Shown here in pieces: positions 1-64,000 of a stretch of 64,000 bases of DNA. The stretch comes from Clostridiales bacterium (lineage in GTDB: Bacteria; Bacillota; Clostridia; Lachnospirales; Lachnospiraceae): the NCBI GenBank assembly GCA_029010495.1, contig JAQXKO010000025.1:62001-126000 (forward strand), read 5' to 3'. The notes beneath the pieces were generated by a model. That model was not told where the DNA came from. It saw only the letters and a program-made list of their open reading frames with translations, and did not search any database. Position numbers and translations under genes: made by a program. How positions within the stretch are numbered: the first letter of the stretch is position 1; the number at the start of each line of letters is the position of its first letter.

Positions 1-225
1 TTTGCGGAAACAATAAAGAGACGTACGGCCTTACCTGTAATATTGTGGGACGAACGTCTTACAACTGTGTCTGCTCATAATTATCTTAATGAGGCCGGAC
101 TTGATTATCAGGAAAAAAATAAGGTTGTAGATACTGTTGCAGCAGGCATTATTTTACAATCGTATCTTGATTATCTTGCAAATCATCCGGATGACAAAGC
201 AAACCTTGAAAAGAATCTTGACTGA
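1..225 (+). CDS. ruvX: Holliday junction resolvase RuvX/YqgF, C-terminal part (5' truncated by window)
   Basis: Frame 1 is open from base 1; residues ILWDERLTTVSAHNYLNEAG...K..VDTVAAGIILQSYLD match the YqgF C-terminus. Confidence 0.85.
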   Translation, partial: FAETIKRRTALPVILWDERLTTVSAHNYLNEAGLDYQEKNKVVDTVAAGIILQSYLDYLANHPDDKANLEKNLD

Positions 226-246
226 AAGATGAAATGAGGGATTATT

Positions 247-507
247 ATGGAAGAAAATATTATTTTTACTACCGAAGACGGTGAAAAAATAGGTTTTAAA
301 TTAGTTGAAGAATTTAAACTTAACGGAGCATCATATCTGCTTGTCGAAGATACAAAAGCAAGTGAAGACGAAGATAATGCATATATTTTAAAAGTCGTCA
401 AGAATGATAATGATGAAATGATATATGAAATGGTATATGATGATAACGAGCTTAGTATTATATCTGATTATTTAAATGACATTCTTGACGACATTTACAT
501 AGAATAA
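247..507 (+). CDS. DUF1292 (YrzB-like) family protein
   Basis: Small acidic protein (IIFTTEDGEKIGFKLVEEFKLNGASYLLV) located between ruvX and RNase J. Confidence 0.75.
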   Translation: MEENIIFTTEDGEKIGFKLVEEFKLNGASYLLVEDTKASEDEDNAYILKVVKNDNDEMIYEMVYDDNELSIISDYLNDILDDIYIE

Positions 508-512
508 ATGAA

Positions 513-2177
513 ATGGAGTTATTTGAAATGGGACAGAGTTTGAAAATCATTCCGCTTGGGGGATTGGAGCAGATCGGAATGAATATTACAGCATTCGAAT
601 ACGGTGATTCAATCGTAGTCGTTGACTGTGGATTGGCTTTTCCTGATGATGATATGTTGGGAATTGACCTTGTAATACCGAATATTACTTACCTTAAGGA
701 TAATATTAACAAGGTAAAGGGTTTTTTTATAACACATGGTCATGAAGACCATATAGGCGCTCTGCCTTATATTTTAAGGGAAATTGATGTGCCTGTATAT
801 GGTACAAAGCTTACAAACGGAATTATCAGGAATAAACTTGTTGAGTTTCAGCTTAGTGAAACAACGAGGCTTTTCGATGTTTCCTTCGGTGATGTTATTG
901 ATGCAGGAGAATTGAAGGTTGAATTTATAAAAACCAACCACAGTATATCCGATGCGGCCGCACTTGCAATTACATCACCTGCAGGTGTTGTGATTCATAC
1001 AGGTGATTTTAAGGTTGATTTTACTCCTGTATATGGTGATGCAATTGACCTTCAGCGCTTTGGCGAGCTTGGACGTAAAGGCGTGCTCGCACTGTTAAGT
1101 GACAGTACAAATGCATTAAAGCCGGGCATGACGATGTCCGAAAAGACGGTCGGTCATACATTTGATACTATTTTTCATGAGGCTGCCGACAGCAGAATTA
1201 TTATTGCCACCTTTGCATCAAATGTTGACAGAGTCCAGCAGATAATTAATTCCGCAGCAAAATTTGACAGAAAGGTGGCAATAGAAGGACGCAGTATGGT
1301 AAGCTATATCTCCACTGCGGCATCACTTGGATATTTATCCCTTCCCGACAATATTCTTATTACTGCTGAAGAAATGCATCTGTATCCAAACAGCCGTCTT
1401 GTAATTATTACAACAGGCTCTCAGGGAGAATCAATGGCTGCATTATCAAGAATTGCAGCAAATCTTCATAAAAAGGTATCTATTGTTCCGGGAGATACGG
1501 TTATATTCAGCTCTACACCTATTCCCGGAAATGAAAAGAATGTATCAAGGGTTATTAATGAGCTTTCAATGCAGGGCGCCAAGGTTATTTTCCAGGATAC
1601 TCATGTGTCGGGACATGCCTGTCAGGACGAATTAAAAATCATATATTCACTCCTTAAACCAAAGTATGCAATACCGGTTCACGGAGAATTCAGACAACGA
1701 AGCGCCAATCGCGAGCTTGCAATCAGTCTGGGAATGAAAAAGGAAAACGTTCTTCTTCTTAAATCAGGAGATGTATTAAGCATCAGTGAAGATGAAGCCG
1801 TAGTAACTGAACGTGTTCCGGCAGGGCCTGTATTTGTAGATGGTCTGGGTGTGGGTGATGTTGGTAATGTTGTTATAAGGGACAGACAATATCTTTCGGA
1901 AAACGGTCTGGTAATAGTATCTCTTGCCGTGTATTATGATGACGGTGAAATTGTGGCGGGACCTGATATTATTACAAAGGGCTTCGTATACCAGAAGGAA
2001 GCAGAGCAGATACTTTTGGAAGCAAAGAATGTTGCTTATGATTCATATTATCTGTGCTGTGAACGCGGATATGATTTTAACAAAACAAAAAACGTAATAA
2101 AGGATAATCTTGCGGACTTCTTCCGTAAACAGATTGGAAGAAAGCCGATGATAATTCCTATAATTCAGAAAGTATAG
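513..2177 (+). CDS. rnj: Ribonuclease J (metallo-beta-lactamase/beta-CASP)
   Basis: LGGLEQIGMN, FFITHGHEDHIGALPYIL, HTGDFK, PVHGEFRQ motifs; ATG at 528 is an alternative start. Confidence 0.93.
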   Translation: MELFEMGQSLKIIPLGGLEQIGMNITAFEYGDSIVVVDCGLAFPDDDMLGIDLVIPNITYLKDNINKVKGFFITHGHEDHIGALPYILREIDVPVYGTKLTNGIIRNKLVEFQLSETTRLFDVSFGDVIDAGELKVEFIKTNHSISDAAALAITSPAGVVIHTGDFKVDFTPVYGDAIDLQRFGELGRKGVLALLSDSTNALKPGMTMSEKTVGHTFDTIFHEAADSRIIIATFASNVDRVQQIINSAAKFDRKVAIEGRSMVSYISTAASLGYLSLPDNILITAEEMHLYPNSRLVIITTGSQGESMAALSRIAANLHKKVSIVPGDTVIFSSTPIPGNEKNVSRVINELSMQGAKVIFQDTHVSGHACQDELKIIYSLLKPKYAIPVHGEFRQRSANRELAISLGMKKENVLLLKSGDVLSISEDEAVVTERVPAGPVFVDGLGVGDVGNVVIRDRQYLSENGLVIVSLAVYYDDGEIVAGPDIITKGFVYQKEAEQILLEAKNVAYDSYYLCCERGYDFNKTKNVIKDNLADFFRKQIGRKPMIIPIIQKV

Positions 2178-2248
2178 ACTCTGATAATATCCGGACAATT
2201 TATAATTAAAATTATTTTCTTAATCTTTTAAAAAGGAGAGAAATCATA

Positions 2249-2914
2249 GTGGTTATCAGCGAGAACCTTAGTGGTTATATAAAAGCATTTGTTCCTGACT
2301 TATCTGATAAGCTTGAACAGATTGAAATATTCGGACACGACAACAGGGTACCAATCATTAAAAAGGATGCTCAGTCCGTATTATCATTTGCATTGAATAT
2401 ATCTAATCCTAAAAAAGTTCTTGAGGTTGGTACCGCTATTGGTTTTTCTTCTCTTTTAATGTGTGAGATATGTAATACAATTGAGAATATTGATACTCTG
2501 GAGAAAGATGAAAACAGAATTATTATCGCCAGGGAAAATATTGAAAAATGCGGAAGAACAGATACGATAAAAGTATACGAGGGTGATGCTGATGTGTTGT
2601 TAAAACAATTTGCACAGCAGGGCAGGAGGTACGATTTTGTGTTTTTGGATGCTGCCAAGGCTCAATATTTGGAATATTTAAAAAGTATTAATAAATTAAT
2701 TAAACCCGGCGGAATTCTTCTTACGGATAACGTTCTTCAGGAGGGAAGCGTATGTGCTTCCAAATTTTCAGTTACAAGAAGAGACAGAACGATACATATA
2801 CGTATGCGTGAATATATAGATTATATTATGAAACGTGAAATGTACTCCTCTGTAATTATACCGGTTGGTGACGGTATGATATTAAGTGTACGAAAAGGAA
2901 ATAATAATGAATAA
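2249..2914 (+). CDS. Class I SAM-dependent O-methyltransferase (TrmR/YrrM-like)
   Basis: VLEVGTAIGFSSLLM, DFVFLDAAKAQY, GGILLTDNVLQEG; GTG start after aaaaaggagag RBS. Confidence 0.85.
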   Translation: MVISENLSGYIKAFVPDLSDKLEQIEIFGHDNRVPIIKKDAQSVLSFALNISNPKKVLEVGTAIGFSSLLMCEICNTIENIDTLEKDENRIIIARENIEKCGRTDTIKVYEGDADVLLKQFAQQGRRYDFVFLDAAKAQYLEYLKSINKLIKPGGILLTDNVLQEGSVCASKFSVTRRDRTIHIRMREYIDYIMKREMYSSVIIPVGDGMILSVRKGNNNE

Positions 2915-4142
2915 AAAACCTGAGTTATTAATCCCGGCCGGCAGCCTTGAAGTATTAAAGGTTGCAATAGATTATGGCGCTGATGCAGTATATATCGGCG
3001 GAGAAATGTTTTCTCTTCGCGCCAAGGCCAAAAATTTTTCTGCAGAGGATATGGCCTGTGGAATTGAATATGCACACAGCTTTGGTAAAAAGGTGTACGT
3101 AACAGCTAATATTACGGCTCATAATGAAGATATTGAAAGTATATATGACTATTTTAATGAATTAAATGAGCTTGGACCTGATGCGGTTATTGTATCGGAT
3201 CCCGGTGTATTTATGATTGCAAAGGAGATTCTTGATTCTTCGATTGATATTCATATCAGTACACAGGCCAATAATGTCAATTATCTTACTTACAAATTCT
3301 GGTTCAATCAGGGTGCATCAAGAGTAGTAAGCGGACGTGAACTTTCATTAAAGGAAATAAGGGAGCTTAGGGATAATATCCCCGATGAGCTTGAAATTGA
3401 AACCTTTATCCATGGAGCAATGTGTATTTCTTACTCGGGAAGATGTCTGCTCAGTAATTTTATGACCGGAAGAGACGCCAACAAAGGTGCATGTACTCAT
3501 CCGTGCAGATGGAAATATGCGGTTGTAGAAGAAAACAGACCGGGAGAATATTTCCCTGTTTTTGAAAATGAACGCGGAACATACGTATTTAATTCAAAAG
3601 ATCTTTGTATGATTGAGTATATACCGGAGCTTGTTGATGCAGGTATTGACAGCTTCAAAATTGAAGGTCGTATGAAAACAGCACTTTACGTTGCATGTGT
3701 TACAAGAACATACCGTAAAGCGATTGATGATTATTTTATTTCAAAAGATATATATGAATCAAATATGGAATGGTACAGGGAAGAAATAAGCAAATGTACC
3801 TACAGAAATTTTACAACCGGCTTTTTCTTTGGTAAACCGGGTCCTGATTCACTTGTTTACGATAATAATGTGTATCAGCGTAATTACACATATCTCGGAA
3901 TAATTGAAGAGGTATTTGAAGACGGTTCATTTCTTATAACGCAGAGAAATAAATTCTGTGTTGGTGATGTGATAGAGGTTATGACACCTGATTTTGAAAA
4001 TATTCAGGTAACTGTTAAGGAAATGTATAATGATGAAAACATGCCAGTTGATTCATGTCCTCATCCTCTTATGAAGATTAGAATTGTAGGAGACAAAATT
4101 GTCAATAAAGGTAATTTAATCAGAATAAAAGATGTGGAATAG
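2907..4142 (+). CDS. U32 family peptidase (YrrO/TrhP-like tRNA hydroxylation protein)
   Basis: KPELLIPAGSLEVLKVAIDYGADAVYIGG..., HGAMCISYSGRCLLSN, NSKDLCMIEYIPELVDAGIDSFKIEGRMK; start taken at internal ATG 2907. Confidence 0.9.
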   Translation: MNKKPELLIPAGSLEVLKVAIDYGADAVYIGGEMFSLRAKAKNFSAEDMACGIEYAHSFGKKVYVTANITAHNEDIESIYDYFNELNELGPDAVIVSDPGVFMIAKEILDSSIDIHISTQANNVNYLTYKFWFNQGASRVVSGRELSLKEIRELRDNIPDELEIETFIHGAMCISYSGRCLLSNFMTGRDANKGACTHPCRWKYAVVEENRPGEYFPVFENERGTYVFNSKDLCMIEYIPELVDAGIDSFKIEGRMKTALYVACVTRTYRKAIDDYFISKDIYESNMEWYREEISKCTYRNFTTGFFFGKPGPDSLVYDNNVYQRNYTYLGIIEEVFEDGSFLITQRNKFCVGDVIEVMTPDFENIQVTVKEMYNDENMPVDSCPHPLMKIRIVGDKIVNKGNLIRIKDVE

Positions 4143-4143
4143 C

Positions 4144-4170
4144 ACTTTTTGATTATATTTTGCATATAGT
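4144..4170 (+). promoter_or_regulatory. Candidate SigK-type promoter for sigK (AC-N17-CATATAGT)
   Basis: AC at 4144-4145 and CATANNNT match at 4163-4170 with a 17-nt gap, directly upstream of the CDS. Confidence 0.4.
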
Positions 4171-4182
4171 GACAAAAACGAC

Positions 4183-4818
4183 TTGGTTTTTATAATGAAT
4201 ACATTTCCAAAGCCCTATACGCAAGCTGAGGAAAAAGAGGCATTTTTAAAGATGAAACAGGGAGATGTCTCGGCCAGGGAGGGACTGATTCTTCACAATT
4301 TGAGATTGGTAACTCATGTAATTAAGCACTATAATATATCGGAAGCCGATACTGCAGAATATATTTCTATTGGAACCATAGGACTGATAAAGGCAATTGA
4401 TTCTTTTGATGATTCGCAGGGTACGAGACTTGCAACATATGCATCACGATGTATCAACAATGAAATACTGATGCATCTGCGTGTGTCAAAGAAGCTAAAC
4501 AGGGAAATGTCATATAATGAAACCGTAGGAACGGATAAGGAGGGCAATGAGATACATCTTTTTGATGTACTTGAATCTACAGAGCCCATACCGCAGGAAA
4601 AATATATTCACAGCTGGGAGCTGGGAAAGATTTCCGAAGCAGTCGAAAAATGTCTTACTTCACGCGAGAAAGTCATTATCCGCTTAAGATACGGTTTTGA
4701 AAATAAAGCACCCTTAACTCAAAAAGAGATTGCTTCTATGTTTAAAATCAGTCGAAGTTATGTCAGCAGAATTGAAAAAAAGGCTTTGGAAAAAATTCGA
4801 AAATATTGTGATATGTAA
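4183..4818 (+). CDS. sigK: Sporulation sigma factor SigK-like, uninterrupted and without pro-sequence
   Basis: HNLRLVTHVIKHY...SIGTIGLIKAIDSFD...GTRLATYASRCINNEILMHLR...KEIASMFKISRSYVSRIEKKALEKI; likely start ATG 4195. Confidence 0.82.
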   Translation: MVFIMNTFPKPYTQAEEKEAFLKMKQGDVSAREGLILHNLRLVTHVIKHYNISEADTAEYISIGTIGLIKAIDSFDDSQGTRLATYASRCINNEILMHLRVSKKLNREMSYNETVGTDKEGNEIHLFDVLESTEPIPQEKYIHSWELGKISEAVEKCLTSREKVIIRLRYGFENKAPLTQKEIASMFKISRSYVSRIEKKALEKIRKYCDM

Positions 4819-4839
4819 ATATGTTTACACGGAGGAAGT

Positions 4840-5634
4840 ATGGGTAAGAAAAACTTTATTATTATTTTGGTAATAGTAATTGCTGTAATATCGGTTGCGG
4901 CAGGTATTTTTTTACATGACAGACAGCAGAATAAATTAAATAATAACGGCAATGATTCGTTTTATCAGCCGCTCGTTACGGAGTCAGGTGATGTAACGCC
5001 CGAGCTGACACCTGAAGCCGTAATAACTCAGAATGTTACACCGAATGAACCAACAATTAAGGATTTGCAGGCAGATAGCCTGGGACTTTACCCGGTATTC
5101 AGCGGAAAACCCGAAAAAATTTGGGATGATTATGAAAGCATTCCTATTGATATAGTTGCATTGGGCAAGGAAAAAGAAAAGGCTTCATATAAGGTTATCT
5201 GGTCAAAGACTCATCTATATATTCAGGTTACAGTATATGATTCCACCCCTGATGTAAGCGGTAAAAAATATGATGTCCAGGACAGCGTAGAGGTTTTTCT
5301 TAATGAGGATGGGAAAAAGCATGAAACACTTGTAGTAGGAGATTCACATTATATTGTTAACAGAGAAAACAAGCAGAGTACCGGCTTCGGGGCAGCTGAT
5401 AAATTTGAATCCGTTACGTATGAGATTGTTGAAAATGATAAGTCAATCGGATATGTTGTTGAGATGGCTATACCGTTTCAGACGACAAGACCTAATAAAA
5501 ACGATGAAATGGGCTTTGATATTCAGATCAATAATGCTGTTAAAGGCGGTCTTGTCAGTATCAGGAAATGGGCAAGTAATTATATTTATACTTACCAGAA
5601 TTTCAAGGCTGTAGGCACATTGATTTATAAATGA
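4840..5634 (+). CDS. Membrane-anchored protein with CBM9-like domain
   Basis: N-terminal TM segment (FIIILVIVIAVISVAAGIF), P/T-rich linker, C-terminal VFSGKPEKIWDDYESIPI...LYIQVTVYDSTPD...DSVEVFLNED typical of CBM9. Confidence 0.7.
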   Translation: MGKKNFIIILVIVIAVISVAAGIFLHDRQQNKLNNNGNDSFYQPLVTESGDVTPELTPEAVITQNVTPNEPTIKDLQADSLGLYPVFSGKPEKIWDDYESIPIDIVALGKEKEKASYKVIWSKTHLYIQVTVYDSTPDVSGKKYDVQDSVEVFLNEDGKKHETLVVGDSHYIVNRENKQSTGFGAADKFESVTYEIVENDKSIGYVVEMAIPFQTTRPNKNDEMGFDIQINNAVKGGLVSIRKWASNYIYTYQNFKAVGTLIYK

Positions 5635-5653
5635 TTATTTCGGGAGAATTACA

Positions 5654-6619
5654 ATGAAGAAAATAGTTACTTTGTATACATGTTTAATTATCAGCCTTGT
5701 ATTTATATTTAGTGCAGTGACATATGTAAAGGCAGTGGAAGATGAAACTGAAGAACCATCAGTATCCGTTACTCCTACGGTAAGTGAAGAACCGACACCA
5801 ACAGTAACTGAGGCTCCTTCGGTAATCCCTTCACCGTCCGCGGAAGTAACGCCAAGTGCTGAACCGTCTGAGAAACCGACCCTGACACCGACTCCCCAGG
5901 TCACAGAAACTCCAACACCGATTGCAACAGCTACACCTAAGCCTGAGGAAAATATAAGCCCTACTGCAACCGTTAGTCCTACCGGTACACCGTACGCAAC
6001 CGTTATTCCTCCGCAGACAGACAAGAAACCGCAGGGACCTAAGAAGGCATCAGATAAAAAAGTTGAAATCAGGTCTCCAAAGGTTATTAAGATTGACGGT
6101 ATATATGAAAATGTATGGGACAATATTGAAACCGTAAATATTGAAAATGTTTCATGGGGTAAATCAGGTGCATCCGGTGGCTTCAAAACTTACTGGGATA
6201 AAGAAAAAATATATATTCTCGTTGATGTGAAAGATAATACTCCGGATTGTTCATCAGAAATGTTTTCAAGACAGGATTGTGTTGAAATCTTTATTAATGA
6301 AAATAACGAAAAACCTGAAGAATACGGTAAGGGTGACGTTCATGTTAAAATAAACAGAGAAGGCAGTGTTGAATATGGCCATAATGCAAATGAGGAAATA
6401 ATCAGCTATGGTGTAATAAAAAAAGACGGCGGTTATATGATTGAGGCTTCCGTAAGATTTACTGCAATAAAGCCTACTTTTGGAACAAAAATCGGTTTTG
6501 ATGTCAGAATTAATGATTCTCAGGGAAATGAGGACAGAGATTATATGATTCAATGGAGTGATACATCCATGATGACATTTAATAATCTTACAAAAATCGG
6601 AACAATTACTTTGAAATAA
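5654..6619 (+). CDS. Secreted or anchored protein with TPT-rich linker and CBM9-like domain
   Basis: Signal/TM N-terminus; long T/P/E linker; C-terminal KIDGIYENVWDNIETVNI...IYILVDVKDNTPD...DCVEIFINENNE resembles the preceding gene. Confidence 0.7.
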   Translation: MKKIVTLYTCLIISLVFIFSAVTYVKAVEDETEEPSVSVTPTVSEEPTPTVTEAPSVIPSPSAEVTPSAEPSEKPTLTPTPQVTETPTPIATATPKPEENISPTATVSPTGTPYATVIPPQTDKKPQGPKKASDKKVEIRSPKVIKIDGIYENVWDNIETVNIENVSWGKSGASGGFKTYWDKEKIYILVDVKDNTPDCSSEMFSRQDCVEIFINENNEKPEEYGKGDVHVKINREGSVEYGHNANEEIISYGVIKKDGGYMIEASVRFTAIKPTFGTKIGFDVRINDSQGNEDRDYMIQWSDTSMMTFNNLTKIGTITLK

Positions 6620-6623
6620 AAAT

Positions 6624-6649
6624 AAGGTGCAGATATTAATCTGCACCTT
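6624..6649 (-). terminator. Hairpin between CBM9 gene and tRNA-Leu, probably bidirectional
   Basis: Perfect 11-bp inverted repeat AAGGTGCAGAT-ATTA-ATCTGCACCTT; on the minus strand it is followed by ATTTTTATTT. Confidence 0.75.
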
Positions 6650-6651
6650 TA

Positions 6652-6734
6652 TGCGGATGGCGGGACTTGAACCCGCACGAAGTCGCCTCCGGCAGATTTT
6701 GAGTCTGCTGCGTCTGCCATTCCGCCACATCCGC
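6652..6734 (-). tRNA. tRNA-Leu (anticodon CAA)
   Basis: Reverse complement GCGGATGTGGCGGAATGGCAGACGC-AGCAGACTCAAAATCTGC-CGGAGGCGACTTCG-TGCGGGTTCAAGTCCCGCCATCCGCA; acceptor GCGGATG/CATCCGC, loop CTCAAAA, class II variable arm; CCA not encoded. Confidence 0.96.
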
Positions 6735-6743
6735 ATCAGGATA

Positions 6744-6772
6744 ATTTTATCACAAATAATTTAAAAAAGCAA
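6744..6772 (-). promoter_or_regulatory. Sigma-A-like promoter for tRNA-Leu
   Basis: Minus strand TTGCTT-N17-TAAAAT, about 10 bp upstream of the tRNA 5' end. Confidence 0.6.
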
Positions 6773-6799
6773 TACCTTATAGATAATTTTGGAGGAAGT

Positions 6800-7282
6800 A
6801 TGGATCATAAAATATGTGAATCATTAATTGATGATTATATTGAAGATCGTCTCACCGGCAGAGAGCTTGATGATTTTATTAAACATATTGAAAGCTGCCC
6901 TGCCTGCTATGAGGAATTATCAATTAATTATTCGTTGGTAAATGCATTAAAACAAATAGATCAGGGCAAGGATTTTTCTGAGGATTTTGAAATAGAGCTC
7001 GATGAAAAAATTAATAGATATAAACAGAAGAAAAAAAACATGACATCAATTCTTGTGTTTTCCGCAGTCTTTATATTTCTTGTATCATTTTCTTTTGCAT
7101 TTGTGTTTTCTCTTTTTACCATGTCGGATAATATTAAATATAGCAGCAATAAGAATGATAATATTATCAGCTTTAACATAAAATCGCCAGAAAGAGAATT
7201 TGACCCTGTTAAAATCAATATTGATAAATATAACAAGGATGTAATCAACTATCTTCACGATATAAACAGCGATAATAAATAA
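6800..7282 (+). CDS. Putative zinc-finger (zf-HC2, anti-sigma-like) membrane protein
   Basis: N-terminal CESLIDDYIEDRL...HIESCPACYEEL (HxxxCxxC) followed by one TM segment SILVFSAVFIFLVSFSFAFVFSLF. Confidence 0.65.
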   Translation: MDHKICESLIDDYIEDRLTGRELDDFIKHIESCPACYEELSINYSLVNALKQIDQGKDFSEDFEIELDEKINRYKQKKKNMTSILVFSAVFIFLVSFSFAFVFSLFTMSDNIKYSSNKNDNIISFNIKSPEREFDPVKINIDKYNKDVINYLHDINSDNK

Positions 7283-7283
7283 T

Positions 7284-10052
7284 ATGGAAAGAGGCATTAT
7301 GGAAAAAGATTTTTTACTTATAATTGACGGTTCAAGCTTATTGTCAACACAGTTTTACGGAAATCTTCCCAGGGAAATTATGTTTGCAAAAACCATGGAG
7401 GATAAAGAAAAATTTTTTCATAAAATAATGCAGACAAAATCCGGCATTTATACAAATGGTGTTTACGGATTCTTGAGAACGTTATTTTCAATTATTGAAA
7501 AACAGAAGCCAAAGTATATCGCTGTAACCTGGGATGTTACCAGGGATACTTTCAGACGTGGGCTTTACAGTGAATATAAGGCTAACAGAAGTGAAACAAT
7601 GGCTCCGTTAAAGGAGCAGTTTATTCTTTGTCAGGATATATGTAAGCGTATTAATATACCGACTTTTATGGACTCGTACTATGAGGCAGATGATTATTCC
7701 GGAACACTTGCTTCAAAATTTGGAAAGAATATTGATGTAAGGATCCTTACTAAGGACCATGATTATCTCCAATTGGTTGAAAATAATACAAAACTCTGGC
7801 TGATTGTTAATGACCAGACAAAGGCAGATGAATTTTATAAGAAAAACAATATTGATAAATCATCATTGAATATTCCGGAAAAGGTCATTGAACTTGACAG
7901 GGAGGGTGTTAACAGCGAGTACGGAGTATATCCGGAATCAATACCTTCTCTTAAAGGACTTATGGGTGATGCGTCCGATAATATTTCGGGAGTAAAAGGT
8001 GTGGGTGAAAAGACTGCAGTTAAGCTGATTGCATATTATAAGACTGTTGACGCGCTTTATGATGATATTGAAGCCGTAGACAAGGATATGCTTAATGCAA
8101 AGTGGAAAGAAAAGCTCGGTATCACAAGAAGCCCATACAGTTATCTTATAAAAGAATCAGATGAAGAAATATCCGGGAAAAAAGCCGCAATGCTTTCTAC
8201 GCGTCTTGCCACGATTATTAAGGATGTTCCTGTAAATGTGTCATTAAATGAGCTTGAATTAAATATTGATGTAAGAGAATGTCTTAAGGTTTTAAAAGAA
8301 CTTGAAATCAATACCTTAAATGTTCCGTCAATGCTTAAAGATAATTCAACAGACGAGTTTTCAAAATATTATAAAAGCAATTATGTACTTATAAATGATT
8401 TTATGACACTTGATGAGTACCGTGATGAAATAATCCTTAGCTGTAAAGGTAAAAGAGTTGCAATTGATACAGGTATGGAATCCGAATGTCTTGAATCATT
8501 GGGAATCTGCACGGATGAAAAGATTTTCCATATTGTCAGTGAGGGATTTATCCTGAGCGGCATGCTTGAAGAATTACTTAAGGATGTTATAAACGTTTCT
8601 GAATGTATAATCGGTTATAACATTAAGAGGCTTTTCAAATATTTAAGAGGCAGGAAATTCGAAGATGTTGCGCTTATGTATTATCTTATCAATCCTCTGG
8701 CAAAGGAACAGAGCAGCCGTGAAATCTGCAACTTATTCGGAGTATATCCTGCCAATGAAATAAATGTGACTTTTAATGCTTATGTGGCGCACGCTTTTAT
8801 TGATAAGCTCTGTGAAAAGCTTATTTCCCTCGGAATGAAGGAGCTTTATGATAATATAGAAAAGCCTCTTATTGAAGTTCTTTATGAAATGGAATGTAAC
8901 GGAATCAAGTGCTCTGCCGAAGAGTTAATGCATCAGGGACAGGTATTAAAGAATTGTCTCGCAACGCTGGAGCAGAATATATATGATAAGGCAGGTCATA
9001 AATTCAATATTCTGTCGCCAAAGCAGCTTGGAGTTGTTCTTTTTGAGGAGCTTAAGCTTCCGGGAGGGAAAAAGACTAAGTCCGGCAGCTATAAAACTGA
9101 TATTGATGTATTATCAAAATTGACGGAATATGATATTGTAGATGATATATTATCGTACAGACAGCTTTCAAAGCTTGTTTCAACTTACATTGAAGGCCTT
9201 GAAAAATGTATAAGGACTGACGGACGTATTCATCCTACATTTAATCAGATGATTACCGCAACAGGACGATTAAGCTGTGAAGAACCGAATCTTCAGAACA
9301 TTCCCGTAAGGGAAGAACAGGGCAGGCTGATAAGAAAGGCATTTATTCCGGAAAAGGGAAATGTGTTTGTAGATGCGGATTATTCTCAGATTGAGCTTAG
9401 AATACTTGCTCATATGGCTGAAGATAAGAAGCTTCTTGAGGATTATAATAATTCAAAGGATATTCATCAGGCAACTGCGGCCAGTGTATTCGGAGTACCG
9501 TATGAATTGGTTACAAAGAAGCAGAGAAGCAATGCAAAGGCTGTTAATTTCGGTATAGTTTACGGTATTAGCTCATATGGTCTCGGTAATGATCTTGATA
9601 TCGCGGTTTCGGAGGCAAAAAAATATATTGAGACATATTTTAAACAATATCCGGATGTTAAAAAATTCATTGACGGTCTGGTAAATTTCTGTAAGGAGCA
9701 TGAATATGTCAAAACCTTATTCGGAAGGGTAAGACCGGTTCCTGAAATCACATCTTCAAATTATAGTCAGAGAAGCTTCGGAGAAAGAATTGCGATGAAT
9801 ACACCTATCCAGGGTACTGCTGCCGATATCATGAAGATTGCAATGATAAAAGTTTATAATGCATTAAAATCAAATAATTTAAAGGCTAAAATGTTACTAC
9901 AGATTCATGATGAAATTCTTGTTGAATGCCCAAAGGAAGAAGCGGAATGTGTATCAAAAATACTTATGGAGGAAATGAGCAGCGCTGCCAAATTAAAAGT
10001 TGCCCTTGAGGTTACAAGCGGTATTGCCGATAACTGGTACGAGCTTAAATAA
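7284..10052 (+). CDS. polA: DNA polymerase I
   Basis: 5' nuclease motifs (GDASDNISGVKGVGEKTA) and polymerase motifs (ATGRLSCEEPNLQNIPVR, DADYSQIELRILAHMA, RSNAKAVNFGIVYGIS, IHDEILVE); ATG at 7299 is an alternative start. Confidence 0.95.
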   Translation: MERGIMEKDFLLIIDGSSLLSTQFYGNLPREIMFAKTMEDKEKFFHKIMQTKSGIYTNGVYGFLRTLFSIIEKQKPKYIAVTWDVTRDTFRRGLYSEYKANRSETMAPLKEQFILCQDICKRINIPTFMDSYYEADDYSGTLASKFGKNIDVRILTKDHDYLQLVENNTKLWLIVNDQTKADEFYKKNNIDKSSLNIPEKVIELDREGVNSEYGVYPESIPSLKGLMGDASDNISGVKGVGEKTAVKLIAYYKTVDALYDDIEAVDKDMLNAKWKEKLGITRSPYSYLIKESDEEISGKKAAMLSTRLATIIKDVPVNVSLNELELNIDVRECLKVLKELEINTLNVPSMLKDNSTDEFSKYYKSNYVLINDFMTLDEYRDEIILSCKGKRVAIDTGMESECLESLGICTDEKIFHIVSEGFILSGMLEELLKDVINVSECIIGYNIKRLFKYLRGRKFEDVALMYYLINPLAKEQSSREICNLFGVYPANEINVTFNAYVAHAFIDKLCEKLISLGMKELYDNIEKPLIEVLYEMECNGIKCSAEELMHQGQVLKNCLATLEQNIYDKAGHKFNILSPKQLGVVLFEELKLPGGKKTKSGSYKTDIDVLSKLTEYDIVDDILSYRQLSKLVSTYIEGLEKCIRTDGRIHPTFNQMITATGRLSCEEPNLQNIPVREEQGRLIRKAFIPEKGNVFVDADYSQIELRILAHMAEDKKLLEDYNNSKDIHQATAASVFGVPYELVTKKQRSNAKAVNFGIVYGISSYGLGNDLDIAVSEAKKYIETYFKQYPDVKKFIDGLVNFCKEHEYVKTLFGRVRPVPEITSSNYSQRSFGERIAMNTPIQGTAADIMKIAMIKVYNALKSNNLKAKMLLQIHDEILVECPKEEAECVSKILMEEMSSAAKLKVALEVTSGIADNWYELK

Positions 10053-10055
10053 AAT

Positions 10056-10661
10056 GTGGTTATGGTAGTATGTATTACAGGCGGAGCGGGAAGCGGCAAA
10101 TCATACGTATGTGATATATTAAAAAATGATTTCAATATATCCGTAATTGATTCTGACTCGGTTACAAAGAGTCTTTATGAGCCGGGCAGTGAGGTATATA
10201 AGAGAATAATAGAATATTTTGGCGAAAAATGTATTGATGAGGACGGCAGAATAGACAGACAATACTTGTCCGGAGTAGTATTTAATAATCCTGATGCCCT
10301 TAAAAGGCTTAATGAAATAACTCATCCGGCAACTTTAAGACTTATTAAAAAGCAGACCTCCGGCTTCAAGGGAAGAAATGACAATATTATAGTTGTCGAA
10401 TCGGCTATTGCCCACAAATCAGGATATACTTCCTTCTGCGACGAATTCTGGTATGTATATGCGCCTGAAGCTGACAGAATCCATAGACTGAAGAATACCA
10501 GAAACTATAGCGATGATAAAATTGCTGCTATATTTATGTCACAGGATGATGACGCCTTTTTCAGAGATAACTGTAACGAAATAATCATTAACAGTAATGA
10601 CTGTGACAGATCATCGCTTGTTTCTTATATTGGACAGCTTATCGCCAAAAAGATCAAATAA
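10056..10661 (+). CDS. coaE: Dephospho-CoA kinase
   Basis: VCITGGAGSGKSYVCDIL...VIDSDSV...YFG...LNEITHPA; start could be ATG 10062. Confidence 0.88.
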   Translation: MVMVVCITGGAGSGKSYVCDILKNDFNISVIDSDSVTKSLYEPGSEVYKRIIEYFGEKCIDEDGRIDRQYLSGVVFNNPDALKRLNEITHPATLRLIKKQTSGFKGRNDNIIVVESAIAHKSGYTSFCDEFWYVYAPEADRIHRLKNTRNYSDDKIAAIFMSQDDDAFFRDNCNEIIINSNDCDRSSLVSYIGQLIAKKIK

Positions 10662-10746
10662 TATTCATATTTATTGAAGTATAAAGCTTTTTATGATAAA
10701 ATATTATATACTTTTTTATGGATAAAACAGATTAAGGAATAAAATA

Positions 10747-11547
10747 ATGATAATATCAAGTATTTCAAGCGGGAGTTCCGGCAACTGCATATATATTGGT
10801 AGTGAAAATACACATTTACTTATTGATATGGGTATTAGTGGAAAGAAAATTGAAGAAGGATTAAATTATTTTGAAAAGTCAGCAGCTGATATATGCGGGA
10901 TTTTAATCACTCATGAACATTCAGACCATGTTAAAGGCATCGGTTCTTTTGTAAAAAAATATAAGGTGCCTGTTTATGGAACAATTGAAACACTTGCGGC
11001 AGTCAAGCATCAGGCTTACGGCAAAAGTATTCCTGTCGATTTGATGATTTATATAAAACCCGGCGATGAATTTGATATAGGCGACATTACGGTTAATGTT
11101 ACAAAAACCTCTCATGATGCTGCAAATTCAGTATGCTACAGATTTACAAACAATAACAGGAGCATTGCGATGGCAACAGACCTGGGTAAATATGATGATG
11201 AAATATTAAATCATCTGTCAGGAGCCGATGTATTGTATCTTGAATCTAATTATGACCCTGAAATGCTGATGGTCGGAACTTACCCATATTATCTGAAATT
11301 GCGTATTGACGGTGAGAAGGGTCATCTTTCGAATGAATTATCCGCAAAACTTATAAGTGAGGTTTTAAGTCCGAAGCTTCAAAGTATAATTCTTGCGCAC
11401 TTATCTAAGGATAATAATTATCCGGAGATAGCTTATATGACTCATAAAAACATGCTTGATGAAAAATGGATATATGACAAGGCACAGCCGGAGCTTTTTG
11501 TGGCCAAAAGAGATGTGCCTTCCGTAACATATACAATACATGATTAA
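10747..11547 (+). CDS. MBL-fold metallohydrolase, WalJ/YycJ-like
   Basis: SSISSGSSGNCIYIGSENTHLLIDMGISGKKIEEGL, ILITHEHSDHVKGI, LYLESNYDPEML. Confidence 0.85.
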   Translation: MIISSISSGSSGNCIYIGSENTHLLIDMGISGKKIEEGLNYFEKSAADICGILITHEHSDHVKGIGSFVKKYKVPVYGTIETLAAVKHQAYGKSIPVDLMIYIKPGDEFDIGDITVNVTKTSHDAANSVCYRFTNNNRSIAMATDLGKYDDEILNHLSGADVLYLESNYDPEMLMVGTYPYYLKLRIDGEKGHLSNELSAKLISEVLSPKLQSIILAHLSKDNNYPEIAYMTHKNMLDEKWIYDKAQPELFVAKRDVPSVTYTIHD

Positions 11548-11565
11548 ATATTTGGAGGAACAAAA

Positions 11566-11838
11566 ATGAAAAAGACGATTATTACGGTAGTAGGTAAGGA
11601 CTGTGTAGGTATCATTGCAAAAGTTTGTACATATCTTGCTGATACAAAGATTAATATTCTTGATATTTCACAGACAATTGTTGACGGTTATTTCAATATG
11701 ATGATGATTGCTGACATTAAGGATGCTACAAATGATTTCTTATCCGTTCAGAGGGATTTGGATAATCTTGGTAAGGAAATCGGATGTATTATAAAAATTC
11801 AGGATGAAGCTATATTCGATATGATGCACAGAATATAA
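11566..11838 (+). CDS. ACT domain-containing protein (UPF0237)
   Basis: [45 protein letters not shown]. Confidence 0.88.
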
Positions 11839-11851
11839 GGGGGATACCAAA

Positions 11852-13216
11852 TTGATTAATATTAAAGAGGTAATTGAAACTAATGAAATGATTCAGAAGG
11901 AAAACCTTGATGTGAGAACAATTACACTCGGTATCAGCCTTCTTGACTGTATTGATTCTGATTTAGACAGACTTAACGAAAAGATATACACAAAAATAAC
12001 AACTCTTGCAAAGGACCTTGTAAGTGTCGGTATGGAAATTGAAAAGGAGCTTGGCATTCCTGTAGTTAATAAAAGAATTTCCGTAACTCCGATTGCACTT
12101 ATAGGTGGCGCTGCATGTAAGACTCCTGATGATTTTGTTACAATTGCAAAGACTCTTGATAAAGCTGCAAAGAATGTCGGTGTAAATTTTCTTGGCGGAT
12201 ATTCGGCTCTTGTATCAAAAGGTATGACAAATGCAGACAGACTTTTAATAGAGTCGATTCCTAAGGCACTCGCCGAAACAGAGCTTGTATGCAGCTCATG
12301 TAATGTCGGTTCGACAAAAACAGGTATAAATATGGATGCCGTTAAGCTTATCGGTGAGAAAATAATTGAAACTGCAGAGCTGACAAAGGATAATGATTCC
12401 ATTGGCTGTGCAAAGTTTGTTGTATTTTGTAATGCACCTGATGACAATCCTTTTATGGCAGGAGCATTTCACGGAGTGACTGAGGCGGACGCCATTATAA
12501 ATGTCGGCGTCAGCGGTCCCGGTGTAGTATTGAAGGCACTTGAAATTGCAAAGGGAAGGGATTTTGAATTCCTTTGTGAGACAATAAAGAAGACTGCATT
12601 TAAGATAACACGTGTAGGCCAGCTTGTTGCCAAGAGAGCATCAAAAATGCTTAATGTTCCTTTTGGAATTGTTGATTTGTCGCTTGCTCCTACTCCGGCT
12701 ATCGGAGACAGTGTTGCCGATATTTTAAAAAGTATCGGACTTGAGCATCCCGGAGCACCGGGAACAACTGCTGCACTTGCTCTGTTAAATGACCAGGTTA
12801 AAAAGGGTGGTGTAATGGCTTCTTCATATGTAGGTGGACTCTGCGGCGCATTTATTCCGGTAAGTGAAGACCAGGGAATGATAGATGCAGTTGTTGCCGG
12901 AAGCCTTACTATTGAAAAGCTTGAAGCAATGACATGCGTTTGTTCTGTAGGTCTTGACATGATTGCGATTCCGGGCAATACAAAGGCAACAACGATTAGC
13001 GGTATTATTGCCGATGAAATGGCTATCGGAATGATTAATCAGAAGACTACTGCAGTAAGACTTATTCCTGTTATCGGTAAGGACGTAGGTGATACCGTAG
13101 AGTTTGGCGGTCTGCTCGGATATGCACCGATTATGCCTGTCAATACTTTTTCATGTGATGAATTCGTAAACAGAACAGGTCGTATTCCTGCACCAATTCA
13201 CAGCTTTAAAAATTAA
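11852..13216 (+). CDS. PFL family protein (UPF0210/DUF711)
   Basis: [14 protein letters not shown]...[23 protein letters not shown]...[13 protein letters not shown]...[18 protein letters not shown]. Confidence 0.9.
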
Positions 13217-13246
13217 TTAATACACATGGGGGTGTATATATAAATT

Positions 13247-14062
13247 ATGGAGATAAGCTTATGGAGAGAGACATTATTGCCATATAATCTGGCAGTAGAT
13301 GAGCTTGTAACAAAATTTAATCATTTGAAAAGCTCTGCTGAGGAAATGGGCAGATACTCGCCGATATACAGTGTATCCGGAAGAGTCAAGAGCATTACGT
13401 CTATTCTTGAGAAGGTTATGAAAAAGCATATTCCTTTTGATGAGATGGAACAGAGTATATATGATATTGCCGGAATTCGTATCATTTGCCAGTTTCATGA
13501 TGATATCATACAGGTTGTTGAGCTTATTCGTAACCGTAAGGATATAACAATTGTTGAGGAACTTGACTATATTAACAATCCGAAGCCAAGCGGATACAGA
13601 AGTTATCATCTTAAGGTGCTTTATGAAGTCCAGTTATTTAACGGACCTAAAAAGCTGTATGCGGAAATACAGATTAGAACAATGGGTATGAACTGCTGGT
13701 CAACAATTGAACATTCCCTTCAGTACAAATTCAAGGATCATATGCCTGAGGATATTAAAAAAAGTATATCGGAATCAGCAATTCGTATGCTTGATGCCGA
13801 AAAGGAATTATCTGCTGTAAGAGATGATGTTATGGCGGCACAGGCTACAAAGGCAGAACACAGAACACTTATTAGTGATATAATCATTACAATTCTTAAT
13901 ATATACCAGAATTCTTCAAGAAGAGAGGCCATCAGAATACAGAACGAATTTCTTGAGATATACAAGCTGGATGATTATGAAAAGCTTAAGCATTTTGCTG
14001 CGGAGCTGGATGTTATTGCAGAAGGATTCGGAGTACAGGAATATACACCGAATATTAAATAA
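13247..14062 (+). CDS. relQ: Small alarmone synthetase / GTP pyrophosphokinase (RelQ/YjbM type)
   Basis: Single RelA/SpoT synthetase domain: YSVSGRVKSITSILEKV, DIAGIRIICQF, NPKPSGYRSYHL, AEIQIRTMGMNCWSTIEHSLQYK; no HD hydrolase domain. Confidence 0.85.
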   Translation: MEISLWRETLLPYNLAVDELVTKFNHLKSSAEEMGRYSPIYSVSGRVKSITSILEKVMKKHIPFDEMEQSIYDIAGIRIICQFHDDIIQVVELIRNRKDITIVEELDYINNPKPSGYRSYHLKVLYEVQLFNGPKKLYAEIQIRTMGMNCWSTIEHSLQYKFKDHMPEDIKKSISESAIRMLDAEKELSAVRDDVMAAQATKAEHRTLISDIIITILNIYQNSSRREAIRIQNEFLEIYKLDDYEKLKHFAAELDVIAEGFGVQEYTPNIK

Positions 14063-14071
14063 GAGGATTTT

Positions 14072-15466
14072 ATGGCAATAGAATTACCTGAAAAATTTAA
14101 AGAACAGATGAAGGACATGCTCGGAAACGAATATGATTCGTTTCTGAAAAGCTATGAGTATAAGGACAAATCAGGAATAAGGATTAATACTCTTAAGCTT
14201 TCGCCTGAAGAATTTAAAAAAATATCTCCGTTTGAGCTTAGTCCCATATCATGGATTCCGACAGGATATTTTTACGGTAAAAATGATATTCCTTCCAAGC
14301 ATCCGTATTATTATGCCGGTCTGTATTATATACAGGAGCCAAGCGCCATGACCCCTGCTTCGGTTTTCGATGTGGCACCCGGCCACAGAGTACTTGACCT
14401 ATGCGCTGCACCGGGCGGAAAAAGTACTGCTCTTGCAGCAAAGCTTGAGGGAAAGGGATTGCTTGTAAGCAATGATGTAAGCAATTCAAGGGCAAAGGCA
14501 CTGCTTAAAAATATAGAGCTGTTCGGTGTCAGAAATGCTTTGGTATTATCTGAGACAACTTCGAATCTTGCAAAACGTTTTGAAGGATTTTTTGACAGGA
14601 TTCTTGTTGACGCACCATGCTCCGGCGAGGGAATGTTCAGAAAGCAGCCATCAATTATAAAAAATTGGGAACAGTACGGCACAGGTTATTATGCTAAAAT
14701 ACAAAGAGAAATATTACCTGATGCAATCAGAATGCTAAGACCTGGCGGCAAGCTTCTGTTCTCAACCTGCACCTTTTCTCCCGAGGAAGATGAGCAGACT
14801 GTTGCATTTATTTTAGATAACTTTAAAGAAATGTCATTAATTGATGTCTTTGACGAAAAGGATAAGCAATATTATGACAAATGCGGCTTTTCATACGGCA
14901 ATGGCAGATATATTAACAGAGATGATTATGATTTTTCAAAATGCATTCGTTTGTTTCCTCATAAAGTTGAAGGCGAAGGACATTTTCTGTGTGTATTACA
15001 AAAAAATCCGGATGCTTTAGCTGTTATGTCACCGACTGAGAAGATTAACGGATGCAGACTTCCGAATGAGGTTTCGGAATTTCTGGATAATATTAAGTTT
15101 AATATTGATAAAAATAGAATCATATCAAAGGATGACAGATATTATTATGTTTCATATGATACGCCAAGGCTTAACGGTCTTCGAATATTAAGAAACGGGT
15201 TATTACTGGGCGAATATAAAAAGAATCGATTTGAACCGTCTCAGGCATTGGCATGTGCCTTGAATGCCGATGAATATTCAAATGTTTATAATTTATCTGC
15301 TGATGATCCGAGAGTAATAAAATATCTTAAGTGTGAGAGCATTGATTTACCTGACGCAAAAGACGGTTATGTGCTTATTACCTGCAATGGATTCAGTCTT
15401 GGATTTGCAAAGGTTAAGAAGGGTAATTTCAAAAATAAATATTTGCCCGGATGGAGACTTATGTGA
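14072..15466 (+). CDS. RsmB/NOP family rRNA (cytosine-C5) methyltransferase (RsmF-like)
   Basis: VLDLCAAPGGKSTALAAKL, DRILVDAPCSGEGMFRK, LLFSTCTFSPEEDEQ. Confidence 0.9.
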   Translation: MAIELPEKFKEQMKDMLGNEYDSFLKSYEYKDKSGIRINTLKLSPEEFKKISPFELSPISWIPTGYFYGKNDIPSKHPYYYAGLYYIQEPSAMTPASVFDVAPGHRVLDLCAAPGGKSTALAAKLEGKGLLVSNDVSNSRAKALLKNIELFGVRNALVLSETTSNLAKRFEGFFDRILVDAPCSGEGMFRKQPSIIKNWEQYGTGYYAKIQREILPDAIRMLRPGGKLLFSTCTFSPEEDEQTVAFILDNFKEMSLIDVFDEKDKQYYDKCGFSYGNGRYINRDDYDFSKCIRLFPHKVEGEGHFLCVLQKNPDALAVMSPTEKINGCRLPNEVSEFLDNIKFNIDKNRIISKDDRYYYVSYDTPRLNGLRILRNGLLLGEYKKNRFEPSQALACALNADEYSNVYNLSADDPRVIKYLKCESIDLPDAKDGYVLITCNGFSLGFAKVKKGNFKNKYLPGWRLM

Positions 15467-16179
15467 TGGTAAGACTTGATAAATATCTGACACTTGCTCT
15501 TGGAATTTCAAGAAGCGAAGCAAAAAATTTATTGTCCGAATGTAAAGTTTGCGTAAACGGAATCGTTGTTAAAAAGGGCGAAATCAAAATTGATGAGGCA
15601 TCGGATAATGTGACATGTGCAGGAATAAGGGTGTCATATGAAGATAAGCTCTATTATATGCTAAACAAACCCTCAGGCTATGTATCTGCTACCGTAGATG
15701 ATATAAATCCTACTGTAATCAGCTTGTTTGAAGCCAATGAAAGGAAGAGACTGTTTCCCGTCGGACGTCTTGATATAGATACACAGGGACTTATTATAAT
15801 TACAAATGACGGACAGCTCAGTCACCATCTTACCAGTCCGAGGCATAATATTGTTAAAAAGTATTATGCCCGATTATCCGGCATTCCGGATGATGAAGGA
15901 ATCAGAAAAGTTGAAGAGGGTCTTGATTTAGGTGATTTTACGGCAAAGGCTGCAAGACTTGAAATAATTACTTCTGATGTACAAAATAATGAATCGGAAG
16001 TCTTTGTTTATATTTCTGAGGGCAGATACCATCAGGTTAAAAGAATGATGAGTGCAATAGGATGTGAGGTCACTTTCCTGAAAAGAACAGCAATTGGTGA
16101 TGTTTGTCTTGATGAAACGTTGTCACCGGGAGAATATAGAAAGTTAACAGAAACAGAATTAAGTATTCTTAGAAAGTAA
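15466..16179 (+). CDS. Pseudouridine synthase, RsuA family
   Basis: S4-like N-terminus; NKPSGYVSAT, FPVGRLDIDTQGLIIITNDGQLSHHL, EGRYHQVKRMM; starts in a TGATG overlap with the previous gene. Confidence 0.9.
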   Translation: MVRLDKYLTLALGISRSEAKNLLSECKVCVNGIVVKKGEIKIDEASDNVTCAGIRVSYEDKLYYMLNKPSGYVSATVDDINPTVISLFEANERKRLFPVGRLDIDTQGLIIITNDGQLSHHLTSPRHNIVKKYYARLSGIPDDEGIRKVEEGLDLGDFTAKAARLEIITSDVQNNESEVFVYISEGRYHQVKRMMSAIGCEVTFLKRTAIGDVCLDETLSPGEYRKLTETELSILRK

Positions 16180-16185
16180 AGAAAA

Positions 16186-16854
16186 ATGTTTAAAAATATT
16201 GAAGCAGTAATATTTGATCTTGACGGTACGCTTGTTGATTCCATGTGGATGTGGAAGCAGATTGATATTGATTATCTTGAAAAATATAATATTGAAATGC
16301 CTGTTGATTTGCAGGAGCAGATAGAGGGAATGAGTTTTTCGGAAACTGCGGTTTATTTCAAGGAAAAATTCAATCTGCCCGATACACTTGATGTTATTAA
16401 GTCTGACTGGATAGATATGGCTAAAGAGTATTATATGCATAAAGTCAGTCTTAAGCCGGGTGTATTAAAACTTCTGAGGGTATTAAAGAAAAACAATATT
16501 AAGACGGGTATTGCCACAAGTAATTCAATTGAGCTGCTTGACGCAGTGCTTGATTCACTAGGGGTACGTACATATTTTGACAGTATTCATGTGGCATGTG
16601 AAGTGGCAAAGGGTAAGCCGGCCCCGGATATATATAATCTTGTTGCGGATGAGCTGGGTGTATGCCATGATAAATGTCTTGTATTTGAGGATATTGCAAT
16701 AGGTGTAATGGCAGGCAAGGCAGCAGGTATGAGAACCTGCGGCGTGGGTGATGATTTTGCCGTTCTGCATAATGATAAAATTAAAGATGTGGCTGAATAT
16801 TTTGTTGACAATATATCAGACATAGTACTTGAAGATTATTTTGAGGAAATATAA
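16186..16854 (+). CDS. HAD family phosphatase (beta-phosphoglucomutase-like)
   Basis: VIFDLDGTLVDSM, GIATSN, KGKPAPDIY, VFEDIAIGVMAGKAAGM. Confidence 0.88.
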   Translation: MFKNIEAVIFDLDGTLVDSMWMWKQIDIDYLEKYNIEMPVDLQEQIEGMSFSETAVYFKEKFNLPDTLDVIKSDWIDMAKEYYMHKVSLKPGVLKLLRVLKKNNIKTGIATSNSIELLDAVLDSLGVRTYFDSIHVACEVAKGKPAPDIYNLVADELGVCHDKCLVFEDIAIGVMAGKAAGMRTCGVGDDFAVLHNDKIKDVAEYFVDNISDIVLEDYFEEI

Positions 16855-16860
16855 CATAAT

Positions 16861-17415
16861 ATGAAGGTTAAAAAAGGCGAAAAAGGATATTTAAATTATT
16901 TAAAGAAGAAGGATATCATATTTATTATCTTTGTAGCATTAATTTCAATTGCAATATTTGCTTTCGGTTTATATTTTTATAAAACAAGAGCAAATATTGC
17001 TACTGTTTTTGCGGTTTTGTTACTGCTTCCCGCATGTAAAAGAATTGTAAATTTAATAGTTCTGCTGCCCTTCAGACAGATAAAAGATGAAGAGCTTGAC
17101 CGAATTGAAGCCCTGCTCACAGATAATGTTTTATCTTATATTGATCCCGTATTTTCCAGTGAAAAATATATTATGAAATTTGAGCATCTTACAGTCACCG
17201 GTAACGGTTTATTTGCATACTCGCATATGAGTAATGAAAAAAATCAATATGCAGAAGAATACCTGTCTGACGGATTAAAAAAACGTATGATTCCGGGTAA
17301 GGTTAAAATATATGTTACTCTCGGAGATTACGAGCATTTCCTTAAATCTTATGATTATAAAGGGGAATTTACAAATGAGGAAGCGGGAGATTATTTTAAA
17401 TCATTAATGATGTAA
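16861..17415 (+). CDS. Hypothetical protein with two predicted TM segments
   Basis: Continuous ORF; hydrophobic segments IIFIIFVALISIAIFAFGLYFY and IATVFAVLLLLPACKRIVNLIVLL. Confidence 0.65.
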   Translation: MKVKKGEKGYLNYLKKKDIIFIIFVALISIAIFAFGLYFYKTRANIATVFAVLLLLPACKRIVNLIVLLPFRQIKDEELDRIEALLTDNVLSYIDPVFSSEKYIMKFEHLTVTGNGLFAYSHMSNEKNQYAEEYLSDGLKKRMIPGKVKIYVTLGDYEHFLKSYDYKGEFTNEEAGDYFKSLMM

Positions 17416-17424
17416 AGGTGAAAT

Positions 17425-18426
17425 ATGCAGAAGTATATTGTTGATAAAGGAAACGAGGGACAGCGTCTCAATAAATATATTGAACGAATATTGATAAATG
17501 CATCGTCTTCATTTGTTTATAAAATGCTGCGCAAGAAGAATATTACCCTTAACGGTAAAAAAGCCGAGGGCAAAGAAGTATTAAAAATAAACGATGAGAT
17601 TGTATTCTTTTTATCAGATGAAACCTTTATAAAATTTAGCACCCCAAACACCGAAAAAGGGAAAAATACAGATTATCCTTCTCTGAAAAGGGGAGAAATA
17701 GTATATGAGGATGAAGATGTTATAATCGTTCATAAGCCTGTCGGAGAGCTTTCGCAGAAGGCAAAGCCGGATGATGTTTCAATTAATGAGAGGATTAAGA
17801 CTTATCTGACTCATAACAATAATAATGCATTATTTACACCCGGAGTATGTAACAGACTTGACAGAAATACCGAAGGACTCATTACAGCCGGTAAGACGCT
17901 TCGCGGTCAGTCGTTACTGTCAAGAATGTTTAAAGAGCGTCTTCTTGATAAATATTATATTGCCGTTGTTTATGGTAAAATCACAAGGCAGATTGATGAA
18001 AAGGCATATCTGATTAAGGATAATGTTAACAATATAGTAAAAATATCAGATAAATACATAAGTGACGCAGAAATTATTCATAACCGTTTTGTTCCTGTCT
18101 GTTCTAATGAGAGGATTACTCTGTTAAAGGTAAAGCTTATGACCGGCAAAAGTCATCAGATAAGAGCTCATCTTGCTTATCTTGGATTCCCTATTGTGGG
18201 TGACAGAAAATATAAAAACGGAGCGGGTGATTATCTTTCTGAAAAATATAAAATTAATCATCAGCTGCTTTTGTCATATGAGCTTGTTTTTCCTGAAAAT
18301 ACTGATTTTGATTATGCGCTTTCAGGTAAAAGCATAAGGCTTGAGCTTCCTGAAATATATAGTAAGGTTATACAAGGAGAGAGCTTATGTCCTGGAAATC
18401 ACGCGGACTTAGGGGTTCATTTTTAG
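17425..18426 (+). CDS. RluA family pseudouridine synthase
   Basis: S4 domain; VNRLDRNTEGLITAGKT-type motif (CNRLDRNTEGLI), KLMTGKSHQIRAHLAYLGFPIVGDRKY. Confidence 0.88.
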   Translation: MQKYIVDKGNEGQRLNKYIERILINASSSFVYKMLRKKNITLNGKKAEGKEVLKINDEIVFFLSDETFIKFSTPNTEKGKNTDYPSLKRGEIVYEDEDVIIVHKPVGELSQKAKPDDVSINERIKTYLTHNNNNALFTPGVCNRLDRNTEGLITAGKTLRGQSLLSRMFKERLLDKYYIAVVYGKITRQIDEKAYLIKDNVNNIVKISDKYISDAEIIHNRFVPVCSNERITLLKVKLMTGKSHQIRAHLAYLGFPIVGDRKYKNGAGDYLSEKYKINHQLLLSYELVFPENTDFDYALSGKSIRLELPEIYSKVIQGESLCPGNHADLGVHF

Positions 18427-18926
18427 AAGAGATTATTAATCTGACAAACGAATATTACAGAACCAATAATATTGCATTGATACAGAAAATACCTACACCT
18501 ATCACACCTATTGAAATTGACAAGGCAACAAGTCATATTACGCTTGCATATTTTGACAAGAAGAGTACGGTTGACTATATAGGTGTAGCACAGGGAGTAC
18601 CGATCTGCTTTGATGCAAAGGAATGTGCGACAGATACATTTTCGCTTCAGAACATCCATGAACATCAGATGGAATTTTTGTCTGATTTTAAAGCGCAGGG
18701 CGGTATAGCCTTTATTTTGATTTATTATACTAAAAAGAATCTTATATATTATATGAGTGTTGACGAGCTGCGTGTATTTTACGACAGGGCAGTGAACGGC
18801 GGTCGAAAGAGCATAAAATTCGAGGAATTAAGAAAACGTTGTTTTTATCAGGTTTCTCAATCCATGTATATTAATTATCTTGAGTTTGTAAATGATGAGC
18901 TTGAGGAAATTGACGCAGATAATTGA
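18387..18926 (+). CDS. recU: Holliday junction resolvase RecU
   Basis: RGLRGSFLEEIINLTNEYY, STVDYIGVAQGVPICFDAKECATDTFSL, HQMEFLSDFKAQGGIAFILIYY; 40-bp overlap with preceding gene. Confidence 0.9.
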   Translation: MSWKSRGLRGSFLEEIINLTNEYYRTNNIALIQKIPTPITPIEIDKATSHITLAYFDKKSTVDYIGVAQGVPICFDAKECATDTFSLQNIHEHQMEFLSDFKAQGGIAFILIYYTKKNLIYYMSVDELRVFYDRAVNGGRKSIKFEELRKRCFYQVSQSMYINYLEFVNDELEEIDADN

Positions 18927-18983
18927 CATAATTATGTTTATGGCTTAAAATAATTAGATACGTTTAAATTGTTTGGAGGTTAT

Positions 18984-20207
18984 ATGATTAATTTACTTCA
19001 CATACCTGAGGGTGTACGGGATATATACGGAAAGGAATGCTTTGCCAAATCTAAAATTGAAAATTCGATTCTCGGCTGTATTCACCGTTATGGTTATTCC
19101 GATGTTGAAACGCCATCCTTTGAGTATTTTGATATTTTTAATAAAGAAAGAGGTACAGTTCCGTCAAAGGATATGTACAAGTTCTTTGATAAAGAGGGAA
19201 ATACACTTGTTTTACGACCTGATATAACCCCTGCAATTGCAAGAACGGCAGCAAAATATTATAAGGACTGTACACTTCCGATCAGATTATGCTACAGGGC
19301 AAAGCAGTTTATTAATTATACCGGCTTACAGGGTAAGCTCAAGCAGACCACTCAGGTCGGCGTCGAGTTATATAATGATAATTCTGTTTACGGTGATTTT
19401 GAAATGCTTTCACTTACAATAGATTCTATTCTGGCAAGCGGCATCAGGGAATTCCAGCTTGAAATCGGTATTGCCGATTTTTACAACGGAATTGTTGATG
19501 AAGCCGGTTTAACTTTAGATGAAGTAAATGAATTAAGAGAAATTCTTGAACAGAAAAATATTTTTGCACTTGATAATTTTGTTTCAAGCAGGAGTCTGGA
19601 TAAGGAGCTTGCCAATATAATTAAAAGAATGGCTGAGCTTTACGGCTCAAAGGAAATTATTGACGAGATTCTTGTTGCTAAACTTCCTGAAAAATCACGT
19701 AAAGCCGTAGAAAGACTTAATGAATTATATAATATGCTTGAAGCGTACGGCTACGGAGACTATGTTTCATTTGATCTCTCAATGCTCAGCAAGTATTCAT
19801 ATTATACCGGTATTTTCTTCAAGGCCATCACATACGGTTCTGGCGAACCTATTGCATACGGCGGACGATATGATAATCTGGTTGCCCAGTTCGGGTTTGA
19901 AACATCAGCAATAGGCATGTCAATTACCATTGACTATATTCTTCAGAGTATGGACAGACAAAAGCTTGATTTTGATACTCCGAAGGATACTGCACTTATA
20001 ATATTTAATGAAGCAAAGCATACAGAAGCTATTAATTTATCAAATAAACTCAGAAAAGAAGGCCGCAGGGTTAAGCTTTGTTTTGATAAGGACGGAAGTC
20101 TTACAAACAGGGTTAAAGAATTTGAAAAGGGAGACCTTGAATCGGTTAACCGTTTTGTGGAGGAACTTGAGTTTTATGATGTTTCGGATATTGTTTACTG
20201 CTGTTAA
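18984..20207 (+). CDS. hisZ: ATP phosphoribosyltransferase regulatory subunit (HisRS-like)
   Basis: HisRS-like fold (IPEGVRDIYGKE, LRPDITPAIARTAA, YTGIFFKAITYGSGEPIAYGGRYDNL) without a tRNA-binding domain; directly upstream of a short HisG. Confidence 0.88.
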   Translation: MINLLHIPEGVRDIYGKECFAKSKIENSILGCIHRYGYSDVETPSFEYFDIFNKERGTVPSKDMYKFFDKEGNTLVLRPDITPAIARTAAKYYKDCTLPIRLCYRAKQFINYTGLQGKLKQTTQVGVELYNDNSVYGDFEMLSLTIDSILASGIREFQLEIGIADFYNGIVDEAGLTLDEVNELREILEQKNIFALDNFVSSRSLDKELANIIKRMAELYGSKEIIDEILVAKLPEKSRKAVERLNELYNMLEAYGYGDYVSFDLSMLSKYSYYTGIFFKAITYGSGEPIAYGGRYDNLVAQFGFETSAIGMSITIDYILQSMDRQKLDFDTPKDTALIIFNEAKHTEAINLSNKLRKEGRRVKLCFDKDGSLTNRVKEFEKGDLESVNRFVEELEFYDVSDIVYCC

Positions 20208-20286
20208 TTGATATGCATACAATTATTTCAGGCATAAATTACAGTTTTTATCCGAGGTAATATTATTACAAAAAGGAAGTAAATAT

Positions 20287-20925
20287 ATGAAATATTTAAC
20301 AATTGCCTTAGCAAAGGGGCGTGTTGCAAAAAAAACAATGGAGCTTCTGGCACAAATCGGAATTACTTGTGACGAGGTCAATGACAAAGATACAAGAAAG
20401 CTTATTTTCAAAAATGAAGAGCTCGGTTTTAAGTTTTTCCTCGCAAAGGCTGACGATGTACCGACTTATGTGGAATACGGAGCCGCCGATATCGGAATTG
20501 TGGGAAAAGATACCCTGCTTGAAAACGGACGAAAATTATATGAGGTTATTGACCTTAATATGGCAAAATGTCGTATGTGTGTGGCAGGACCCGAAAGTGC
20601 AAGAGAACTTCTTGACTCGGGCAAGGTAATCAGGGTGGCTTCAAAGTATCCTAATATAGCCAGAGAATATTTCCACAACACAAGACATCAGACATGTGAA
20701 ATCATTAAACTTCACGGAAGCGTTGAGCTTGCTCCGATAGTAGGTCTTAGTGATGTGATAGTTGATATTGTTGAAACCGGTTCCACACTTAGGGAAAATG
20801 GTCTTGAAGTTATAGAAGAAATCGTTCCATGTACGGCCAGAATGGTTGTAAATCAGGTCAGTATGAAGATGGAACAGAAACGAATCAGGGAAATGATTAA
20901 CAAATTGAAAGAGATACTTGCTTAA
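20287..20925 (+). CDS. hisG: ATP phosphoribosyltransferase, short form
   Basis: LTIALAKGRVAKKTMELL, YGAADIGIVGKDTLLE, GLSDVIVDIVETGSTLRENGL. Confidence 0.94.
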   Translation: MKYLTIALAKGRVAKKTMELLAQIGITCDEVNDKDTRKLIFKNEELGFKFFLAKADDVPTYVEYGAADIGIVGKDTLLENGRKLYEVIDLNMAKCRMCVAGPESARELLDSGKVIRVASKYPNIAREYFHNTRHQTCEIIKLHGSVELAPIVGLSDVIVDIVETGSTLRENGLEVIEEIVPCTARMVVNQVSMKMEQKRIREMINKLKEILA

Positions 20926-20962
20926 AATGCAATACCGCATTGCGGGGAAATAGAGGTATAAT

Positions 20963-22252
20963 ATGCAGATAATTAGACTTACAAATGAAACTAAAAATGA
21001 TTTGTTGGAATCATTACTCAAGAGAAGCCCTAATCAGTATTCTGAATATGAAGCTAAGGTTATTGATATACTTGAGGATGTAAAGAAAAATGGAGACGAG
21101 GCGGTTTTTCGTCTTACTAAAACATTTGATAAGGCTGATATAAATAAGTCAAATCTTTATGTTACAAATGACGAAATTGAAGAGGCATATACACTTGTAA
21201 AGCCGGAAGTCATTGATGTTATTAAAAAAGCAGCTGCAAATATAAGAAAATTTCACGAAAAGCAGAGAAGAAACAGCTGGTTTGATAATGAAGAGGGTAT
21301 AATAGTCGGACAGAGAATTATTCCTCTTGAAAGCTGCGGTATTTATGTGCCTGGCGGAAAAGCTGCATATCCAAGCTCTGTTCTTATGAATGCAATTCCG
21401 GCAAAGGTTGCGGGTGTAAAGCGTATCATTATGACAACTCCTCCGGGAAAAGACGGAAAAATAAGTCCGAATACAATTGTTGCGGCAAATGAAGCCGGCA
21501 TAACAGAAATAATTAAATGTGGCGGTGCGCAGGCAATTGCGGCGCTTGCATACGGAACAGAATCAATAAGCAGGGTAGACAAGATTGTCGGACCGGGTAA
21601 CATATTTGTTGCTCTTGCCAAAAAGAGGGTTTACGGAAATGTAAGCATTGATTCTATTGCAGGACCAAGCGAAATACTTGTTCTTGCCGATGAAACGGCA
21701 AATCCGAGATTTGTCGCAGCTGATCTTTTGTCACAGGCTGAGCATGATGAGCTTGCCAGCGCGATACTTATTACTACCTCTGAGAAGCTTGCAAATCAGG
21801 TCAAAATTGAAATCGACGGTTTCATTGAGAAGCTTTCAAGAGCGGAGATAATTCGTAAATCAATTGAAAAATTCGGTTATATTTTTATTGCAGACACTAT
21901 GGAAGATGCCATAAATGCTGTAAATGATATTGCTTCAGAACATCTTGAGATTGTTACAAAGGATCCGTTTGCCGACATGACAAAGGTTACAAATGCCGGT
22001 GCAGTATTCCTCGGCTCATATTCAAGTGAGCCGCTTGGAGATTATTTTGCAGGTCCTAATCATGTACTTCCTACAAACGGTACTGCAAAATTCTTTTCAC
22101 CGCTTAATCTTGATGATTTTGTTAAGAAATCAAGTGTTATTTCATATACAAAAGAAGCATTATCAGATGTTTACAAAGATATAATCACATTTGCAAATGC
22201 TGAGGGCCTTACTGCTCATGCAAATTCCGTAGCAGTGCGTTTTGAAGATTAA
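20963..22252 (+). CDS. hisD: Histidinol dehydrogenase
   Basis: CGIYVPGGKAAYPSSVLMNAIPAKVAGV, IDSIAGPSEILVLAD, AGPNHVLPTNGTAKF. Confidence 0.95.
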   Translation: MQIIRLTNETKNDLLESLLKRSPNQYSEYEAKVIDILEDVKKNGDEAVFRLTKTFDKADINKSNLYVTNDEIEEAYTLVKPEVIDVIKKAAANIRKFHEKQRRNSWFDNEEGIIVGQRIIPLESCGIYVPGGKAAYPSSVLMNAIPAKVAGVKRIIMTTPPGKDGKISPNTIVAANEAGITEIIKCGGAQAIAALAYGTESISRVDKIVGPGNIFVALAKKRVYGNVSIDSIAGPSEILVLADETANPRFVAADLLSQAEHDELASAILITTSEKLANQVKIEIDGFIEKLSRAEIIRKSIEKFGYIFIADTMEDAINAVNDIASEHLEIVTKDPFADMTKVTNAGAVFLGSYSSEPLGDYFAGPNHVLPTNGTAKFFSPLNLDDFVKKSSVISYTKEALSDVYKDIITFANAEGLTAHANSVAVRFED

Positions 22253-22261
22253 GGAGTATTT

Positions 22262-23542
22262 ATGGAAAAGAAAAATATCATTGCTTACATCAATGCAGAA
22301 ACAGAATATCAGAATGTGGTATTTGAGCAGGCTCTCGAATATGAACACATGGGTGCTGACGGACTGTATATATATAATTATGATAACGATGATAAGGCTC
22401 AGCTGGATTTTCTTACAACAGTCAGACTTATTTTAAAAAGAGTTGATATTCCTGTATATGTGGGAGTGGTTGTTAAAAAGTTTGAGGATATAAAAAAGGC
22501 TTTATACACCGGTGCCGAGGCAGTAGTAATAAATTATGATTCATTATTTAATGAAGATGTATTAAAGAAGGGTGTTGAAAGATTCGGTAAGGAGCATATT
22601 GCTCTCTGCTTTGATTTTTCACTCGGTCATGATGATATGCCTGAGATTGATGATGAAACGGTAAATCGTCTTTCGGAATTTGGAGCAGGAACTGTATTTG
22701 CCAAGCATGTTTCACTTACCAGGCACAGTATCGGAATACTCGATAAGCTTGAGGCAAAGCTTGTGGTAAGGGATTCTCTTGTAAGAAATGATATTATGTC
22801 ATTGCTTGAAATTGATAAGGTTTACGGTGTTGCAACAAATTATTACAGAGGGAAAGACATACTTGCAGTCAAGCAGACACTTAAAGAAAACGGAATCAAC
22901 GTTAAAACGCTTGAGAGCTCCGTTCCTTTCAGTGAATTTAAAAAAGATTCCAATGGTCTGGTACCTGTTGTGGTTCAGGATTATAAATCATCCGAAGTGC
23001 TTATGGTGGCTTATATGAATGAAGACAGCTATAATATGACAATTAAAACCGGAAGGATGACATATTACTCGAGAAGCAGGCAGGAATTGTGGATTAAAGG
23101 TGAAACCAGCGGTCATTATCAGTTTGTTAAAGAACTTCTGATTGATTGCGATAAGGATACGATACTGGCAAAGGTTCACCAGCTTGGTGCAGCCTGTCAT
23201 ACGGGTAATTATTCATGCTTTTATACAGAGCTTGCAAAAAAGGAATATAGTGATCTGAACCCTCTGAATATTTTGACAGAGGATTATAATCTGATTCTTG
23301 ACAGAAAAGTCAATCCCAAGGACGGTTCTTATACAAATTATCTTTTTAAAGAAGGAATTGATAAGATACTTAAAAAATGCGGAGAAGAAGCAACAGAGAT
23401 TATTATTGCAGCCAAAAATCCGGATTCGGAAGAATTAAAGTATGAAATAGCTGATTTCCTTTATCATCTGATGGTTCTTATGGCCGAATGTGATCTCGAC
23501 TGGAATGATATAGTAAAGGAACTGGCTAACAGACGTAAGTAA
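22262..23542 (+). CDS. hisIE: HisI-HisE fusion with additional N-terminal HisA/HisF-like barrel domain
   Basis: C-terminal HisI ([38 protein letters not shown]...CHTGNYSCF) and HisE ([22 protein letters not shown]...[10 protein letters not shown]); N-terminal about 220 aa resembles a TIM-barrel HisA/HisF. Confidence 0.85.
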
Positions 23543-23557
23543 GTATTGGAGGTAATC

Positions 23558-23683
23558 ATGGATTTTTTTGTTGAATTTTGCAGAACATTAATTTATTTTT
23601 TGGTATTAGGCGGCTGTGCCTTTTGCGGAATTTGTATCGGAAAGTTTTTACGTAACAAAAAATCTAATAAAACCGAAGAATAA
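23558..23683 (+). CDS. Small single-pass membrane protein, 41 aa
   Basis: ATG after ttggaggtaatc RBS; MDFFVEFCRTLIYFLVLGGCAFCGICIGKFLRNKKSNKTEE; absent from the ORF track only because of its length. Confidence 0.6.
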   Translation: MDFFVEFCRTLIYFLVLGGCAFCGICIGKFLRNKKSNKTEE

Positions 23684-23698
23684 AGTTTTAAATACCTA

Positions 23699-23728
23699 TT
23701 GACTTTTTTAGATTACAAGTATTATAAT
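23699..23728 (+). promoter_or_regulatory. Sigma-A-like promoter of the rimP-nusA-infB operon
   Basis: TTGACT (23699-23704) N18 TATAAT (23723-23728). Confidence 0.7.
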
Positions 23729-23756
23729 AGCTTGTAGTAAGATTTTGTTTTGGAAA

Positions 23757-23793
23757 GGAGTGGACAAGTAATTGTCCACTTCTTTGTTTGTTT
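23757..23793 (+). terminator. Terminator-like attenuator hairpin in the rimP-nusA leader
   Basis: GGAGTGGACAA-GTAA-TTGTCCACTTC (11 bp, one GT) followed by TTTGTTTGTTT, between promoter and rimP. Confidence 0.6.
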
Positions 23794-23830
23794 CAAAGCA
23801 TTATTTTAAAAACAAAAAAAGGTGGTAATC

Positions 23831-24298
23831 ATGTCAAGAAAAGAAGATTATGAATCTAAAGCAGAAAATCTTGTAATGCCGATTCTTACACAGAATAATT
23901 TTTCACTTTATGATATTGAATATGTAAAGGAAGCAGGTATGTATTACCTTCGCATATTTATTGATAAAGAAGGCGGTATTACCATTGATGACTGTGAAAT
24001 TGTCAGCAGGGCATATTCTGAGCTTGTTGATGCTGATGATTTTATCGAAGAAAAGTATATTCTTGAGGTAAGCTCGCCGGGTCTGGGAAGAGCATTAAAA
24101 AAAGACAGACATTTTGAAAACAGTATTGGCCTTGAAGTTGAGGTCAGACTTTATAAGCCGGTTGACGGCTCAAAGTCTTATGTTGGAATATTATCAGGCT
24201 TCAACAGGGATAGTATTGAAATAGTAAATGAAGATGACCGGGTATTAAGTTTTAACAGAACAGACATATCAGGCGTAAAATTGACATTTGATTTTTAA
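23831..24298 (+). CDS. rimP: Ribosome maturation factor RimP
   Basis: YYLRIFIDKEGGITIDDCEIVSRAYSELVD...YILEVSSPGLGRALKKDRHF; RBS aaggtgg. Confidence 0.93.
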   Translation: MSRKEDYESKAENLVMPILTQNNFSLYDIEYVKEAGMYYLRIFIDKEGGITIDDCEIVSRAYSELVDADDFIEEKYILEVSSPGLGRALKKDRHFENSIGLEVEVRLYKPVDGSKSYVGILSGFNRDSIEIVNEDDRVLSFNRTDISGVKLTFDF

Positions 24299-24309
24299 AC
24301 AGGAGGAAT

Positions 24310-25374
24310 ATGAAAAAAATGGAAAAGGGAAACAAGGAACTTATCGAGGCGTTAAATCTTCTCGAAAAGGAAAAATCAATCAGCAAGGAAGTGCTTTTCG
24401 AGGCACTTGAGACATCTCTTATGTCAGCATGCAAGAGTCAGTACGGTAAGAATGACAATATCAGAGTTGTAATTAACCGTGAGACGGGTGCTGTTGCAGT
24501 GTATGCGGATATGACTGTTGTTGAAGAGGTCGTTACTCCGGCTCTTGAGATGAGTATTGTAACTGCCAATGAAAAGTTCCCGGGCAAGAAGTATGAAGTC
24601 GGTGATGTTGTTTCGGTAGAAGTAACACCAAAGAATTTCGGACGTATTGCAGCAGGTCAGGCTAAGCAGACCGTTGTACAGAAAATCAGGGAAGAGGAAA
24701 GAAAAATTCTCTTTGAACAGTACAGCGTTCTTGAAAATACTGTAGTATCCGGTATTGTTCAGAGATTTTTTGGCAATAATATTTCAATTAACATCGGTAA
24801 GGTTGATGGTATACTTATCGACGGTGAGCAGATTAAAGGTGAGAGATTTAAGCACGGAGACAGGGTTAAGGTATTTGTTGTTGATGTAAAGGATCACAAT
24901 AAGGGACCTAAGATTACGCTCAGCAGAACTCATCCTGAGCTTGTTAAAAAGTTATTTGAAATGGAAGTTACCGAAATTGAAAACGGTACTGTGGAAATCA
25001 TGGCATTATCAAGAGATGCCGGTGCCAGAACAAAGATGGCAGTCCGCTCAAATGAGGCAGGCGTTGATCCGATCGGAGCATGTGTCGGCCCTAACGGTAT
25101 GAGAGTAAATGCCGTTGTTGATGAGCTCGGAGGTGAAAAGATTGATATTATTGCATGGAGTGATAATCCTGAAATCTTAATTAAGAATGCACTTTCACCG
25201 GCTAAAGCTATATCAGTTTCGGTAAATGTTGCAGAAAAGAGTGCAAATGTTGTAGTTCCTGATTCACAGCTTTCGCTTGCAATTGGTCGTGAAGGTCAGA
25301 ATGCCAGACTGGCTGCACGTCTTACAGGTTACAAGATTGACATCAAGAGCGAGAGCCAGATTTCAGAAATGTAA
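24310..25374 (+). CDS. nusA: Transcription termination/antitermination protein NusA
   Basis: S1 and KH domains: GDRVKVFVVDVKDHNKGPKITLSRTHPELVKKLFEMEV..., DPIGACVGPNGMRV, LAIGREGQNARLAARLTGYKIDI. Confidence 0.96.
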   Translation: MKKMEKGNKELIEALNLLEKEKSISKEVLFEALETSLMSACKSQYGKNDNIRVVINRETGAVAVYADMTVVEEVVTPALEMSIVTANEKFPGKKYEVGDVVSVEVTPKNFGRIAAGQAKQTVVQKIREEERKILFEQYSVLENTVVSGIVQRFFGNNISINIGKVDGILIDGEQIKGERFKHGDRVKVFVVDVKDHNKGPKITLSRTHPELVKKLFEMEVTEIENGTVEIMALSRDAGARTKMAVRSNEAGVDPIGACVGPNGMRVNAVVDELGGEKIDIIAWSDNPEILIKNALSPAKAISVSVNVAEKSANVVVPDSQLSLAIGREGQNARLAARLTGYKIDIKSESQISEM

Positions 25375-25388
25375 TTACAGGAGTAAAT

Positions 25389-25667
25389 ATGATTCAGAAA
25401 AAAATTCCTCTCAGAAAATGTATCGGATGTAATGAAATGTATCCGAAGAAGGAGTTAATAAGAATAGTAAACACACCTGAGGACGACGTTGTTCTTGATA
25501 TGACAGGCAAAAAAAACGGTCGAGGAGCATATTTGTGTAAGAATATCGGCTGTCTTGAAGCAGCAATTAAGACAAAAGCAATTAATAGAGCATTCAAAAA
25601 AAATATATCTGAAGATGTATATTCCAAAATGCTTGAAGAATTGGGCGGTGTATGCAATGGACAGTAA
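25389..25667 (+). CDS. ylxR: YlxR family protein (DUF448; RNase P modulator RnpM)
   Basis: PLRKCIGCNEMYPKKELIRIV...GKKNGRGAYLCKNIGCLEAAIK. Confidence 0.9.
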   Translation: MIQKKIPLRKCIGCNEMYPKKELIRIVNTPEDDVVLDMTGKKNGRGAYLCKNIGCLEAAIKTKAINRAFKKNISEDVYSKMLEELGGVCNGQ

Positions 25668-25968
25668 AAAGGTTTTATCGTTTCTAGGTCTTGCCACAAG
25701 AGCAGGCAAGCTTTTGTCGGGTGAATTTGTTGTTGAAAAAACAATTAAAGCCGGCGCCGCAAAGCTTGTGATAATTTCTGCCGATGCGTCAGATAATACA
25801 AAAAAGAAATTCGGAAATATGTGTACATATAGAAAGATTCCGATTTTTTATGAATTTGACAGATTTGAGTTAGGAAAGGCAACGGGTAAGGAATACAGAG
25901 TAAGTGTTGTAATAACTGATGAGGGCTTTGCAGAAGCAATCAGTTCATTACTTAAAATGGAGGTATAA
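25657..25968 (+). CDS. ylxQ: L7Ae/L30e-family ribosomal-like protein YlxQ
   Basis: [47 protein letters not shown]; start inside the end of ylxR. Confidence 0.85.
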
Positions 25969-25972
25969 TTTA

Positions 25973-28900
25973 TTGAGTAAAACAGTTATCGATGTAGCTA
26001 AGGAATGTAATATTCCTGCCAAAGAATTGATGTCATTTCTTCGTGAAAGAAGTGTAGACGCTAAAAATACAAAGTCAGTTCTTTCAAGTGATGCTATCGA
26101 GAAAGTATATGATTTTTATGGCACTCCAAAGAGTGTAATTAAGGCAAGAGAGAATGCCGCAAATGCCGCTGCACACAAGAGAGTTCTCTATGATGCAAAC
26201 GGTAATGTAATTAAACGTCAGTATGACGAAAATGGTAAGCTGATTCCGATTAAGGAGCCTGTCTTTGATGAAAACGGCAAGCAGCTTGTTATGAAGAAAG
26301 CACCAATCAGATTATTTGATGCAAACGGTAATGAAATCAAGCGTCAATATGATGAAAACGGCAAGCTTATACCTATTAAGGAGCCTGTTTTTGATGAAAA
26401 CGGCAAACAGCTTGTAATGAAAAAGAAGCCTGCCAAGAATGAAGAGGCAAAAACAGATGAAAAGGAAGCTTCAGTTTCTGAAAATGTCAGAAATGATAAT
26501 CCAAAGGAAACAGTTGAAGAAAAAACAGTTGAAACAGTTAAGGAAGAAGATGTTTCAGAACCTGCCCTGCCTGTTGCCGAGGTAAATAATGAAGCTGAAA
26601 AGACCGTGTCGGTTACAGAAGCTAAAGAAAAGCCTGGGGTAAATGCATTGCCTAAACGCGATAATAAAGATTTTGAAAAGAAATCACCTCGCGAAGATAA
26701 ACGTAACGATTTTAAGCGTAAAGATGACCAGAAAGGTGATTTTAAGCGCAAAGACGGTAAAACCTTTGAAAACAGGGATAAGAAGCCTGGAGAAAGAAGC
26801 TATAATAAGGATGGCCAGCGTCCGAACAGGGACGGAAAGCCATTTGAGAACAAGTCATTTGACGGTAAGAAACGCTTTGATAAGGATGGTCAGCGTCCTA
26901 ACAGAGATGGTGGCTTCGGAAAGGGCGGCAATGGCTTTGGTGCAGGCTTTGATAAGGACAAAGATGCCGGCGAGAGAAAGAGCTTTACGAAGAAAAATGA
27001 GCGTTCAAGTTCTTCATCATCACTTAAGAATGAGCTTGGAAAGGATATAAGCCGTGACCAGAGAGCCGCTGCATTTAACGAGCGTAAAAAGGATAAGGCT
27101 AATAAAAAGAACCGCGATTTTGAAAATGAAGACGGTCTTAAGAAGCCAAAGAAAAAGGATCCTAACAGAAAGGGCGCATTTATCATGCCTAAGCCTGTTG
27201 CAAAGAAAGAGGAGGATCCGAACGAGATTAAGACAATTGTCATTCCTGAGGTTATCACGATTAAAGAGCTTGCTGATAAGTTAAAGCAGAATGCTTCAAA
27301 TATTGTTAAGAAGTTATTCCTTAGCGGAAAGATGGTTTCGATCAATTCAGAGATAACATTTGAAGAGGCAGAGGAAATAGCTCTTGAATATGAATGTATT
27401 GCCGAGAAGGAACAGATTGTTGATGTGGTTGAGGAGCTCATGAAGGATATTGAGGATCCTGAGGATACACTTGTTGAAAGACCTCCTGTTATATGCGTTA
27501 TGGGCCACGTTGACCATGGTAAGACTTCTATTCTTGACGCAATCAGAAATACTAATGTAACAAGCCGCGAGGCAGGTGGTATTACCCAGCATATCGGAGC
27601 TTATCAGGTTGAAATTAACGGAAAGAAGATTACTTTCCTTGATACACCGGGTCATGAGGCATTTACTGCCATGAGACTTCGCGGTGCGATGTCAACAGAT
27701 ATCGCCATTCTTGTAGTAGCTGCAGATGACGGTGTAATGCCACAGACTGTTGAAGCTATTTCACATGCGAAAGCTGCCGGTGTTTCAATTGTTGTTGCAA
27801 TTAATAAAATGGACAGGGAAGGTGCAAACCCTGACAAAGTAATGGCAGAGCTTTCAGAGCATGGTCTTACTCCTGTTTCATGGGGTGGTTCAACAGAAAT
27901 GGTACCTGTATCCGCAAAGAAGGGTGAGGGTATCGAAGACCTGCTTGAAACAATTCTTCTTGAGGCTGAATTACTTGAGCTTAAGGCTAATCCTAACAGA
28001 AACGGACGTGGTCTTGTAATTGATGCCAAGCTTGATAAGGGTCGCGGACCGGTTGCAACAGTACTTGTTAAGAAGGGTACATTAAGAGTAGGTGATAATA
28101 TTGCAATCGGTTCTGCCTACGGTAAGGTTAGAGCCATGATTAATGAGCGTGGTATAAATGTCAAGGAGGCTACTCCTTCCATGCCTGTTGAGATTCTTGG
28201 TCTTAATACAGTTCCTAACGCAGGTGATGAATTTGTTGTAACCAAGACTGATAAAGAGGCAAGAACAATTGCAGAGGCATTTATTGCCCAGGGCAAGGAA
28301 AAGCTTATTGCTGAGACAAAAGCCAAGTTATCACTTGACGGATTGTTTGACCAGATTCAGGCCGGCAATGTCAAGGAACTTAATATTATTATTAAGGCCG
28401 ACGTACAGGGTAGCGTTGAGGCAGTAAAGAATGCACTTATCGGACTTTCAAATGAAGAGGTTGCTGTCCGCGTAATTCACAGCGGTGCCGGCAATATTAA
28501 TGAATCGGACGTAACACTTGCCGGTGCTTCCAATGCCATTATTATCGGCTTTAACGTTAAACCTGATAATGCCGCAAGGGAAAGTGCAGAAAAAGAAAAA
28601 GTCGATTTAAGACTCTATAATGTAATATATAATGCAATTGATGATATTGAGGCTGCCATGAATGGTATGCTTGACCCTGTTTATGAAGAAAAAGTTATCG
28701 GTCACGCTGAAATCAGACAGATATTTAAGGCTTCAGGTGTAGGTAATATCGCAGGCTCATATATTACAGACGGCAAGGCTGTCCGTAATTCTAAGATAAG
28801 AATTTACCGTCGTGAAGAGCTTATTCATGAAGGTGAGCTTGCATCGCTTAAGAGATTTAAGGATGATGTCAAGGAGGTTGCCGCCGGTTACGAATGTGGT

Positions 28901-28999
28901 CTTGTATTTGACAAATTTGGTGAGTTTATTGAAGGTGATACCGTAGAGTTCTATGTACTTGAGGAGGTTCCGAGAAGTCGTGAGAAAAAACAGTATTAA
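25973..28999 (+). CDS. infB: Translation initiation factor IF-2
   Basis: TTG start after ggaggt [46 protein letters not shown]; long basic N-terminal extension. Confidence 0.96.
26186..26437 (+). repeat. Two tandem copies of a 126-bp (42-aa) in-frame repeat in infB
   Basis: Protein unit [38 protein letters not shown]... repeated as [38 protein letters not shown]...; starts 126 bp apart. Confidence 0.9.
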
Positions 29000-29357
29000 A
29001 AACACCAGAATTAATCAGGAAGTATTAAAGGAGTTAAATGTTCTTATTTCCTCTGAGGTTAAGGATCCGAGAATCGGTCTTATGACAACTGTAACGGCTG
29101 TTGAAGTTGCGTCTGATTTAAAAACCGCAAAGGTATTTATAAGCGTATTAGGCGATGAGGATTCAAAAAAGGAGACAATTAAAGGTCTTAAGAGCGCCTC
29201 ATCATTTCTTCGCAGCTCACTTGCACGTAATTTAAATCTGAGAAATACTCCTGAACTCAAATTTTATATTGATGATTCTCTTGAATATGGTATGCGTATG
29301 TCCAGGCTTATTGATTCTTTGGACATAAAGCATGAAGAGCCTGAAGAAGATGAATGA
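28980..29357 (+). CDS. rbfA: Ribosome-binding factor A
   Basis: [48 protein letters not shown] start overlapping infB by 20 bp. Confidence 0.92.
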
Positions 29358-29370
29358 TTCGGAGGAATCC

Positions 29371-30333
29371 ATGAATAGTATTTTATTGGATGCAATTAAT
29401 AAAGCTGACACAATTGCCATATCAGGTCACATAAGACCTGACGGCGATTGTGTTGGTTCAACAACAGCATTATATTATTATATCAAAGAAAATTTTCAGG
29501 ATAAAAAAGTCTGTTTTATACTTGATAAATTTCCTGATTCCGTCGCAAGATGTATTGAACGTCCTGTAAGTGAGGAGCTTGATGAGGCAGATTTGTTTGT
29601 ATCAATGGACAGCTCTTCGAAGGACAGGCTTGGAGATGCTGTTCAGTTATTTGAAAAATCTAAGGTTAAATTTGTTATTGACCATCATAAGACAAATTCA
29701 AATTTCGGAGACATTAATGTTGTAGAGCCATCTGCAAGCTCATGTGCAGAGGTTTTATATGAGCTTCTTGAGGCTGATAAAATTTCTAGGCGTGTTGCCA
29801 CATCAATTTATATCGGAATCATTCATGATACAGGTGTATTTAAATACAGTGCAACAAGCAGCAGGACAATGAATATTGCCGGTGAGCTTATGGATAAGGG
29901 ACTTGACACGGCGTATCTTATTGACGAATCATTTTATTCAAAGTCATATAAGCAGAATATGCTTCTGGCAAGAGGACTTACAAAAGCAGTATTACTTAAG
30001 GATATTCCGGTGATTTACACAGTAATTTCAGCTGATGACTTATGCGAATTTGAAGCGTCCTCAATGGATACGGACGGTATTGTCGAGCAGCTCAGGCTTA
30101 CAAAGGGTGTTGAAACAGCAGTATTTATTCGTCAGGACGGTGAAGCATTATATAAAGTATCATTACGCTGCAAAACAGGTGTTGTTGATGTGTCGGAAAT
30201 TAGCATTAAACATGGCGGTGGAGGACATAAGATGGCTGCCGGCTTCTCTGTTGAGGGCTCATGTGATTATGTTATCAATACAGTAATTTCAGAACTGCGT
30301 GAGCTGTTTGCCGAAAAAAAACATAATAAATAA
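29371..30333 (+). CDS. nrnA: DHH/DHHA1 phosphoesterase (NrnA-like nanoRNase/pAp phosphatase)
   Basis: ISGHIRPDGDCVGSTTALYY, DLFVSMDSSSKDRLG, FVIDHHKTNSNFG, KHGGGGHKMAAGF. Confidence 0.9.
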   Translation: MNSILLDAINKADTIAISGHIRPDGDCVGSTTALYYYIKENFQDKKVCFILDKFPDSVARCIERPVSEELDEADLFVSMDSSSKDRLGDAVQLFEKSKVKFVIDHHKTNSNFGDINVVEPSASSCAEVLYELLEADKISRRVATSIYIGIIHDTGVFKYSATSSRTMNIAGELMDKGLDTAYLIDESFYSKSYKQNMLLARGLTKAVLLKDIPVIYTVISADDLCEFEASSMDTDGIVEQLRLTKGVETAVFIRQDGEALYKVSLRCKTGVVDVSEISIKHGGGGHKMAAGFSVEGSCDYVINTVISELRELFAEKKHNK

Positions 30334-30373
30334 ATATGTTTTGAGTATAATAATTATTGATGGGACAACATAC

Positions 30374-31258
30374 ATGAATGGAATTGTAAATGTTTATAAA
30401 GAACAGGGCTTTACATCCTTTGATGTTGTCGCTAAGCTTAGAAAAATTTTTCATACAAAAAAAATTGGGCACACCGGAACGTTAGATCCTTTAGCTGAAG
30501 GTGTGCTTCCTGTATGTATCGGAAATGCTACTAAGGTGTGCGGCCTGTTAACTGATAAGGATAAAGAATATGTTACTACTTTTAAGCTCGGTTTTTCAAC
30601 TGACACACAGGATATAACCGGTACTGTTATAAATGAAGCTGACGTAAATTGCACTGAAGAGGAAATCAGGGCAGTTATTAATTCTTTTGTCGGTAAAATA
30701 AATCAGCTTACCCCTATGTATTCGGCCAGAAAGGTAAACGGAAGAAAGCTTTACGAATATGCAAGAGAGGGTTTGGAGGTTGAGCGTAAAACAAAGGAAG
30801 TTACGATAAAAAAGATTTCAGATGTTGTTATTAATATGAAGGATAGGACTGTATCAATGCGGGTTCTGTGTGAAAAAGGCACATACATCAGAACACTTTG
30901 CAATGATATCGGTGAAAAACTTGGCTGTCTTGCAACAATGACTGAATTAAAACGTACAATGGTTGATATTTTTCTTGAAGAAAATGCCCTCAGACTGCGG
31001 GATATTGAAATTCTTGTCAATGCCGGCAGAGAAGATGCGTGTTTGATTCCTACTGATACGCTTTTTCTTAATTATCACAGAATTGACTGCTCTGAGGAAC
31101 AGGTTAAATTTGTGCTAAACGGTAATAAATTTGCGGCTGACTATTTTGATTATTGTCCTGAAGAGGAAGAAATTATTAGAGTATATTATGAGAACAGTTT
31201 CCTGGCTTTATATGAAAGGGCGGGAGATGAGCTTAAGGTTAAAGCAATGTTCTTATAG
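30374..31258 (+). CDS. truB: tRNA pseudouridine(55) synthase TruB
   Basis: GIVNVYKEQGFTSFDVVAKLR, KIGHTGTLDPLAEGVLPVCIG, YSARKVNGRKLYEYAREG. Confidence 0.94.
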   Translation: MNGIVNVYKEQGFTSFDVVAKLRKIFHTKKIGHTGTLDPLAEGVLPVCIGNATKVCGLLTDKDKEYVTTFKLGFSTDTQDITGTVINEADVNCTEEEIRAVINSFVGKINQLTPMYSARKVNGRKLYEYAREGLEVERKTKEVTIKKISDVVINMKDRTVSMRVLCEKGTYIRTLCNDIGEKLGCLATMTELKRTMVDIFLEENALRLRDIEILVNAGREDACLIPTDTLFLNYHRIDCSEEQVKFVLNGNKFAADYFDYCPEEEEIIRVYYENSFLALYERAGDELKVKAMFL

Positions 31259-31268
31259 CAGGTGAAGT

Positions 31269-32168
31269 ATGATAATTATTGATGAAGATTATATTTTTAA
31301 AGAAAAAACAATATTAACGATAGGAAAGTTTGATGGCTTTCACAGAGGTCATAAGTTTATTATTGATAAAATGCTTTCGTTAAAGAGTTCTTCGCTCAAG
31401 TCACTTATAGTTTCTTTTTCAAATCATCCGGGTACTGTCTTAGGTAAAAAATTTGACGGCTTATTATTAAATAGTGAAGAAAAGGCTGATTTTGCAACCG
31501 GGTCAGGAGTTGATTATTATCTTGAACTACTTTTCGATAATAAGCTTATAAATACAGTGGCTGATGATTTCTTTGAAAAATACATTGTTGAAAAATGGAA
31601 TTGCAATATACTTGTAGTCGGAGATGACTTTACATTTGGAAAGAACAGGTGCGGTAATATTGAATTTTTGAAAGACAGATGCCGCAAATATAATATAGAT
31701 CTTTATGTGGTTGAAAGAATGCTTTTTCAGGATAAACCGATATCCAGCTCGCGAATAAAAGCATATATTAGCGAGGGTAATATTAAATCGGCTAATGAGT
31801 GTCTTGGTTATGAGTATTTCTTTGCCGGCAATATTGTTGAAGGTAACAGGCTGGGAAGAACAATTAATTTTCCTACAATTAACATTGAAAACAATACCGG
31901 GAAAATATATCCTGCATTCGGAGTATATAAAACCATTGTCGAAATAGACGGTGTATGTTATAAAGGAATTACAAATATCGGAATAAAGCCGACAGTTGAG
32001 AATAATGACAAAATTACAATAGAAACACATATCCTTGATTTTAACAGTAACGTATATGGTAAAAAAGCTTTCGTCAGGCTCATAAATTATATAAGGCCTG
32101 AATATAAGTTTAATTCACTTGATGAATTAAAAAAACAAATAGAAACAGATAAAAAATGCTGGACATAA
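31269..32168 (+). CDS. ribF: Bifunctional riboflavin kinase/FAD synthetase
   Basis: LTIGKFDGFHRGHKFII, VVGDDFTFGKNRCGN, GNRLGRTINFPTINI...FGVYKT. Confidence 0.92.
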   Translation: MIIIDEDYIFKEKTILTIGKFDGFHRGHKFIIDKMLSLKSSSLKSLIVSFSNHPGTVLGKKFDGLLLNSEEKADFATGSGVDYYLELLFDNKLINTVADDFFEKYIVEKWNCNILVVGDDFTFGKNRCGNIEFLKDRCRKYNIDLYVVERMLFQDKPISSSRIKAYISEGNIKSANECLGYEYFFAGNIVEGNRLGRTINFPTINIENNTGKIYPAFGVYKTIVEIDGVCYKGITNIGIKPTVENNDKITIETHILDFNSNVYGKKAFVRLINYIRPEYKFNSLDELKKQIETDKKCWT

Positions 32169-32188
32169 CAGCATTTATGTGTTATATT
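32160..32188 (+). promoter_or_regulatory. Candidate rpsO promoter
   Basis: TGGACA (32160-32165) N17 TATATT (32183-32188), overlapping the end of ribF. Confidence 0.45.
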
Positions 32189-32196
32189 ATCTAAGT

Positions 32197-32280
32197 ATGA
32201 CTGACCGTTTCCCGGTTGATGGCTCACTCCGACCACAGCTTAGAAATCGGCAATATATTAATTAATGGAGGTAATCAGAT
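32197..32280 (+). promoter_or_regulatory. Candidate S15 (rpsO) autoregulatory leader RNA
   Basis: About 80-nt structured leader TGACTGACCGTTTCCCGGTTGATGGCTCACTCCGACCACAGCTTAGAAATCGGC...GGAGG; GACCG/CGGTT and CCGA/TCGG stems visible. Confidence 0.5.
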
Positions 32281-32547
32281 ATGATTAGCAAGGAACAGAA
32301 GGCTGCAATTATTGCAGAATTTGGTAAGACACCTGAGGATACAGGTTCAACAGAAGTGCAGATTGCTTTACTTTCAGCAAGAATCAAAGAGCTTACAGAG
32401 CACCTTAAGGACAACAAGAACGATCACCATTCAAGACGTGGTCTTCTTATGATGGTTGGTAAGAGACGTGGTCTCCTTGATTATCTTAAGTCAAAGGATA
32501 TCGACGCTTATCGTAATCTCATTGAGAAGCTTGGTATCAGAAAGTAA
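32281..32547 (+). CDS. rpsO: 30S ribosomal protein S15
   Basis: [56 protein letters not shown]. Confidence 0.97.
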
Positions 32548-32575
32548 TTTCGTTACTGACAAATTAGCTTTTAAT

Positions 32576-32608
32576 AAAATCCCTCATGAAAGTGGGGGAT
32601 TTTTTATT
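32576..32608 (+). terminator. Rho-independent terminator after rpsO
   Basis: AAATCCCTC-ATGAAAG-TGGGGGATTTTTTATTTT. Confidence 0.85.
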
Positions 32609-32665
32609 TTGGCTCAAATAGTAAATGTTAATAATACAGATATAAGGTTATAATTATCTTAAGTA

Positions 32666-32694
32666 TTGCATATTATGTTAATTCATGCTACAAT
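32666..32694 (+). promoter_or_regulatory. Candidate promoter of the folT-folC operon
   Basis: TTGCAT (32666-32671) N17 TACAAT (32689-32694), start expected just before the riboswitch. Confidence 0.55.
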
Positions 32695-32714
32695 TACATC
32701 GCAAAAAAAAATAT

Positions 32715-32809
32715 GCAGAGTAGAAACATATGCGTTAAGTGTTAGCCGAACGGGGAGTTGTCGGTTAAACGAAAAGTATTCTTGCGGTTTATGTTTCGCA
32801 TCCCGCTGC
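32715..32809 (+). ncRNA. Tetrahydrofolate (THF) riboswitch
   Basis: GCAGAGTAGAAACATATGCGTTAAGTGTTAGCCGAACGGGGAGTTGTCGGTT...GCGGTTTATGTTTCGCATCCCGCTGC; carries the GAGTAG, GCGTTAAGTG and terminal CCGCT elements of the THF class and precedes a folate-transporter gene. Confidence 0.88.
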
Positions 32810-32867
32810 TACATAAGGATTTCCTTTTGTAGCTATTTGCATAAATATACTACTTAAGGAGGTAATT

Positions 32868-33470
32868 ATGGATTACATTTCACGTAATTTAAAGGGACTT
32901 CTTTTGGATTTTAAGAAGTCCTTTTTTGGTGTAAGGCTTTCTACACCAATGTCAAAAACAATTATGCTTGCCCTGATGGGTGTGCTCACAGCACTTTCGA
33001 TTGCATTTGAAAGGGTGGTATATATTCCGGTAGGTGATACATCCAGATATTCGCTTACCTTTATGATGACCGCAGTATGCTGTGTCTCACTCGGCGCATT
33101 AAGAGGAGCAGTCGTTGCAGTGCTTGCTGATGTAATAGGCGCAATTATCGTTTATGGTAACGCTAATCCGCTTCTTACAATATGTGTGTGTTTATCGGCT
33201 CTTACATATGGTCTTATTTTATATTGTAATCAGAGCATTGTGAGAATTGTAATAGCCGTACTCATTGACCAGCTTATTATCAGTCTTATTTTGAAAACCG
33301 GTGCTCTTTCCGTATGGTATTACGGAATCAGCCAGTATTTTAAAGTATTCGGTACGAGAGTGCCTCAGGTGCTTATCATGATTCCGATTCAGATTGTCGT
33401 TCTTATTGTATTTTCAAAATTTATTTTTAAATATTTGCAGAACATAGTAAAGGAATATGTTGAAAAATGA
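32868..33470 (+). CDS. folT: ECF transporter S component, folate family (FolT)
   Basis: Multi-TM protein with LALMGVLTALSIAFERVVYIPVGDTSRYSLTFMMTAVCCVSLGALRGAVVAVLADVIG; under a THF riboswitch. Confidence 0.85.
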   Translation: MDYISRNLKGLLLDFKKSFFGVRLSTPMSKTIMLALMGVLTALSIAFERVVYIPVGDTSRYSLTFMMTAVCCVSLGALRGAVVAVLADVIGAIIVYGNANPLLTICVCLSALTYGLILYCNQSIVRIVIAVLIDQLIISLILKTGALSVWYYGISQYFKVFGTRVPQVLIMIPIQIVVLIVFSKFIFKYLQNIVKEYVEK

Positions 33471-36022
33471 ATTATAAAGAAGCAAAAATGTTACTTTTAT
33501 CTGACAGGTTTAATCTGAGCATGCCCGGTACGGACAGGATTAAAAAGGTATTATCAATATTGGGAAATCCAAATGATAAAATAAATTGTATTCATGTTGT
33601 CGGAAGCAATGGGAAGGGCTCTGTGTCAACAATGCTTTCGTCAATCTTTGGCATGTCAGGTCTAAATGTAGGTTTATTCAACTCTCCATATATTACAGAA
33701 TTAACCGAATACATTTCTCTTAACGGTAAAAACATGTCAGAAGAGGATTTTGCTTACTATTTTAACAAGGTTTATGAGTGTCTGTCACAATGCGGGATTG
33801 TGTTGACACATTTTGAAGTGATTACAGTTATGTCGGTGCTTTATTTCGCAGATAATAATTGTGATTTATGTATTTATGAAGCCGGAATGGGGGGCACATC
33901 AGATGCGACTAATGTGTTCCCGCATTCTTTATTAACCATTCTTACGACAGTATCATTAGAGCATATTGAATATCTTGGTAATACAATAGAAAGTATTATA
34001 AGCAATAAGCTCGGAATAGTCGGCAGAGGAGAAACTGTTCTTACATGCTTTGATAAATATCAGGATATTATTGAAAAATATTGCAGGGATAATCAGTTAA
34101 ATCTATGTATCGGTGACTCAAAAGCAGTTAATGTGAAGGAACTATATATTGACAGGATTTGCTTCGAGTATTGCGGGGTGGAATATAATCTTAATACAGG
34201 AGCCGTTTATCAGATTAATAATTGTATTACGGTCATAAATGCAATAAAAATAATTAACGGACTCTGTTTGTTTGATAATGTGGCTGACGAAACTGTAAAA
34301 AAAGCGTTTGAAACATTTTATATTAAATCACGTTTTGAAATTATCTGTAAAAAGCCTCTTATTATTGTTGACGGTGCACACAATTCCGAATGTGCTGAAT
34401 CAATAGCCGATATGATAAAAATGCATGGAATTGATAATTATATTCTTGTAACAGGAGTGATGAAGGATAAGGATTACAAATCCATTTATAATAAAATTGC
34501 TGTACATGCGAAAACAATAATTACAATTGACAATAATATTCCAAGAGCATTAAAAAGTGATCTTCTTGCGAGGGAGTGCCGTAATTACTGCGATAATATT
34601 ATTGATGCGCGCGATGCTGTTTATGCGGCAGAGTATATTTATAATCATGCAGAGGAAAATACAATTGTTTTATTTGCCGGCACTCTGTATATGACGGATT
34701 CATTTAAGGAAGCAGTCAGGCTGTTTTATGACTCAGAGTATTGTTTGAAATCATCGGCTGATATGATTCACAGACTTACGTCCAAAAGCTTTTATTCGAC
34801 ACATTATCCGATTGATGACATGAAGAGTATGCTTCGTTATTTTAATAATCCCGAAGAGTCCTACAAAATAATACATGTGGCAGGAACAAACGGCAAAGGT
34901 TCAACATGTAAAATGCTTGACGGACTTTTAATAAATAATAATCTTAATGTCGGCTTATTTACGTCTCCTTATATTAAAATATTCAATGAAAGAATCACAT
35001 TTAATGACACACCGATTGAAGATGCTTATTTATCTTATATAGGCAGTTTGGTTTTGGAAAAAATGACAATAATGGGGCTTGATTTAAATCAGTTTGCGAT
35101 AATTACATTAATTGCATTTATTTATTACAGAATAAAAAGGGCTGATTATGTTATCCTTGAAACAGGTCTTGGAGGTACTTATGATCCGACAAATGTAGTA
35201 GACAAGCCTGCTGTATCTGTCATTACAAATATCGGGCCGGACCATATTGCCGTGCTTGGTGATACCATTTCTTCTATAGCAAAGGCAAAGGCAGGTATTA
35301 TTAAGAAGGATGTACCTGTTGTTGTATATCCTTCGGAGGAAGAGGCAGTCAATGTAATTATTAATCAGGCAAAGACAGTGAAATCCAATGTAATATTTGC
35401 AGATAAGCAGGAAATATCATCAGTTGATTATGACAGTTTTGTATATAACAATTATCGATACAGGATTGGATTAGTCGGAGATTACCAGAAATTAAATGCT
35501 CTTACTGCAATAAAAACTTATGAAGCGTTAATAAATGACAAAAGGTTAAACATGGAGCCTGAATATATTTCCGACTGCCTGTCTAAAACCTCTTGGCCGG
35601 GCAGAATGGAAAAATTATCAGATAATCCGTTATGTTATGTCGATGGCGGACACAATGTTCAATGTATTGAAAATGTACTTGCATTTTTTGAAAAATACTA
35701 TCCATCAAGAAAAATAATAGTTATAGCCGGCTTTATGAAGGATAAGCAATATGATGAGATGATTAAGCTGTTATGTGAAAAATGCAGCAAAATATTTCTC
35801 ACACAGGTAAATTACCCGCGCTCTCTTAACATTATGGAATTGACTAAAATCAAAAATAGATATAAAATATTATCTGATGTGTCTGAATCGTTGGGGGAGG
35901 CTTTTTTGAAGGCAACAGAAGCTTATGATGATAATTCGGTTATATTTATTACCGGTTCTCTGTACCAAATTAATGATGCATATAATTTGTTTGATTTTGG
36001 AGGAGTGAATGGAAGAAAATAA
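33467..36022 (+). CDS. folC: Tandem double folylpolyglutamate/dihydrofolate synthase (two FolC units in one ORF)
   Basis: Two P-loops (HVVGSNGKGSVSTML, HVAGTNGKGSTCKML), two EAGMGGTSDATN/ETGLGGTYDPTN motifs, two VDGAHN/VDGGHN motifs; ATGA overlap with folT. Confidence 0.92.
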   Translation: MNYKEAKMLLLSDRFNLSMPGTDRIKKVLSILGNPNDKINCIHVVGSNGKGSVSTMLSSIFGMSGLNVGLFNSPYITELTEYISLNGKNMSEEDFAYYFNKVYECLSQCGIVLTHFEVITVMSVLYFADNNCDLCIYEAGMGGTSDATNVFPHSLLTILTTVSLEHIEYLGNTIESIISNKLGIVGRGETVLTCFDKYQDIIEKYCRDNQLNLCIGDSKAVNVKELYIDRICFEYCGVEYNLNTGAVYQINNCITVINAIKIINGLCLFDNVADETVKKAFETFYIKSRFEIICKKPLIIVDGAHNSECAESIADMIKMHGIDNYILVTGVMKDKDYKSIYNKIAVHAKTIITIDNNIPRALKSDLLARECRNYCDNIIDARDAVYAAEYIYNHAEENTIVLFAGTLYMTDSFKEAVRLFYDSEYCLKSSADMIHRLTSKSFYSTHYPIDDMKSMLRYFNNPEESYKIIHVAGTNGKGSTCKMLDGLLINNNLNVGLFTSPYIKIFNERITFNDTPIEDAYLSYIGSLVLEKMTIMGLDLNQFAIITLIAFIYYRIKRADYVILETGLGGTYDPTNVVDKPAVSVITNIGPDHIAVLGDTISSIAKAKAGIIKKDVPVVVYPSEEEAVNVIINQAKTVKSNVIFADKQEISSVDYDSFVYNNYRYRIGLVGDYQKLNALTAIKTYEALINDKRLNMEPEYISDCLSKTSWPGRMEKLSDNPLCYVDGGHNVQCIENVLAFFEKYYPSRKIIVIAGFMKDKQYDEMIKLLCEKCSKIFLTQVNYPRSLNIMELTKIKNRYKILSDVSESLGEAFLKATEAYDDNSVIFITGSLYQINDAYNLFDFGGVNGRK

Positions 36023-37046
36023 TGTCGGCCTTGAAAAAGAATTATCAAATAAAAGAAAAGAAAATCGATTTTCTTTCGAGGATTTTGAAAAGGCTGAGAA
36101 TAATGAAAATTTTATTGCGGATAAAGAAGCGATAATTATACCGGACGATAATTCCGATACATCACTATCTGAAAAGGATAATACAGAAGAGACGACTGAA
36201 GGAAGCGAAAATATCAGCATAGAAGAGTCGGCTGAGGAAAGAGAAAGTGTCAGCATAGAAGAGCCTGCCCAAGGAAGCATAAAGGATAACGAGTACGATG
36301 CTTTGGAATCTGCTGAAAATCAAATATTTACCGAGGAAGAAAAATACAGGGCATTTTTGCAGGAAGCATTTTCAAACCCGGCAAATGAGGCTATGACAGC
36401 AGATTTGGAAGAGAAGAAAGAGGCACTAAACACAGAGCTGCTTGAGGGAAAATTAATGCTTGAACAGCTTCGTGAAGAAGTTGAAAGGGAAGAAGAAAAG
36501 ATTGCTCCGATAAGAGATGAATATATGAAAAAAATTGAAGAGATGGAGCAACAGATAACAAAGCTTGAGCTTGACCATAAAATTAAAGTTAAAAATCATG
36601 TTAAGCGAAAAGCTGAATTGAATGATCTTAAAAAAGAAATGAAAAATGAACAGATAAATCAGGAGGTTTATCAGGATGTTGCCGATGCATTAAAAGAACG
36701 TGCGGAGAAAACATTATTTAATAAACAAAAAATTCTTGATTTATACAATGAAAAGCAGAATGAAGCTGATGATTCCAAAAATAAATTCATTGATATGATG
36801 CTGAAGATAGAGGAGCTTGAAGCCGGAAAGGATGAGGAAGAAGCAGCTCATCAGCTGGAAGAGGAAGAATTCCTTCAAAATAAAGAGAAGCTGGAAGAAG
36901 AACTTAATCAGATAAAAAATGAACTTGCTGAAAAAACATCTGATTATATGGAAATAAAATGTAAATATGAGACTGATTTGAACGATTTTTCAAATAAAGA
37001 AAATGATTATCTTGAGATAGTCGCTAAGTTATCAGAACTCAAATAA
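36009..37046 (+). CDS. Acidic coiled-coil protein of unknown function
   Basis: Long heptad-like E/K-rich region (LEEKKEALNTELLEGKLMLEQLREEVEREEEK...), no TM; overlaps folC end by 14 bp. Confidence 0.65.
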   Translation: MEENNVGLEKELSNKRKENRFSFEDFEKAENNENFIADKEAIIIPDDNSDTSLSEKDNTEETTEGSENISIEESAEERESVSIEEPAQGSIKDNEYDALESAENQIFTEEEKYRAFLQEAFSNPANEAMTADLEEKKEALNTELLEGKLMLEQLREEVEREEEKIAPIRDEYMKKIEEMEQQITKLELDHKIKVKNHVKRKAELNDLKKEMKNEQINQEVYQDVADALKERAEKTLFNKQKILDLYNEKQNEADDSKNKFIDMMLKIEELEAGKDEEEAAHQLEEEEFLQNKEKLEEELNQIKNELAEKTSDYMEIKCKYETDLNDFSNKENDYLEIVAKLSELK

Positions 37047-37076
37047 ATAGAAAAGTATTTATAACAGGGGAATAAA

Positions 37077-38150
37077 ATGGGAGAAGAACAATTATTTGCA
37101 AGTAAAGCGGAAAAATTATATTTGAAAATTGAAAAAGCCCAGCAAAAGCTTAATGAAGCTGATGATCCGGCTTCGATTAATGCAATAGGTAAGCTTATTA
37201 TTAAACTTCAGAACGAATTGCAGATGACGGGTAATCAACTGTACATATCAAAAGCAAATGAAATAATCAATCTCAGAAAGTTTAATAAGCAGAAGAAAAA
37301 TATAAATTGGAAGCCAATTGTGTTATTACTTCTTTTATTTGTGTTATTTGGCGCTTTGATGTATGGAGGTAAAGATAACGATACACCTAAACAGACCGGC
37401 AATAAAGGAACCGGTACTCAGTCGGCAAACATTAAAACTGCTACCCCTACAGTGAAAGGTGATAATTCGCAGATAGGTGCAGTTGAACCTGGAGGAGAGA
37501 ATACGATTCAGCCTACAGAGGAATTGAAGTCTACAGAAACGCCTGTACCTTCAAATACAAAATATGTTACGCCTACAAAGCAGATTATCGCATCTGCCGC
37601 AACAAACACCCCTACGCCGACGAAGAAGGTTAACACGCCTACACCGACGAAGAAGGTTAACACCCCTACGCCGACGAAGAAGGTTAATACACCTACGCCG
37701 ACGAAAAAGGTGAATACACCTACGCCTACGCCGACGACGAAAGTTAATACACCTACACCGACGAAGAAGGTTAATACGCCTACGCCTACGAAGAGAGTTA
37801 ATACGCCTACGCCGACTAAGAAGGTTAATACACCTACGCCTACGCCGACTCCGATTTATGTTAAAAATTCTTCGATGAATTTTTCAACCAAATGGCCAAG
37901 TAATTCTTACAGTTATATTTATCAATACAATTTTGACTGTTCGGCACTTAATAAAAATAAGGTTACTTCAAAAACCAGGGTTACGGTAACATTTTCCACG
38001 ACTATTACCGATGTTGTTCAGTCCTGGAACGGAACTGTAACTAATTCGGGTAATACTATTATTATTACAGGATTTACCGGGTCAAATCCGGGCTTTAGTA
38101 TTGAAGCAGGTGAAAATCTGAAAATACTTTATATAACTGTAGTATATTAA
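37077..38150 (+). CDS. Single-pass membrane protein with NTPTPTKKV stalk and C-terminal CBM2-like domain
   Basis: TM WKPIVLLLLLFVLFGALMYGG near residue 80; nine-unit TPT linker; C-terminal VTFSTTITDVVQSWNGTVTNSGNTIIITGFTGSNPGFSIEAGE resembles CBM2. Confidence 0.7.
   Translation: MGEEQLFASKAEKLYLKIEKAQQKLNEADDPASINAIGKLIIKLQNELQMTGNQLYISKANEIINLRKFNKQKKNINWKPIVLLLLLFVLFGALMYGGKDNDTPKQTGNKGTGTQSANIKTATPTVKGDNSQIGAVEPGGENTIQPTEELKSTETPVPSNTKYVTPTKQIIASAATNTPTPTKKVNTPTPTKKVNTPTPTKKVNTPTPTKKVNTPTPTPTTKVNTPTPTKKVNTPTPTKRVNTPTPTKKVNTPTPTPTPIYVKNSSMNFSTKWPSNSYSYIYQYNFDCSALNKNKVTSKTRVTVTFSTTITDVVQSWNGTVTNSGNTIIITGFTGSNPGFSIEAGENLKILYITVVY
37605..37853 (+). repeat. Tandem 27-bp repeats encoding NTPTPTKKV (about 9 units)
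   Basis: Repeated aaygttaayacrcctacrccgacgaagaag-type units, two with TPTPTPT insertions. Confidence 0.92.
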
Positions 38151-38170
38151 TTTCACATTTTGAGGTGTTT

Positions 38171-40009
38171 ATGGAAGAAAATAAAGAGAAAAAAAAGAAT
38201 TATAAAAATCTGATAATTTTTATATTGTTGTTGATGTTTATCGGAAGTGGCGGGTATCTTTTGTTTGGCAGCAAAAATGAGCTGGATAACGAATATGTCA
38301 GCAAAGGTAACAAACCGACTTATTCTGCCAACGATAATCCTGCAGGCGGGAATACTGCTGAGATAGGCAAAGATAATGATGAAGAATCTTTGGAATTAAC
38401 AGGCAGTCCATCGGAGGACGTCACACCGACAAATGAACCGACAAAATCAGAACCGACAGTCGAAATTACTGAGGTAATTACACCTACAGGAAATGTAAGC
38501 GGAACGGCAACTGCTTCGCCTACGCCTGAAAAAAAGCCCGTGACTGTTCCTACAAAGACTGTTACAAAGGCTCCTGCGGTAACACTGACAAAGGTTCCTA
38601 CAAAATCACCTGTAAATGTATCAGGGACACCTGTTTCAATTCACGGAAAGCTTGGTGTATCGGGCACAAAGCTTGTTGATAAGAATGGAAAGGCATTTCA
38701 GCTCAAGGGCGTCAGTACTCACGGAATTGCATGGTTCCCTGGTTATGTAAATAAGGCTGCTTTTCAAAATCTTCGAGATGACTGGGGTGCTAACACAGTC
38801 AGACTTGCAATGTATACTCATGAATCTGGCGGATATCTTGCGGGAGGCAATAAAGCTGAGCTTGAAAAAATTGTTACAAATGGTGTTCAGTATGCAACCG
38901 AATTGGGAATGTATGTAATTATTGACTGGCATACACTTAACGGCGCCGGTTCAAATCCTGCCAATACATTATCAGATGCAAAGCTTTTCTGGAATAAAAT
39001 TTCTAAGAAATATGCATCCTATAATAATGTTATATATGAAATATGTAATGAGCCAAACAGCGGAGCGTCCTGGTCCTCAGTAAAGGGGTATGCTGAAGCG
39101 GTAATTAAGGTTATCAGAGCTAATGACCCTGATGCAGTCATTCTTATCGGAACTCCAACCTGGTGCCAGGATGTTGACCAGGCAGCTGCAAATCCGATTA
39201 AGGGTCAGAAAAACATCATGTATACTCTTCATTTTTATGCCGGAACGCATAAACAATGGCTTAGAGATAAAATGGTTGCGGCAATCAACAAAGGACTTCC
39301 TATATTTGTCTCTGAATTCGGTATTACAGATGCATCCGGTAACGGAGCATGCGATATTAAAGAAGCAAACACCTGGATAAAAACGCTTGACAGCTATAAC
39401 GTAAGCTATATTTGCTGGAACCTGGCTAATAAAAACGAATCGTCAGCCATGATAAAATCGGGCGTATCAAAAACCAGCGGATGGACGTATAGTGATTTAA
39501 AGGATGAAGGAAAATGGTTTGTCGATGTTCTGCGCGGAAGAATAAGTCAGGACAAGGTGGGAGCATATAAGTCCGGTACAGGCGAAAATATAGTTGCTCC
39601 AAAGCCTTCGTTAACACCTACAAAGTCACCCGGAAGTGCAACGCCTACTCCTACAAAGACGCCTGTTGCAACACCGACCGTAAAACCTGTAGATAAACCC
39701 GAAAGCTTTTCGGCAAACGGTGTTACACTAAAGCCAGAGAATTCCTGGGAAGGCAACTGTCAATATGCCATAAGCTTTCAGAATAATGACGGCTCTCCTG
39801 TAGATGATTGGACTATCAAAATCCAGTTTGAATCTGCCGTGTCGGTTAATAACGGATGGAACTGCAGTTATTCTGTCGAAAATAATAATATTATTATTAA
39901 ACCCGCAAGTTATAATAAATATTTACCTGACGGAAAATTAAGCAATGTCGGTCTTATAATTCATAGTGAAAAAGGTTTTAAAATTAAGAATGTAACAATT
40001 ACATATTGA
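38171..40009 (+). CDS. Membrane-anchored GH5 endoglucanase with TPT linkers and C-terminal CBM2-like domain
   Basis: N-terminal TM LIIFILLLMFIGSGGYLLFG; GH5 residues VIIDWHTL, IYEICNEPN (acid/base), FVSEFGIT (nucleophile); C-terminal VDDWTIKIQFESAVSVNNGWNCSYSVENNNIIIKPASYN like CBM2. Confidence 0.88.
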   Translation: MEENKEKKKNYKNLIIFILLLMFIGSGGYLLFGSKNELDNEYVSKGNKPTYSANDNPAGGNTAEIGKDNDEESLELTGSPSEDVTPTNEPTKSEPTVEITEVITPTGNVSGTATASPTPEKKPVTVPTKTVTKAPAVTLTKVPTKSPVNVSGTPVSIHGKLGVSGTKLVDKNGKAFQLKGVSTHGIAWFPGYVNKAAFQNLRDDWGANTVRLAMYTHESGGYLAGGNKAELEKIVTNGVQYATELGMYVIIDWHTLNGAGSNPANTLSDAKLFWNKISKKYASYNNVIYEICNEPNSGASWSSVKGYAEAVIKVIRANDPDAVILIGTPTWCQDVDQAAANPIKGQKNIMYTLHFYAGTHKQWLRDKMVAAINKGLPIFVSEFGITDASGNGACDIKEANTWIKTLDSYNVSYICWNLANKNESSAMIKSGVSKTSGWTYSDLKDEGKWFVDVLRGRISQDKVGAYKSGTGENIVAPKPSLTPTKSPGSATPTPTKTPVATPTVKPVDKPESFSANGVTLKPENSWEGNCQYAISFQNNDGSPVDDWTIKIQFESAVSVNNGWNCSYSVENNNIIIKPASYNKYLPDGKLSNVGLIIHSEKGFKIKNVTITY

Positions 40010-40030
40010 TTGAAATTTATTTTTATGATA

Positions 40031-40070
40031 TAATACAGGTTGGTGTATGCCGACCTGTATTATTTGTTTT
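40031..40070 (+). terminator. Rho-independent terminator after GH5 gene
   Basis: AATACAGGTTGG-TGTATG-CCGACCTGTATT followed by ATTTGTTTT. Confidence 0.82.
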
Positions 40071-40151
40071 ATCGATTATAATTTAATAATTTTTATGGTG
40101 AAATATAAGATTATTATAATGGGTTTTATAAGTCTATAAGGCGGTGACACA

Positions 40152-40202
40152 ATGAATAAGCTGTTTATCGTAACTTCTGAAAAGCACCTGATTTATAAAT
40201 AA
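40152..40202 (+). CDS. Possible 16-aa leader peptide/uORF upstream of pnp
   Basis: ATG after aaggcggtgacaca; MNKLFIVTSEKHLIYK stop; overlaps the 5' arm of the leader hairpin. Confidence 0.3.
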   Translation: MNKLFIVTSEKHLIYK

Positions 40203-40240
40203 TGTCTGTATCAAATGTTTTTCAGTAGTTACGACAGCTT
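40158..40240 (+). promoter_or_regulatory. Long-range stem-loop in the pnp 5' leader
   Basis: AAGCTG..TCGTAACT.CTGAAAA (40158-40183) pairs with TTTTCAG.AGTTACGA.CAGCTT (40219-40240): 21 bp, one 4-nt bulge, one T-T mismatch. Confidence 0.75.
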
Positions 40241-40267
40241 AAATAACATAACAAAAGGAGTAAAAAA

Positions 40268-42352
40268 ATGTTTAAAAGTTTTTCAATGGAACTTGCAGGC
40301 AGAACACTTACCGTAGATGTCGGCCGTGTTGCTGCCCAGGCTAATGGTGCTGCATTAATGCACTATGGCGATACTGTAGTTTTATCAACTGCTACAGCAA
40401 GTGAAAAGCCAAGGGACGGAATTGATTTCTTCCCACTCAGTGTTGAATATGAGGAGAAGATGTATGCAGTAGGAAAGATTCCGGGAGGCTTTAATAAAAG
40501 AGAAGGAAAGGCAAGTGAAAATGCTATCCTTACTTCAAGAGTAATAGACAGACCTATGCGTCCGTTATTCCCAAAGGATTACAGAAATGACGTTACAATT
40601 AATAACCTTGTGCTTTCTGTTGATCCTGCATGTTCACCGGAGCTTACGGCTATGCTCGGCTCTGCAATTGCAGTAGCCATTTCAGATATTCCGTTTGACG
40701 GTCCTTGCGCTACAACACAGCTTGGTATGATTGACGGAGACTTTATTGTTAATCCTAATTCGGAGCAGACAGCAGTATCTGATCTTAAGCTGACTGTTGC
40801 TTCTACAAGAGATAAAGTAATCATGATTGAAGCAGGCGCAAATGAGATTCCTGAAGAGAAGATGATTGAGGCTATTTATCTTTGTGATTCTGTAAATAAG
40901 GATATCATTGCTTTTATTGATAATATTGTTTCAGAGGTTGGTAAGGCAAAGCATGAATATACAAGCTGTGCAATTCCGGAAGAATTATTTGCAGCAATTA
41001 AGGAAATTGTACCTCCTGCTGATATGGAAGTTGTAATGTTCGCTCCTGAAAAGCAGGTAAGAGAAGAAAGAATCCGTAATTTAAAGGATACTCTTGCTGA
41101 AAAGCTTGCTGATAATGAAGAATGGCTTCCTCTAATCGATGAAGCTGTTTACCAGTACGAAAAGAAAACTGTTCGTAAGATGATTTTAAAGGACAAGAAG
41201 AGACCTGACGGAAGAGAAATCACACAGATTCGTCCGCTTGCCGCAGAGGTTGATATCATTCCGAGAGTTCATGGCTCATCTATGTTTACACGTGGACAGA
41301 CACAGATATGTGATATCGTAACTCTTGCTCCTTTATCAGATGCACAGAAGATTGACGGTCTTGACGAAAATACTGTTTCAAAGAGGTATATGCATCATTA
41401 TAATTTCCCTGCTTATTCTGTAGGTGAAACTAAGGTTTCGAGAGGTCCAGGTCGTCGTGAAATTGGTCATGGCGCATTAGCTGAAAGAGCTCTTTTACCT
41501 GTACTTCCTTCAGTAGAAGAATTCCCTTATGCGATTCGTGCAGTATCGGAGACATTTGAATCCAACGGTTCTACATCAATGGCTTCCACTTGTGCTTCAT
41601 GTATGTCTCTCATGGCTGCCGGTGTTCCTATTAAGCGTATGGTTGCAGGTATTTCATGTGGCCTCGTTACAGGCGAGACAGATGACGATTATATTCTCCT
41701 TACTGATATTCAGGGTCTTGAAGATTTCTTCGGCGACATGGACTTTAAGGTAACAGGTACAACAGAGGGTATCACTGCAATTCAGATGGATATTAAGATT
41801 CATGGTCTTACAAGACCTATCGTTGAAGGCGCTATTGCAAGATGTCGTGAAGCAAGAATGTTCATTATGGATACATGTATGAAGAAAGCAATTGACGCTC
41901 CAAGACCTACTGTAAATGAGTACGCTCCAAAGATTATCCAGATTCAGATTGATCCTACTAAGATAGGTGATGTTGTTGGTCAGAGAGGTAAGACAATTAA
42001 CGCCATTATTGAAGAAACCGGTGTAAAGATTGATATTACTGACGACGGTGCAGTTTCAATCTGCGGTACAGACATGGCCATGATGGAAAAAGCACAGAAA
42101 TATATTGAAATTATCGTTACTGATTTTGAGGAAGGACTTGTTCTTGAAGGAAAGGTAGTAAGTATCAAAGAATTTGGTGCTTTCCTCGAATTTGCTCCCG
42201 GCAAGGAGGCAATGGTTCATATTTCTAAAATTTCTGATCATAGAATTAATCATGTTGAGGAAGTTCTCACTCTTGGTGATGTAGTGAAGGCAGTTTGCCT
42301 CGGCAAGGACAAGATGGGCAGAGTAAGCTTCTCAATTAAGGACGTTAAATAA
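40268..42352 (+). CDS. pnp: Polyribonucleotide nucleotidyltransferase (PNPase)
   Basis: FKSFSMELAGRTLTVDVGRVAAQANGAALMHYGDTVVLSTA; KH (IGDVVGQRGKTINAIIEETGVKIDI) and S1 domains. Confidence 0.97.
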   Translation: MFKSFSMELAGRTLTVDVGRVAAQANGAALMHYGDTVVLSTATASEKPRDGIDFFPLSVEYEEKMYAVGKIPGGFNKREGKASENAILTSRVIDRPMRPLFPKDYRNDVTINNLVLSVDPACSPELTAMLGSAIAVAISDIPFDGPCATTQLGMIDGDFIVNPNSEQTAVSDLKLTVASTRDKVIMIEAGANEIPEEKMIEAIYLCDSVNKDIIAFIDNIVSEVGKAKHEYTSCAIPEELFAAIKEIVPPADMEVVMFAPEKQVREERIRNLKDTLAEKLADNEEWLPLIDEAVYQYEKKTVRKMILKDKKRPDGREITQIRPLAAEVDIIPRVHGSSMFTRGQTQICDIVTLAPLSDAQKIDGLDENTVSKRYMHHYNFPAYSVGETKVSRGPGRREIGHGALAERALLPVLPSVEEFPYAIRAVSETFESNGSTSMASTCASCMSLMAAGVPIKRMVAGISCGLVTGETDDDYILLTDIQGLEDFFGDMDFKVTGTTEGITAIQMDIKIHGLTRPIVEGAIARCREARMFIMDTCMKKAIDAPRPTVNEYAPKIIQIQIDPTKIGDVVGQRGKTINAIIEETGVKIDITDDGAVSICGTDMAMMEKAQKYIEIIVTDFEEGLVLEGKVVSIKEFGAFLEFAPGKEAMVHISKISDHRINHVEEVLTLGDVVKAVCLGKDKMGRVSFSIKDVK

Positions 42353-42362
42353 TAAAATAGTT

Positions 42363-42406
42363 AAAGGCATCAAATATATTTACTGATATCTGATGCCTTT
42401 ATTTAT
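42363..42406 (+). terminator. Rho-independent terminator after pnp
   Basis: AAAGGCATCA...TGATGCCTTTATTTAT inverted repeat. Confidence 0.7.
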
Positions 42407-42431
42407 ATAAAAATGTTTTGGAGGTTTATTA

Positions 42432-45413
42432 ATGAAAGAATTATTTAAATTTCATGAAAATTTACAGGAGCTGCATGTAAATACACTTCCTGATCATAAT
42501 TATTTTATTCCGTTTTTAAACGGTGAAGACCCATTTCAGGACAGGGAAAAATCAGGAGCATTTGAAATTTTAAACGGGGAATGGGATTTTAAATTTTTTA
42601 AAAGCTTTTATGATATGACAGATGATGAGCTCTTGTCAGAAAGATATTCTGAAAAAATACCTGTTCCGTCCTGTATTCAGATGCATGATTATGACAAAGC
42701 GCAATATACAAATGTCAGGTATCCGTTGCCTTATAATCCGCCGTTTGTTCCGGATGACAACCCTGTTGCCGTATACCACAGAAAATATGAATATATTAAT
42801 GACGGTCTTGAAAGAATTCTTACATTTGAAGGAGTTGACAGTTGCTTTTATCTGATGATAAACAATCAGCTGTTTGGTTATTCACAGGTTACTCACGGTG
42901 TAAGTGAATTTAATGTTACAGACGCATTACACGAAGGCTTTAACGATATAACCGTTGTTGTTCTTAAATGGTGTGACGGTTCGTATCTTGAGGATCAGGA
43001 TAAATTTCGACTTACGGGTATTATACGCGATGTTTATATGATTAAGCGCCCTGTAAAGTGTATTAAAGAATATAAAATCACGGCTTCATTTAATGATACA
43101 TATGACAAGGCTATGCTTCATATCGACCTTAAATCAGAGGTTGGAGTTACCATAAAGGTCAAAGACCCGGACGATAATTTGATTAAGGAAGAAAATACAT
43201 CAGGTTCATCATATGTTGATGTTACAATTGATAATCCAAAACTCTGGAATGCGGAAACACCTTTCCTTTATAAGATTATTTTTGAAACAAATGATGAAAT
43301 AATCGGTGAAAACTATGGACTAAGAGAAGTAACTGTTAAGGACGGCGTTATTTATATTAATGGACAGAACGTTAAATTTAAAGGAGTAAACCGTCATTCT
43401 TCACATCCTGATACCGGTGCGGTTGTATCTATGGACAGATTAATTAATGACCTTGTTATTATGAAGCATTTTAATGTAAATACAATAAGGACATCTCATT
43501 ATCCTGATGTTCCTGAGTTTTATAAGATTTGCGACAAGCTTGGTTTTTATGTAGTATCTGAAGCAGATATTGAAGCACATGCACAGATGGATTATTATCA
43601 GGCTGCTAAAAATAAAGATAATATTATTATGTCTGCTTCTGCGGGGGTTTTTGAAAAAGCCATTCTTGACAGGACAAACAAGCTTGTAATAAGAGATTTT
43701 AACCGCTCATGTATCGTATTCTGGTCACTCGGCAATGAGAGTGCATACGGAAGAAATTTTGTAAAGGCCGCTAATTTTATTAAATCAATTGATTTAAGCA
43801 GACTGATTCATTATGAATCAACATGGCTTAATGTTGATAATTCAGGTCTTGACTGTCTTGATATGACAAGTTATATGTATCCAAAGATTCTTGATTTGTA
43901 TAAAGAAGTCAAGAAGGATAATATTAAACCTGTTTTCCTTTGTGAATACTGCCATGCAATGGGTAACGGTCCGGGAGATTTAGAGGATTACTGGACTGCT
44001 ATTTATTCAAATGATAAGCTTGCAGGCGGTTGTGTATGGGAGCTTACTGATCATGCCGTAATTATTGATGAAAAGGACGGTAAGCCGGTTTACGGTTATG
44101 GCGGCGATTCGGGTGAAACCATGCATGATTATAATTTCTGTATGGACGGACTGATGTATCCGGACAGGACGCCTCATGTGGGCTTCTATGAGATGAAGAA
44201 TGTTTACAGACCGCTTCGTGTTTATACAGAGGATATTTCAAAGGGCATTTACGGTTTCTACAGCTCACTTGATTTTGTTAATTTTAAGGACTATTATAAG
44301 CTTTGTTTTGAGGTAAAGGATAACGGTTCAATAATAAAAGAAGGTGAAATTGATGTGGATATTGCTCCACATGCTTATACTACCATCCATATTCCAAAGC
44401 TTACGGCACTTACCGGAGAGAATTTACGTGTCAGGTTTATTATAAAGCTTAAAAAGTCTCTCCCTTGGATGGAAAAGGATACAGAGCTTGGATTTGATCA
44501 GATTACACTTATGGAGAGCTTCAGAAAGTATAAGCCTGCCAGAATTAAGGGTAAAAAGCTTCTTAATTCTTCAGAAAGTGACAGAGAAATTGTTGTTAAA
44601 GCAGGAGATTGTGAGTACCGGTTATTAAAGAAAACAGGAATGTTAAAATCTGTAAAAAAAGCGGCTCACGAATATCTTGCTGAGGAAGGTTCCGTTAATC
44701 TGTTCAGATCACCTATTGATAATGATATCAATGATAAGCAGGAATGGTTAAAATTTGGTCTGGACAATCCGATTACAAAGATGTACGGATATAAAATTGT
44801 CGATAATAGTGAAGAAATTAATATTACATTTGATTTTTCACTGACATGTATTAATTCAATTAATCCTGCAGACATTAAGCTTAATTACAAATTCTTCCCG
44901 TCAGGTGATGTCAAGGTCACGATTGAGGGCAATATTAGTGAAGAAATATCGTTTCTTCCAAGATTTGGTATGAGATATAAGCTTGATGAAAACTTTGAAG
45001 ATGTCGTCTATTACGGATATGGTCCGATGGAAAGCTATATTGACAAACATCAGTCAAGTTATGTGGACTTATTCAGTACAACTGTTACCGATAATTATGA
45101 GCCTTATATCAGACCTCAGGAGAATTCATCACATTACGGCACATCTTATGTAAAAATAAGTGATGAGAAATATTCGATGATTATTAATTGTGATGATGAA
45201 TTCAGCTTCAATGTAAGCCATTATACGCAGGAAAATATTACATCAACAGAGCATAGACACAAACTTAACCCAAATGCTCTCACAGAGCTTAACATTGATT
45301 ATTTTATGTCGGGTGTAGGTTCAAATGCCTGCGGACCACAGACAAAGGATGAGTATAAGCTTACAGATAAAGATATTAAATTCAGCTATTATATTTCTCT
45401 TGAGAAAAAGTAG
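42432..45413 (+). CDS. GH2 family beta-galactosidase (LacZ-like)
   Basis: NGEWDFKFFKS, KGVNRHSSHPDTGAVVSMDRLINDLVIMKHFNVNTIRTSHYPD, FWSLGNESAYG, FLCEYCHAMGNGPGDLEDYW; no signal peptide. Confidence 0.92.
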   Translation: MKELFKFHENLQELHVNTLPDHNYFIPFLNGEDPFQDREKSGAFEILNGEWDFKFFKSFYDMTDDELLSERYSEKIPVPSCIQMHDYDKAQYTNVRYPLPYNPPFVPDDNPVAVYHRKYEYINDGLERILTFEGVDSCFYLMINNQLFGYSQVTHGVSEFNVTDALHEGFNDITVVVLKWCDGSYLEDQDKFRLTGIIRDVYMIKRPVKCIKEYKITASFNDTYDKAMLHIDLKSEVGVTIKVKDPDDNLIKEENTSGSSYVDVTIDNPKLWNAETPFLYKIIFETNDEIIGENYGLREVTVKDGVIYINGQNVKFKGVNRHSSHPDTGAVVSMDRLINDLVIMKHFNVNTIRTSHYPDVPEFYKICDKLGFYVVSEADIEAHAQMDYYQAAKNKDNIIMSASAGVFEKAILDRTNKLVIRDFNRSCIVFWSLGNESAYGRNFVKAANFIKSIDLSRLIHYESTWLNVDNSGLDCLDMTSYMYPKILDLYKEVKKDNIKPVFLCEYCHAMGNGPGDLEDYWTAIYSNDKLAGGCVWELTDHAVIIDEKDGKPVYGYGGDSGETMHDYNFCMDGLMYPDRTPHVGFYEMKNVYRPLRVYTEDISKGIYGFYSSLDFVNFKDYYKLCFEVKDNGSIIKEGEIDVDIAPHAYTTIHIPKLTALTGENLRVRFIIKLKKSLPWMEKDTELGFDQITLMESFRKYKPARIKGKKLLNSSESDREIVVKAGDCEYRLLKKTGMLKSVKKAAHEYLAEEGSVNLFRSPIDNDINDKQEWLKFGLDNPITKMYGYKIVDNSEEINITFDFSLTCINSINPADIKLNYKFFPSGDVKVTIEGNISEEISFLPRFGMRYKLDENFEDVVYYGYGPMESYIDKHQSSYVDLFSTTVTDNYEPYIRPQENSSHYGTSYVKISDEKYSMIINCDDEFSFNVSHYTQENITSTEHRHKLNPNALTELNIDYFMSGVGSNACGPQTKDEYKLTDKDIKFSYYISLEKK

Positions 45414-45428
45414 ATAACGGAGTAAATT

Positions 45429-47651
45429 GTGAGTAAATTATTATATAAGACAGATGCCGGTTTCGATTGGAATAAAGCACTTCCGGTCGGAAACGGCAGA
45501 CTTGGTGCAATGATTTTCGGAGGCCGGTCTTATGAGCGTCTTCAGTTGAATGAAGACAGTCTCTGGTATGGCGGTCCGATGGAAAGAATTAATCAGGATT
45601 CATATAAAAATCTTGAAAAAATCAGAAAACTAATTTTTGACGGAAAGATAAAGGCTGCAGAAGATCTGATTCTTCATTCTTTTTCGGGCAATCCGCCTTC
45701 AATGAGACCATATCAGCCTTTTGGGGAATTATACATTAACTACAGGGATATTGTGAGCGAGTGTGAAGATTATGAACGCGTGCTTGATATCGATAATTCC
45801 GTTCATATCGTTAAAAAAAGATGTGATAATGTATTATATACCGAAAAAATTATAGCCAGTTATCCTGACAACAGTATTGTAATTAATATTACTACAGATA
45901 ATGATGAACCGTTTAATGCTGATATAGATGCCGGTCGAATGAATTTCTATGACAGGGCATTTCACGATGAACGTAATATGTATTTTTGCGGCAATATGCC
46001 GGGAGACAATTACAGCTTCTGCGGTGGTATTACTGCATATGCCGATTCAGGTAATGTTGAATGTATTGGTCAGTATATTGTATGCAGAAATGTAATTAAT
46101 CTGACAATACTGTTTACTGCGGCAACTTCTTACAGAGAGCCTGATCCGCAGATATATGTCAAAAATATTCTTGATAATTTATCAAAAAATAGTTTTGAAT
46201 GTATATATGATAAGCATCTTAGGGATTATAAGGCTTTATATGATCATACAAAGCTTTTCCTGCAGCATGATGAACAATATGATTATGTTCCGACTGATGA
46301 AAGACTTGAAAAGCTTATTGAGGGCGGCAGTGACAACGGACTTATAAATACTTATTTTGACTTTGGTAAATATCTGTTAATCAGCTCCTCAAGAGAAGGA
46401 AGTCTTCCTGCAAATTTACAGGGAGTGTGGTGCAAAGACCTTGATCCGCCTTGGGGATGTAAGTACACAATTAATATTAACACACAGATGAATTACTGGC
46501 CGGCGGAGTTGCTTGGACTTGGAAAATGTCATTTGCCTTTGTTTGAGCTAATGTTAAAAATGTTGGATAACGGCAGGAAAACAGCAGAAAAAATGTATGG
46601 CTGCAGGGGAATTGTTGCACATCATAATACTGATTTGTGGGGCGACTGTGCACCTCAGGATTTATGGATTCCGGGAACATACTGGGTTATGAGCATACCA
46701 TGGCTGTGTACGCATATCATGAAGCATTACGAATATTCTTCTGATAAGGAATTCGTAAAAAAAATGTATCCTTTCGTCAAGGAATCAGTTCTGTTTTTTC
46801 ATGATTTTCTTGTTGAAAAGAATGGTATGTTATGTATATGTCCGTCTGTATCACCTGAAAATACATATATCCTGCCTAATGGTGAGAGAGGCAGTATATG
46901 CTTCAACTCAACGATGGATGTAGAGATTTTACGTGATCATTTTAAAAATTTCCTAAAATTATATGAAATATACGGAGATGATGATGAAGAATTTTATCAC
47001 AGGACTGAAATGATGCTTGAGAAGCTTCCTGAATTAAAAATCGGTAAGCACGGTCAGATTATGGAATGGGTTGAAGATTATGAAGAAGCTGAACCCGGTC
47101 ACAGACATATTTCCCAGCTTTATGCACTTTATCCTTCAGATCAGATTACTGTATTCGATACTCCTGAACTTGCCGATGCATGCAGGAAGACTATTGAAAG
47201 GCGATTGTCATTCGGTGGCGGTCATACCGGATGGTCAAGAGCGTGGATAATGAATATGTATGCCAGACTGTGGGAGGGAGAAAAGGTTTATGATAACCTG
47301 ATGCTCTTATTAAAACAGTCTACACTGACTAATCTGTTTGACAATCATCCGCCTTTTCAGATTGATGGTAATTTTGGCTCCGTTGCAGCCATTTGCGAAG
47401 CATTTGTCCAGACTAATAAAGACAGGGTATTTATATGTCCGGCTTTATCAAAGCGATTCGGCTCAGGTAAGATTGAAAATCTGTGCATTCCGGGCGGCGG
47501 ACGAGTTTCAATTGTTTTTAAAGACGGAAATGTAATTGAATTTACAATTTCCTCCCTTGTTGATAATTATTCATCAAAGGTGTTTTGTAATGAAAAAGAA
47601 TATATTGTAAATCTGAACAGGGATGAAGCATTTACAGTATGCTTCAATTAA
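45429..47651 (+). CDS. GH95 family glycoside hydrolase (alpha-L-fucosidase/galactosidase type)
   Basis: ALPVGNGRLGAMIFGGRSYERLQLNEDSLWYGGP, LPANLQGVWCKDLDPPWGCKYTININTQMNYWPAELLGL, FQIDGNFGSVAAICE; GTG start; no signal peptide. Confidence 0.88.
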   Translation: MSKLLYKTDAGFDWNKALPVGNGRLGAMIFGGRSYERLQLNEDSLWYGGPMERINQDSYKNLEKIRKLIFDGKIKAAEDLILHSFSGNPPSMRPYQPFGELYINYRDIVSECEDYERVLDIDNSVHIVKKRCDNVLYTEKIIASYPDNSIVINITTDNDEPFNADIDAGRMNFYDRAFHDERNMYFCGNMPGDNYSFCGGITAYADSGNVECIGQYIVCRNVINLTILFTAATSYREPDPQIYVKNILDNLSKNSFECIYDKHLRDYKALYDHTKLFLQHDEQYDYVPTDERLEKLIEGGSDNGLINTYFDFGKYLLISSSREGSLPANLQGVWCKDLDPPWGCKYTININTQMNYWPAELLGLGKCHLPLFELMLKMLDNGRKTAEKMYGCRGIVAHHNTDLWGDCAPQDLWIPGTYWVMSIPWLCTHIMKHYEYSSDKEFVKKMYPFVKESVLFFHDFLVEKNGMLCICPSVSPENTYILPNGERGSICFNSTMDVEILRDHFKNFLKLYEIYGDDDEEFYHRTEMMLEKLPELKIGKHGQIMEWVEDYEEAEPGHRHISQLYALYPSDQITVFDTPELADACRKTIERRLSFGGGHTGWSRAWIMNMYARLWEGEKVYDNLMLLLKQSTLTNLFDNHPPFQIDGNFGSVAAICEAFVQTNKDRVFICPALSKRFGSGKIENLCIPGGGRVSIVFKDGNVIEFTISSLVDNYSSKVFCNEKEYIVNLNRDEAFTVCFN

Positions 47652-48324
47652 TACTTTTGTTTATTATCAATTCAAAAAGCTTATTTATTGCGGTATTCAA
47701 TCCGCCAATCTTATTAATTAATCCAAGATTCACACAGGTTGCTGCGTCTAACATTGAACCAACATCCTGTGTGAGTTCTTTTTTATTGTTTATTATCCGT
47801 TTATAATCATTCTTTCTGATTAGACTGTTTTTTACTATATATTCAGTAACCCTGTTTTGTAATTTATCTATATATTCATATGATATTTCTGAGCCGATCA
47901 TTGTTCCGGTAAAGCGTACCGGATGTGCAAGCATAAGGCCTGATGGTGCAATATAGCTTATATCTGCAGATATGGCAATAGGTATGCCTATGGAGTGACA
48001 GGTGCCGATTGTAAGTGATACGACAGGTTTGGTAATTGTTGAAATACATTCTGCCAAAGCAAGTCCTGCATCTACGTCTCCGCCAGTTGTATGGATAAGT
48101 ATAAACAGACCTGAAATGTCAGGATCTGTTTCAACCATTGTAAGAATAGGGAAAAGATGTTCATAACATGTGGATTTATAGCCTGAATTAGTAACGACAT
48201 GTCCTTCAATTTCGCCTATGATTTGTAAGTAACAAATTTTCACTCCTGATTTATCATGAAAAAAAGAAAATCCATATTCTTTAATCTGTTCATAACTGTC
48301 CATATTATTATATTCTCCGTGCAA
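47644..48324 (-). CDS. tepA: ClpP-family serine protease, TepA/YmfB-like
   Basis: TTGGDVDAGLALAECISTITKPVVSLTIGTCHSIGIPIAISADISYIAPSGLMLAHPVR, with HSIG serine and HPVR histidine contexts; next to ftsK/spoIIIE. Confidence 0.85.
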   Translation of the reverse strand: MHGEYNNMDSYEQIKEYGFSFFHDKSGVKICYLQIIGEIEGHVVTNSGYKSTCYEHLFPILTMVETDPDISGLFILIHTTGGDVDAGLALAECISTITKPVVSLTIGTCHSIGIPIAISADISYIAPSGLMLAHPVRFTGTMIGSEISYEYIDKLQNRVTEYIVKNSLIRKNDYKRIINNKKELTQDVGSMLDAATCVNLGLINKIGGLNTAINKLFELIINKSIN

Positions 48325-48452
48325 ACATATTTATTGTATTATTATTTCCGAAAAATTTATGTTTGATACAATATATAGGTTTAATTTTTTAATTGATTGT
48401 GATATAATGAAGAAGACTATGGATTAATTAACTTTGGGATGGAGGATAAGAA

Positions 48453-49298
48453 ATGACTTTTATTGAATTTCTGAAAATAATTTTCTTCGGTATTGTAGAG
48501 GGTATTACTGAATGGCTTCCTGTCAGCAGTACAGGTCATATGCTGTTAGTTGACCAGTTCATCAGATTAGATGTTTCCGAGCAGTTTTTTAATGTGTTTC
48601 TCGTTGTGATACAGCTCGGTGCGATTCTGGCAGTAGTAATGATTTTCTTCAATAAAATATGGCCTTTTTGCAACAATAAAGAAGATTATTACCTGAATAT
48701 TCCAAAGGTTGTACTTTGGATAAAAATAATTATTGCCTGTCTTCCGGCTGCAGTGATAGGCTTATTGTTTGAAGATAAGATTGATGCAATTTTTTATACG
48801 GACAAAACAGCACCATATACTGTCGGAACCACACTTCTTCTTTACGGTATTTTATTTATTGTAATTGAAAGATACAATAAAACCCGTACTCCCAAATATA
48901 ACAGTATTGATCGACTGCCGATAAAAATTGCGTTTTTAATTGGCGTATTTCAGATTCTTGCCATAATTCCGGGTACTTCAAGATCCGGAGCTACGATTCT
49001 CGGAGCGATTCTTATCGGAACAAGCAGAAGTGTAGCAGCAGAATTTACGTTTTACCTTGCAATTCCGGTAATGTTTGGAGCAAGTCTTCTTAAAATTGTC
49101 AAATTTATTTCTAATTACGGAATGTTTTCCGGAAATGAAATAGTGATTTTATTGACAGGATGTATTGTATCGTTTATGGTATCATTTTTTGTTATTAAAT
49201 TCTTTATGGATTATATTAAAAAACATGATTTTTCATTCTTTGGTATATATAGAATTGTGCTTGGTGTAATTGTTCTATTATATTTTTCTTTAAGATAA
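48453..49298 (+). CDS. uppP: Undecaprenyl-diphosphatase (UppP/BacA)
   Basis: [41 protein letters not shown]. Confidence 0.94.
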
Positions 49299-49314
49299 CA
49301 GTTTGGAGGAAAAA

Positions 49315-52314
49315 ATGTCAGAAACAAAGAAAACCGGTGCTGTTAAAAATAACAGTAACGCAAAAAATCCAGTAAAAAAAGAACAGAATTCAAAAAAAGA
49401 GTCTTCAGCTAAAAAAACGAAGAATTCTACTGAGTTTGAAAAATACAGAAATAATAAAAAGAAGGGCGCTGCTCCCCGCGAGGAAAGCATTGAGGAAATA
49501 AATGAAACAATCCGTCGCGGCGAATTATCTTTTCAGGAAACCATGCGCGGACGTAAAGTTAAGGATGAGATTATAATTATCGTATCCTTTCTTTTAAGTC
49601 TGCTGATGGTTCTGTCTTATTTTGATTTGTGCGGAATTATCGGTACAATGCTTAATTGTATCCTGTTTGGTATGATGGGTGTCTTTGCATATGTGTTTCC
49701 GATTGTCTTTTTCGGTTTTGTATTATTTCTGCTTGCAAACAGGTATAACTCTTTGTCCAGAAGCAAGATAACACTCTGTGCAATAATTATAATATGCATA
49801 ACGTCAATAATACATATACTTTCCGTTTATGACAATGTTACATTTTTCGGCAGCTTTGCCGAAGGCTTCAAAAATAAAAGCGGAGGCGGCTTTGCAGGTG
49901 AGCTTCTTGCATGGCCTTTCTGTCATCTTTTCGGTAAAATAGCAGCAATTATTATTGAAATAGTAATTATTATAGTATCCTTCATGTTACTTACCGGTAA
50001 GGCTTTGTTATCTATTGTAGGTAATAAATCCAAGCAGGAGTATAAAAATATTACTCAAAAAAAGAAAGAATTTGATGCGGCCAGGGTTAAAAGAAAATAC
50101 GAGGAAAATATTGCCCGTACTAACTACAACAGAAATAATTATATATCCGGTACTGATAAGGGGCTGTATTCCGTACCTGTTGACAATGCAAACAAGCAGG
50201 GTGAATTTATTCCCAGGAAAACTAATGAAAGCTTCTTGAAAAGGCTTAAACAGACTGGCGGTAATTTTGAAGAAAATAAAAAGCCTGTTGAAAATGAAGC
50301 TTCAGTTGCTGAAGCTCCAAAAAATGAGCCCGACAGTGGTCTTGACATGATCGAAATTACAGGTTTGCCTGCTGAAGCTAAGAAAAATGATGAAGAAGTA
50401 TATGTTTCCGAATTGAAGAGAAAGTTCGGTACGTCTGATGAAAAAGAATATATAAATAATGAGATAACAAAGGATGCAAATTATGACAGTGAGGTATTTG
50501 CAGATAAAAAGAAGGTTGATTCTTCAGACAGACCGTTTATAACAGATGAATCAGACGTTATTTCAAATCAGGCTTCGTCAAATTTCGGTATGCCTGCAAA
50601 TAAAGATTCGTCAACACTTACAAAATCTTCAAATCCGGCTGTGTTTGCCCGAGGAGATTATAAAAAGATTACATCATCATCGGAAAATTTATCACACAGC
50701 ATTAACGGTCTTCAAAATCAGCCGTCAGCTTCTCCGGTGAATGATGCGACTTCGCAGTCATTTATTAAAGAAAAGGTTAAAAAGATCGCTAAACCATATA
50801 AATATCCGCCAATCAGTCTGCTTAAGAGAGCAGGGGCAGCTGCCGGCTCTTCTAAAAATGAAAACAGGGAAGTTGCCAAAAAACTTGAGGATACTCTTAA
50901 AAGCTTCGGCGTGGATGTTGATGTTGACTACAATGCAATCAGTTGCGGACCAAGCGTAACCAGATATGAACTTATTCCGAAGCCGGGTGTAAAGGTAAGC
51001 AGGATAACAGGCCTTGCCGATGATATTAAGCTTAATCTGGCCGCATCAGACATCAGAATTGAAGCACCGATTCCGGGTAAATCAGCCATAGGTATTGAGG
51101 TGCCTAACAAGGTAAACCAGATTGTTACTCTTGGGGATTTGATTTGCTCTAATGAATTTAGAAATTCAGATAAGAAGCTGACATTTGCAGTCGGTAAGGA
51201 TATCGGAGGACAGGTTAAGATAGCAGATATTTCAAGAATGCCTCATCTGCTTATTGCCGGTGCTACGGGTTCAGGTAAGTCTGTATGTATCAATACATTA
51301 ATTGTCAGTATATTGTATAAAGCATCACCGGAGGATGTTAAGCTTATTTTAGTTGATCCGAAGGTCGTTGAGTTGTCGGTATACAATGGAATACCGCACC
51401 TTCTGATTCCTGTTGTAACTGATCCTAAAAAGGCATCTGGTGCACTTTTCTGGGCTGTACATGAAATGGATGAGCGTTATCAGAAATTCGCAAAGCTCGG
51501 CGTCAGGGATTTGACTGGATATAATGAAAGTATTAAAAACAGGAAAGAGCCGTTTGTTGATGAAAAGGGTGAAGAATATACCAAACTTCCTCAAATTGTA
51601 ATTGTAATTGACGAGCTTGCGGACCTTATGATGGTTGCACCGGGTGAGGTTGAAGAGCATATATGCAGACTTGCACAGCTTGCACGTGCGGCAGGTATTC
51701 ACCTTGTAATTGCAACGCAGAGGCCTACAGTAAATGTCATTACCGGACTTATTAAAGCTAATGTACCGTCACGAATTGCATTTGCTGTTTCTTCTCAGAT
51801 TGATTCAAGGACAATTATTGACATGGCCGGAGCAGAAAAACTCCTCGGAAAGGGTGATATGCTTTTCTTCCCACAGGGACTTACCAAGCCTGTTCGAGTG
51901 CAGGGCGCTTTTGTTTCTGATAATGAGGTCAGTGATATTGTAAACTTTGTTAAACAAAACAATGAAATTGATTATGATGACGAGATTGAGCAGAAGATGA
52001 ATACAGCTGCCAGCGAAAACAAAAATTCCAAAGGCAACGGACAGACCGGTTTAGACGCCCAGTCGTCAGGTCCTTCCAATGATTATGATGAATATATCTA
52101 TGCATCCGGAATTTTTATTATTTCTAAGGAAAAAGCTTCTATCGGTGCTCTTCAGCGCCAATTTAAAATCGGTTTTAACAGAGCCGCACGAATAATGGAC
52201 CAGCTTGCCGATTTCGGTGTAGTAGGACCTGAAGAGGGTACTAAGCCAAGACAGATACTTATGACTGCAGATGCATTTGAAAAATTTGCAGTTGAAAAAG
52301 GATTAAAGAATTAA
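49315..52314 (+). CDS. DNA translocase FtsK/SpoIIIE
   Basis: N-terminal TM cluster; [63 protein letters not shown]-terminal gamma domain. Confidence 0.95.
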
Positions 52315-52330
52315 TTTTTATGAGGATATT

Positions 52331-54250
52331 ATGGGTAAAATTAAGCTTCTTGATAAGGATACAATTAATAAAATTGCAGCAGGTGAAGTTGTAGAAAGAC
52401 CTGTATCGGTTGTAAAAGAATTAATTGAAAATTCTATTGATGCAGGTGCTACCATGATATCCTGTGAAATAAAGGACGGCGGCAGAACCTTTATAAGAAT
52501 TACCGATAACGGCTGCGGCTTTGCTTCGGAAGATATAGAAATAGCTTTTTTACGTCATTCAACGAGTAAAATCAGGGGCGAGGAAGACTTAACTAATATT
52601 AAGAGCCTCGGCTTTAGAGGTGAGGCATTAAGCAGTATTTCCGCAGTAAGCAGGGTTGAACTGCTGACAAAAACAGCTGATGATTTCTTCGGTCACAGGT
52701 TTATTTGTGAAGGAGGAGAAAACAGAAGTTTTGAAGATGCAGGCACGCCAAACGGTACTACTATTATTGTAAGGGATTTGTTTTTTAATGTTCCGGCAAG
52801 AAGAAAGTTTCTTAAATCTGCCATGACTGAGGCAGGATACATCAATGATACAGTCAACAGGCTTGCTGAATCACATCCTGATATTTCTTTCAGATTTATC
52901 AATCAGGGAAAGACCATATTGTTTACAAACGGAAACTGTAACGAAAAGGATACACTGTATTCAATATACGGCAGGGATATTGCATCTAATCTTATCAAGG
53001 TGAACTGTGATTCACCTGAATGCAGTATAACCGGATATATCGGAAAGCCTTGTATAATGCGTGGAAATCGTGTTCATGAAAATTATTATATAAACGGCAG
53101 ATACAGTAAATCGGTTATCATTACTAAAGCAATCGAAGAAGCATATAAGGGTTATTCAATGCAGCATAAATATCCCTTCACCTCCCTTCATTTTGAGTTT
53201 CCTTTAGAAAAGCTTGATATTAATGTGCATCCTACTAAAATGGAAGTCCGTTTACTGGACGGCGACTTTTATTATAATAAAATATATCAGACTATTCTTT
53301 ATGCACTTAAGTCAAGCAATATGATTGTTGATGCCGGTTATGAGAAAACAGCTAAAAATACTGATTCCGACAACATACTTGACAGTAAACCTTTTCCTTT
53401 TGAACAGTCCAGAATTAATGATTCTTCTGAACTAAATAATAAATCAAATATCCCTTCGGGTTATTCATATAATAATTCATTTAATGTTACTGTTCCGGAC
53501 AGCTTTAAAGAAAAGGATTATTCATATAATGAGCCGACTGAAATTAAGTTGAAAAAAGATAATAATATCGTTACCTGTGAAGTGCCCGTGAAAGCCTCAA
53601 TTCAGCCTGAAATTTCAGATTTTACGCAGCTTTCTTTTGATGATAAGGAAAGCTTTATGAATGATAAAGAAGCAATTGATTATAAAATAGTTGGTCAGAT
53701 TTTTAATACATATTGGATTGTTGAGCTTAATGAAACTATTTTTTGTATTGACCAGCATGCTGCCCACGAAAAAATCATATATGAGCGTATTTTAAAAAGA
53801 TATCGTAACAGGGAGACCATGTCACAGCAGATTTTCCCGCCTGTGGTTGTAACTTTATCTTTACTTGAAATTGAGGTTCTGAAGCGATATAGGGAATATA
53901 TTGAAAAGCTTGGTTTTGAGATATCTGAATTTGGGGGAAGAGAATATAACATTAGTGCAGTTCCGACCGATTTATTTGGTTTGTTGCCGGAAGACTTCTT
54001 TAATACCCTGTTAGATTCATTATTTGACTCACCCGTTAAAGGGGAAATGGATTTTATCGTTGATAAAATTGCCGGAATGGCCTGTAAGGCAGCAATTAAA
54101 GGTAACATGAGTATTTCTTCTTCGGTAGCAAATGAAGTGATTAAAGAATTGTTACAGCTTGAAAATCCATATAATTGTCCTCATGGAAGACCTGTTATTA
54201 TTTCAATTTCCAAAAAGGATATAGAGAAAAAATTTAAACGTATTATTTAA
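52331..54250 (+). CDS. mutL: DNA mismatch repair protein MutL
   Basis: IAAGEVVERPVSVVKELIENSIDAGA, GFRGEALSSISAVS, FCIDQHAAHEKIIYE. Confidence 0.95.
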   Translation: MGKIKLLDKDTINKIAAGEVVERPVSVVKELIENSIDAGATMISCEIKDGGRTFIRITDNGCGFASEDIEIAFLRHSTSKIRGEEDLTNIKSLGFRGEALSSISAVSRVELLTKTADDFFGHRFICEGGENRSFEDAGTPNGTTIIVRDLFFNVPARRKFLKSAMTEAGYINDTVNRLAESHPDISFRFINQGKTILFTNGNCNEKDTLYSIYGRDIASNLIKVNCDSPECSITGYIGKPCIMRGNRVHENYYINGRYSKSVIITKAIEEAYKGYSMQHKYPFTSLHFEFPLEKLDINVHPTKMEVRLLDGDFYYNKIYQTILYALKSSNMIVDAGYEKTAKNTDSDNILDSKPFPFEQSRINDSSELNNKSNIPSGYSYNNSFNVTVPDSFKEKDYSYNEPTEIKLKKDNNIVTCEVPVKASIQPEISDFTQLSFDDKESFMNDKEAIDYKIVGQIFNTYWIVELNETIFCIDQHAAHEKIIYERILKRYRNRETMSQQIFPPVVVTLSLLEIEVLKRYREYIEKLGFEISEFGGREYNISAVPTDLFGLLPEDFFNTLLDSLFDSPVKGEMDFIVDKIAGMACKAAIKGNMSISSSVANEVIKELLQLENPYNCPHGRPVIISISKKDIEKKFKRII

Positions 54251-54259
54251 GGAGAACAA

Positions 54260-55198
54260 ATGATTCCGTTAATTATTTTATCAGGTCCAACGGCTGTCGG
54301 AAAAACAAAACTGTCTATTGAGCTTGCCAGGTCATTAAATGCAGAGATAATCAGTGCTGATTCGATGCAGGTATATAGGGGTATGGATATAGGCACTGCT
54401 AAAATAACAGCTGATGAAATGGAGGGAATCAGACACCACCTCATAGATATTATTTCACCGTTTGATGAATGGAACGTTACCGAATTTGTTAAAAGATCAA
54501 AAGAGGCGATTAATGAAATTGTTGCCGGAGGAAAAGTACCTATTGTTACCGGCGGAACCGGATTTTATATTCAGGCTTTGATAAAAGATGTTGATTTTTC
54601 AAATGAAGAGGATACGTCAGTCAGAGATGAGCTTATTAGAACTGCTGATGAAAAAGGTTCGGAGTTTCTGTATCAGATGTTACGGGAGGTTGACCCCGAG
54701 TCTGCTGAAATCATTCATAAAAATAACTTAAAACGTGTTATCAGGGCATTGGAATTTTTCAGACTGCACGGCAAAAAAATATCTGAGCACAACAAGGAAC
54801 AGACAGTTGATAATTCGCCTTATAATTATCTTTATTTTGTACTAAATGATGAACGGAGCAGGCTATACGAAAGAATTGACAGACGTGTTGATACTATGAT
54901 TGATAACGGGCTTGTTGATGAAGTTGCTTCATTACGAAACCGTGGTCTTGACTTAAGCTATGTATCAATGCAGGGACTCGGATACAAAGAAATATACCGT
55001 TATCTTTCCGGAGAAATCACTTTAGATGAAGCGGTTTATATTTTAAAAAGGGATACAAGACATTTTGCAAAACGTCAGCTTACATGGTTTAAAAGAGAAG
55101 AGAACGTTATTATGTTTGATAAAAGCAGATATAATAACGATAATGAAATACTTAATGAAATGGTTGAGCTTTACCGCAGAAAAATTTCAGGAAATTAA
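54260..55198 (+). CDS. miaA: tRNA dimethylallyltransferase
   Basis: LSGPTAVGKTKLSIELARSLNAEIISADSMQVYRGMDIGTAK. Confidence 0.95.
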   Translation: MIPLIILSGPTAVGKTKLSIELARSLNAEIISADSMQVYRGMDIGTAKITADEMEGIRHHLIDIISPFDEWNVTEFVKRSKEAINEIVAGGKVPIVTGGTGFYIQALIKDVDFSNEEDTSVRDELIRTADEKGSEFLYQMLREVDPESAEIIHKNNLKRVIRALEFFRLHGKKISEHNKEQTVDNSPYNYLYFVLNDERSRLYERIDRRVDTMIDNGLVDEVASLRNRGLDLSYVSMQGLGYKEIYRYLSGEITLDEAVYILKRDTRHFAKRQLTWFKREENVIMFDKSRYNNDNEILNEMVELYRRKISGN

Positions 55199-55218
55199 TT
55201 TTTATGAGAGGAATCGGG

Positions 55219-56499
55219 ATGGATTTAAATAATATATATAATGAACTTGGTGTTGATAAGGAGGTTTTTGATTTCTGCAGTGATATTGAAGCAACACTTA
55301 AGAATCGCTTTGATGCGATTGATAAAATCGCTGAATATAATCAGCTTAAGGTATTAAATGCATTCAGAAGCTGTAAGGTTAGCGAAGGCTGTCTTTATGG
55401 TTCTACGGGCTACGGTTATAATGATATGGGCAGGGATACTCTTGAGGAGGTTTATGCAAAGGTATTTAATACTGAGAGCGCGCTTGTAAGGTCACAGATT
55501 GCCTGCGGAACACATGCTTTGTCAACTGCTTTGTTTGCGATATTAAGACCGGGTGATGAATTGCTGTCACCGGTTGGTAAACCATATGATACCTTAGAGG
55601 GAATAATCGGTATTAATCCTCTGCCGGGAAGTCTTACGGAATTCGGAGTTACCTACAGACAGGTAGATTTACTGGAGGACGGAGGCTTTGATTATGAAAA
55701 AATCAGAGATTCCATAAATGCTAAAACCAAGCTTATTACAATCCAGCGTTCTAAAGGTTACCAGACAAGACCGACTTTATCGGTTGAAAGAATCGGTGAG
55801 CTTATTAAATTTGTCAAGGGTGTAAAACCGGATGTAATCGTTATGGTTGATAACTGTTACGGTGAATTTGTCGAAATTATTGAGCCGAGTGATGTCGGAG
55901 CTGATCTCTGCATCGGTTCCCTTATTAAAAATCCTGGCGGCGGTCTTGCACCGACAGGTGGTTATATTGTAGGTAAAAAATCATTGGTTGATTTATGCGC
56001 CTACAGACTTACAACACCCGGATTAGGTAAAGAGGTCGGAGCCTCTCTTGGAGTAAACACTTCTTTTTATCAGGGACTTTTCCTTGCTCCTACAATTGTT
56101 GCGGGAGCACTTAAAGGTGCCATATTTGCAGCCTGCGTATATGAAAAGCTCGGTTACAGATGCGTTCCTGATGCCACTGAACCGAGATATGATATTATAC
56201 AATCTGTTGTACTTGGTTCTCCCGAAAAGCTGATTGCGTTTTGTAAGGGAATACAGGCGGCAGCACCGGTGGACAGCTTTGTTGTTCCCGAACCATGGCC
56301 TATGCCGGGATATCAAAGCGATGTAATTATGGCTGCAGGAGCATTTATTCAGGGCTCATCAATTGAATTATCTGCAGACGGACCGCTTACGGAACCTTAC
56401 GCAGTATATTTTCAGGGCGGATTAACGTGGTTTCATGCAAAATATGGTATTATTATGTCGCTTGAAATGCTATATAAAGAAAAATTAATAACTCTTTAA
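55219..56499 (+). CDS. Methionine gamma-lyase family protein (aluminium-resistance/YnbB-like PLP enzyme)
   Basis: STGYGYNDMGRDTLEEVYAKVFNTESALVRSQIACGTHALSTALFAILRPGDELL, GSLIKNPGGGLAPTGGYIVGK. Confidence 0.88.
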   Translation: MDLNNIYNELGVDKEVFDFCSDIEATLKNRFDAIDKIAEYNQLKVLNAFRSCKVSEGCLYGSTGYGYNDMGRDTLEEVYAKVFNTESALVRSQIACGTHALSTALFAILRPGDELLSPVGKPYDTLEGIIGINPLPGSLTEFGVTYRQVDLLEDGGFDYEKIRDSINAKTKLITIQRSKGYQTRPTLSVERIGELIKFVKGVKPDVIVMVDNCYGEFVEIIEPSDVGADLCIGSLIKNPGGGLAPTGGYIVGKKSLVDLCAYRLTTPGLGKEVGASLGVNTSFYQGLFLAPTIVAGALKGAIFAACVYEKLGYRCVPDATEPRYDIIQSVVLGSPEKLIAFCKGIQAAAPVDSFVVPEPWPMPGYQSDVIMAAGAFIQGSSIELSADGPLTEPYAVYFQGGLTWFHAKYGIIMSLEMLYKEKLITL

Positions 56500-56581
56500 T
56501 ACCAATTTGAGATATTTTATGGTAATATAATAAATTATTATATATTGTTCTGGCACACAACATTTTTTTACGGAGGATGTT

Positions 56582-57268
56582 ATGGGCAATATTGATAATT
56601 GGACAATTAATGAAAAACCATATGAAAAATGTAAGGAGTACGGCCCTTCGTCACTGACTGATTCGGAGCTTCTTGCTGTTATATTAAGGACAGGCAGTAA
56701 AGATATTTCAGTATTTGAATTATCAAAGAAGATGCTTGGTTCAAACAGTGATGGCAAAGCTTTGATGAAATTGTCTGAAAAGACAGCCTACGAGCTTATG
56801 CAATATCCGGGGATTGGACAGATTAAGGCAATTCTGCTTGAATGTATATTCGAGCTTGCAAGACGTCTGTGGAAGATAAGAATAGACAGACCAGTTAAAT
56901 TCAATAATCCCTCTGAAATTGCAAATTATTATTATGAGGATATGAAATACCTGAAGGTTGAACAGGTAAAGCTGCTGCTTTTAAATACAAAGGGCGGTCT
57001 GATAAAGGAATTGACCTTATCTTCGGGTACTGTCAATCATTGTCTTGTGTCTTCACGAGAAATATTGATTGAATGCCTCAGATATGAAGCGGTCAATTTT
57101 ATTTTGATTCACAATCATCCTACAGGCGACCCTGCGCCGAGCATTGAAGATATTGAACTTACGAAAAATATAGACAGCGCTGCATGTATAGTAGGAGTAA
57201 ATCTTATTGATCATATTGTGATAGGTGACCATTGCTATGTCAGTTTGAAGGAAGAAAGATACATATAA
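56582..57268 (+). CDS. radC: RadC family JAMM-domain protein
   Basis: GPSSLTDSELLAVILRTGS, LILIHNHPTGDPAPS-type motif (FILIHNHPTGDPAPSIEDIELT). Confidence 0.92.
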   Translation: MGNIDNWTINEKPYEKCKEYGPSSLTDSELLAVILRTGSKDISVFELSKKMLGSNSDGKALMKLSEKTAYELMQYPGIGQIKAILLECIFELARRLWKIRIDRPVKFNNPSEIANYYYEDMKYLKVEQVKLLLLNTKGGLIKELTLSSGTVNHCLVSSREILIECLRYEAVNFILIHNHPTGDPAPSIEDIELTKNIDSAACIVGVNLIDHIVIGDHCYVSLKEERYI

Positions 57269-57280
57269 AAGGAGATAAAG

Positions 57281-58270
57281 ATGGCAACCAAATTATTTGG
57301 AGTAGATTTTGGTACAGATTCTTTGAAAATATATCAAAAAGGATTGGGCATGGTGTATGATCAGCGCACCGTCCTTGCGATGAAAGGCAAAAATTATATT
57401 GCAGTCGGCAATGAAGCTTATGAAATGTACGGAAAAGCTCCGGAATATATAAATATTGATTTCCCTGTTAAAAAGGGTGTAATTGCAAGTATTGATAAAA
57501 TGCTTGCTTTTATGAATTGCGTTTTTATGGATATGTCCAGAGAATACGGTAAAATTCGAGGCGCTAAATTTTATATATGTGTTCCGTCTGATATTACGGA
57601 TGTTGAGAAGAAAGCATTTTATGATATTATAGATAAATCTTTTATCAGACCAAGAAAAATATATATGATTGATAAGCCTGTTGCCAACGCAAAGGGTCTT
57701 GGAATAGATATTGATAAATCAAAGGGCACGCTTATAGTTGATATCGGTGCAGATACAACCGAAATATCAATTATAGCAAACGGCGGAGTGGTAATCAGCC
57801 GACTTATTCCTGTCGGCGGACGTGCTCTTGATGAAGTAATCGTAACGCATTTAAGAAGATGTCATAATCTTATAATCGGTGACAAATCAGCTGAAGCATT
57901 AAAGAAAAAGGTTGCAAGCTTTAATGAGATTGACAAATATGCTCCTGTTTACGGGCGTGATGTTGTATCCGGGCTGCCTATGGAAAAGAAGGTAACCACA
58001 AAGGAAATTCGTCCCGTCATCGGTGAACCTCTGAATATTATCATTGATAATATCAGACAGATTTTAGAGAGGACTCCGCCTGAAATTTCCGCTGATATTT
58101 TCTCTGACGGAATGTATCTTGTAGGCGGAAGCAGTCGAATTACCGGTATTGATGATTATATAGAAGACGCTACAAGACTTAATGTACACCTGACATCTGA
58201 TCCGTCCGGTATCGCTGCATTGGGGCTTGGTGTTATTATGGAAGATGATTCATTTTTTAATAATAAATAA
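57281..58270 (+). CDS. mreB: Rod-shape determining protein, MreB family
   Basis: FGVDFGTDSLKIYQKG, TLIVDIGADTTEISIIANGGVVISRLIPVGGRALDE; followed by mreC and mreD. Confidence 0.88.
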   Translation: MATKLFGVDFGTDSLKIYQKGLGMVYDQRTVLAMKGKNYIAVGNEAYEMYGKAPEYINIDFPVKKGVIASIDKMLAFMNCVFMDMSREYGKIRGAKFYICVPSDITDVEKKAFYDIIDKSFIRPRKIYMIDKPVANAKGLGIDIDKSKGTLIVDIGADTTEISIIANGGVVISRLIPVGGRALDEVIVTHLRRCHNLIIGDKSAEALKKKVASFNEIDKYAPVYGRDVVSGLPMEKKVTTKEIRPVIGEPLNIIIDNIRQILERTPPEISADIFSDGMYLVGGSSRITGIDDYIEDATRLNVHLTSDPSGIAALGLGVIMEDDSFFNNK

Positions 58271-58281
58271 CGGAGGCATAA

Positions 58282-59139
58282 GTGAACAAAAACAGATTTA
58301 AATATAATTTGGAACCCAGATATATTCTTTTGTTTTGTACAATTATTCTTATTTTTTTGATTTTTTTATCATATAAATTCGGTAATCTTATTATGCCTGT
58401 TAAAACAGGTATCAATAGTGCCATAACACCTGTACAAAAGGGTATAACCGTTGTCGGTAAATATCTGGTAAATATCAGAGATAATTTTAAAGATGCTGAT
58501 ACACTTCGCAAGGAAAATGCTGCTTTGCAGGCTGATTATGATGAGCTTCTTGCAAAATATAACGCTAAAATGACTGATTCGTACGAATTAGAACAGCTTA
58601 AGGCATTATTTGAACTTAAAAACAAATACAGTGATTATGATACGGTCGGAGCTCATGTGATTGCAAGTGACACGATTGGCTATAATTCCAAATTTACAAT
58701 AGATAAAGGAAGTAATGACGGAATCACAAAGGATATGAATGTCATCGCCAAGAACGGACTGGTAGGAATTGTTACCGAGGTAGGAAGCAATTATTCGATA
58801 GTCAGAAGTATTGTGGATGACAATTCTTATGTGGCTTCTACAATATTAAAGGCATCGGATTCCTGTATGGTCAGAGGAGATCTTAAGCTTATGGATGAGG
58901 GACATATACTTGTATATGATATTCCTTTGTCAAGCGAGGTTGCTAATAATTTTCAGGTTGTTACATCGAAAGAAAGTACTAAATATCTTCCTAATCTGCT
59001 TATAGGATATATATCTAACGTGACAGTAAGCAGCGACGGACTTACAAAGGTTGCTTATCTTACTCCTGTTGTGGATTTTGCAAGGCTTGATGCCGTACTT
59101 GTAATTACAACCGTCAAAGAAAATATTACAGAAGAATAA
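58282..59139 (+). CDS. mreC: Rod shape-determining protein MreC
   Basis: TM plus coiled coil, then VIASDTIGYNSKFTIDKGSNDGITKDMNVIAKNGLVGIVTEVG. Confidence 0.9.
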   Translation: MNKNRFKYNLEPRYILLFCTIILIFLIFLSYKFGNLIMPVKTGINSAITPVQKGITVVGKYLVNIRDNFKDADTLRKENAALQADYDELLAKYNAKMTDSYELEQLKALFELKNKYSDYDTVGAHVIASDTIGYNSKFTIDKGSNDGITKDMNVIAKNGLVGIVTEVGSNYSIVRSIVDDNSYVASTILKASDSCMVRGDLKLMDEGHILVYDIPLSSEVANNFQVVTSKESTKYLPNLLIGYISNVTVSSDGLTKVAYLTPVVDFARLDAVLVITTVKENITEE

Positions 59140-59150
59140 CGGAGGAATGT

Positions 59151-59657
59151 ATGCTTTTTTTTGTTGTGTATCTGGTAGAGTTAATAATATGTTTTCTCTT
59201 ACAAAATACAATATTTGCAAAACTAAATATCGGTGGCATAGTTCCTGACCTTCTCATAGTTCTTGTTGTTTCCATTGCCTATGAAAGAGGTAAGGTTTCG
59301 GGACTTTTTATGGGCATTATTGCAGGACTTTTACTTGATATTACACAGGGAACGCTTTTGGGAGTATATGCCCTCTGTTATATGTTTATAGGATATCTTG
59401 TGGGATTTCTGGCAAAGTATTATGTGAAAAATGATACTGTTTTACCTCTATGCATGCTTTCCTTGTCGGAATTTACATTTATGATTTATTCATATATTAC
59501 AGGCATGCTCACTCACAGAAGATTTGAGATATTTTATTATATAAAAAGAATAATGCTTCCCAAGGTTTTATATACGGCAATTGTCGGCATTATATTATAT
59601 AAAATATTTGATTATGTTTTTTTGCGTGTAATTACTCCGTCAAATGAGGATGAATAA
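59151..59657 (+). CDS. mreD: Rod shape-determining protein MreD
   Basis: Small multi-TM protein with PDLLIVLVVSIAYERGKVSGLFMGIIAGLLLDITQGTLLGVYALCYM. Confidence 0.85.
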   Translation: MLFFVVYLVELIICFLLQNTIFAKLNIGGIVPDLLIVLVVSIAYERGKVSGLFMGIIAGLLLDITQGTLLGVYALCYMFIGYLVGFLAKYYVKNDTVLPLCMLSLSEFTFMIYSYITGMLTHRRFEIFYYIKRIMLPKVLYTAIVGIILYKIFDYVFLRVITPSNEDE

Positions 59658-62521
59658 TGATTCAAAGAATTATTGAAAAACTTAAGGATATTTCATTAAA
59701 TCGTCTTTTAATAGCGTTTTTCGTTATACTGTTTTTATATTCTTTTATCACAATAAGATTATTTAAAATTCAGATAATCGAGCATGATAACAATGCATCA
59801 AACCAGGAAATGAATGTTTCACTTGAAGAAGGGTACAGAACCGTATCGCTATTTACGAATCCTGTAAGAGGAATGATATATGATCGTGACGGTGATGTAC
59901 TGGCATATAATGAATCGGTTTATAATCTGGATTTTTTCAATTCTGCCTCATTAAAAACAAATGCAGAAAAAAATGCGGCAATTTATGAGCTGATTCAGCT
60001 TTTGAAAAAAAATAATCTGGAAAAGGAATTTGATTTTCCGCTGATAATCAATGAATACGGACAGTTGACATATACCGTAGCTGATAATGCTTTATTAAGA
60101 TTTTTAAAGAATTGTTATGCACTCCCTTCGGCAAATATGCTTACCGAGGCACAGAAGAATACTACACCGGACGAGCTTTTCAATTATCTGCGTCACGGTA
60201 CTTCATATAGTTCAATGTTCGGCATTGATGATAAATATACAAGGGAAGAAGCTCTTGAAATCATGAGCTATCGTTACCAGCTGTATATTAACAATCCGTC
60301 TTACAGCTCCATAAGACTTGTATCTGACATACCTGAAGACATGAAGGTTGTTATAATGGAGAATCTGGCGGTAATTCCGTGTATTGAAATTTCAAAATCA
60401 TATAAAAGAGTTTATAAAGATGCTGTATATTTTTCCCATATAATCGGTTACATCGGTAAAATTAATGAAAATGAATTAAATTCATATAAGGAAGAAGGGT
60501 TTGAAAATTATAACCTTAACAGCTATGTCGGCAAATCAGGAGTTGAAAAATCATATGATTCATATCTGCAGGGAGACCTTGGAGAGATAAAGGTCACAAT
60601 AAATAAGCTTGGACAGGTTGTCAAAAAAGAGGTTGTCAGTGAACCGGTTGAAGGAAATGACCTTCATCTGTGTGTTGACAGGGAGGCTCAGATAGCGGGT
60701 TATTTTATTGTTGAAAAAAATGTTGCCGCGATTCTTTTGAATAAAGTTGTAAATTCCTACAGCTACGGTACAAAAGGCACCAGTGCTGACGGTATTACTA
60801 TACCTGTATATGAAGTTTATAATGCATTTATTGCAAATAATCTGATTGATATTAAAGCATTGGAGGATGTTGATAATAATACCGATGCCGAAAAAAGAGT
60901 ATATAAGGCATTTGCGGATTATAAGAATAAAATCGATAATCGACTTAGGGAAATGCTGGATATTAATTATAAAATCCCTTATAAAAATCTTGCGGATTAC
61001 AACAAATCCTATTGTGATTATATATATGATAAGCTGCGTGGTGACTGGGGAATCATTAATATTAATATTGATTATGACAGTGATTATTTTGTAAGCTATA
61101 ATGACGGAGAAATCAGTCTTGCACAATGGATTCTTAAATGCATTGAAAACGGTAATGTAAATACAAAGGCATTTAAGCTTGAAGACGGTTATTATGAATC
61201 AGGAGAAATATACGAGTTTATCGTAAAGTATATTTTTGATAAAATATATGACGAAACAGGATTTGATAAGCTTCTGTACAGAACATTGATTTTTGATAAT
61301 TCAATATCAGGTCGCGACTTATGTCTGATATTATACGACCAGGGTGTTCTGAAGCCGGATAAGGACAGCTATAACGGGCTTTTGAATTATAAATTATCAG
61401 CTTATGATTTCATAAAAAGAAAAATCAATAATCTCGAGCTTTCTCCGGCAATGCTTGCATTAAAACCATATACCGGCTCTCTTGTTGTAACTGATCCGTT
61501 AAACGGAAATGTCATAGCTATGTGTTCATATCCGGGCTACGATAATAATAAACTGACTAATTCAATAGACTATGAGTATTACAATAAGCTTTCAAACGAC
61601 TTATCATATCCGATGCTCTGCAGTGCGACACAGTCAAAGACCACAACGGGTTCAACCTTTAAACCGTTAACATCGATTTTGGCATTAACTGAAGGATATA
61701 TTACAACAGGAACTTATATTCATGATGATGTTAAATTTAGTAAGATTTCTCCTTCGCCTGCATGCTGGGCATCATACGGACACGGTTCAATTAATGTTTC
61801 CGGTGCAATTATGCATTCGTGTAACTATTTTTTCTTTGAAACGGCTTATAAATTTTCAACAACTTCAAATGGTAATTATTCTGATGAATTAGGCTTAAGT
61901 GTTATTCACAAATATACTAAAAAGTTTGGCTTTAATGCATTAAGCGGTGTAGAAATATCCGAAACAATGCCTGTTCCGTCTAATACGGATGCCATACGTA
62001 CATCAATCGGTTATTATCATAATTTTGCACCGGTTCAAATTGCACGATATGCTACTACAATTGCCAATAAGGGTACATGCTACAATCTTACCTTAATTAA
62101 TAATGTTAAAAGCAAGGATGGGAATATTATTTATCAGCATACTCCTTCTGTATACAATGAACTTTCAGAGGTTGCCGCGACTTCATGGAATGCCGTTCAT
62201 ATTGGCATGAATCAGGTTGTTAATGCTTCTCCGTCAATGAAGAAGCTGTTTGGTCCGTGCGGACAGATAGTTGCAGGAAAGACGGGTACTGCACAGGTAA
62301 GTAAATCTCAGCCTAGTAATGCATTGTTTATTTCGTTTGCACCATATGACAATCCGAAAATATGTGTAACTGCGGTTCTTCCAAATGGTTATACATCATC
62401 AAATGCTGCAGCAACAGCAGCAGAATTTTATTCGTATTATTTCAAAAATATTAATGCGGAAAATCTTCTTTCGGGAAAAGTATATGCCGGCAAACAGGAA
62501 TCATTTGTTGTAGGAGACTAA
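59657..62521 (+). CDS. mrdA: Penicillin-binding protein 2 (class B transpeptidase) with large internal insertion
   Basis: SxxK: TTTGSTFKPL; SxN: HSCNYF; KTG: AGKTGTAQVS; adjacent to mreBCD. Confidence 0.9.
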   Translation: MIQRIIEKLKDISLNRLLIAFFVILFLYSFITIRLFKIQIIEHDNNASNQEMNVSLEEGYRTVSLFTNPVRGMIYDRDGDVLAYNESVYNLDFFNSASLKTNAEKNAAIYELIQLLKKNNLEKEFDFPLIINEYGQLTYTVADNALLRFLKNCYALPSANMLTEAQKNTTPDELFNYLRHGTSYSSMFGIDDKYTREEALEIMSYRYQLYINNPSYSSIRLVSDIPEDMKVVIMENLAVIPCIEISKSYKRVYKDAVYFSHIIGYIGKINENELNSYKEEGFENYNLNSYVGKSGVEKSYDSYLQGDLGEIKVTINKLGQVVKKEVVSEPVEGNDLHLCVDREAQIAGYFIVEKNVAAILLNKVVNSYSYGTKGTSADGITIPVYEVYNAFIANNLIDIKALEDVDNNTDAEKRVYKAFADYKNKIDNRLREMLDINYKIPYKNLADYNKSYCDYIYDKLRGDWGIININIDYDSDYFVSYNDGEISLAQWILKCIENGNVNTKAFKLEDGYYESGEIYEFIVKYIFDKIYDETGFDKLLYRTLIFDNSISGRDLCLILYDQGVLKPDKDSYNGLLNYKLSAYDFIKRKINNLELSPAMLALKPYTGSLVVTDPLNGNVIAMCSYPGYDNNKLTNSIDYEYYNKLSNDLSYPMLCSATQSKTTTGSTFKPLTSILALTEGYITTGTYIHDDVKFSKISPSPACWASYGHGSINVSGAIMHSCNYFFFETAYKFSTTSNGNYSDELGLSVIHKYTKKFGFNALSGVEISETMPVPSNTDAIRTSIGYYHNFAPVQIARYATTIANKGTCYNLTLINNVKSKDGNIIYQHTPSVYNELSEVAATSWNAVHIGMNQVVNASPSMKKLFGPCGQIVAGKTGTAQVSKSQPSNALFISFAPYDNPKICVTAVLPNGYTSSNAAATAAEFYSYYFKNINAENLLSGKVYAGKQESFVVGD

Positions 62522-62532
62522 AGGAAAATACT

Positions 62533-63219
62533 ATGGATAAATCTATTATTATTAAATCAAATAAGCATGGATTAAGTCTTTTTATTGATGAAAAGCTTGA
62601 TTTTGAAGAAGTTTGCGAAAAGCTACGAAACAAACTCAGGGAGACAAGAAAATTTTTTGGAAATGCCAGTATGGCTCTGACCATTGAGGGAAAGGTTCTT
62701 TCAGGACGGGAAATCAACAATCTTCTTGATATTATTGATGAGGAGTCTGATCTTGAAATACTTGCAGTTATTGATAATCAGGAGGTGAACGATACAATAT
62801 ATACGTCTGCGTTAAACGAATTGATGCAGAAACTTGATGATAATGCCTGTGAAATATATCCGTTGACGGTATGTGAGGATTCCTGTCTTGAATTTAAGAG
62901 CAGTGTTATTATTCTGGGTGATGTTCCCGAATCCTCAGAAATTCATTCTAACGGAAGCATTTTTATATTGGGCTGCTCGTACGGAAAGCTGTATGCCGGA
63001 GAACTCGGCAATATTAATTCATGTGTATATGCAGGAGATTTGCAAAGCGATATAATTTCCATTGCAGATATTTCTTATAAAAAACCTAAAATAAACGAAA
63101 AAAAAGGTATATTTAACAGAAGAAAAAATAAAACTGCAGTTAATAATTCTGCGCTTTTAAGAGTAGCTGATGATAAAATTGTATCAACAATTATCAAAGC
63201 CGATATTGAAGAACAATAA
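62533..63219 (+). CDS. minC: Septum site-determining protein MinC
   Basis: C-terminal beta-helix IILGDVPESSEIHSNGSIFILGCSYGKLYAGELGNINSCVYA; upstream of minD. Confidence 0.82.
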   Translation: MDKSIIIKSNKHGLSLFIDEKLDFEEVCEKLRNKLRETRKFFGNASMALTIEGKVLSGREINNLLDIIDEESDLEILAVIDNQEVNDTIYTSALNELMQKLDDNACEIYPLTVCEDSCLEFKSSVIILGDVPESSEIHSNGSIFILGCSYGKLYAGELGNINSCVYAGDLQSDIISIADISYKKPKINEKKGIFNRRKNKTAVNNSALLRVADDKIVSTIIKADIEEQ

Positions 63220-63328
63220 ATTACAAAAGACATACAAACGTAAATTATTTGTTTAAGTTATTTGTAAGATAATATTTTGTCTGTTGTTTACAGCTAAATG
63301 TTAAATAAAATAAACGGAGGAGTTTGTT

Positions 63329-64000
63329 ATGTCAAAAGTATATGTTATCACATCAGGAAAAGGCGGAGTCGGAAAATCCACCATAACTGCAAATCTTGCC
63401 GGTAAAATATCAGAAAAAGGCCTAAGGACTCTTGCAATTGATATGGATACGGGACTTCGCAATCTTGACGTAATTATGGGTCTTGAAAATAAAGTAATTT
63501 ATCATCTGTATGATGTGTTAAATGATAAATGTAAAATATTCCAGGCTCTTGTTAAGGGTAACAGCGACAATCTGTATTTGCTTCCCACAGCCCAGTCTGT
63601 TACAAAGGCTACAATTGATAAAGATAAATTTTATAATTTATTATGTGTTTTAAGAGAGTATTTTGATGTGATACTGATAGATTGTCCTGCCGGAATTGAT
63701 GAGGGTTTTATGACATCCTGCGAATATGCCGACGAAGCAATTCTTGTTGTCAATCCTATCGTGACCAGTATACGAGACGGCGACAGAGTATTGGGTATAC
63801 TTAATTCAAATTCAATAACCTGTGACTCCGTAATAGTAAATATGTATCATAAGCATAATAAAAATGCTTCTATTGATGTCAATGATATCAGGAGGATACT
63901 CGGAGTGAAGGATACATATTTGTTTTATTATGATGAGGATGTTATCAGCTGCGGCAATAAGGGGTTGTCAATTTTTAAATCGAACAGACAGTCAAATGAA
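63329..64000 (+). CDS. minD: Septum site-determining ATPase MinD (3' truncated by window)
   Basis: MSKVYVITSGKGGVGKSTITANLAGKISEKGLRTLAIDMDTGLRNLDVIMGLEN...LIDCPAGIDEGF; frame open to window end; absent from ORF track. Confidence 0.94.
   Translation, partial: MSKVYVITSGKGGVGKSTITANLAGKISEKGLRTLAIDMDTGLRNLDVIMGLENKVIYHLYDVLNDKCKIFQALVKGNSDNLYLLPTAQSVTKATIDKDKFYNLLCVLREYFDVILIDCPAGIDEGFMTSCEYADEAILVVNPIVTSIRDGDRVLGILNSNSITCDSVIVNMYHKHNKNASIDVNDIRRILGVKDTYLFYYDEDVISCGNKGLSIFKSNRQSNE

Follow-up and report, generated by a model that had tools for sequence, protein, structure and literature searches.

Two complete FolC units in one polypeptide encoded behind a tetrahydrofolate riboswitch and folT in a genus of Lachnospiraceae

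The DNA analysed here, referred to as the window, is a stretch of 64,000 nucleotides from a Clostridiales bacterium of the family Lachnospiraceae (assembly GCA_029010495.1, contig JAQXKO010000025.1, positions 62,001 to 126,000 of the forward strand). It contains a gene, folC::folC, whose product carries two complete FolC units in a single chain and which, judged from its sequence and genomic setting, is most likely a folylpolyglutamate synthase (FPGS) pair that traps imported folate. All window features described below lie on the plus strand.

The gene is one open reading frame of 851 aa without an internal stop (33467-36022), in which Pfam recognises two Mur_ligase_M and two Mur_ligase_C domains. 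When the protein was cut after residue 428 and the parts were run separately against the folC model TIGR01499 (cut-off 162.65 bits), half 1 scored 272.7 bits and half 2 scored higher, at 346.9 bits. The boundary falls between residues 425 and 426, near position 34740, where the initial annotation had placed it; half 1 (aa 1-425) thus spans 33467-34741 and half 2 (aa 426-851) spans 34742-36022. The motifs quoted in that annotation are present, among them the P-loops GSNGKGS of half 1 (aa 46-52; 33602-33622) and GTNGKGS of half 2 (aa 473-479; 34883-34903). An AlphaFold2 model built from five fusion sequences (mean pLDDT 86.1, pTM 0.78) shows two complete FolC folds, and a Foldseek comparison with the PDB gave Lactobacillus casei FPGS as the best match (2gca, TMt 0.84), with the top seventeen matches all being FolC or FPGS entries. 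Full-length fusions, 45-46% identical to folC::folC across some 845 aa, are found in three further species of the genus (G001, G002 and G004), and in another member, G003, the contig ends within half 2, after the frame has crossed the junction. These sequences rule out a sequencing or assembly artefact, or a stop or frameshift near 34740, and confirm the earlier description of two full FolC units in one frame. No FolC besides folC::folC was found in the source genome (1.76 Mb in 28 contigs, 90.6% complete).

In the model, half 1 closes with a helix (aa 407-421) and half 2 opens with one (aa 423-438); a single residue separates the two, with no flexible linker between them (34685-34780). This helix-to-helix junction suggests a fairly fixed arrangement of the two halves. 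The in-frame start codons at the junction have no Shine-Dalgarno sequence nearby, and separate translation of half 2 was rejected on these grounds. With no internal ribosome-binding site, the two FolC sites are probably always made together.

The initial annotation had raised the matter of other two-unit FolC proteins and their place in a tree. We scanned 397 genomes of the family, 295 of the order, 391 of the class and 399 of the phylum, in overlapping samples, scoring the top two or three candidates per genome at E cut-offs of 1e-55 to 1e-85, and found no further FolC-FolC fusion. The long frames that were inspected were different fusions or extensions out of the gene. Five frames of 615-681 aa among the class and phylum candidates (G1038, G889, G994, G725 and G1050) are, by their length alone, too short for two FolCs. 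Plasmid matches were single FolC genes of about 1.2-1.3 kb to which both query halves aligned, and viral contigs gave none. Within the limits of these samples, the architecture appears to be confined to one genus.

Both halves possess the complete fold and the full set of invariant residues of the FolC/FPGS family (TIGR01499; L. casei 1jbw, E. coli 1w78, M. tuberculosis 2vos). The protein differs from these enzymes in having two units per chain, in the loss of the pterin-pocket Glu and Arg from half 2, and in the loss of Arg82 from half 1. Proteins in which FolC is joined to another folate protein are already known, as are tandem Mur ligases. The halobacterial FolP-FolC (PMC1274311), FolT-FolC and FolD-FolC-MTHFS proteins similarly chain FolC to a neighbour of the same pathway; however, the partner is not a second FolC. 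The MurE-MurF tandem ligases (PDB 8f5d) also have two Mur-type ligase units per chain serving one product line, but they act on cell-wall substrates and are arranged differently, with a weak whole-chain fold match (TMq 0.37). We found no FolC-FolC fusion in the open-licence papers searched, nor one with the opposite pocket changes described below; the individual parts are all known and, by this literature, their combination would be the new element.

Several other FolC fusions were seen in the course of the scans. In genome G067, a single frame of 616 aa encodes both FolT and FolC (L080:8722-10569, minus strand; TIGR04518 88.4 bits, TIGR01499 340 bits), and no THF riboswitch was found upstream of it. 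A 916-aa open frame in G213 (L055:907-3654, minus strand) contains FolD-, FolC- and MTHFS-like domains, and G136 (L066) has FolC with the MTHFS portion. In G013, a 615-aa frame (L115:3452-5296, minus strand) within a folP-folBK operon carries FolC followed by a C-terminal region resembling HD-domain hydrolases.

The surroundings of folC::folC point to folate uptake. A full-length tetrahydrofolate (THF) riboswitch aptamer (RF01831; 89.3 bits, gathering threshold 36) lies at 32714-32810, behind a terminator-like hairpin at 32576-32603 (a 12-pair stem with a T tail, identified by consensus match only) that would part rpsO from the folT operon. It is followed by folT (32868-33470), which encodes a folate ECF transporter substrate-binding S component of 200 aa (TIGR04518 74.1 bits, cut-off 60) and has the Shine-Dalgarno sequence AAGGAGG before its ATG. 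The folT stop and the folC::folC start overlap by 4 nt (ATGA). The gene order is infB ... ribF - rpsO - THF riboswitch - folT - folC::folC - two ORFs - GH5-like gene - pnp, the core of which is retained through to pnp in G001 and G002. The riboswitch also precedes folT in all four other members of the genus and in G216, which belongs to a different, sister genus of the same family. THF-I riboswitches control folC, folE and folT in Firmicutes (PMC9881143).

The interval from folC::folC to pnp (36009-40009) is occupied by two ORFs, one coiled-coil-like and one containing a (PT)n linker, and by a GH5-like cellulase gene. The GH5-like gene occupies the same place in G216 and is an odd neighbour for a folate operon.

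Family searches of the five genomes of the genus gave no folP or folK match above cut-off, and this absence indicates that the genus imports folate. The five genomes are drafts, 81-94% complete, but gaps are hard to accept as the cause of two genes missing from all of them. Both genes were found in 10 of 31 sampled genomes, and 11 to 13 of 14 control genomes were positive. DHFR is present in four of the five genomes. Of 11 other genomes picked mainly for a folT-linked FolC, folP was missing over cut-off in 10, the exception being G213. We built a tree from 123 FolC sequences, both halves included, by a quick search with SH-aLRT support only and without resolution of the deeper branching between the halves. 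In this tree a folP-operon clade (34 sequences, SH-aLRT 99) stands apart from a folT/salvage clade that contains both halves. At L. casei position 124, 33 of the 34 folP-operon FolCs have Glu, which is not among the commonest letters of the salvage clade. This Glu may mark FolCs of the dihydrofolate-synthase type in the family and is apparently absent elsewhere in the sample.

Monofunctional FPGS has been predicted for salvage organisms, with no motif separating it from the other type (PMC1971073). An enzyme of this kind would act on reduced folates and not on dihydropteroate. folC::folC agrees with this prediction in its linkage to folate uptake and in the lack of de novo genes in its hosts; a bifunctional dihydrofolate synthase (DHFS)/FPGS belongs with a host that makes dihydropteroate via folP and folK, which these five genomes lack. 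The missing folP and folK, the THF riboswitch-folT context and the placement of both halves outside the folP-operon clade together make a DHFS role unlikely and folate trapping likely, and a dihydrofolate-synthase half is not expected.

The unfused state is preserved in G216, where folT is followed by folC1, a 25-nt spacer and folC2; folC1 ends in TAA, and folC2 starts behind GGAGG. The G216 genes share the neighbours ribF, rpsO, folT, the GH5-like gene and pnp with folC::folC, and each is orthologous to one half. In the tree, the half 1 sequences form a clade (SH-aLRT 99) that is joined by G216 folC1 (95) and then by the G067 FolT-FolC protein (99), and the half 2 sequences form a clade (100) joined by G216 folC2 (99). 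Since each half clusters with its own G216 counterpart, the duplication of folC appears to predate the divergence from G216, and the fusion to have followed it. The origin of the gene would accordingly have had two steps, the first giving two adjacent salvage-type folC genes, as still seen in G216, and the second being the loss, in the common ancestor of the genus, of the stop codon and the 25-nt spacer.

Across 116 FolCs (114 tree sequences with the L. casei and E. coli enzymes), 20 alignment columns are invariant. Both halves retain every one of them in each species for which there are data, and both are therefore probably active. The L. casei residues K50, S73, E143, H170, K185, R300, D313 and H316, which represent the P-loop, the Mg-binding Ser, Glu and His, the invariant lysine, and the C-domain DGxHN motif with its Arg, are all found in both; the lysine is Lys181 in half 1 (34007-34009) and Lys608 in half 2 (35288-35290).

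The halves differ in the pterin pocket, and in opposite ways. Half 1 keeps Arg24 (L. casei R24, E. coli R34; 33536-33538) and the pterin-pocket Glu117 (L. casei E122, E. coli E125; 33815-33817) in five of five species, but has Tyr82 (33710-33712) at the position of L. casei R82 and E. coli R92. This Tyr is found in all five species and also in G216 folC1 and G067. Further oddities of half 1 are Thr in place of S412 and a variable residue at the position of L. casei K190. In half 2, Asp451 (34817-34819) aligns with Arg24 of half 1 and reads D, G, D, D and E in the five species, while Arg at this position is itself not universal (39 of 114 FolCs). Asn541 (35087-35089) replaces L. casei T119, which is Thr or Ser in most FolCs, and Ala544 (35096-35098) replaces L. 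casei E122, a position that is Glu or Asp in 148 of 148 other FolCs (the 116 and a further 32). Both Asn541 and Ala544 are the same in five of five species. In G216 folC2, position 119 is already Asn and position 152 Pro, yet Glu122 and Arg24 are still present, which implies that half 2 lost these two residues after the split from G216.

For M. tuberculosis FolC, a model based on E. coli 1W78 places R49, S150 and E153 around the dihydropteroate, with R49 joined to E153 by a salt bridge and S150 hydrogen-bonded to the ligand (PMC9637297). We equated these residues with ours through the S/T-x-F-E motif and the alignment of the E. coli and L. casei enzymes, not through the M. tuberculosis sequence itself. 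The Arg, Thr and Glu of this pocket (E. coli R34, T122 and E125) are kept in half 1 and are Asp451, Asn541 and Ala544 in half 2; the same three residues also occur in the L. casei enzyme, which functions only as an FPGS. As this enzyme keeps both Arg24 and Glu122, loss of the Arg-Glu pair is no known mark of chain extension.

The initial annotation had contrasted SLEH with GPDH and VDGAHN with VDGGHN as differences between the units. Within either half these motifs differ from species to species of the genus, half 1 of other species reading GLDH or SIDH and (I/A)DGGHN, and we rejected them as markers of role. The broader proposal that the divergence reflects split roles holds in part: the divergence between the halves is conserved, which makes their specialisation likely, but a division between DHFS and FPGS is unlikely.

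We favour, with moderate confidence, the reading of folC::folC as the FPGS of a salvage operon, of the two-step origin outlined above, in which half 1 takes the monoglutamate and half 2 extends the chains. The THF riboswitch would sense a shortage of THF and FolT would import folate; the gamma-glutamates added by the tandem FolC would then retain this folate in the cell in a form that folate enzymes can use. Both halves would be ATP-dependent glutamate ligases. Half 1, with its ordinary pterin pocket intact, probably accepts the incoming monoglutamate, and half 2, from which the pocket Arg-Glu pair is gone, probably extends chains, where pterin recognition matters less. A split of labour within polyglutamylation, between first addition and extension, is plausible and fits the pattern of residues; the order given here for the two halves is a guess, and the reverse may hold. 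Genetic precedent for a pair of FolC-type enzymes dividing the work within a cell comes from Lactobacillus reuteri, whose FolC and FolC2 have genetically separate roles (PMC5061717). However, the L. reuteri enzymes are encoded by separate genes, its FolC2 is assigned to COG1478 rather than COG0285, and the organism is a folate producer (PMC5061717).

A further, possible but tentative reading is that the two sites work as successive stations, with half 1 recognising the pterin, adding the next glutamate and passing the product to half 2, which extends the tail without pterin recognition while the rigid junction holds the stations together. If this is true, labour would be divided inside FPGS and not between DHFS and FPGS.

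It is unlikely that the two halves are redundant, that is, ordinary FPGSs with the same substrates that a chance loss of the stop codon brought together, with a gain in dosage or stability and with drift as the source of the residue changes. The tandem pair of G216, with its 25-nt gap, shows an easy route to such a fusion, and FolC has also been joined to other genes, as in FolT-FolC and FolD-FolC-MTHFS. Set against this, orthologous halves share 41-60% (half 1) and 47-70% (half 2) identity between species, compared with 26-34% between the halves of one protein, and Ala544, Asn541 and Tyr82 are fixed in all five species, which looks like the maintenance of distinct constraints.

We consider it improbable that only one half serves folate and that the other, most likely half 2, now has a different substrate, such as another gamma-glutamylated pterin or cofactor. 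The loss from half 2 of the acidic residue that all 148 other FolCs have at position 122 is in keeping with such a change; however, the rest of its active site is unchanged, it scores above half 1 against the FolC model, and the operon contains folT and the THF riboswitch, with no genes for the biosynthesis of another cofactor recognised alongside. Slightly less probable still is that half 1 is a DHFS, adding the first glutamate to dihydropteroate, and half 2 the FPGS. All of the dihydropteroate-pocket residues are in half 1 and three are lost from half 2, but L. casei FPGS has the same residues, no dihydropteroate would be made in genomes that lack folP and folK, and neither half has the Glu at position 124 of the folP-operon clade, outside which both fall. 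The unusual substitutions in both halves might point to one of them being a catalytically dead scaffold or regulatory domain, but this is the least credible reading given the 20 intact invariant columns.

In FPGS the first extra glutamate and the later ones are added at one site and, to our knowledge, the control of chain length is not settled. With two FolC sites per chain, opposite and conserved changes in their pockets, and an unfused relative, folC::folC and its G216 counterparts would provide a natural set for finding the residues that choose between the start and the extension of the glutamate tail. The FolC-FolC and FolT-FolC proteins together show that folate salvage operons have built fusions more than once.
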